Shown here in pieces: positions 1 through 40,753 of a stretch of DNA of 40,753 bases. Position 1 is the stretch's first letter. Every line of letters starts with the position of its first letter. This DNA comes from Thoreauomyces humboldtii (lineage: Eukaryota; Chytridiomycota; Chytridiomycetes; Spizellomycetales; Powellomycetaceae). Made by a program: the position numbers and the translations under genes. The notes under the pieces are model-generated. The model was not told the origin of the DNA, did not search any database, and was given only the letters and a program-made list of their open reading frames with translations. The DNA is taken from NCBI GenBank assembly GCA_027596035.1, contig JADGJA010000113.1:1-40753 (forward strand). Direction: 5' to 3'.

Positions 1-687
1 GTCTTGGTACGTGAGTGAAAGCGCTTCCTCTCTTAGAGCGAGCTGCGCTTGTTGAGGTCGTTGTCGAGGTGGCTGAGGTACGTTACGGTACATGATTCTT
101 CCCTCAATGTGAGCTGTCTGAACATGGCCCTTTCGGCCTTTCGTGGCCGCAAGCTCCTCACAACAACACAACAAAGCTGACTCGCGAACGACTTCGGGAG
201 GTCGGGGCGGGGGGCGAGCTGCCCGTGACAAGTTCTCCGAGCGTGGAAGGCCTTCTGAGCGTGGGTTTTCCTGCGGCGAAACTTTCTCCAGCTCACAGGA
301 CCATACACAACCTAGGTCAATCTACAGCAGGTGTACCCAGGTTCTCGCGTGCGGCGTACGAATTATGATCCTCGGCCGTATTCCTCCCTTCTAACACTAA
401 CTGTGGTTCCACAGCGGTCTCGTTGCCTGCCCCCGGAAAGGACGCTTCTGCTGCTCGATGACTCTAATGGATCTGTCAAACTGGCCGTTTTCCATGGGTT
501 TGATGCGTTGCACAAATTGGACAGCCATCGCCCACACGACCAGTTGACTCTAAAAACCTTGATGTTCAGAGTCTTCCAAGTCCGACGACAGGGACGACGG
601 AGACGATCAGACGAGCGACGAGCTGGGCGTTCCAAGGAAAGGTGCAGTAACAGCCCCGTGACACATTGCTGCATGATGCTGAAGGAC
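1..687. other. No gene recognised (left edge)
   Basis: I see no convincing coding region here. The ORFs are short, overlap on both strands and show no recognisable motif. The stretch most likely holds the upstream region of the repeat-protein gene that starts at 766, and perhaps the end of a gene lying further left. Confidence 0.5.
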
Positions 688-695
688 TATAAAAG
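688..695 (+). promoter_or_regulatory. TATA box of the secreted repeat-protein gene
   Basis: TATAAAAG lies 71 bases upstream of the ATG at 766, which would place transcription start near 720. A canonical TATA box fits an inducible, strongly expressed gene. The match is by eye only. Confidence 0.55.
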
Positions 696-765
696 CGAAG
701 GGCGATGCCCTGGTCCAGTACGAGCCAGTCAACCAGTACCTTCAGCACCTCCCCATTCCTCTACC

Positions 766-1275
766 ATGCGTTTCTCCCTCCTCACTGCCGCCGTCCTTCT
801 CGTCACCTCGGCCCTGGCCGCGCCCACCCCTAACCGATGCGACGATCTCTCGGACTGTGAACCGGTATGCCGCGGTCCCTTCTGCAACCGGAACAACCTC
901 GTCAAGCCAACGGTCGAGGTCGTCAAGGTCGAGGCACGCGCCCCTAACCGATGCGACGATCTCTCGGACTGTGAACCTGTATGCCGCGGTCCCTTCTGCA
1001 ACCGGAACAACCTCGTCAAGCCAACGGTCGAGGTCGCCAAGGTCGAGGCACGCGCCCCTAAGCGATGCGACAATCCCGAGGACTGTGAACCGGTATGCCG
1101 CGGTCCTTTCTGCAACCGGAACAACCTTGTCAAGCCAACGGTCGAGGTCGCCAAGGTCGAGGCACGCGCCCCTAACCGATGCGACAATCTCTCGGACTGT
1201 GAACCTGTATGCCGCGGTCCTTTCTGCAACCGAAACAACAGCGTCGAGCCAGCGGTCGAGGTTGTCAAGTTCTAG
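766..1275 (+). CDS. Secreted protein of four tandem Cys-rich 38-residue repeats
   Basis: A 169-residue protein. Residues 1-20 form a classic signal peptide (MRFSLL..., hydrophobic core, ALAAP). The rest is four tandem copies of one 38-residue unit. The TGC codons of the first Cys fall at 838, 952, 1066 and 1180, exactly 114 bases apart. Each unit has four cysteines spaced C-x5-C-x3-C-x4-C, with the core CEPVCRGPFCNRNN, followed by a linker ending in VEARAP and then NR or KR just before the next first Cys. This looks like a precursor cut into several copies of a disulfide-rich peptide: KR is a Kex2-type site (third unit only), and the EA and AP dipeptides resemble Ste13-type trimming signals. 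The ATG at 766 was chosen because it starts the signal peptide; the open frame upstream is untranslated leader. Function is unknown; a pheromone, an effector or a cyclic peptide are all possible. Confidence 0.85.
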   Translation: MRFSLLTAAVLLVTSALAAPTPNRCDDLSDCEPVCRGPFCNRNNLVKPTVEVVKVEARAPNRCDDLSDCEPVCRGPFCNRNNLVKPTVEVAKVEARAPKRCDNPEDCEPVCRGPFCNRNNLVKPTVEVAKVEARAPNRCDNLSDCEPVCRGPFCNRNNSVEPAVEVVKF

Positions 1276-1297
1276 ACTCGTCAAATGCACCACGGAC

Positions 1298-1375
1298 GTA
1301 AGTGAAAACCTATATAAGTATGCGGGCTTTTGACCTTGAACCAATCAACTAACCACAATTCTGTCACTTTTGCAG
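1298..1375 (+). other. Probable 3'-UTR intron of the repeat-protein gene
   Basis: GTAAGT at 1298 and TTTTGCAG ending at 1375 bound a 78-nt segment of the size usual for this genome. It starts 23 bases after the TAG stop, so splicing would act in the 3' untranslated region. Confidence 0.4.
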
Positions 1376-2060
1376 CTACCTGGCGATGCCACCGTGGGCC
1401 CCACGGCGGGGACCCTGTCTGCGCTTGCGAAGGAAATTCAAGGAATCGACTTTTAAACGCGCCAGCTTCACAAGAACTTAGGATTACCCTTGTCGTCACA
1501 CATTGCCGATGTAGTCCCACGAGCAGCTTTATCCCCAGTTTACATTAGTGAAATACAACAAATTACACGTACATTGCTTTCCTGATTTGAAAATTGCAGG
1601 GCACATCGCTGTGGCGTTCTAGCCAGCGGCAACTTGGCGAAGGTTGGCAGCGAGGCCCTCAAGCGCTCAATCGACCGAGCTGTCCAATTTGGCCGTAATT
1701 CACCGACCGGTAACCCCCCTGCGGTAACCCGCCGCTCGGTACCGGTACCTGTGAGTGATCCAAGAAGCACTCGAGACCCATGTCGTGCAGCTAGTTTTCT
1801 GCCAGTAATCTGCTGTTGAAAGCAAATGCGGGAAACATTAATGTACTGCGAACCGCTGACGAAGCTCCATGACTTCTGGCGACGGTCAAGGCCGCCGACA
1901 GAGAGACGGAAGACCAGCTGTGTCGACTTGCGTGGCATGATGCACCCACCTCGGGTGCAGACTGCAACGACGATAAATCGGAAGGAGCTTCCAAGTATCA
2001 AGGCAAAGCAGGCAGTCTCCCTAACTCAGTGGCAAAGGGAAATGTTGAATCATGCATATA
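1376..2060. other. Intergenic, no gene recognised
   Basis: Only short ORFs without motifs are present. The stretch separates the plus-strand repeat-protein gene from the 3' end of the minus-strand WDR60 gene, so it probably holds the 3' untranslated ends of two convergent genes. Confidence 0.5.
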
Positions 2061-4966
2061 TTAGACGATGTCCTCCTCGGGCGTATCAGAAGCAAGATCC
2101 CGTTCGTGCCGTCCACCTCCCGTTCCGTCCACGTAACCAGCCAGGGTAGCGACCTCATCGATGCCCTCCTCGGCGAGCATCGAATCGAGGAGATGGACCT
2201 CGGTGCTCCCGTCAGCGTATCCAAGGAGGAGAGTCGTGTTGCTGCTGCGTCGAGCAGCCGCCACCAGATTGGCTTGCGACGCCGTAACGGCTGCCGAGCC
2301 CATCGTCTGACTCAGAGCAAACAGAGCCACCTGTGCGTTCCCGGTCGATCGAGGCGTGACGACGTGTGCGGGTTCCGACGCGCTCTCGTCCAGATCCCAC
2401 ACTCGGATGCATCCCGCTTCATCGAGCACGTAGAAGACGGCGGGTCGTTGAGGTGACCATCTGACCATCACGATGGGAAGACGGGATGCCTCCCATGTCA
2501 TGACCGCCGATGCGTCCCTGGAACTGAAGAGACCCACAGTGCCTGAGGCGAACCCTGTCAGAAAGAGGCGGGGATCGTGCGGGCAGAAGTCGAGGGTTGT
2601 GGCCGCGTCGGGACATGGAATCGAGCTGGCGTCCTTTAGACAGTAGGTCCGAGGATGACACCGATCGCGAAAGCGAGACTCGCTGAGGAGGTCACCCGAA
2701 TCGGTAGCAACGACGAAGCGGTCAATGTCTGAGGGGAAGAACTTGCAATCCCGAACGCTGATTCCAGTGTTGGACCTGTCTCTGTAGATCAAGCAATTGT
2801 TGGGTGAGGCAAAGTACCCCGTGGCAGGTCTCGATTTCCTCAGCCTACCTATTCCGGGAAGTGAGCTTGAGAGCCGTGCTTCGAACCAGTTTTATTCGAC
2901 TGCCTATCCCCATCCCAAAGTCCACTTCAGCCGCGGCAAAAGACTCGTCGAGGAGCTCGATAACTGTCTATATCAGCGGTAACATTTGCGATTAGCTATC
3001 GCATATGTATGTTAAGCTCATTGGCGTGCTCAAGTGGTATAACTTACCCACAGCTGTAACGCTCCAGCCTCGTCAACAGAAGCCACCTGAAAAGATCCGG
3101 TGCTTGCGCCCGAGAGTGCAAATGAGAATGAAGAGGCGGACTCTTTCGGTTCCTGAGCATGAGGTAGCGCGATCAAGTTCCGTATAGGCTCTTCGTGGCT
3201 TCCGTCCAACGTATAAATTCCAGCTGTACTGTAGCTCGGATACCGAAACATGGTCTCAGAGGTACTCTCCGGTGCCGCTATCTTCTTATGAGATGGAGAA
3301 AACTCTTGGAGGTCCCAGGCCGAAATGCTGCCGCTTTCGGTACCTGCAAACACGAGACTCGGCCGGGTCGTCGCAAAGCAGCAGCACGTCGGCGGACTCT
3401 CGCAAACCAGGATCCGATATGGTTCAGCGGGATCCGTTAACCGCCAAACGCATAGAATCCCGCTTTCGTCCAGAGAGCTGGTGGTCGGGCCTTCCAGAAC
3501 GGGCGAGTAAGCGATCAGAATCATGCGATGATCTGAATTGGAGTAACAGGCGTCGCGCAATGTCCTGCCTGAGCAGCGATCAGTTGATGAGCTTTTGAAA
3601 ACTTTCTGATATCTTATTGCGTACCCTTGAGAAAGGTTTGTGGTTTGAATTTGGTGAATCCTTGACTTATGGTTAACGAGCTAGAAGAGTCGAATGTTCG
3701 GGGAATGTTGCCCATACTGGCCCCGTTCTCTTCCAACAGAGTGTCGATGACCTAAGCAATAGGGCAGTCTTTCAGCAAATGCTGCTGAAAAGGCTCTGGG
3801 ACGCGTGCACACACCTGTCCAGCTCTCCGCAGAAACGAAGACAACCGCGCCGCGTCCACCGTCGGCATCTCATCAAAGAAAGCAGCCGCTTTGATCGCAG
3901 CCCTCGCAGACTGCGTAAGTGGGTTTCCTGTACCTGCGTCCGTGAACGACTCCTGCGGAGCTTGCACCCATCGGCTTCCCGTATCCCATGTGTCTGTCTG
4001 AGAATCCTCTTCCGCGCGGTCTTCGTTGCACTGAGTGCTGGCCTGGAGAGGAAATGTCAAGCCTTGGATACCGCGGATGCGTAGCCTGTGACTTACCGCC
4101 GTACCTGCACGGTGTTCGATGTACCGTAGTTCCGAATGTAAAGCTCGTACTCGTTCATGGGATTCAGGTTGAACAGGTCGTAGTCACAAACATCAAGGGT
4201 GATCAGCTTGCTGAGATCCTGCATGGTGAAATGCGTGTGAGATCACGTTGGAGCAGCAGACACTGTACGAGTATCGGTACCTTTGCCCTCAATGCCTGCC
4301 GCGAGTCTGTGACGGAAAGTTTGGCTCGCTGAGCCTCCTTTCGTGCCGTCTCTAGCCCGACGAATCGACGCTTTGGAAGCGCAGAACTGACGCGCTCAAG
4401 CCTTTTGGCTGCTGGAAGCCAAGACTCAGGTCAGGTCAGAACCGCTTCAGCTCTCGAAGAAGTGATTTACTTTCTTGTTGAAGGTCTTCTCTTCGGCGGA
4501 ATTCTAGCGACGAAGCCTTTTCGTTCTCCGCTCGAAGAGCCTTCTGAACCTGTCCATTGACCATGTCATTAGGCTGACAGAACTCGGTGATCGTACGACC
4601 CTGTCGTACCTCAGTGATTTGGTCGAGGGCCGGCGGTAGTTTCGCGGGAGTATGAAACGAAGGCACTTGAAAATTCGGTTTTGTCGATGTTTGAGGGTTG
4701 TTGCCTCCAGCGTGGAGGGGAGCTGATTTTACATCATTCCGTTGGTTTTGTACCGGTTCGTCGGATTGTTCCTCGCTTTCAAAGTCTTCGAAGTCTTCTC
4801 CGTAATTTTCAAAGTCTTCCACGTACTCGTCGTAGGCGTCCGGCTCTGTCGCCAGCTCGTCTGTGGAGCGGACCGCTTCTGCTAGCTCGACGGATTTTGA
4901 GGAAGTGATCTCGACGCTTCCCCATCGCAAAGGCCCGCCCGCAGGTTTGGTGGGAGAGGGAACCAT
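2061..4966 (-). CDS. DYNC2I1: Dynein-2 (intraflagellar transport) intermediate chain, WDR60/DYNC2I1 family
   Basis: Eight exons: 4966-4471, 4411-4281, 4218-4105, 4042-3815, 3751-3625, 3568-3048, 2967-2849 and 2781-2061. The seven introns are 56-80 nt, and the sum is 2457 nt (818 residues) with the frame kept throughout. The N-terminal part has the acidic DFENYGEDFEDFE stretch typical of WDR60. Next come a helical AENE region and the block NEYELYIRNYGTSNTVQ, then QCNED joined across an intron. The WD40 part follows, with TCCCF, VFAGTESGSISAWDL, ASVDEAGALQLW, KFFPSD and VRWSPQRPAVFYV, which agree with the animal protein from memory. Family knowledge: WDR60 pairs with WDR34 in the dynein-2 motor that drives retrograde intraflagellar transport. 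The animal protein is longer at its N-terminus, so a further 5' exon is possible. This is a strong sign of a flagellated fungus. Confidence 0.9.
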
Positions 4967-5164
4967 CGTATCAGAATGGGGTCTAGATGATGACTGTATG
5001 GGCAGATATCGCTGGGTTTATTCCTTGTCGTCCTGTTGTCTTGCCGATGGCTTTGAAGGGCGTCTCAGAGCGAGGAGGAAGAAGGAGAACTTGGACAGCA
5101 GCAGCAAGCAAACGGTTGTCCGAAGATCCGACGCGCTCGCGTTTCGGTTTCCGGACAGATTCAC

Positions 5165-5500
5165 TCACTTCCCTTTCGTTCCCTGAGCGGATCCTACAGC
5201 GGGATGCTCGAGCATGTACAGCGGTGACTGGCTGTGCATGCGAGATGTCTCTGCCTGACCCGGATCAGGTTCTCTCGCTCGCCCATTCCATCTGGAGACA
5301 GAGTTATGAAGCGTCGACGATCAAGTTCCCCTGCTCCTTCCTTCGTACATACAATATACCGGCACTTGCTCTCCGTAATCTGAGCAGTCCCCGATGGACA
5401 TGAAGCCTCCGTCCGCGCCTGACTCTGAAACCGCTCCCCAGCTGTAGAAGGCATGCTCTTGCTCGATGCTTTATGCTTATGCTTTTTCTTGCTGGGCAAG
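5165..5500 (-). CDS. Small Lys-rich protein, two exons seen, start unresolved
   Basis: The downstream exon is 5291-5165, ending in AQGTKGK and TGA. It joins across a 68-nt intron (5292-5359, GTATAT to CTCCAG) to an upstream exon containing KKKHKHKASSKS and ending TESKCR. The frame is continuous across the join. The start is uncertain: an in-frame stop lies above 5556, so either another intron (for example GTAAGG near 5565) or a start inside the exon is needed. I do not recognise the family. The basic N-terminus suggests a nuclear or nucleolar protein, which is only inference. It lies on the same strand as WDR60, about 200 bases upstream of it. Confidence 0.4.
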
Positions 5501-5559
5501 GCCGCCCCTCTCTTTACTGCGTGAAATAGCCCTTTCTCGACAGCCTTCCAGCGCACGCC

Positions 5560-6366
5560 CAGTCCTTACAGATCCGTGACCGCCTTCCATTGCGCATTGA
5601 ACGCAAGCAACGGACACGATGATGTCTTCGTTCATGCAGCGGGAGAGAGAGAGAAAGAAGGAAAAAACCTTAGCATGATTGAAGGGTCTCGCATATCTCC
5701 TACTGACTTTCTAATCCGCATTCCAGGCATCACGTCAATCACCATTGGACAGCGGAACAGAAGCGCAAAGACGATCATGCATCTTATCAAGACCCAATCA
5801 TGGCTTCAATACTGTTCGCAATGGCGCCTGGAAGAGGGGAGGGGGGAGTGGAAGGACGCGCTCCGATAGCCTCGGCATGGCATGTTGCATTTGACCTCGC
5901 CGCTTAGTTCATCCCAGAAAAGTACACGGGCACCAAGAAGCGACGCATTCAGAAGAAGACCACCGAAAAGGTCAATACCATCCACACCCAATCGAATCAC
6001 GAAAGATGAATATATAAAATCACATGTAAACATGTGTGGGGAAGAAAACCCACAACAATCAAACAACCGAAAGAAATCTATCCATCGTCATGACGGGGTA
6101 TCGTTCCGCGATGCATTCGTAGTCGCACGAGGGGGATGTAAGCGAGACCAAGAGCTCTGGGGGGTGAGGGGATATAAAAGGGTCATGTTCACGAGGAGCG
6201 GCATCTTTGCGGTTCACTCGTTGAGTCGAGGCACCAGGACGATTGGACATGGACCCCCCGTGGGACACGATGTGAGGTAGGGGGAGGGGGAGGGGGGTAT
6301 CTCCGTCAAAATCCTCTCGAATAGTAAATACCAAAAATGTAGTTGGGGATGGATGCGTTGCGTGAC
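5560..6366. other. Intergenic, no gene recognised
   Basis: No motif-bearing ORF is present. A short GA-rich run lies near 5640-5660 and a G-rich run near 6278-6298. The stretch separates two minus-strand genes, so it should hold the promoter of the small gene and the 3' end of the 500-residue gene. Confidence 0.45.
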
Positions 6367-7934
6367 TCACAGGAAGGGCTGCAAAAGGTTCGGGTTAGGG
6401 GCACCGCTGACACGGGGGGACTGAATGTTCGTTCTTACGTTTCGATCAGGTCCCTTGAAAGCGTTCAACGCAGCGAACCCTTGTCCCCTGTTCAGCGCCG
6501 ACAGCAACTGGATGCTGTCCGGAGACGCAGGAACGCCTCGAGTGATGAGAGGCAAGGATGCCGGAGGTCGCATCAACCTGCTCCTCCTTCCCTCGAGGTT
6601 GAGCTCGTTCTCGGTTCGGGAACGTGCGAAGCGGATGGGACGGGAGCGAGTCGGAGATGGTGTTCGCATATGGGTTGACAAGTTCGAAATCGTTCCGACG
6701 TTCATATCGATGTTGGTGTCGTTCGGACTGAAAGTCCCAGGGGCAGCGGGAACAGGCGAAGAAGTGTGGGTTTCGCTTTGTAGAGAGTCGGATGGTGGCG
6801 AGGAGGAAGAAACCCGGATAACTGGAAGGGTTTGAGCACGTGTGTAACGGGGTCGCCGACGGACCAGCGTCGGTGATGCGCGGTGAACGTCTTCTTCCTC
6901 CTCTGAGTGAACTATAGTGACTGGCTCTGCTGCTGGAGCCATGGAAGAGAAGGCGGGAGAGAATGGATCGCAGTCCATGTAGGTGATCGGTTGTGCAGGC
7001 GATGTTCCTGCAGCCCAGGCTTTGCTGGTGCAAGCAGGAGCATCGCGGAACTGCCAGGACTGGAACGTGCTTGTGGTCCTGAAGATCCTGGTAGCGTCGG
7101 CAACATGTTTGACTTGCTTGACATTCGTTGTGGTGACCTGGATCGCGCTTCCGTCCGCTCCAGTAGCATCTTTCAAAAGACCGGTATCCTCTGGAAGCAG
7201 CAGTGCGCGACCGGATATCCGTGTGATCTTGTTGTTGCTCGACGTAACAGCTGGTGTGCTGCAGAGATCCCCGCTCTTTCTTTTGGTCCGTGTTATGGTA
7301 ACCTTGGTTTCCCGCGCAAAGTCCGTGATCTTGGTTTTTGAGCGGGCTTTCACGTTCTCGACATCCTCGCGCGTTCGAGCAAGACCCGGGAAGGGACACG
7401 GTTCGCTGGCTGGTAGCTTATTGAAGTACTGAAATGAGAAGGAAAAGTGGTTTAGCAGGTGCCGGTCTTTGCAAGCGCGCCGAGCATGGGTACCTGAGTG
7501 ATCTTGACGCTCTGTGGTTCCGAGTCTGGCTTTGTCGTCGTGTGCCTGGGCACCAGTCGAACAGGAAGCGGTACTCGACTGGGAGCAACAACGACCAAGG
7601 CAGGACCGACCGCGGTGACACCGGATTCGAGTTCTGCATCGGAAACCGTTTTGTCCATCTGAGCTGATGACGCCTTGTGTTCCTTCAGCGACGACTGGGA
7701 CAGCTGAAAGGCTATGTCTTCAAACACCCCGTCTTCGTCGTCGGTTGCGAAGCGTTCAGGGGAACCACTTGACGGCGACGCGGTGCTGCTTGCTGTACTT
7801 TCCATGGACATCTCGCGGGCGAGGAAAGCGGGAGGACACCTTGGTGGTTCTGCGTATGCGGGGAGCAGGTTCAGGGCGGGCCTTGTGAAGAAGCCTGCAA
7901 AGGTCGCGCGCGTTTCCTCGTCCATGGACATCAT
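6367..7934 (-). CDS. Uncharacterised disordered protein, 500 residues
   Basis: Exon 1 is 7934-7494 and exon 2 is 7428-6367, with a 65-nt intron (GTACCC to TTTCAG). The join is in phase and reads VKITQ then YFNKLPASEP. The total is 500 residues. The protein is rich in Ser, Thr, Pro and Arg and looks largely disordered. An acidic DDEDGVFED patch lies near residue 65, a basic stretch (KARSKTKITDF, then RTKRK) just after the junction, and an RRRPRYTR patch in the second half. I do not recognise a family. A GTAAGA near 6439 could be a donor for one more intron near the 3' end, changing the C-terminus. It is divergent to the G-patch gene, with about 385 bases between the starts. Confidence 0.6.
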
Positions 7935-8319
7935 CCTGGCAGGTAGCGCTGCAACGTGAAGTGTGTCCTAGTCCGAGGTGGGGTCGGTAGGGGAGTGCAA
8001 GATGAACGTTCGAAAGTCTACAAGAAGGACATGGCCGTGGCTTTTTTCAACACGTCGGACGGACGGGGGAAAGGAAGGTAGAAGCAAAAGAAGAACGGGG
8101 TGTGCGCATCATGCCGCCAGTGATACTGTATGTCCAGTCATATCATGTCCGGGGCCATGTCCGGAATACCTTATATCTAGTACGTTGTATGTTGCAGTTG
8201 CGAAGGACGACGGGAAAGGAAGAGCGGAGCTGAAGGTGTCCGAAAGGTGTCCGACAGCGATGGGGAAAGGACTGCTGTCCTTGACGGTCGTGCTTAGGAA
8301 GCTCCGAGCGAAAGAAACT

Positions 8320-9012
8320 ATGAAAAGTATGTCCCACAAAGAGACGCCGAAAGACGAGCACATCACCAAGAAGAAGGGACCCAAGGCCTCACTCGAGACC
8401 GTCCGACGACAGGAGCTCAATCGTTTACGACGTGAAGCTCTAGGCGAAGAGGAAGAAGGGAAACCCAACAAAGCCGGACCTCGCGACGGTGTCTCTAACG
8501 TCGAGGAGGACGAAGGAGCGGACATGCAAGATCGACCCAAGAAGAAACAGCAACCGAAGCTCCCCTCGCAGTACGTGGATCGAGCGGCAATGCCTTGACA
8601 GATGCACGGCGTCGACTCGTGCTCCGCCGTCGTCCTCTAGGAACAACGACGGAAAGTATCCACCCAGAGGAGGCGGCAGAGGCGCAGGAGGAGTGAACCA
8701 TCAGCAATGGGGAGGAGTGCCGGTCGAACAGGTCCCTGCACGGCGGCTGTACCGCTTCAGCACGCCGAGTCAGCCAACGTTGGAACACGGATGCTCCAGA
8801 AGATGGGATGGACAGCGGTTCAGGGTCTGGGAGCACAGGGCAACGGTCGGGTCGAACCCGTCAACGTCAAGATGCGACAGGGGAAGACGGGATTGGGTAT
8901 GGGCGGGGTCGGAGAAGGTGTGGACATGGGCGGAAAGAGAGAAACACTCAAGGAAGCCACCGTGAGGAGAGCTCGAGAGAGGTTCAGGGAAATGTGCGAC
9001 GGAGGTGCATGA
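8320..9012 (+). pseudogene. G-patch domain gene interrupted by two in-frame stops (or with two skipped-stop introns)
   Basis: The frame starts at ATG 8320, runs through a Lys-rich N-terminus and the block QYVDRAA, and hits TGA at 8596 and TAG at 8638. The same frame then reopens and carries a clear G-patch near the C-terminus: ANVGTRMLQKMGW, QGLG, then GKTGLG. YxDRAA upstream of a G-patch is known in RBM5/RBM10/AGGF1-type proteins. Two readings are possible. One is a gene broken by two stops. The other is splicing of 8571-8640 (GTACGT..CTAG, 70 nt) and 8693-8760 (GTGAAC..TTCAG, 68 nt), which restores one 184-residue frame but discards the YVDRAA motif. The motif and the decayed neighbour favour a broken gene. 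A working copy would be an RNA-processing factor. Confidence 0.55.
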
Positions 9013-9079
9013 GGAGGGGTCTGAGGGAGTTCTGTACATCTACAGAACATCTGTTTGTTTCGCCTGGGGCCACCGATCC

Positions 9080-9372
9080 TCATGACCAGATGTCCTCTCC
9101 CTGCTGGAAGAGCTTCCTTAGCACTGCTGCTTCCTGCGCCATGTCATCCTGGGTCCTAGGTTGTCGCTCATCGTTGTCAACAGCAGATTTTGCCTTTGCG
9201 GCTTCATCGTTTTCTCCCGATTTTTTCGAAGCCATCGCTTTGTTCATTTGCTTCTCCTTCCTGTTGATCTCATCAGTCATCGTTGTCCGCCCAGTCACCC
9301 TTCCGTCGTGGGATGACGTGGACATGAACCTGCGGGACCGTCTGACCTGCCTGAGGACCATCCTGCAAGCGC
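9080..9372 (-). pseudogene. FHIT/Hnt2-type HIT hydrolase remnant
   Basis: Minus-strand codons from 9362 read DGPQAGQTVPQVHVHVIPRR, then GDWADNDD and a TGA at 9273. This is the histidine-triad end of an FHIT-type dinucleoside triphosphate hydrolase. The +1 frame then continues with DEINRKEK and ends with MAQEAAVLRKLFQQ (stop at 9080), which matches the C-terminus of the same family. So the frame is shifted between the two parts. The first histidine of the triad is Gln (QVHVHV rather than HVHVHV), and I could not find the N-terminal half upstream. All three points indicate a dead fragment, unless the assembly is faulty. Confidence 0.7.
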
Positions 9373-10094
9373 CAATTCATTCCCGTTCTTCGTTCAGCAA
9401 ACGATGCAGGACCCCCCAACGTCGCCGTCCTTCCCATGCAAATTGCATGTTGGGGTGCGGGTCGAATCTCTAGGCCTCTGGGGCTAAATAGGGTGCGTAG
9501 GGTCAGCTCAGAGGATCATCATGACATGTGAAAAGGAGTGATCGGTTGCAGTACGTCACAGAAAGGCTGTGTGTGACACGAACCACGTGTGCGTGCGCCC
9601 AGGCTCCTGGGGCAGAAAAAGGGAGGGAGGGGGGAGATCTCTTCGGACCGAAAAGCGGAGCCCACGGCGCCAACCGGAAGCGAAGAGCCGAGAGACCCTC
9701 CCGCGTGACGGTGGCAGGGGACTCGGAGGGGAAGGGGCAAAGAGAGACGCGCCGCGTGACACGCCGTCTCCCTCACTCTCTCTCTTGTTCCCCTTTGTCT
9801 TTGTCTCTCTCTCTCTCTCTCTCTCGTCTCTTGAAAGTGAAGCCCTCTCTCACACTGCCCCTGCCCTTCCTCTTCACACTTACTACTGCCATCGGATACC
9901 TTCCTCGCGCGCTCCTGTATCACATCTCACTTGCTTGACACTCTCTGCTGTGTCTCTCTCTCTCTCTCTGCTGCTGCATCGCACGTCCGTCTTCCCCTGC
10001 TGCGTTCGTCTCATCATCACCAACCCACTTCCGCTTGTTTCGTCTCGCCGTTTGCCCACACACCTCCCCCTGTGTCCCTGCCCCGCGAACAGTC
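9373..10094 (+). promoter_or_regulatory. Pyrimidine-rich leader/promoter of the mitochondrial kinase gene
   Basis: No gene is seen. The plus strand carries long CT runs (about 9775-9830 and 9950-9970) within a generally pyrimidine-rich stretch up to the ATG at 10095. Such CT-rich tracts are common just upstream of fungal genes. The long ORFs here come from the CT repeats and are not believed. Confidence 0.45.
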
Positions 10095-11462
10095 ATGGCC
10101 TCTCGTCTCGCACTCTACGCACGGAGACCACCACGGCCAGTCCGCTTCTCGGAGATGCTCAAGTTCGGCTCGACTCCTTCCCCTGCCGTCCTCCTGAGCA
10201 GCTCTCGCTTCCTCGCAGACGAAATCAGTGTGCGACTGGCCCATCGTTACGCAGAGCTAGAGTCTCTTCCATACGGACTCAGCACCTCGCCAGAGGCAGT
10301 AACCGTCAGGAACTGGTACCAGACGAGCTTCAACGACCTGAACACATACTTTGACGAGATCGACGCTCACCTGCGGGACCCTGAACGAGCGCCAAAGTGG
10401 AGCCGCGGATGGTGGTCGCAAAAGTTTGCCAACGTCCTGTCGCCCAGCGACCCGAAGGTCTCGGCGATGGCAGTGCCAGCTGGAGTGTCCATCACCGGTG
10501 CTTTGATGGAAGCGCCACAAGCGCACTCGTCAGTATCACAGTCATTTCATCAGCAGCGTTACTTCAACGACCGAGAGCCAGTACTTCCTCCCCACATGCT
10601 CAACAGCATTCCGCATTATACCAAGCGTTTCAACACGCTCCTCCACGACATTGTTCAGCGTCACAATCCCGTGGTTCTCACCGTCTCACAAGCCATCCAA
10701 CGGCTTCTCCCACCTCACATGCCCCAGCACCACCCAGAAGTCCAAGCCTTTCTCAACCGGTTCCATTCGAACCGCGTGGGCGTGAGGATTCTCATCGGGC
10801 ATCACCTGGCCCTTTCCAATCCACAATCCCGACGGTTTCCGCATCACATCGGCATCGTCTCGACGGAAGCCGACGCGGCCACCATCGCAGGGGAAGCGGC
10901 CGACGACGCCATCGAGATCTGCGAGCAGGCCTTCGGCGATGCGCCCAAAGTCAACATCGTGGTCGATCGATCCGTGCATCCCGAAGCCCCCGTCTCCTTC
11001 GTCTACGTTCCCTCCCACATGCACCACATCCTCTTCGAGCTCCTCAAGAACGCCATGCGAGCCACGCTCATGAAGCACCAGGCCTCCTCCAACCCGTTCC
11101 CGGCCACTCCCGTCTCGGTCACCATCACGCCGACCCCCACCCACGTCGTCATCAAGGTCTCGGACAGCGGGACCGGGATACCGGCCTCCCAGCTTCCGAA
11201 CGTCATGACCTACGCTTACACCACGGCGAGACCCATCTTCGGAGAGGCGGGTGCTCCCATCAAGGATCCCTCGGAGCCACCGTTCCTGGGCTCGGAGCTC
11301 GAGGCTCCGATGGCTGGCTTCGGCTACGGACTCCCTCTCGCGAGACTCTACGCCAGGTTCTTCAAGGGAGATCTGACGCTAAAGTCCGTGGAAGGGAAGG
11401 GCACGGACGTGATCTTCACGGTCAAAAGAGACTGGGCGGACGACGGCGCCATCAACATGTAG
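10095..11462 (+). CDS. Mitochondrial protein kinase of the PDK/BCKDK family
   Basis: A single exon of 455 residues. It starts with an Arg-rich, mitochondrial-like presequence (MASRLALYARRPPRPVRF). The N-terminal four-helix-type region includes RLAHRYAELESLPYG and HNPVVLTVSQAIQ. The GHKL ATP-binding domain follows, with the N-box ELLKNAMRAT, the G1 box DSGTGIP, the TTARP stretch, and GFGYGLPLARLYARFFKGDL with EGKGTDVIF near the end. These are signature blocks of pyruvate dehydrogenase kinase and branched-chain ketoacid dehydrogenase kinase. Such enzymes sit in the matrix and switch off their dehydrogenase complex by phosphorylating E1. The text shows features of both (RILIGHHLAL, GTDVIF), so I leave the substrate open. 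The ATG at 10095 is the first one with the presequence. Confidence 0.92.
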   Translation: MASRLALYARRPPRPVRFSEMLKFGSTPSPAVLLSSSRFLADEISVRLAHRYAELESLPYGLSTSPEAVTVRNWYQTSFNDLNTYFDEIDAHLRDPERAPKWSRGWWSQKFANVLSPSDPKVSAMAVPAGVSITGALMEAPQAHSSVSQSFHQQRYFNDREPVLPPHMLNSIPHYTKRFNTLLHDIVQRHNPVVLTVSQAIQRLLPPHMPQHHPEVQAFLNRFHSNRVGVRILIGHHLALSNPQSRRFPHHIGIVSTEADAATIAGEAADDAIEICEQAFGDAPKVNIVVDRSVHPEAPVSFVYVPSHMHHILFELLKNAMRATLMKHQASSNPFPATPVSVTITPTPTHVVIKVSDSGTGIPASQLPNVMTYAYTTARPIFGEAGAPIKDPSEPPFLGSELEAPMAGFGYGLPLARLYARFFKGDLTLKSVEGKGTDVIFTVKRDWADDGAINM

Positions 11463-11829
11463 ACGGTTGTTTGGATTGTTTCCTCCATCGTTGTTTTTTT
11501 TTTTGGGAGTTTAAGTTTACATATGTTGCTAAAACAGAGGAGTGACTGGATGACGGGATTTGTTTGCCTTTTTCATCTTTCTTGCACATCTGCGCGCGCT
11601 ACGAGGAGGGGAAAATCGGAATGCGGCGATGCGATATGCACCGTCCGGTGTGTGGCAAACAGCAAGGGAAGTTGCACGGTTTTCATGTTCAAAGGGGTCT
11701 ACAATTGCGTTTTCTATCTTACGGAAAGTGTACGAAGTGAGGTTATGATGTCCTGCGTTCCTTCAGGGGACTACGGGTGGCCGGGCCATCCCGGCTTGAA
11801 AGAAGGGTAGGCTACCATGAGCTACGCGT
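11463..11829. other. 3' region between convergent genes
   Basis: No gene is seen. A T-rich run at about 11490-11503 follows the kinase stop by roughly 30 bases and would fit a 3' untranslated region. The minus-strand His-rich gene ends at 11830. Confidence 0.5.
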
Positions 11830-13534
11830 TCATCTCCTGGTTGAAACGTTCGTGGGGTTGCACTTTCGTGCGGTTCGAGCGCGGTACGCTTGAATCGTTG
11901 CGGTTGCGGTAGCCGTGGCCTCCGTCAGTCCGACGTCCGTTTGGACAGGACCAGCGAGGAACGCTTGGGTGTGATGTCCGACACCCGAGGAATGGTGACC
12001 CACCCCGGATGAGTGATGACCTACGCCCGAGCTGTGGTGTCCCTTGCGAATGGCCGAAGACGATGTCTGGGTGGACGACGATTGAGCGGCGACGTCGGAT
12101 GTCGAAGTGGTGAAACGATGGCCTCCAGATGTGTGGTGGCCGATCCCCGACGAGTGATGACCGACGCCTGAACTGTGGTGTCCGACGGTGTACGTGGGCG
12201 CCGCCGCGGATGAAGATGAAGATGTGGTGACGACCGACGTGACTCCCACGTTTGCTGGCACGTCGGCTGGCACGTCGGTTGTCCTCGTGTGATGCCCACC
12301 AGAACTGTGGTGCCCGACACCCGAGGAATGATGTCCAACTGTCGAGCTGTGGTGGCCGCGAGTGAAACTCTGAGGAGTGGGCTTCGTCGGTACTGCGGTC
12401 GCAGTCGTCTTGCCGGCTCCCATATCCGAAGTTCCTGTCGATGCAGCCGCAGTGGTTGTTGCAATCGAAGGTTCCATCCCGGTCGGTGCGTCAGCACTCG
12501 GCTCGTTGATCGGGACTTCGACGCTCCCCGTCTCGATCGGCACGGCCGTCGTCAAGGCGGGCGTGACGGGCATGTCGGTCGGGAACGGTCCAGCCTCCGT
12601 CACGGAAGCGATGGGAGGTAGACCGTCCGTCAACACCACGCCGACTGTTCCGACACCCGTAAGTTCGTCGATGAGTTCGTCCGGAGTCCACTCTGGCATC
12701 CTTCTCGCGACGTTGTTGGTCACGAATCCAAGATCGCTCGCCGTAGCGCAGTCCAAAGTCGTTCCGGAGGGATAGACGGCTCCAGTGAACGGGTTGACGA
12801 CGGTCGAATTGGTCGTGAAGACGAACCCACCGGCCGTGGCTTCCGGGGTTCCTGGTCGAACGTTGCACGTGTTTCCAAGTCCCGTGGAATCCGCAACGTC
12901 GCCCATGATGAACGTGGCCGTATCGAGGGCCATCCCCACAGCCGTCTGCGTCTCGAACCCGAGTTTCACTATCGCCTTGGCGAGGGCGAGCTCCGTCGCC
13001 CTGTTTCCCGCACTCGAGGCTGCTCCGCCGGCAGGATCCTGGTGCTGCACGATGCCGACCAGCTCCGAGTTGACCGGGATGGCGGTGGCGTTGTCGGACT
13101 GACCTCCGACGGTCGGCGTGTTTCGTTCCAACGCTCTGAACTGCAACGCTCGAGCGATGCAGAGCGGTCTGATCGCTGCCGAGAGTTTCTTGCAGTTGGT
13201 GATCGTGACATCGGCGACGTGGAGCTGAAGGTTGGCCGGATTCTTGTCGGCGGCAGCTGAAGTCGTCAAGGCAGCAAGGGCAGCAGCTGGGAGGGAGAGC
13301 GCCAAGCTGGGATCCGGGTACCCTTGTGGAGCGGACGAGAAGACGGTGCGGACCTGTGACGATATGGAAGAGTTGAGAACACTGTTGTTGTTCGATTTTT
13401 CGATCCGGGGAAGACAGACTTACCGCGTTGACGATCATGTCATGAGAGTGCTCCTGTGGGGTCTCTGCTCTGACAGTTAACGCAAGGACTATACTCATGG
13501 CTGCCAGAGCCGCTGAAGAGATCGTAGCTCTCAT
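11830..13534 (-). CDS. Secreted His-rich repeat protein (GHHSS repeats)
   Basis: Exon 1 is 13534-13424 and exon 2 is 13353-11830, with a 70-nt intron (GTAAGT to TCACAG) and phase 0, giving 544 residues. The N-terminus (MRATISSAALAAMSIVLALTVRA) is a signal peptide. The first half looks folded and carries a few cysteines. The second half is low complexity (Ser, Thr, Ala, Val, Pro) and holds three clusters of the repeat GHHSSGV, at about 12289-12363, 12121-12190 and 11969-12043: eight GHHSS units plus GHHT caps in all. His pairs at such density suggest metal binding (Zn, Cu, Ni) or a surface or wall protein, but this is inference. No family was recognised for the N-terminal half. No GPI signal is evident at the C-terminus, which is basic. 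Confidence 0.82.
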
Positions 13535-14282
13535 AATTGCTTTGCTGAACGAGTATTCACCAGAAGTTGAGTAGATAACGGATGTCGTGCTGAATGTCTC
13601 GAGGTAAATGACGAGACTTTACAAATATGTTTAACCTTGAGAGAGCCAAGGTTCCCCTCGACAAACGTCGATGGCAGGACCCTGAACGCCCATCATGGTT
13701 CTCGCATGCCGATTGGAATGACTTCGGGGGGGAGTGCCTATGGGGGAGTGCAAACGTTTTCCACCCAGAGACTTTCCACACGTTCGAAACATGTTTGGAT
13801 GCCCTTTGGACAGCTGGACCGATTAGGTAAGCACACCAACTCCGCTCGCAATGTGTAACTGCTGCGCTCTCGCTCGGACAGGAGCCTCCCCAGGGACTGA
13901 ATGGCCATTGCCGGTCTTTATTCACGGGCGGATAGATAGAGTTTTCGCAGATCGTCTGGTGGGATTAAGCAACCATGGAAAGTGACGGATCGCTGGAATC
14001 GCAACCCTTGGACCGTTCGGTGCCATTCATCAACAGCTTCGGCAGCAGGAACGCTCAACTCTCACCGGGAACGTACATCGTTTTTCCTCGTGGTTCTGAT
14101 CCTTGAGAGCGGATAGTTTTGTTGATTTCTGTAGAGCAGACCGCCACACGATTAGCAAAAGATGGCATCGAATGGCCAGTGCTGAGTTCCCCCCGGAGAT
14201 TTTCGAGACTTGCTCAATATATAGCGACCCGCTCTCGATGCCCCTCCTCTTTTCTCTAGGCAACTTGACATCTTCGAAAACC
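13535..14282. other. Intergenic, no gene recognised
   Basis: Divergent promoter region between the His-rich gene (minus) and the JAMM protease gene (plus). ORFs on both strands are short and without motifs. A TATA-like ATATATAG lies near 14216-14223, about 60 bases before the 5' leader intron of the downstream gene. Confidence 0.45.
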
Positions 14283-14424
14283 GTAAGTACAGCCTTATCT
14301 GTCTCTTCGGGTTTTTTCGTGCTGAATGACGCCTCGTCACACTCCTCGCATGTTCTTTCTTCTTTCCATCCCAGGTTGGCACCACCACCACCATCACCAC
14401 CAACAATCACCACCAACCACCAAG

Positions 14425-15740
14425 ATGCCTTGTTTCCTCCCTTTCTCTTTCTCCTCCTCTTCCTCCAGCGTCGGCCCTTCCAAGGTGCGTTTCGGCCGCA
14501 ACTCGTCTACGGCCGTCAATAGCCAGGCAGAGTTGCCGACAAGCCTGGCTAGAGACGCCGTCACACATACGGACGAGTTGCAGGCAGATTCCGCCGAAGT
14601 TGGCGTCGGCGCGCCCAGCAACCCGAACCGTCGGCCTCTTACCTGGTTGCGTCGGATCCTGGCAAGATCCGGTCGCAAGACCAGGGAACAATCCGAGGCG
14701 ACGGCAAGGGCAGAGCACGGGGGATCCGCCGCCACCCTTCCTCCCACCCCTCGTCGCTCTGCTGGCAAGGTCGGACGCGCCATCCGGTCCGCCTTCCAGG
14801 TGCTGAAGGCCGGTAGCGGTCAAGCCAGCGCGCGGCGTCCCACACCACTCGCACGTCCAGGGACCACGTGCGAGGAGGAGGGACGTGTCGTCGCTGCTCT
14901 CACGGCTTCGACCCTTCCGTCGTTCCAGACGGACGAGCTCGTCGCCATTCCGAACTCGCTCCGTCGTGACTTCCTCCTGCTTGCGGATGGCTCGCGGAAC
15001 GAGACCGTAGGATACTTGTTCGGCCGATCCGAGCCCTGGCAAGGCTCTGGGGAGGCTGAGCAGCGTGCATTCTCGACCATTAAGAGAGTCACGCACGTCA
15101 TCCTTCCACCCCAGGTGGCGACCTCATGCGCCTGCGAGGTGGTGGATGACGGAGTGTCCATCTGCTTGTGGGGGGAGTCACACAACCTGGAGCTACTGGG
15201 CTGGATGTAAGCTTCTGACTTTTGGTTCCCACGGTTGTACGCATGTTCTGTACTTACCTCTGTTTTGTTCTTTGCGTTTTCCTCTTTGACAAGCCACACC
15301 CACCCGTCCCAAGGGCTCTTTATGAGCTCGGTGGATCTTCACCAGCACTTTGGCTTCCAGTGCGTTGCGCCTTCGGCAGTGTCCGTGGTGATGTCGGGTA
15401 TCCACGGATGCGGCGTATTCGCTCTCACGGCCGCCTGCGGGATGCCTGCGATCATGCAGTGCGAACGCGGCGCCCCCCCACAAACTTTTCACGGTCACAG
15501 CGACGAAAGCGCGGGCGGTGTCGTCTACCGGGTAACTTTTGTGACCGGGTTTATACCTATGGGAAACTCCTGCAGTATTGCTGACCTCTTCCTTGTATGG
15601 CTCCTCCTCAGCGGGTAGACGGTACAGATGGTTTCGTGCTCTGGGATGACGGACCTCTCGTTGCAGTGGATACGAGAGCGGACATCACACCAGAAGGCAT
15701 GAGCCAGCTGTCCCGCTTGCAGGAAATGTTCGGTCGTTGA
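14425..15740 (+). CDS. AMSH/STAMBP-type JAMM deubiquitinase
   Basis: Three exons (14425-15206, 15294-15531, 15612-15740) give 382 residues in frame. A leader intron (14283-14374, GTAAGT..CCCAG) probably precedes the ATG. The N-terminal 190 residues are basic and Ser/Arg-rich, with no MIT or USP8-dimer region that I can see. The catalytic MPN+ domain follows: the likely catalytic Glu in NETVGYLFG, then THVILPPQ, SHNLELLGW, and, joined across the intron, IHTHPSQGLFMSSVDLH. The H-x-H...S..D residues of the JAMM zinc site are all present. AMSH enzymes cut Lys63-linked ubiquitin on endosomal cargo next to ESCRT-0. The C-terminus (GFVLWDDGPLVAVDTR) closes the domain. Losing the MIT region would alter how it is recruited. 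Confidence 0.9.
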
Positions 15741-16132
15741 GGGAGGGAGGGGGTTGGAGTGGGGACTGGTGCTCTTCCCTGCCGCCGCGGGAATCACCCG
15801 ACGGCACCATGCGATCAGGCTGGGCGTCATCAGGAGAGTCGAAGAAGTGTCACGCGAAGTGCATCTTTCTGTCGGCTAGGAGAGGGCGAGAAGCCAACGG
15901 AAGTCCGAGACTTCTGGTTTGGTGAGGGGGATTGGGATTAAAGGGTTCAGGACGAGACGATCCTGGGAACTTCAAGAGAGCCGAAGAAGTTGATCTTCTT
16001 GGGCATGTACAGTGTTGGAAATGTCGGAGGACTCGGGCGGATAGGGCCGGGACTTCGATCGAGCCGACGAGCAGGCTTGTCGGATCAAGGGTCCTCGGAG
16101 AAGTCGAACTTCCCTGAGGAGCGAATCACCTA
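15741..16132. other. Intergenic, no gene recognised
   Basis: Short ORFs only, with no motif. It leads directly into the 169-bp tandem repeat. Confidence 0.45.
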
Positions 16133-16632
16133 GCGCGGCACACAGACTTGCTATTCAATGTCGTGTTCGTGTTCGAGTCATCAGCTGGACTGACCCTCGA
16201 CATCATCAAGAACCGAAGACCATATTCTTCTCTTGGCGAACCTTGCCGGCCGGAGCAGACGCTCGGAATAGCCTCCCCACAGTGTCGTCTCCCCCAGACG
16301 AGCGCGGCACACGAACTCGCATTCCAGTGTCGTATTCGTCTTCGAGTTATCAGCTGGACTGACACTCGACATCGTCAAGAACCGAAGACTATATTCTTCT
16401 CTTGGCGAACCTTGCCGGCCGGAGCAGACACTCGGACTAGCCTTCCCACAGTGTCTTCTCCCCCAGACGAGCGCGGCACACGGACTTGTTATCCAATGTC
16501 GTATTCATCTTCGAGTCATCAGCTGGACTGACACTCGACATCATCAAGAACCGAAGACCATATTCTTCTCTTGACGAACTTTGCTGGCGGGCGCAGACAC
16601 TCGGACTAGCCATCCCACAGTGTCTACTTCGT
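16133..16632. repeat. 169-bp tandem repeat, about three copies
   Basis: GCGCGGC starts at 16133, 16302 and 16471, exactly 169 bases apart. Each unit continues with CATCAGCTGGACTGAC, AAGAACCGAAGAC, ATATTCTTCTCTTG and CACAGTGTC at matching offsets. The third copy is the most diverged and ends near 16632. As 169 is not a multiple of three, the frame changes in each copy, so the unit is not a protein repeat. ORFs drawn across it are artefacts. Confidence 0.88.
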
Positions 16633-17206
16633 CGGAATGGGCGACATCCTGCACAGTATAGGGAGCCTCACTCTGTCGCTCAACATTCACAACGCACATA
16701 GACGCTGCCAATTCGAAGCTCCAAACCACTACTTGTTTGCTCTGGCAGCAAAACGCCACGGTCATGCAGAAGCTGGCTTCACGGAGAGCATCGCACATAC
16801 TTCCGACCGCATCCGTGCTCTGGCACATGCAGCACATTTCTTATGTAAGTTCCTGCTTGCGCGATCAATTGTGTTCATCATTGACATGTTCTTTCTCTTC
16901 AGACCCGATTCAATCTGTATATTTACTCCGTATTCCATGGTGGAAGCACGTTGTCCTTGTCTTACCCAGGCTTAAGCAAGCAATAGGTATCGTAAATTTT
17001 AACCTCCTATAATATTGAGGATTCACACTGATATTTCTTATAACAGTAACAGCACTTCCTCCCGCCGCTCGGCCGGATCCTTAGGCTTGTGAGGCCGAAT
17101 CTGTAATTCGGCCATGTAAAGCACAAGTTGACTTGCGAAAGGTGACTTGCGATGATATCTGCTAAGCTCACAACTTGAGGTTAAGTTTCTCATACTTTCT
17201 CTTCAG
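16633..17206. other. Gene-poor stretch with intron-like signals and a hairpin
   Basis: No coding family is recognised. GTAAGT at about 16844 and TTCTCTTCAG ending near 16903 look like an intron, but the flanking frames have no motif. A perfect hairpin GGCCGAAT-CTGTA-ATTCGGCC lies at 17093-17113. Confidence 0.35.
17093..17113. repeat. Short perfect inverted repeat (8-bp arms, 5-base loop)
   Basis: GGCCGAAT at 17093-17100 and ATTCGGCC at 17106-17113 flank CTGTA. It could be a transcript end, a protein site or a chance palindrome. No gene ends next to it. Confidence 0.5.
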
Positions 17207-17780
17207 GAATATCTCATCCGCCCCTCGTGGTCCATCCCACGTTATGCCAATGACCAAGTGGTACCACAGCCCAACTGCCCACGTGGGAACTTCACAGCAT
17301 CGCCTTCGCCGAATTCGCCTAGCTTTCGCCATTCCCTTTGCCCCGCACCGACGCCGGCTTGGTGAGTGGTCTGAGCTGCTCTCTATCCTATGACAATTCA
17401 CTGACACTTTCATGGTCGTTTCCCCAGATTCCGGACATCATTCGCCAATGTCGTTCCTTTCAACGATCCCGCTCTACCGCGGAATCTTCTGTCTCGATGT
17501 CTTTAGGTGTCGAAGACGCTTTCGCCAGTCCGTTTTGCAAAGATCACTAGCGTGCCTAGTCCCGGTCGATGCACCAACCTCTAGCTCATATGCGAGCCAA
17601 TCGCTTCGAACAGAAAAGATTGTCTGCAGTGTAAGTAGCTAGATCATGTCTTTTGAGCAGTGTTCATACCTGACATTCTTTCTTCTTGCCTTTTAGACTC
17701 CACGCCTCCAGGTATCCGTCATCTCCCTGTAATAGTACAAAACTTCCGTGTCCGAGTTCCACCAAGTTCTCCGCGCCGCC
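17207..17780 (+). other. Probable spliced transcript of unknown coding potential
   Basis: Well-formed splice sites follow each other on the plus strand: an acceptor TTCTCTTCAG near 17206, an intron GTGAGT..CCCCAG (about 17360-17428), and an intron GTAAGT..CCTTTTAG (about 17631-17697). One frame stays open through the first two exons (HVMPMTKWYHSP, then DSGHHSPMSFLST), phase 0 at the second junction, and meets a stop about 12 codons into the third. The composition is not clearly protein-like and no family is recognised. It may be a non-coding RNA, a lineage-specific gene or a decayed one. Confidence 0.3.
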
Positions 17781-19219
17781 GCGCTCGCTTCACTTAGCAG
17801 TTAGCTCGAGAAAGAAGCTCATGGGCGACCTCAGCCAGCTACCTTCGAAACTTCAACACAACGTCAAAGCGTCGTCAGCAAGAGTTTATGACGAGGCAGT
17901 CAAACGTGAGATTGATCTGGTCAATTCAAAGATTGTTGTGTTATTTGTAACTCGCGCTAACCTTCGCTTCCTGATTCTGCTTTTGTGCCCGGTAGGAGGC
18001 GAGACCTCAATCACACAGACCGTCCTCAATGTCGTGCGGAACAACCCGTACTTATCATGAAGGCGCTTGGCCAGTTCGCAATGCCGACCTCGCTTCTTGC
18101 CCACACAGTCCACGCCCGCAGTCAATAATCGCAAATCCTCGCGCATGCATTCAAACATTTTCGGTTGCTGATCTCTACAAAGCTTCGTAAGTTACGTGCC
18201 TGATACTCGATACGTTCGTCAACCAGTCCTAATCTCAAGCATAGCATGTATCAGTTCAAAAGCCGCTACCAAGAAATCTGCCTCCCTATGCGACTAGTCC
18301 TCAAGGCAAGGCCACCAGAAAAGCCTCGGTATACCTTGCGTCACCTCCGAGGAGAATACAGCGCGAGAGCCGTTCGCATCAGTTCTCTCGCTCGGCGGAA
18401 ACTCTTCGAGTACGCCAACGCTTATCGGGAAGCGTTGCCCTTCAGCAGGGTATCCACGATTCGGCCCAACAGTTCGGCAGTATCTCGAGCATTCACCGAG
18501 CGACAACCTCTCGCCGAGTACTTCGAAACATCCTAGGACCCAGCTTTGTGTTCGGTTCTCGTCCGCCCAACGGGTACTATATCGTTCAACACGGTCCATT
18601 CTCGTCGAAAGGCAGCTAACATTTGGCAATTTTAGCAGAGTCTCCAAGCTCGCGCGGGTCTGGCATTTGCCCAATAGGCGCATTTGATGATTCAACGATA
18701 GGACATTTCGGTTGGAAGACTCTTCGCAAAGGACGATCAAGGACTTTAGCAGAAACATAATGAAACGATAGATGATCGAAGACCTTATAAACAATATATC
18801 AGATTTACAATTCCCGAAAGTCAATGTGAGGAGACGTGCGCTAACGATCTTAGATGCGAAAATGCCTGGTAGCTTGCAGTCGCAGACGCCGATGATAAAC
18901 GCAGAAACGTCGGAGACCACGGACATCTAGACGGACACGGACATCAGACCAGGCGTTGGATCGCCAGACAAGGGAACTGGGGTCAACTCCGTGATGGACG
19001 TCTTCCAATTTCTACGAGCGATCCTCGGTCCCCTGCAGGTCCAACGAGGCACGGAATCTGAAGCGACGTTCGAGATGCTCGTTGCATTCTGAGCGCAGGG
19101 CTTCTTTGTGGCTTTGCAAAGTCTCGAGAAGTCGGTCCGATGGATTCGGACTCTTTTGCCCTTTGGGTCTTCGAAGGCAAGCGCTTCCCTCCATCTTGCC
19201 GCCAGTCATCGTCAAAGCG
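17781..19219. other. Gene-poor stretch
   Basis: Several ORFs of 90-210 codons occur on both strands (the longest at 18294-18926, minus), but none has a motif, a signal peptide or a conserved look. Decayed genes or transposon remains are possible. Confidence 0.35.
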
Positions 19220-20695
19220 ATGTCGACGTTCCACGTCTCCGTGACTTGCGACACCAACGGTAGAACACTTGCGCTCCCGCACGGCACGACTATACTGGGC
19301 CGCAGCAACAAGGATCTCGGTCTGGATGCCTTCCGCTCGTACGTGTCTCGGGAACAAGCACGTCAGCCCACAGCCGAGGGTGACCTGACCTGGTGAACCA
19401 TAACAACGACAGCGTAGGCTGAGCAAGCAGCAACTACAGATCGTCGTCGATGCAAGAGCAAGGACTGTCACAGCCGAAAGGGTAGATGGTCTTTCAATTT
19501 GCTCGATCTTTGTCATCGGTTCTCCTAAGAAGCTTCTTCCTTACAGCTGGGAACCAACGCCTCCTACTTGAACTCACGACCACTGCCCAAGGGCACCGTT
19601 ACCCAGCTGAAAAACAAGGATGAGATCAATCTGGTGACCAACCTTCATCTCTGCCGATTTGCGATCGTCGAAACGCTTTTCTCCACACTCCCGTCGTCCC
19701 CACCAAAATACGGAGATGATTTCTCTCGACAAAACAGCCTTCTCGTCGACGACAAGGGCGGTGACGATGAACGACTCGAGAGAATCGAAGAGGAGGAACG
19801 GTTGCCTCATGATGACGATGACGACGAATCGGACCGAGGGGGTGCCGGCCAATATAAGGGTCCGATGTGGCCAGAGGATTTCTCGGACGAAAGCGACGAC
19901 GTTATCGGTTCTGGGATAGATGACTGGAGTCAAGACGAGAAGTCCGAGGGAAACAAAAGGGAGGAGGCCACTGCGTCACCGCGAGGCGTGAAACGTTCCG
20001 CAGAAAACAGTCCAGCCCAGCTACCTCGCGCCAAGAAAAAGCTAACGCGAGCGCCTCCCGTCAAGATGGAAACTGTATCGGTCAAGTCAGGAGAGCGCCG
20101 TGTCACCGGCTACGGCGTCTTTGCCAAAAAGATGCGAGCAGAGCTCAAACGTGAATATCCCGATCATCCGTCGACGGTCATCACCAAGATGCTGAAGAGA
20201 CGATGGGCTGAATTAAACGATGCTGAGCGCGAGGTATGCATGCTGCCAACTTTTTCATGTACATTTGATGTCTCACAACGTTTCTTCCGCGCCACCACAA
20301 AGGCGGCCAATGTGGAAGCAGACGAGCATAACGCAGCTCTGGAATCTGACTCTCTTACAGCGACTAGCAGCAAAACACAACAAAGGAATGCCCGTGCAGC
20401 TTCCACTCCCGCTGCATCACCATCTCCTCCACCTAACCAGCCATCGCCACGGCCCGGAGCAACGATCCCAGTGCACAGCGATGTTAGCGATGTGGCGGAA
20501 CCGATGAACCATGGCCTGCCGCTCCTCTATTCAAGTCCGCACAAGATGGTTCTAGACGAGCCTCAACATCCCGCGAGCAGCCAGGCAGGTGGGTCGCACG
20601 ACACGCTTCCCGCTCTCTATCGGAAAGGCACGGGACGATCAGTCGAAGCATCGTCTCTGTTCGGAATGTCGGATAGTGGGAGCGACACGGCCTGA
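19220..20695 (+). CDS. FHA-domain protein with an HMG-box-like region
   Basis: Exons are 19220-19338, 19418-19481, 19547-20233 and 20303-20695 (introns of 79, 65 and 69 nt), giving 420 residues. The last intron is a multiple of three and free of stops, so the unspliced form (443 residues) is also open. The FHA domain at residues 1-95 has LPHGTTILGRS, then SKQQLQIVVD and LGTNASYLN built across the first two junctions. It resembles the FHA domains of polynucleotide kinase and aprataxin type. An acidic run (DDDDDESD) follows, then RAKKKLTR, and an HMG-box-like segment (GYGVFAKKMRAELKREYP, then MLKRRWAELNDAERE). The tail is Pro/Ser-rich. FHA domains bind phosphothreonine and HMG boxes bind DNA, so a nuclear role in DNA repair or transcription is inferred. 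Confidence 0.72.
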
Positions 20696-20818
20696 AGAGC
20701 TCAAAGATGTACCGAGAACCAGGCTCTTTATGGCGAGAGCTCGCGGAACCGGTCTTCCCGAGCAGTTTCTCCCCATAATGTGATATATATATGTATGATT
20801 CATTAGAAAACACCTCCA

Positions 20819-21307
20819 TCACCAGAGATCCTTTCTCCTCAGCCTGTCGATGGCAGTCTTCTTCTTTCCGATGCTGAGCGACTCGAACCGTCGCTCCTCG
20901 CTTTCCCTGACCATCTTCTTCCTCTCCACAGGACACGGGGCGACGCGCATGACGAAAGCCGGGAAGGTGTTGAACCTTCGTGCGAGCTGGACGACGGTCC
21001 AGGTGTCTGGGTCCGACTCTCGCAGGGACTTTACCTCTGCGATCTGGGCCGGAGTGAGGATGGCGCGCTTGGGATAAGTGCGGAGACGCGGAGGTAGGGA
21101 GGCTTCGGAAGGGGTCCCGCTGGATGCGGTCGTGGGTTGCCGACGGTGGATAAGAGTGGAACCATCGTCGAGGACGATGCGAGGGGTGGTTGTTGGGGTC
21201 GTGAAGGAATAGAAGGTGCGAGCGGTCGCGCACTGTGGGAAGCTTGTCAGGGCCGTACTTGGGCGAAGAGAACGCAAGGCCAAACGAGCTGCAGGGGTAG
21301 GAAGCAT
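20819..21307 (-). CDS. MRPL20: Mitochondrial large-subunit ribosomal protein, MRP-L20 (mL58) family
   Basis: A single exon of 162 residues. The N-terminus (MLPTPAARLALRSLRPS...) is an Arg/Ser-rich mitochondrial presequence. The C-terminal half has LTPAQIAEVKSLRESDPDTW, QLARRF, and VAPCPVERK before a Lys/Arg-rich tail, the layout I associate with the fungal mitochondrial L20 family (small helix-turn-helix-like body). The open frame extends upstream to 21523, but the ATG at 21307 gives the presequence and is preferred. The gene is convergent with the FHA gene and divergent from the PPR gene, which also looks mitochondrial, so the two may share a promoter. Confidence 0.75.
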   Translation of the reverse strand: MLPTPAARLALRSLRPSTALTSFPQCATARTFYSFTTPTTTPRIVLDDGSTLIHRRQPTTASSGTPSEASLPPRLRTYPKRAILTPAQIAEVKSLRESDPDTWTVVQLARRFNTFPAFVMRVAPCPVERKKMVRESEERRFESLSIGKKKTAIDRLRRKDLW

Positions 21308-21634
21308 GTTCGAGTGCGAGCGCGGATATCGAGAGATGGAACGGGAGGCTGATTCGTTGAGGGACGCAACACGAGGCGTTGGTAGTGGGAGTCGCCAAGT
21401 AGTGAAGGTGTCTGCCGCGAAGAGATGGTGCTTCTGGGAAATGGAAAAAGTTGAGAGAGGGAGAGAGATCTCTTCGGAAAAGTTTACAACTGGGGACGAC
21501 GGAAACCCCTTCGTTTGGAACACAGACGCGCTCGCTCATTCCATGCTCGCCATTACCCACTTTGCGACACCCCCCTTGACGTTACCTTCTTCATACAGTA
21601 CTACATCTTACCACCTATTCCGACCGTGTGCTAA
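21308..21634. promoter_or_regulatory. Bidirectional promoter between MRP-L20-family and PPR genes
   Basis: 327 bases separate the two divergent start codons. Both products look mitochondrial, so joint control is plausible. No specific binding site could be named. Confidence 0.4.
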
Positions 21635-23899
21635 ATGACCACACTCCTTGCCACGCGCTTTGTCTGCGATCGTTGCACCGCTTCCCGACTTTTCTCTAGC
21701 CGTCGCAGGAAAGCCCTTCTCAGCTTCCGCTCTTTCCTACGACCTCCCACGCAAGCACATTCCAAACCGGCTGTTGGCACGAGTCTTTCAATAGACGCAC
21801 CGCCAAAAGCAAGCGATTTCGAAATCTCCTCTGACGTAAAGACAGGGCAGCCAACAGCTCTCGCTTCTAAGGCTTCGGAGAGTCAGACAAGTCCCTTTAG
21901 CAAGCTCGCGAACGAAGACGACCAAGAACTTTACGATAACCTTACCGAAAGCTTTCTGGAGCGTTTGAGAGGGCGAGACGGCGCGCAGGACGCCTGGGAG
22001 GACTATTCGAAGCTCGTCGCAAGCACGCTTGACAATGTAAGTCGACGGATGATTCAGCATCAACTCTGATGGTGCCATCTGACTTCTCTCCTTTCTTCTC
22101 CATAGATTCACCTTTCCGTTTCAGCACATCACCGCTTGTTTCAATTGCTTAACGGAACACCCGCCGCCCTCAATGGTGGCGAATCCAAGGCAAATGCAAT
22201 GTCATCCATTGTACGGGGACTGGCAAGCGCTGCCAGCGTAGAAGAGTACGATCGCCTCATCGAGCTGCATGACAAGCAGAACAGTCCGACAAAGATACAG
22301 ACACTCATTAACGAGATGCGTCGGAACGGCCTTGCTCCGTCCCATAAGGCGTACAATCATCTCATCGGCACATACGTCCGAAACAATGACATGCGCGCTG
22401 CGGTTGCCTCGTTCGAGAGCTTCCGGAGAGACTCCAGTCAAGACGCTACACAATTCAATGCGACTACATACTCGCTTCTAATCCGGGGACACTTGAACAA
22501 CTCAAGTCATTTTGCCGCCGACCGTTTGTTTCGAGAGATGCGCGCTCTAGGGTTTACACCCAGCGTTTCCATTTACAATGGACTCATGTTGAGTCTGGTC
22601 CGCCGGGGTCGGAACGCCGCAACTGTTCGCCTGTTTGACGAGATGCGACGATCTGACGACGTGCAGCCGAACCTGGCCAGTTATCGGTTATGTATTGCAG
22701 CCAACGCAAACTCACGAAACAACGCTGCAGTAGCCAAATCGCTGGATGATATGCTTGCTTCCACTTCCGCCCTGGTCCCGAGACCGGATTACGCAATCTG
22801 GAAGATTGCCATACGAGCGTTCGTGATCGCAGGGGATACCCGGCAAACACTGGCAATTCTGCGAAAAATGCAGAGCTTGGCCGAGAAACAAAAGCGAGGT
22901 TCACTCGATATTGACGTCCTTCGAGGAGTAGTCAGACCAGGAGCCGATATATTCGAGACCGTCATCGATCTCTGCTGTCGTAGCGGAGAACTTGCCACGG
23001 CTCGGGATCTGCTGGAAGAAGCGCTTGCAGCGAGTGTCCGACCTCATGCTCCGACCTGGAACACGATGATCTTGGCGCTTGCAAAGTCTCCCGGGTGGCA
23101 TGTCGCGCTGGACGTATACCGCCGAGCTTTAACCCAGGACGTCCCTATTTACGCAAGCACGTACGCAGCTTTGATCACCTCCTGCTCAAATGTGGGAGAG
23201 CTTGACACAGCTGCTGCACTCGCACAGGCCGCTTACGCTGGCGTCGGCGCCAAGGAGCAGCGCGCGGTTATAGCCGACGTCTTCCGACCTTTGATTGCCG
23301 CGTTTGTCCGCAAAGGAAGGCTCTCAGACGCTCTCGCGCTCGTGCGTTCAACCTTTGCGAGCTCTCGTTCAACACCACCCCTTTTGGCCGGGCTCTTCGC
23401 AAATCTTATCGCAGCGTACAGTGCTGCGCATTTTCGGTGGGACGAGATCATGGGATTGTTCGACGAATGTGAAGAAGTACGACATCGCTCGGGCGGAACC
23501 CGATCCCCATCCACCGCCCTTTCGAACGCCCTCCTCCGTGCGGCCTGCAGCACGGACCCGCCTCCAACGAGGCTGATCGCCGCCATGATCGAGTCCAATC
23601 GCATCTTTCCGTCCGTCTCCGGCTGGGTGGAGGCTGTCGACGTACTTTTCGACCGGGGCCTCAAGGAGCAGATTGGTCAATTGATGAACGAGTTGGCAAA
23701 GTCTGAGAAAAAGGCAGCAAAGGTTGGCACTGTCGTGCTGGACGTCGTTATGGACCGGCTGGATCCAGGTCGGAAGATGGGCAGACCGGACGTCCCTGCC
23801 ACCTGGCCCGCTTGGAGTGAGCTGGAGACTGAGCAGGTTATGGCACTCCTTGCGAGGTGGACAACAACGCGGGCAAATAGTGTCGTCAGTAATTCGTAG
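21635..23899 (+). CDS. Mitochondrial pentatricopeptide-repeat (PPR) protein
   Basis: Exon 1 is 21635-22036 and exon 2 is 22106-23899, with a 69-nt intron (GTAAGT..CATAG) and phase 0, giving 731 residues. The N-terminus (MTTLLATRFVCDRCTASRLFSS) is presequence-like. Exon 2 holds a series of 35-residue PPR units: IQTLINEMRRNGLAPSHKAY, then TYSLLIRGHLN, LFREMRALGFTPSVSIYNGL, LFDEMRR.. QPNLASY, further ARDLLEEALAASVRPHAPTW, and YASTYAALITSCSNVGELD. Such proteins bind organellar RNA and control its processing, stability or translation. The C-terminal 250 residues are helical but no longer clearly PPR. Confidence 0.88.
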
Positions 23900-24101
23900 A
23901 ACACATCCAATGTCGATACTTTCCTCCTACAACTTGTAGCCTTCCCATCCGCAGGTCTGCAACCCCTTGCTGACAAACGAGGAGATGCAATGTACAGCCA
24001 CATAGACACATGAGCAAACCCGTCGCATTTCGCAGCGTCTTGACGTGCCAACGACCAACCGTCATTCATCGTCAACAACGCTTGTCTACTTCTACATCGA
24101 C

Positions 24102-24854
24102 ATGCCTTCCTCAACGATGCTGTCGTCCGACTTGAGGACTCCACTCCGAACCGAATTTGCGATCGACATGCACTGCTCCTCCTGCGAACAGACGGTTCGC
24201 TCAGCCCTAGCCCCGCTCTCTGGCGTCACGTCCGTTACCGTGTCTCTTCCTCAAAAGACAGTAGTAGTCGAGTCAACAACTCCACCATCACGCATTCTAC
24301 AGGCTCTTCGAGCAACGCAGCTCGGTCCCGTGGTGCTCAAGGGTCAGTCCTCCGCCTCCTCGAGTGCCACTCCGCACCTAGGAGCAGCCGTCTGCATCTT
24401 TGAGAGCTTTGCCGGTGCAAAGGGATGGGCTCAACACAACAACCGTGGACTGGCGCGTCTGGTTCAAGTGGACGCTGACACGTGTCTCGTGGATGTGACA
24501 GTCCAGGGCGTGGAACCCGGGGAGCACACCGTATCCGTCCACGAGTGCGGGGACATCAGCGGTGGATGTGAGTCAACAGGTCAGGCGATGACACTCCTCG
24601 GGAGGGTACTGGTGGATGCTGCTGGAAGAGGCGACCTGGTCGTCGAAAAACGGGACGTGAAGGTCTGGGACATCATTGGGAGGTCCATCGTCGTGAACGC
24701 TGAAAAGGCGGTCGGGACGTCAGCCGGTCCGGTATGCGGGATCATTGCGAGGTCAGCGGGAGTGTTTCAAAACCCCAAGAGCGTTTGCTCTTGCGATGGC
24801 AAGACACTATGGGAGGAGTCTACAGAATCCGCTGCTCCTGCCCCATCACTGTGA
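24102..24854 (+). CDS. CCS1: Copper chaperone for superoxide dismutase
   Basis: A single exon of 250 residues. The N-terminal Atx1-like domain has the copper-binding MHCSSC motif near residue 24. The central SOD1-like domain includes GVEPGEHTVSVHECGD and GRSIVV. The C-terminal domain has the CxC motif in VCSCDGKTLWEE. The three-domain plan and length match Ccs1. The protein delivers Cu(I) and the disulfide to Cu/Zn-SOD1 in the cytosol and the mitochondrial intermembrane space. An in-frame ATG at 24117 is an alternative start. Confidence 0.93.
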   Translation: MPSSTMLSSDLRTPLRTEFAIDMHCSSCEQTVRSALAPLSGVTSVTVSLPQKTVVVESTTPPSRILQALRATQLGPVVLKGQSSASSSATPHLGAAVCIFESFAGAKGWAQHNNRGLARLVQVDADTCLVDVTVQGVEPGEHTVSVHECGDISGGCESTGQAMTLLGRVLVDAAGRGDLVVEKRDVKVWDIIGRSIVVNAEKAVGTSAGPVCGIIARSAGVFQNPKSVCSCDGKTLWEESTESAAPAPSL

Positions 24855-25031
24855 TCTACCGACATAGCTTCTGTATCCTCTCTGTCTTGATTCCCCCGCG
24901 TATGCACAAATGACACCACATCTGCCAATCATATTCAATGCTCACAATGTGTGGCACCGTTGACGTTGGCCAGGTTGATAATGAAAGTACGGTTTTGTAA
25001 AAACCAAGAAACAGCCCTCGGAAAGTGGCTC

Positions 25032-26878
25032 CTAGCTCACTTGACTGGTAGGATCCCCCCAAGCGCCGATCCCCTCCTGTTGTGGCCTAGTTTCGCCAAT
25101 CCCGGGCAGCGGTTCCGTTCTTCGGATTGCTGGTCGCGCTCGCGCCAGCACTGCTGCGAGCGGGTTCGCGGCGCGAGGGACCAGTGAGGCCGGATGTGTG
25201 GTTGGGAGATGTCGGGGATGTGACTGTTCCGAAATTTTTGATCAGCAAGGAGAACGTTACTTGACTGACAGCAACCGGTACTCACGCTGGCTTGGGATAA
25301 GCTAGGCGCCCCTCGCTTGATGGTATCATTTTCCTCGAGCGTCACCCCGGCTGCGAGTTTCATCGTCTCGGCCTAAAGCATATGGAATGTCAATAACGGG
25401 ATGTTTGGTACACCATGGCAGCATACGAAACTGACCAAAGAAGGCACTTCCAATGACAGATCCTCCACGAACTCTCCTCCCGACGCGGTTCCTCCTTCGG
25501 TAAAAAACCCATCCATCAATCCGCTGGCGCTGCCCTTCCCCTTTGCGTCTTTCCTCAAGCCAATCCGTGGTGGTGCCACCGCAAGGACTCGAGGTTTTGT
25601 TGGCGGTATCGCTCGGGAATCTCGCGGTTCTATGCTGTCCGACGCTGGTTTGACCAAGCCGCGTCGTAGATGGGCCGTTCTCCCGATCGTCTGTTTGGAC
25701 TGCGTTGGCCTTTCTGCGGCGACTGATATCGAGTTTCCGTGTGCTTTAGGTGGTGGCGAGGATGCAGGTGGCACTGGCAGAATTTTTGCTTTCACGCTAA
25801 AAGCAACAGAAGTATGAGCGGTTGGCAGTGTTTTGACTCTTTGAACTCAGATGGGGTTCGTTTCTCACCCTTGTGCGGTCTGCTTCGCTGCAGGCAACTT
25901 CTTGACGGGAACAATACGTCCGTTGTGATCGTAGCTCCACTCCAGCGGCTTTCCGTTATCCTTCTCCTGACCATGAAGGCGTGCTAGGGCTCGCTTGTTC
26001 TCCTGAATGACATGACCCATGTGAGCGGTCGCCCAAAAGACCTCAAAAGGACGATTAGACCATCTTCACCTCTTGAATCGCTGTCTCTGCTATTTGGGCT
26101 GCCGACAGCGGCGCCGGCGCACTCGGCTCTTTCGGCAGAGCGCTTCGTCGTCCGCTACTTCCCGCGGAGCCAATATGCCGACGGCCTCGTAGAGAAGCAT
26201 TGGACGCAGAGAGGGACAGTGTGGATTGCAGCTCCATCCTCGATGCCTGGACAGCACGGTCAGTTGAGCAGACATACGAAATGCTGGCATACGTCATCCA
26301 TCCACCCACATTTTGCTTCTTGGAAGATGACAGAGAGGTCATGGAAGATCTAATGTTCTGGACATGGACGCTGGATGGTCTTCGGGTGATGATGGGTGCC
26401 TCCAGCCTTTCCACGTATGCGTCCGACACGATGCTGGTGAGGCTCGAAGTGTTCGACAGCGATGGTAAGGAAGGAGCTGAAGGCTTTGCGAGGCTTTGAA
26501 CCACTTTCTTCCGGATAGGAATTGCCCCAGGAGCCCAGGAGTCTATTGTCGCTGGTTCTGGTTCTGAGATAGTTTTCAGGGAGTCAGAAACTTGGCTCGT
26601 CCGTGTAAGCCTCGGCGGATATGGCTCTCACCCTCGTCAGGTTCCCAAGTCTCCGGGTCGATGACCCCAGGATCTTGCCGGAAGAACTCCCATTCCACCA
26701 TCTCATCCAGGGCCCCCTTGGCGAATTGCAGTGCGTAGGGAAGCACCTGACTTTCGATGTGCTTCTCGAACAGAACCTCTTGCGATTTCTGGACAACATG
26801 TTCCACTAGGGATATGATGTATATTTCCGTCTCCTCGCTTTGCACAAATTGCAGGTAGTCATCCTTTGTGGCGGCCAT
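25032..26878 (-). CDS. C2orf81/DUF4639-family protein (flagellum-associated distribution)
   Basis: Six exons (26878-26632, 26563-26070, 26002-25869, 25796-25436, 25372-25286, 25223-25032) with introns of 62-72 nt give 504 residues in frame. The diagnostic N-terminal block is a helical segment ending ALDEMVEWEFFRQDPG, then PETWEPDEEPEPATIDSWAP across the first junction. This agrees with the animal C2orf81 sequence as I remember it (..WRFLARDEG.., ..TW..DEEP....DSWA). A later exon has EWSYDHNGRIVPVKKLP, and the fifth has KLAAGVTLEENDTIKRG. The middle is disordered and Ser-rich. The molecular function is not known to me. The last exon has no motif and is the least certain part. It is divergent from Hub1, with 209 bases between the starts. 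Confidence 0.72.
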
Positions 26879-27087
26879 GATCACCGCTGATATGGTGAGT
26901 AGTTCCGTCGTCGAAGTGTGTTATGCCTGGCCCTGCGCTTTGGGGTCTTGACGCGCGAGGAACGCGAAAGCACCCGTGCTGTGACTCTGCATTTACCATC
27001 AACACTTGCGCCACCTTTTCCTCAAATTGCCTCACAGAGCAGGACCACGCAGCAAACAACACCCAACCCAAATCAGACATCGGCACT

Positions 27088-27457
27088 ATGATCGAAATCA
27101 TCTGCAACGATCGACTGGGAAAGAAGGTCAGAGTCAAGTGCAAGTAAGTTAGTTGTCAAGACCGAACTGTCCGGTCCGCTTTTTTTTAGTCCTGGCTGGC
27201 GTCTCAACTTACAGTTCTGCCTTTCTCGTCCCAGCCCAGACGACACAGTTGGTGACCTCAAGCTACTCATCGCCGCTCAGACGGGAACGAAGCCCGAGAA
27301 GATTGTGCTCAAAAAGTGGTACAACATCTACAAGGACCATATCACCCTGGAGGACTACGAAATTCACGACGGCATGAACTTGGAGATGTAAGGGGTCTGT
27401 GGTTCAAGGTTTGGTGGACGGTTCATTGACGTCGGAGATTACAGGTACTATCAGTGA
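27088..27457 (+). CDS. HUB1: Ubiquitin-like modifier Hub1/UBL5
   Basis: Exons 27088-27143, 27235-27387 and 27445-27457 (introns of 91 and 57 nt) give exactly 73 residues, the family length. It begins [18 protein letters not shown] and ends DGMNLEMYYQ: the C-terminal double tyrosine followed by one residue is the Hub1 signature in place of the ubiquitin GG. The last coding exon is only 13 bases. Hub1 binds the spliceosome (Snu66, Prp38) non-covalently and affects alternative splicing and use of weak 5' splice sites. A T-run lies in the first intron. Confidence 0.95.
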
Positions 27458-28202
27458 TCTGGTATGTCTTTCCATCCGGCATGACCGGGTAATACCGAGT
27501 CGAAGAGCCGAGCATGGAGGAACAACCCCGTGGGAAAGGGCACGCTGCACGTACCCGGTGCGAGCTTTCCTGCAGGGCTTGCCGAGGGCCTGATTGCGAC
27601 ACTTCTCTCTGTGTGCTTCAACTCATCATCTGAGCATCCCCTGGGGAAAGCGCACTCGACCTCCTCGCGACTACCTTACCACAGAACGTAATCCACCGGT
27701 GTCGATAATCCAAGCGGTTGCCTTGACCACGCTGACTTACACAGCGAGATGGGCTCAACCTCGTTATGACTCGTTCCTATATTGGTTTTCCTCTTTTACT
27801 CTTCATCTTCGCATAGTGTTAGCATGCCGCGCTGGTAGACAAACAGAGTGTATTTGTCTGGCCTAATCAGACTACCTGATTCTACCAACAACACTTTATA
27901 AAGCGTTGGATGACGATTACGGCAATTCAAGTTGCGTCTGCCATCTTCAGCTCACGCTTTCAAAGTTGGGAGTTGATGCAGCGCTTGGCTCTTCTTTGTC
28001 GAACGGCTGGTCTGCTTGTTTGATTACTGCGAACGCGAAACGAATGGTATTTTGAATGACGGAACCAAAAAATGCTCATGAAAAGACGAAAGAATGAAAG
28101 ATGGGAACCTAAATGTACGCCGCATGGTACGCAAAGTGATGTGAAAAGAGAAAGGAGTCGAAACGATCGAGGTCAGGATCGAAACGCTATCTGCTGCCGA
28201 GA
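27458..28202. other. Intergenic, no gene recognised
   Basis: Short ORFs without motifs. It separates Hub1 (plus) from the kinase pseudogene (minus, ends 28203), so two convergent 3' ends are expected here. Confidence 0.5.
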
Positions 28203-29778
28203 TTAGGGCTGAGATAAAAAGCTTTCGAGCTCCCTCATCTCTGCTCTACGGTCGAGCCGAGGCGCTCCGACCTTGGACTGAGCGAAGTCGATGCAAACGG
28301 TCCTTGGGGTCGTTCCGAACCATGAAGTAGAGGGAAGAGCGAGAAAGTTCTGGGGCCTCACATCGCCATGGAGCACGTTGAGTCGATGTACTGCCTTGAG
28401 CGAGTCGACCGCGTTCCATCACTAAACCCACAATCTGGTATCCGTCCAGGCTTGCTTCCGCTCGAATGCGGGGTACGTGCGAGCCTTGAATGCTGCGGAG
28501 TTTCTCGTAGATGCTGGCCTCATTGATAAGGCCGGTAACCATCGCCTTCAGCTTCCTATCCACGCCTTTATATGCTGTTTCTTCGCCATCCCAAAGACAG
28601 TTGACCACCGTTCCATGAAGCCCCTGACCGAGTAGATCCCCGAAAACGAGACGACCCTGTGCGGGCCGGAAACGGGCAACGCGACAAGTGGCGATGCGGT
28701 TCATGGAAGGCTCCGCCAGCCCGAGGAAGACCGCCCCGTTTTCAATCCGGTCGGCAGCTGCATCGACAACGTCCACAGCGACGTTGCCGTCGCTGTGGAC
28801 GTTGCCGTTGCCGCTGCTGTTGGAGCCGGTAGCGGCGGTATCGCTGGTTGGCAACGTGCCTGCTTCGGCTGCCGTGGCCATGGGGCCGGGGACGAAAGAG
28901 TCAACAGAAGGCTCCCGACCGTCTGCACCGTCATGCCCGAGCGCCAAACTCAAGATGTACGCATATCCGCGCATCGTGCTGCAGGTCACTGGACCCTGGT
29001 CTGAAGTTGCGATAGGATCCGATATGTAAAGGACCGACCCTTCGCGGCGGAGGAACCACGTATACTCGTAGGTTGACAGGGCGCCGTATTTGAGTTGGCT
29101 ACGGTTCAGGGATCTAAAGAAAATATAAAGTCCAGTTGGAAGCTCGTTCAAAATATGAAACAAGATCCCGAGTCGATTACCCCATAATCTGCCAGATCGG
29201 ATAAACGTGGCCCCAAGGATATTGAAAATGCTGATCATGAAGGGCGATTGACTGCATGTATCGATCGTGCAGGTGACCGGTACCAGGGAATGGCAGAACC
29301 CTCGGCTTTTTAACCTCTGTATGCAGAAGGGGAACGAACGGAGAGTTGGGCTGCACAGATCTTCGCAGGATAGTGATGTCCACCTGAGCAATGGGGTCTG
29401 ACCACGGACTCATGACAGCATAGGTGTTTTGAGGGTCCATGGCTTGCGTTGACTGGAGAAGTGCGGTGATCTCACGAGCTAGCCATGTTTGAAGGTTGTT
29501 TTCGACCAGGGCGGTTTACACTAAGGTCTCCCTGAAGGCAAGTCGAACCCGTCAACAAAGGCAAAAGGGGAGATTGGAAGATGTAAGGGCTAGACAACGT
29601 ACCTCGGGGCCGTCGGGGCGGGCATGTCGGTGACGGTGGCATTGTACGCTTTCGGTATGAAGTCCGACCAGTGAGCGACTAGAGACGGCCTGACACCGTG
29701 AGGTGAGTTTGTGGTGGAGTTATGATGGGAAAGCATATCCACATAGGGGGGGAAGGGAAGGTCCAGCCAGGCGTCCAT
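28203..29778 (-). pseudogene. Crinkler-type (CRN-associated) protein kinase, disrupted
   Basis: Exon A is 29778-29603 (WLDLPFPPYVDML), exon B is 29531-29181, and exon C starts at 29113, with introns of 71 and 67 nt. The N-terminal part has VENNLQTWLAREITALLQ, TEVKKPRVL and KYGALSTYEYTWFLRREG, typical of the large kinase families linked to Crinkler effectors in fungi and oomycetes. The kinase part has the glycine loop LLGQGLHGTV and AYKGVDRKL, then in the next frame HRLNVLHGDVRPQNFL (catalytic loop with HGD) and VCIDFAQS (DFA in place of DFG). Two faults: an in-frame TAA early in exon B (ETLV-stop-TALVENN), and a frameshift near 28405 between VMERG and VDSLKAVHR. A start at 29440 would avoid the stop but not the shift. 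Confidence 0.75.
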
Positions 29779-29798
29779 GACGAGAGCGGAGAGCGGAG

Positions 29799-29800
29799 AG

Positions 29801-29862
<62 letters not shown>
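29799..29862. repeat. GA dinucleotide microsatellite
   Basis: A nearly pure (GA)n run of about 60 bases, preceded by three GAGAGCG units, lies just upstream of the first exon of the kinase pseudogene. It would be pyrimidine-rich (CT) on that gene's strand, as in the leader of the PDK-family gene. ORFs through it are artefacts. Confidence 0.92.
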
Positions 29863-29863
<1 letters not shown>

Positions 29864-30249
29864 GGAAAGCGAGGACAGAGGACGAGAGGAGCAGCGAGAC
29901 AAGATGAAGGGAAGCAAAGTAGAAGCTACCGTATGGGAGAACTAAGGATCGCAACAGCGCGCCCCGTCCGTCCGGGAACCTTTATGGCCGCCTTCGTCAA
30001 ACAGGAGGCACGATACGAAAGGCATGAGGCGGCCGTAATTCTTTGGTTCGGCAGTAATTTTTGGCGGTCCTCGCGCAGAGCCGGAAAGCCGTCTCTTTGC
30101 GCCCATTCCTACAATCCTGAACCCCCACTGACCTTGTTTCGAGGAGGACCGCCCAGCATCTATAGTCGAGAGGTATCTCTGCAACCATCGTCACCAACTT
30201 CAACGGTTACCCGCGTCTCATTTCCGCAAACATCGTCAGCCACCCGACA
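29863..30249. promoter_or_regulatory. Divergent promoter region
   Basis: No gene is seen. It lies between the kinase pseudogene (minus) and the CaMK gene (plus, ATG 30250) and should hold both promoters. No specific site was named. Confidence 0.4.
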
Positions 30250-31929
30250 ATGACTACCCCTCCCGTCTCCCTCGCTCCGTGCGAGTACAAGGTAGGCACG
30301 GCTTCGGGGAAGGCTGGAGGCTTGATGCATCCTGGAGGAGCTTGAACAATCAAGCATTGGGATTGAGACGACTTGTTTTCCAAGACTTCGGACTGCCACA
30401 TGTTTTTCTTGTTCTGACCGTTCTCCTTCATGCAGACCGGCCGAACGCTGGGTCAGGGATCGTACGCAATCGTCAAGGAGGCTGTGAAGGTTCGTCTCTT
30501 CGATGCCTCCCTCCCAAACGCCAATTACAGAAACCCCCAGTTATTTATGAAGTTTTTTTTTTTTGCGCATCAAGATTAGCACCGGGGAGAAGTTTGCAGT
30601 CAAAGTCATCAGCAAGAAGCTTATGCACGGTCGTGAGCACATGATCTTGAACGAAATCGATGTTCTGAAGAAGTTGTCAAAGGGCCACCCCAACATCGTA
30701 ACCCTATGGGACTGTGAGTGGTGTAGAGGGTTATGGAGTCGCGAAAGTCTTTTCATGACAACTGATCAATTTATCCTCGAACTGCTAGATTTTGAAACGC
30801 CAAACAACTGTACGTTCCATATCGAAAGGGGGGTGGGGGTTGGTCGACTTGCTGGAATTGACCACTGGTCTCTGATTCTGCAGTGTATCTGGTGATGGAC
30901 CTCTGCACTGGAGGCGAGCTGTTTGATCGCATCTGCGATAAGGGTAGCTTCTACGAGGGCGATGCCGCGGACATCGTGCGCGTAGTCTTGGATGCTGTGG
31001 GCTACCTCCACGACCACCATATCGTGCACCGTGATATCAAGGTGGGATTGTCGTTGGTGTGCCTACAAGACTGCCGGCCAGACTCTGACCAATACACGTT
31101 CACGCTCAGCCGGAAAACTTGCTATTCAAAACGAAGGATTCGCTCAAGGATCTTGTCATTGCGGACTTTGGGCTGTCAAGGATCGTGGACGAGGACAAGT
31201 TTGAAGGCTTGATGACCACCTGCGGGACTCCTGGATATATGGCACCAGGTACGCGTACTGGTGAACCAAATCGTAGCTGTGTCTACCAGACGTTCACCAC
31301 GAATCGCTTTACAGAGGTCATTGAAAAGAAAGGTCATGGGAAAGCCGTCGATCTCTGGTCGATCGGTGTTCTCGCCTATTTCCTGCTTTGCGGCTACACT
31401 CCTTTCGACTACGACGCCGCGACGCAGGCGGACGAGATCAGTAACATCCTCAACGGACGGTACAGCTTCACGTCGGAGTACTGGGCTGACGTATCAGACG
31501 TGGGCAAAGATTTTATCCGGAAACTGCTCCTCGTGGATCCCCACGCGCGCATGACGGTACATCAAGCACTCGCGCACCCATGGCTTCGCATGTTCGAGCC
31601 AGTGGCGATGGCGGCCCCAGAGAGCCCCAACAACGTCGATCTTCTGCCCCAGGTCAAGGACCGAAGGTCCAAGCTCAAGGGCATCCGCGGATTCCGGGTC
31701 GCTGCCGGTATGCAACAGTCCTGCTACATCTTACTTGGCCTTTACCCTTCCCTCCCGGCTCATTTGCTTTGCTCCTCGATCAGAAACTGTTATCGCAACA
31801 AACAAGTTCAAGCATTCCCCTCACACCAGTGCGGCCGACATCGCGACAGGCGGATTCGACGTGGCGCAGTATCGGCCAAAGAGCGAGGAGCACCACGGCG
31901 ACGCCCCACTCATGGTGCTGCGGAGATGA
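30250..31929 (+). CDS. Calcium/calmodulin-dependent protein kinase I-like
   Basis: Eight exons: 30250-30291, 30436-30489, 30575-30713, 30789-30809, 30884-31041, 31110-31248, 31315-31707 and 31784-31929. They give 363 residues with the frame kept at every junction. One exon is only 21 bases. The kinase domain has the glycine loop GQGSYAIV, the Lys in FAVKVISKK, the catalytic loop VHRDIKPENLL, ADFGLS, and GTPGYMAPEVIEKKGHGKAVDLWS. The T in LMTTCGTPGY is the usual site of an upstream CaM-kinase kinase. After the domain, a basic stretch (KDRRSKLKGIRGF) with AAETVIATNKF is the likely autoinhibitory/calmodulin-binding segment. A T-run precedes the acceptor of exon 3. Confidence 0.9.
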
Positions 31930-32313
31930 TATCATTGTCAAGTCCCGGAACAGTCTGTGCTCTTACGGGTAGCCCAGCTCTCGTTTATTCTTTTTAGAAT
32001 GATGGTCCACCATCTCTTGTGCCGCTGGGCGGCTTCAGAGTCTGCGTTTGCATCTCTTTTTATCTTACATCTCCATCGGAAGTCGGACCTTTTGTGTTGC
32101 GAGAAGGGAGGGAGGGTCATCGTCATCTCCAGAGAAGTGTCCTATGCGTCTGCACGTCCAGCTGGAGGAACATGGGCCGGTCAAGATAGATACGTGGCTG
32201 GAGGAAGGTAAAAAGTTCAATCAGACCGCGCGTGCTGCGCATTTTCTGAAAATGCTGCGCGTTGCAACCAGGCGTCGTGGCGCTATCGCTAGCCAGGGCA
32301 TGGGGCAGGGACG

Positions 32314-34979
32314 TCATAGAAGATCTGGTAGCTGTTGTTCCTCCTCCAAGCTGGCAACCTTGATGCTTTTCGATGCATCTACAGTTGGACCTTTCGTGCC
32401 TTCCAACTTGCCCCCGGCCTTCCCTGCCACTCTTCTTCCAAGGGTATTGCCATCCTTTCCGGTCATCTTCAATCTCATCTTCCCCCTGGCGTCAATGTTT
32501 CCCTTGACGTTCACCGCATTTGCCGCATCCCGGAGCTGATCCAGGCCAGCCGCCCTCCATTCAGACCGCGTAACATTTGGGAGTATTCCTCCGCCAGCAA
32601 CCGATGGCAGCGCCTGCAGCAAAAGGTATACGGACGATGTGGTCCATATCGCAGACCGATCCAGCCGCCATGCACCCCTTCCGACCGTCTGGACCACGTG
32701 AAGCAGGATCAGCGTGCCAGCGCATGCGATCCCGATCGCTAAGATCACGTTGCAAGCCGGTGTCGTGAAAATCTGAGCGGTGGACTCCTTTTCCCAGACC
32801 TCGGCGAACGTTGTCGTGAGCGCTGATGCCATGTCGGAAGAGTTGTACTCGGACGTCGTGAACGCCGGTAGAATGCGCGCGATGAGTCGAGACATGCCTT
32901 GAGTGACGTTCTGCAGGTCCGGAGTGTAGACCGTGGTACCGTTCGGAAGAATCTCGGACCCCAGGAGACCGATTGTCGTGACAAAGTAAGGAGGATCCGT
33001 GCCTGAGGGCTGCAAACCAGGGTCGGTCGATTATCAGCTCGAGCTCTACCACGCGCCGCCCGCAGAATACAAACCAACCAGTCGGACGTACCTGACAGGT
33101 CAAGAAGTCACACGTGAAGATGTACAGCGTCGCCTGAGAAACAAAACATCCGAAATCAAGATCTGTCAGACGCCTGATGGGACGTGATGCTACTGACCAC
33201 GATCATGATTCCCATTGAGGGACCAAAGATATTGACCGTGTTGTCCATCGAATACAGCTTGGGAGTGTCCTCGTCTCTGGCGGTTTTGTCGAGTTTGACC
33301 ACTGTGCTGGGACTGCTCTGTAGCACAGTGTACTCTGCATTTGTGGTTCCAAGAGCCACTGACGCGCGACAGAGCGCAACCCCAACCGTCCGCACTTCGA
33401 TTGGGTGATCAGACCACGCAGTAGAGTAAGCTCTAATCTTCATCTCGGTCCAGCCGGGATAAGAGGGAAAGTTCCAGGCCATCATCACGAAAAGCATCGC
33501 ACCATTCTCGTCAAACACCGGGTCCTAGGATCACGACATCGGTCAATTATTGGAGCAGGAAATAGCACATCAGCTCTGCCCAAGAAAACAAACCTCGAGG
33601 ATTGCTCCGGTACCGAGAGTGATGACCTGAACCTGGGGAGTCTCAAAGTATGCAAGCTACAAAAGCAATCACGCTGGTCAGCCATGAAAGGAAGCTACCA
33701 GCAACAAGGAATACAGCAGATGTACCTGCACAGCATAAAGCGGATCGGTGCCCGAAACAGTCTGCCCGTCCGTCGTGTTAAAGAGCAAATGCAGGTTGTT
33801 CGCAGAATCATCGAATGGATCAGCGTCCGTAAAGATGGCATCGCTCTGCTCGCAGCTGACGCTTGTGAATATCTCCGTTGCGCGGCTCTTGACCACATCG
33901 CCTTCCGCGAGGGTAGTCCATGTCATCGGATTTGGCTTCGTGTGTCCCGCAAACGTTACGGAAGGCACGGTGAGCGGATGAGTTAGCACACTAGAGCAAC
34001 TCGCCACGGACCCCGTCACGCTAGACATGTTCCATGGCGTGCACGACTCGGCTGGATCCGTGCCCTAAAGCGTGAATGGGTAAGATGTCCAAGTCGGCCG
34101 ACACTCGTCCTTGCTCCCTACCGCACCTGTACGCTTGTGGGATCGTAGAGCTTCGCAAAGTTGAAAAATGCTTCTGACGCGGCTGCGTTGGCTTCAAAGG
34201 CAAACTCGGAGGTAACGGCCGTCGACTGATAGGGTCGATACAGCGGGAGAGTTCCCGAGGCTTTAAGCGTGGTCACCTCCTGGGTCTGATAGAGCGACCC
34301 GATAGCTCCAAGAATGACCACCTCTACCAGGTAAACCGCCATCAAGAAAGCGCTGATAGGACCTGATCGACTCCTCGGTCAGCGTTCTCCTTGCAATGCT
34401 CGTAACGGCAAATGTCCTTTCACCTAGTCCTCTGAACAAGTCCTCCGCGCCGCGATACGAGTTGCTGTAGATGACGCTCCAAGTTGTCACGAGTGACCTG
34501 AAGCTCTCTCCCTTTGTCATTAAGCGCTTCCAAAACCAGACTTGAGAAACCTGCGTTCAGCTTTAATCAGTGCGGCATTTCTAGTCCTGCCTTCTTGAAC
34601 ACTTATGTAAACACACCCTTCTGGCCAACTCCAATGGAGCTATTAAGGCGACTTGAACCGCAATCCCTATCGCGAATGCTACGCCGGACTGATTAAAGGG
34701 AAACCGGCCGTCCGAGACCTGCACCACGCCGGAGAGCCCGAGCGAGAGAACGACGGAACACACAGAGATGATGGTGGACTGAAGGAGGAAAAGCCCCAGG
34801 TCTTCCTTTCGAAACCAGCTCCCGGTCCGAGTCGAGAACGCGGCAGCGGGGTCTTCCGGCGGGTAGTCTCCTCCCTCACCATCTTCTCCCGCCGAGGCAT
34901 CCGTGAAGCCCGACGTGTGAGTCGCCGATGCGCGAAGAGGCTGTTGCGACGTCGTGGTGTTCAGCACTGGTCTGGACAT
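32314..34979 (-). CDS. Large multi-exon membrane glycoprotein, unknown family
   Basis: Eight exons: 34979-34617, 34550-34424, 34362-34127, 34064-33726, 33656-33594, 33524-33198, 33133-33092 and 33009-32314. Introns are 61-82 nt, and the total is 730 residues in frame. Hydrophobic segments: LGLFLLQSTIISVCSVVLSL, FAIGIAVQVALIAPLEL, SAFLMAVYLVEVVILGAIG, then a long segment rich in N-x-S/T sites and cysteines (likely outside the cell), and near the C-terminus VILAIGIACAGTLILLHVV with a possible further one, VYLLLQALPSVAGGGIL. The tail is Lys-rich. No family is recognised; the layout recalls poorly characterised fungal membrane proteins with an N-terminal helix pair and one large ectodomain. The start at 34979 is the first ATG of the open frame. 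It is convergent with the CaMK gene. Confidence 0.7.
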
Positions 34980-36099
34980 AAGCGCTTGTTGGAGCCGCGA
35001 ACCGCCGAAAACCAAAGGGCTGGCCTGTGATTTCCTCGCCAATCGTTTTTGGACAGGCTCGATCGGAGTTTCACCAGGCCACCGGACAAGGAATAGGCCG
35101 TCTTCGACGAATTTCTAGGGCAACCCAACAAGCACACTTTCGCCTACTCAAGCACAAGGACGCTATTTGTGGGCGCGATTGGGTGAAGAATATACACTCG
35201 TCCTCATCCGCATCTCTGCAGCAGATACTAGATAGTGGTTTGACGTCGCGACCGCCTCCCCCTCATTATTCCTTTCCGGCGCGCCGGCTGCCAGGGTTTA
35301 TGCATAGCAGATAACCTTCGAGACAAACACATTGGTTTTCGAGAAGCCGGGATACGGCTAAATTGGCGACCTATGTAAGGCATCACGATGGGTATTGCTT
35401 TGCTTGATTACTTGGGCTGACAGCTGTCCTTATTGCAGATATCGTATTTCTCGCCCTGCTGACAGCTGTAATTGTTGCAGACATCATCACAATCGGTGTG
35501 TTGAAAGTCCCCCTCCGTATGCAAGACACAGTACGCAAGACACAACTTCTAGTGCAACGAGCGACATGGCTTCGCATGTACTATCATATCTCGGACTTTG
35601 GACACGACCGGGAAACGCGGTCAGAAACTGCGCGGCAACATCAGTTTTGCTGCGCAATGAGTTGGCGCAGCAAACTCAACACCAGCTCGCTGACCCTTGC
35701 GCAGTGCGCATTCAAATAACGAACGTTACTTTCTCTCAAGAAGCCCGATGTGCAGATGAATATACGGAAAGCAGAAGTACGGTTTACACAAGCTCCTTCG
35801 ATCTTTCTGCCGCCATAAGGAAATCTGCTGTCAAGAGAAAATGCTTGCCATGCGAAACAGCTGCGTTCACATGACCGCCTACGTAATGGACAATCTAAAT
35901 GATGAATGAGCCTCCAACGAGCTTGTGAAGTTTCTCAAAGGCGAGGGACTGAAGATTATTTCATTCCGCAACCCGAAGTACACCAAACTAGCTGTTTAAC
36001 GTCATTAGTAAACCGCATGAAGGAAGCTTAATGAAACGAATATTGAATCGGTATGACAGCAACAAGTAGCTAGACGTTTTCCACGGAACATTCACATCT
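34980..36099. other. Intergenic with one hydrophobic ORF of doubtful status
   Basis: Mostly without features. On the plus strand an acceptor-like TTATTGCAG ends near 35439 and opens into a frame reading IVFLALLTAVIVADIITIGV and then MQDTVRKTQLLVQRATW, stopping near 35719. It could be an exon of a small membrane protein or a decayed fragment. GCTGACAGCTGT followed by a pyrimidine run and TTGCAG occurs twice, at about 35417 and 35458. Confidence 0.35.
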
Positions 36100-37807
36100 C
36101 TATTGTTGGCTTGGGCCGGTGCTGACCTTCTTGGGATCTTCCCATGGCATACAGCGATGCGTATCCACCGCTGGTACGTCCACCGTAAACCGGTCCTCCG
36201 TACATCCGTATGCCTTGGGCGTAAGCTTGACGACTGAATGAAGGGGGATCTTGACGTAAGGTAGCTCCTCTAGCGAATAGTTGAGGAAATACGCGTAGAT
36301 CGCTCGGAGGACTGCCTGATGTCCAACGATGAGGATGGCGTGGTTGGGCTCGTGGTGTCGCTCGAGCTCCATGATCACGGGTTCCAGGCGTTGCACTAAG
36401 TCCCTATAGCTTTCTCCGCCGTGGTAGCGGTAGTTGACTTTAGAAAGTAAAAAGAATGACATAAGCAGATTGCTCGGAGTATCTCCCGTCTGATAAGCTT
36501 ACATTTGTCCAAATCACGTTCCGAAAAGTCCGAAGGGAACTTCTCCGCAATCTCCTCGTACGTAAGCTGGTCACAGACTCCAGAGTCCAGCTCGTCCAAC
36601 TGCTTCCACTGAAGCTGCGGCCATGACAAGTATGATGCGGTCTGCATTGTTCGCTTCAGTGTAGACGTCCAGACGGTGAGACGGGTCTCAGGTCCCAGGT
36701 TGGAGTCAAGCAAGGCGGGTAGTCGTCGCGCAAAGTCCTGACCCTGGGGACTCAGATCGGCATCGCCTCCGATCTTGCCCGCCACGTTGAACATGCTCTC
36801 GCCGTGACGAGTGAAGAAGAAGGATTTGGGCGTGATGTTCAGGTTCATCAGAAAGTAGACGATACGAGACTGCAGATAGCCCTTGACTTTGTTGACTATG
36901 ACCTGATCTCCGACGTTGATGACCTTGACGAAAGGAATTTCGTCGTTGCATTCCGTGACCTGCAAAGTCTCGTATTCTTTGGCGTAATGAGCTATCCGCG
37001 TGGAAAAGTCCTCGACAGCTTTGTCGGGATCTGTGCCGGCGTAATCTGGGGAGGAGAGCTTCACCTGAAGAAGAAATTAGGAAGGTTAGTTTTGAGATAA
37101 AGGATAGTTTCGGCCCAAAGCCTGAGCGCACCTCCTTGATGTTCTGCATAATGATGTCTTGGTTTTCACAGACACTTTCGACAAACATGACCTGCACCCC
37201 TCGCTCCATGCACCGCTGGTAAATTCCTTCCCGTCTTTCAATAGTAGAGTTCGTTGCATCGTAAAGAGCCACCCATCCCGGGCCGGCTTTTCCCACGCCC
37301 GATAGCGAGAGCGAATCGGAGCGCCCACGCGAGGCGGTTGCAGCTGCTGAGTGCGATGGCGTCATCGGGGTCATCGGCGTATCTTTCGTCATGACCGCTC
37401 CGGTTGCTGGTGTGTCATCTCCAGCCTTGTCGAACCAGTCAAGCATGTCGGTGAGAGCTCGGTCGGCCACTTCCTTACGCAGGGCGACGTTCTCGGGGTG
37501 AGTGGGGTCGAAGAAGTCATGCTTCTGAGCAGCACCCACGGCATGCCGACGATAGTTTCCAACTAGGACAGGGTGACGCGGGATGATATGAGCAATCTGC
37601 CCCATGAAAGTATGCTCCTTCACCCCTTTTCGCCTCCTTACCGTTGAAAATGCGGCTATGGTGACCTAGCCATGCGAGGTATCGAGCAATCTTGCGCGCG
37701 ACATAAGTCTTGCCCCGCGCAGGCAATCCAACCATGACGACAGCTAGCTTTGTAGCTGCCGGATGAGAAGGACGCATTGGTGGTACGTTTATCTTTGGAG
37801 GTAGCAT
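36100..37807 (-). CDS. PFKFB: Bifunctional 6-phosphofructo-2-kinase/fructose-2,6-bisphosphatase
   Basis: Four exons (37807-37642, 37562-37132, 37064-36503, 36437-36100; introns of 79, 67 and 65 nt) give 498 residues. The kinase domain has the Walker A motif GLPARGKT, then FNVGNYRR across the first junction, [11 protein letters not shown] and FVESVCEN. The phosphatase domain has [11 protein letters not shown] (catalytic His), [16 protein letters not shown] residues (here [12 protein letters not shown]), [20 protein letters not shown] and the second His in [14 protein letters not shown]. Both active sites look intact, so the enzyme should both make and break fructose-2,6-bisphosphate, the activator of phosphofructokinase. 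An insertion near residue 105 with TPMTPMTPS offers proline-directed phosphorylation sites. Start: ATG at 37807 gives [10 protein letters not shown]; a start further upstream is possible. Confidence 0.93.
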
Positions 37808-38090
37808 CGCGTGGGTGTTGCCTGTGTGGCGGGATGATGCTCGCGAGGGCCTAAAGTCTTGGAACGGACTATATCCCACCCGAGTGTGCCGAGACCAAGA
37901 CCAGAACCGGACACGTACCGTCCGAGGGTGACGAGTCGTAAAAGTCGCTGTCACAATGGGGTGGCGCAGCACTTCCATGTACTGTACGCTCAGCGTCCAG
38001 GGAACTTCCCCTCTTCCCCCTCCCACATCCTCTGCTCCATTCCCAGAGCACAGTACTGCATCACCGACTACTTCCCATTTTCTACGTTAC

Positions 38091-38170
38091 GATCTACCTT
38101 CCGTTTCGATCTACCTTCCGTTTCGATCTACGTTCCGTTTCGATCTACGTTCCGTTTCGATCTACGTTCC
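38091..38170. repeat. 17-bp minisatellite, about 4.7 copies
   Basis: GATCTAC(C/G)TTCCGTTTC begins at 38091, 38108, 38125, 38142 and 38159. The first two copies have C and the rest G at the eighth base; the last copy is partial and diverged. Confidence 0.92.
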
Positions 38171-38377
38171 ATCACGTACCAGGAACTCACAGTCCGACAA
38201 CCTCCGCAACAACCCTCTCCCGCCCCGTGAGAAACCTACAGTTCCGTCAACGTAAGCTCTCTACACTAGTTCCATCGTCTACCATTTGGTCACCCCCTGC
38301 ATTCTGTGGATCGTACCGACTACTAACTGCTGTTCCCGTCTTGTTACAACCTCTGGCAGTACCGACGACTTCGCCAT

Positions 38378-38442
38378 CTCGACAGCACAGCAGCACAGCA
38401 GCGCGTTAAGAGCGCACAGCAACACAGCAGCACAGCAGCTCC
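38378..38442. repeat. CAGCA-type simple repeat before the transposon ORF
   Basis: CAGCACAGCAGCACAGCAG occurs twice in imperfect form, broken by GCGCGTTAAGAGCGC, which is itself palindromic (GCGCnTTAAnnGCGC). It may be leader sequence or part of the element's left end. Confidence 0.5.
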
Positions 38443-38448
38443 CTCGTC

Positions 38449-38792
38449 ATGAAGCGGCATAAGCGACATCGCTCACCCACCCCGGTACTAGAACTGGAAT
38501 GGTGTCAACAACAACCAAAGTGGCGCGCTGGTGGTTTCATCGATCGTGAAGGAAATCCAGTTCCACCCCCTCGCACTCGCCGAAGAGAAGGTCGCTCTCC
38601 CACCCCTGTACTGGAAGAGAGGATCCTAGCACCACAGCGCCGACCTTCTCCTGGCGCCTCTACGACACCGACACGCTCTCCGGCGCTCCCAACCCCAGAT
38701 GCCTTCTTCAGCTCGACCGCAACGAAGGACGAACTCAGTACATATATTGCGGCGTATCTTCACACAAGCAAGAAGGAGATCTGGATCAACAG
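38449..38792 (+). CDS. Upstream ORF of the IS607-like element, likely 5' exon
   Basis: Starting at ATG 38449, 114 full codons run to AAC AG at 38792, where a donor GTTAGT begins. The protein is basic and Pro/Arg-rich, with the segment RSPTPVLE twice (residues 8-15 and 49-56). Splicing 38793-38854 (62 nt, acceptor AAAAAG) joins it in frame with the frame of the TnpB-like ORF, giving one continuous reading frame to the window edge. No family is recognised. The second half of this ORF overlaps the recombinase-like frame (from 38697), so part of it is probably an out-of-frame reading of old tnpA sequence. Confidence 0.45.
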
Positions 38793-39235
38793 GTTAGTCT
38801 CCTATCTACCACACTGGCAGTGAATCGTTTGGTCCCAACTGATCGGGTAAAAAGATTGCGTACCTTGCTGAAAAGTATCCCGGACGCACAGTTGTCAAAG
38901 ATATCGGTTAGGGAGTGGGCTTCAAGCGCCCCGGTTTTCAGCGTCTGGTCGTCAAACACATCAAATGCCTTGTCGAGGAGATTGTTGTCGCCCACTGGCG
39001 TGATCGCCTTACAAGGCCCGGACTTGACCTTCTCGAACTTGCTTTCAACACATGTCGAGTTAAGCTTGTCTTTGACGCGCAAGACGGGAGCGACGCAGGC
39101 GCTGGCCAGGGCGCTCAAGACGGACTCCAACAGCTGGCTGACAACCTCGAGGCCATCGTCTACGTTTTCTCGTGCCGAGAGCTTGGCAAGAGAAGCCATG
39201 GCCACAAACGTCAGCGAGGCGAAGGAGCGTCTTGC
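38697..39235 (+). pseudogene. IS607-type TnpA serine recombinase, disrupted
   Basis: In the frame of base 38697 the text reads RTQYIYCGVSSHKQEGDLDQ up to CAG 38792. After removing a 62-nt intron (38793-38854) it continues IAYLAEKYPGRTVVKDIG, TAG, GVGFKRPGF, VEEIVVAHWRDRLTR, GLDLLELAF and LADNLEAIVYVFSCRELGKR. These are the blocks of IS607 TnpA serine recombinases: the catalytic Ser in RVSS (TCT at 38757), DIGSG, AHxDRLxR and the final FSxR. Two faults are visible. TAG at 38909 replaces the Ser of DIGSG, and GGC replaces the Arg expected before VSS (YCGVSS). I found no clear MerR-type N-terminal domain in this frame. The frame stays open to 39409 and overlaps the start of the TnpB-like gene, as in bacterial IS607. 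In the element's active form it would cut and rejoin the transposon as a circle. Confidence 0.8.
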
Positions 39236-40753
39236 GTACGGGAATGCCAAAGCGATTGCGACCTGGTACCTCAACAAGCGCCGAGAAGAGGGGGAAAACC
39301 GGAACCTGATGGACCTAACGGCGACAGAAGCTTGGGCATTAAAGAGACAAGAGGACGAACACGTTCGTCAGCAAAGGGAAGAGAGCAAGAAGCGGAAGGC
39401 CGAGAGTGAGGGCGACGATCCCAAAAAGAAGCGACGAAAGTTTCTCAAAGTAGCGGCTGAGGAAAAGGCGCACTGGGAAGCAAAGGCCAAGTGTCGAGCC
39501 GAGGCTAAAGCTCTTGAGGAAGGACTGTCTCCGAACGAACCAGCCGATGAACCTAAAGAGGATCCTGAACAGGCTGATCCTGAGGAGAAGGCGAGCAAGT
39601 CCATGCGCGCTATGGCGTTCAGGCTTTATCCTTCTGAGGCTCTCGCGCAGGGCCTCCGCAAGTGGATTGACATTGCTGATGCTATCGACGCGCACGTTAA
39701 GGACGTCCTGGAGGCGTTCGCAGTCAAGGATGAAAAGGCGAGCTTTCGGTACCTGCGCGACGAACACATCTGTCTGAGTGCGGTGAAGCTTCGAAAGGCA
39801 GAGGCCAATGGAACGCTCGACGAGTTGCGAGACATTGAGAGACGTCGAGCGTACGTGTCTCTTCCTTTTGACGTGCAACAAGCAGTGATCAAGGAAAGCG
39901 TTGCGAACGTCACTGCTAGCCAGACCAATTATGAGAAGGGCAACAATCAGGGCTTTGAGACGCGAAGCCGCAATAGTGCACGCCAATGGAAAACACTCAA
40001 GTTCTTAGCCTCGGGCATGAGCGTCAATCCCAAGACGGGAGAAGTCACAATGTCACCACGGAGCGACTTTGTTGCAAAGGGAGCCGACCGAGGAATGTAC
40101 CTCAAGGATCGCCTGATCGCTTTTCTGTGCCCTGGGCAACGCACGAAAAAGCATACGGCTCGCTCTCCAACGAAACACTGGGGCAACCATTTACAGTGTG
40201 GCAGGAAGAATGGAGGGCGTTCGTTCACGATCAGGCACGACAGTCTCAATCAGAAGTGGTATCTCGTTCTCAGCTATGACGCCAAAGTCAAAGGCGCGCC
40301 GTTGCGAGAGAGTGCCTTTGATGCGGTGATGAAGGACCAGAGTGCATCCGCAAAGCGCGCCAAAACGTGGATCCAGAGACAAGACGACCTGTTTGCTGGT
40401 CCTGCTGCACGAGGAAACATGTGCTCAATCGACCCAGGAGCGCGGACGCCTTGGACCTGCTTCGATGCTCACCGCACGGGTTTCTACGACGTATATCCTG
40501 ATCTGGTGGGAACGCTAGCCAACCATCACAACGACATCGCACGCATCCAATCGGACGGGGCACCTCGGACGCGAAAAGAGGGCACGCGCTACAGAAGAAA
40601 GCGCAGAAAGAAGAAGCGACAAGCCAAAGGAAGCGGTGGTCGGAAGAAAAAGCGCAACTGGCGGTCTTCGTGCCAAAGGAGAGTGACCGACAAGTACGAT
40701 CTGATGAAGGCGATGGTGCGTCAGGCGCACAACTCCTTCGCAAACCATCTTGT
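39198..40753 (+). CDS. TnpB-like RNA-guided nuclease of the Fanzor (Fanzor2/IS607) class, 3' end outside window
   Basis: At least 518 residues from ATG 39198, open to the edge. Residues 1-130 form a charged, helical extension with a PKKKRRK nuclear-signal-like motif (39420-39440). The TnpB N-terminal block follows as RLYPSEALAQGLRKWIDIAD. Then come the WED/REC-like region and MCSIDPGARTPWTCFD, the RuvC-I motif with the catalytic Asp at 40431 (about residue 412). After it come a Lys/Arg-rich insertion (RRKRRKKKRQAKG, GGRKKKRNW) and the helix DKYDLMKAMVRQAHNSFANH, as in IS607 TnpB. RuvC-II (Glu), the zinc finger and RuvC-III lie beyond the window. TnpB and Fanzor proteins cut DNA under guidance of an RNA from the element's end. 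Pairing with tnpA remnants places it with Fanzor2/IS607. With the splice at 38793-38854 the protein could instead start at 38449. Confidence 0.87.
   Translation, partial: MATNVSEAKERLAYGNAKAIATWYLNKRREEGENRNLMDLTATEAWALKRQEDEHVRQQREESKKRKAESEGDDPKKKRRKFLKVAAEEKAHWEAKAKCRAEAKALEEGLSPNEPADEPKEDPEQADPEEKASKSMRAMAFRLYPSEALAQGLRKWIDIADAIDAHVKDVLEAFAVKDEKASFRYLRDEHICLSAVKLRKAEANGTLDELRDIERRRAYVSLPFDVQQAVIKESVANVTASQTNYEKGNNQGFETRSRNSARQWKTLKFLASGMSVNPKTGEVTMSPRSDFVAKGADRGMYLKDRLIAFLCPGQRTKKHTARSPTKHWGNHLQCGRKNGGRSFTIRHDSLNQKWYLVLSYDAKVKGAPLRESAFDAVMKDQSASAKRAKTWIQRQDDLFAGPAARGNMCSIDPGARTPWTCFDAHRTGFYDVYPDLVGTLANHHNDIARIQSDGAPRTRKEGTRYRRKRRKKKRQAKGSGGRKKKRNWRSSCQRRVTDKYDLMKAMVRQAHNSFANHL

Follow-up and report, generated by a model that had tools for sequence, protein, structure and literature searches.

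The analysed stretch of DNA (the window) is the entire contig C17, 40,753 bp, of the chytrid Thoreauomyces humboldtii (Spizellomycetales), and it raises the question whether an IS607-like element with an RNA-guided nuclease of the Fanzor2 type resides here in a fungal nuclear genome, and whether that nuclease has outlived its recombinase. The contig end at 40753 falls inside the element, so that the RuvC-II and RuvC-III regions, the zinc finger and the right end are invisible in the window copy. With high confidence, the locus represents one copy of an IS607-derived chytrid element coding for a predicted Fanzor2 RNA-guided endonuclease, with a right end that probably is the source of a guide RNA, a tnpA gene that is dead in all three assembled copies and a predicted spliced extension of 229 residues. 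Direct evidence came from sequence anatomy, the predicted fold, paralogues, stop codons and covariation.

The Fanzor2 (TnpB-like) coding sequence (39198..40753, forward strand) was assigned from its open frame and motifs and is truncated by the contig end. From the ATG at 39198, 518 codons follow without a stop, up to the last full codon of the window, against a longest open forward frame of 206 codons in 500 mononucleotide shuffles of 38801–40753; the stop-free frame of more than 1.5 kb in the preliminary description was thereby confirmed. A basic PKKKRRK at 39420–39440 (forward strand) is presumably nuclear-signal-like. The TnpB start block RLYPSEALAQGLRKW (39621–39665) and the RuvC-I motif SIDPGARTPWTCFD (from 40425), both named earlier, are present. 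Within RuvC-I, SIDPG (40425..40439, forward strand) shows the DPG of Fanzor type, a fingerprint according to PMC10711439, and SIDPG recurs in the paralogues on C800, C52 and C128. The window TnpB protein by itself gave no Pfam, NCBIfam or PDB match and its identity thus rests on paralogues and relatives.

A protein search of the genome gave six rows at five places: the window, C800, C52 (two pieces), C128 and C622. The copy on C52 has an internal deletion, the 5' half of the one on C128 is absent, and C622 holds a decayed piece with stops. A Fanzor2 frame intact to its stop (665 aa) was found in this genome in C800 only. HKX48_001766 of T. humboldtii is a homologue of this intact paralogue, and its start is C52 sequence. 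Among the better matches, 19 contigs were tabulated, and 12 of them carry left-end sequence of the element no more than 60 bp from an end; the assembly therefore probably understates the copy number.

PMC10711439 gives as Fanzor fingerprints the DPG and a displaced catalytic Glu (E-alt) that precedes the zinc finger by six residues. In the C800 protein, E608 stands six residues before C614 of a C4 zinc finger, followed by the RuvC-III RD; C128 has the same displaced-Glu motif, C4 zinc finger and RuvC-III RD, and in C52 F replaces the first Cys of the zinc finger. The RuvC-II Glu, four-Cys zinc finger and RuvC-III Asp that the preliminary description had looked for beyond the contig end were thus found in C800, with the Glu in the displaced Fanzor position. 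By profile, the best PDB match of the C800 family was the mimivirus Fanzor2 (L79, PDB 9b0l; ISvMimi) with 9.4e-26 versus 1.4e-7 for the next, and Foldseek agreed. The Fanzor2 reading made earlier was upheld by these fingerprints and this match, with VIA Z tying TnpB and Fanzor2 structures, and the element nuclease is supported as a Fanzor2, a predicted RNA-guided DNA endonuclease. A Fanzor1 identity was rejected. Among giant-virus relatives in IMG/VR, 44 stretches fitted the pattern and none was confirmed; a second homology search (alignment A1) added only P0017 and P0018 as relatives.

The genes stand in the order known from bacterial IS607, which would also suit a bacterial IS607 contaminant or a prokaryotic TnpB. 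This explanation was rejected as practically without probability, since the contig is shared with an intron-bearing gene, several copies are dispersed over other contigs, the element has an intron-like gap, and the nearest named relatives are from Geranomyces and Borealophlyctis. The neighbouring gene, which adjoins the element on the minus strand, is presumably 6-phosphofructo-2-kinase/fructose-2,6-bisphosphatase-like, as named from family motifs, and one short GT-AG intron could be read in it by eye. Together with the host, this intron agrees with the fungal nuclear genome proposed earlier.

The frame overlapping the nuclease upstream had been described as IS607 tnpA. Family and gene order stood, on NF033518 matches, with the correction that the frame is interrupted by a TAG (38909..38911, forward strand) and by a predicted intron. 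This predicted 62-nt spliceosomal-type intron, GTTAGT...AAAAAG (38793..38854, forward strand), was recognised from comparison of the copies and from proteins of relatives; it measures 84 nt in C52 and 71 nt in C800, and P0005 (in the extension frame discussed below) and P0011 (in the TnpA frame) cross the same join without intron residues. The TnpA catalytic motif YIYCGVSSHKQEGDLDQQ (38739..38792, forward strand), in the overlapping frame and corresponding to YIYCRVSSCKQQGDLDRQ in P0011, ends at the predicted intron. The spliced TnpA frame reads YIYCGVSSHKQEGDLDQQ followed by IAYLAEKYPGRTVVKDIG and a stop, and the joined DLDQQ and IAYLAEKYPGRTVVKDIG match the uninterrupted DLDRQIAYLSEKYPGRTLVKDIGSG of the relative P0011. 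Beyond the TAG, the remainder of the frame (38912..39409, forward strand) overlaps the tnpB start by 212 nt. NCBIfam NF033518 (transpos_IS607) matched 38915–39409 with E=3.4e-9 and the exon-1 stretch 38550–38792 with E=0.0083, both below the curated cut-off and in the correct order on the profile; PF00239 matched 38855–39196, with the TAG read as X, at E=0.0016, below its cut-off. Neither the TnpA frame at 38550–38792 nor the ORF 38449–38820 gave a match to a MerR domain, and P0011 has one; the element is therefore labelled IS607-derived. An intron spanning the TAG was considered and rejected, the sole GT..AG pair seen by eye being 35 nt long and frame-shifting.

A whole-genome search with the TnpA stretch of a relative gave three places and no others, with 2, 1 and 2 TAG codons, and a Pfam resolvase search of the genome gave one sub-threshold match, in C800. 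The first TAG, at the Ser of DIG[S]G, is common to the window, C52 and C800, and the frame is otherwise long and recognisable, as it could be in an autonomous element whose TnpA is still produced through stop readthrough, recoding or a splice form that went unrecognised. Such expression is very improbable, however, given a second TAG in C52 and C800 (at the Lys of FKRPG), the loss of 33 bases of the catalytic core in C800, a window frame with neither an ATG nor a MerR match in the stretch from its last upstream stop to YIYC, and a TnpA-frame dN/dS of 1.51 on 12 substitutions between C52 and C800 in exon 2. As read, the serine recombinase TnpA is non-functional in three of three assembled tnpA copies. 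With TAG codons at every tnpA place found in the genome, the earlier proposal that the nuclease outlived its recombinase gains ground, and the TnpA match and right ends closing on GG likewise agree with an IS607-like element.

The left-end region (38004..38448, forward strand) was delimited as sequence shared between copies. Its outer limit lies at 38004–38034 in most copies and at about 37902–37968 in several; when 16 loci were compared with the window for the left boundary, the limits were staggered and shared no common edge. At least 38 genome matches to 37950–39250 of the window were obtained. Inside the left end lies a tandem array of 5.1 copies of the 17-bp unit CGTTTCGATCTACGTTC (38085..38170, forward strand); in eight other copies counted, one to five GATCTAC units were present. 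According to PMC6188088, TnpA of the IS607 family binds several subterminal repeats, which makes the array a candidate binding region; by this analogy, the 17-bp units are possibly recombinase-binding repeats. An inverted repeat of the last 6–9 right-end bases was absent from the left side of C52 and C128, and a 10-bp inverted match in C52 lies off the terminus.

The right end was defined by a search with the 3' region of C800, which gave six places: C800, the window (cut by the contig end), C128, C52, C716 and C445. In C128, C52, C716 and C445 the match stops at the same base, after AGATAGG, and the right end is AGATAGG in five of five. Conservation of the final ~66 nt extends to C716 and C445, although most of their coding region is gone. 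In the five right ends, a small sample, all 65 cells of a GAAGAG/CUCUUC stem and a 7-bp hairpin are paired, and two compensatory pairs occur among them; covariation at the observed level arose in 16 of 500 shuffles, and none of six slid controls had a compensatory pair. The folding energy of the right end was unremarkable, with a slight advantage over shuffles (z −0.96). Folding energy alone being unsupportive, the guide-RNA claim is founded on covariation together with the sharply defined boundary, and the conserved hairpin region is likely a guide-RNA scaffold. These features agree with the reRNA of IS607 TnpB, whose scaffold takes in the flanking nucleotide (PMC10711439).

For splicing, guide RNA, cleavage, maintenance and expression of the extension, we infer the following course. 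By analogy with known systems, the right end would be transcribed into a guide RNA of which the hairpin region ending at GG forms the scaffold and flanking host DNA the guide. As in TnpB and Fanzor biochemistry, Fanzor2 would load this RNA and cut the matching element-free site beside a short motif, and repair of the cut site would copy the element back. The family could now be kept by the nuclease alone, or have been moved in trans by unassembled copies. In recent times it may have moved in trans, through unassembled copies, or not at all. A spliced upstream exon would place 229 residues before the nuclease, read from tnpA DNA in another frame.

The relation of the window copy to its paralogues is not uniform along its length. 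A middle segment (39000..40390, forward strand) has diverged, with 53–74% identity to C52 and C800 in 150-bp steps and flanks mostly at 90–100%. Against C52, identity is 82% in the first 120 aligned left-end bases, 90–99% at 38150–38900, 82% in the next step, 55–74% at 39050–40400 and then 94–100%; against C800, it is 91–94% before, 53–74% within and 93–96% after the middle segment. The middle protein of the window copy is 62–86% identical to Geranomyces P0002 versus 47–72% to C800, and in the last two protein steps the order is reversed (83 and 83 for P0002 versus 94 and 89 for C800). The second breakpoint falls immediately ahead of RuvC-I, which makes REC/WED the exchanged side, and the window copy appears to be a mosaic whose REC/WED half came from a diverged lineage. 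It follows that the shared first TAG sits in a part of the window copy that is of the same lineage as C52 and C800. According to PMC11423790, the REC/WED domains of Fanzor1 read the target motif; by analogy, an exchange of REC/WED between lineages possibly changes target-site specificity.

A chimera produced by the assembly would give the same pattern and is rather improbable. The contig does end inside a repeat whose left-end sequence often adjoins contig ends, as counted above, and an exact match of 77 nt, which no other stretch shared between the compared copies exceeds, is truncated where the contig ends. Near the two breakpoints, however, exact stretches shared among these copies reach at most 42 nt, and no close copy of the middle type was found elsewhere in the assembly, so that any bridging copy would have to be missing from it.

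The mosaic breakpoint also bears on the N-terminally extended form of the nuclease. Predicted splicing joins the ORF 38449–38792 to the TnpB frame and adds 229 residues in the window copy. Exon 1 of this extended frame (38449..38792, forward strand, ATG at 38449) is in frame with TnpB after splicing in three of three copies; in C800 it starts at the contig edge, where the start codon is cut off. The part of exon 2 upstream of the TnpB ATG (38855..39197, forward strand) is open in the extension frame, overprinted on the broken TnpA frame. P0002 and P0005 have the same extended form. Intron, overprinted extension and mosaic structure had not figured in the preliminary description.

The extension frame could be a by-product: tnpA would merely be open there, similarity would stem from past selection on TnpA, and Fanzor2 would start at ATG 39198. 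We give this reading slightly less than an even chance. Substitutions in exon 2 argue against it. In the extension frame, synonymous changes were in excess between the window and C52 (26 of 66 versus 18.9 expected, p 0.0175) and between the window and C800 (23 of 50 versus 13.9, p 0.0015), with 6 of 12 versus 3.2 (p 0.06) between C52 and C800, and the TnpA frame of exon 2 had no such excess (p 0.25–0.90; 0.28, 0.61 and 0.90 in the order of these comparisons). The exon 2 dN/dS was 0.31–0.45 in the extension and 0.63–1.51 in the TnpA frame, with 0.18 for the TnpB body. The second TnpA stop of C52 and C800 is synonymous in the extension frame, and the first would be as well if it arose from TCG. 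Once split at the mosaic breakpoint, however, the synonymous signal is weaker (p 0.03–0.15), which favours a by-product, and exon 1 as a whole is unsupportive of coding: between the window and C52, dN/dS hardly differed between the two frames (extension 0.75, TnpA 0.73), and the synonymous-excess test on the last 145 nt of exon 1 was not significant (p 0.09–0.68). Shorter exon 1 comparisons with C800, on few changes, gave dN/dS of 0.20–0.22 for the extension versus 0.92–1.63 for TnpA.

Nothing in the extensions of P0002 and P0005 conflicts with an intact TnpA encoded in the other frame (best-case scores of 114 and 97 of 114, and of 170 and 172 of 187), so their similarity could be inherited; P0015 and P0016 seem, by eye, to have an open frame there as well. 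P0017 (Borealophlyctis), on the other hand, keeps the extension (46–48% identity over 52–58 aa) about as well as the nuclease body (45%), yet no codon choice in it yields the DIGSG region of TnpA, and its best-case TnpA frame scores 65–67 of 114 and 88 of 187, with random segments at no more than 54 and 62. It is the best independent case for the extension as coding sequence. A by-product is also compatible with the low confidence of AF2 on the extension and with a Pfam search that gave no domain above cut-off there. Residues 1–137 of the model are covered by no row of the VIA listing, which is silent on their fold. A SAP-like domain (PF18953) on the window exon-1 ORF was rejected (E=0.011, below cut-off; absent in P0002, P0005 and P0017). 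That the N-terminal extension is real as a protein-coding sequence is thus a near even matter. We tentatively put forward, at somewhat under even probability, a birth by overprinting, in which recombinase-gene DNA would have become Fanzor2 coding sequence through a splice junction combined with a change of frame, dual-coding first and the sole frame after the death of the recombinase, and in addition the REC/WED half would have been exchanged between lineages at the RuvC boundary, a possible switch of target specificity.

Among known systems, Spizellomyces punctatus, which we take to belong to the same order as T. humboldtii, offers a Fanzor from a related chytrid (SPu-1/SpuFz1), but this is a Fanzor1, and the SpuFz structure ranks 41st by Foldseek. 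SPu-1 has terminal inverted repeats according to PMC3627910. Mimivirus Fanzor2 is like the chytrid protein as its best PDB match and differs in an identity of only 16–19% in structural alignments of P0002; the chytrid protein exceeds it in length, at 665 aa or, extension included, about 890, and the chytrid tnpA has an intron and stops. In the accessible text of PMC3627910 (Bao and Jurka), ISvMimi elements carry an IS607-like TnpA, examples of Fanzor2 with such a TnpA are viral or amoebal with no fungus among them, and fungal Fanzor2 is listed in four yeasts only (Ashbya, Eremothecium, S. cerevisiae EC1118 and Torulaspora). The yeast elements likewise place Fanzor2 in a fungal nuclear genome, whereas the chytrid one retains a recognisable tnpA fossil. 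Bacterial IS607 shares tnpA before tnpB and the GG at the right end and, like the pro-Fanzors, differs in being prokaryotic. We know of no intron or comparable extension in bacterial IS607 or pro-Fanzor TnpBs. Cyanobacterial pro-Fanzor TnpBs have DPG and the displaced Glu according to PMC10711439. An IS607-type recombinase has also been described in a fungus; in the part of that description available, it is under selection and no TnpB is mentioned, the reverse of the Thoreauomyces element. PMC10432273, in its available part, held nothing on introns or IS607. A literature search, with most subscription journals and supplementary tables outside it, gave no title on a Thoreauomyces Fanzor2 or an overprinted Fanzor extension, and tables of later surveys may contain chytrid Fanzor2 entries. 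Fanzor2 in IS607-type elements was already known; what sets this element apart is a dead tnpA split by a predicted intron, a nuclease extension possibly born by overprinting, and the mosaic of domains.

Fanzors correspond, in eukaryotes, to TnpB and Cas12. A chytrid family that combines a nuclease frame still intact in one copy, a sharply limited right end with a candidate guide scaffold, and a recombinase gene dead in all assembled copies makes the persistence of RNA-guided nucleases in eukaryotes testable. The overprinted extension, if true, would be an unusual case of new protein sequence drawn from the second frame of a transposase, and the mosaic, if true, would point to a nuclease whose motif-reading half can be exchanged.

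The left end of the element was found upstream of the 6-phosphofructo-2-kinase-like gene on the minus strand (named from family motifs), at roughly 100–200 bp from the presumed start of this gene (window positions 37811–38022). With this spacing, the element may be situated inside the promoter of the gene. Sequence beyond the common left end (window positions 37845–38003) is shared, to differing extents, with contigs C438, C772, C66, C468, C30, C728 and C164 of the same genome. This may be another repeat, or the left boundary of the element may vary between copies.

Right-end pieces without the remainder of the gene were present on C716 (L043, about 160 bp) and on C445 (L044, 71 bp), the latter identical over all 71 bp to C800, the paralogue with the intact Fanzor2 frame. 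Two additional loci with a Pfam match to the RuvC/zinc-finger domain (PF07282) were observed in the T. humboldtii genome (G000), belonging to Fanzor/TnpB types that differ from the element in the window. The match on C21 (L009, 27900–28073) has an open frame of 192 amino acids, and that on C107 (L010, 15956–16123) contains stops.

Among the relatives, P0013 and P0017 of Borealophlyctis nickersoniae form a Fanzor2 subfamily marked by a long C-terminal tail. In P0017, the gene model has C2H2-like zinc fingers at its end, for which the Pfam matches are weak and below the cut-off. The metagenomic relative P0011 comprises MerR and the start of the recombinase. Inspected by eye, its ORF apparently continues through an intron at residues 124–150 (RVSVI...), in a position unlike that of the intron-like stretch in the T. 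humboldtii tnpA frame. As these positions differ, the sequences suggest that the introns were gained separately in the P0011 and T. humboldtii elements.
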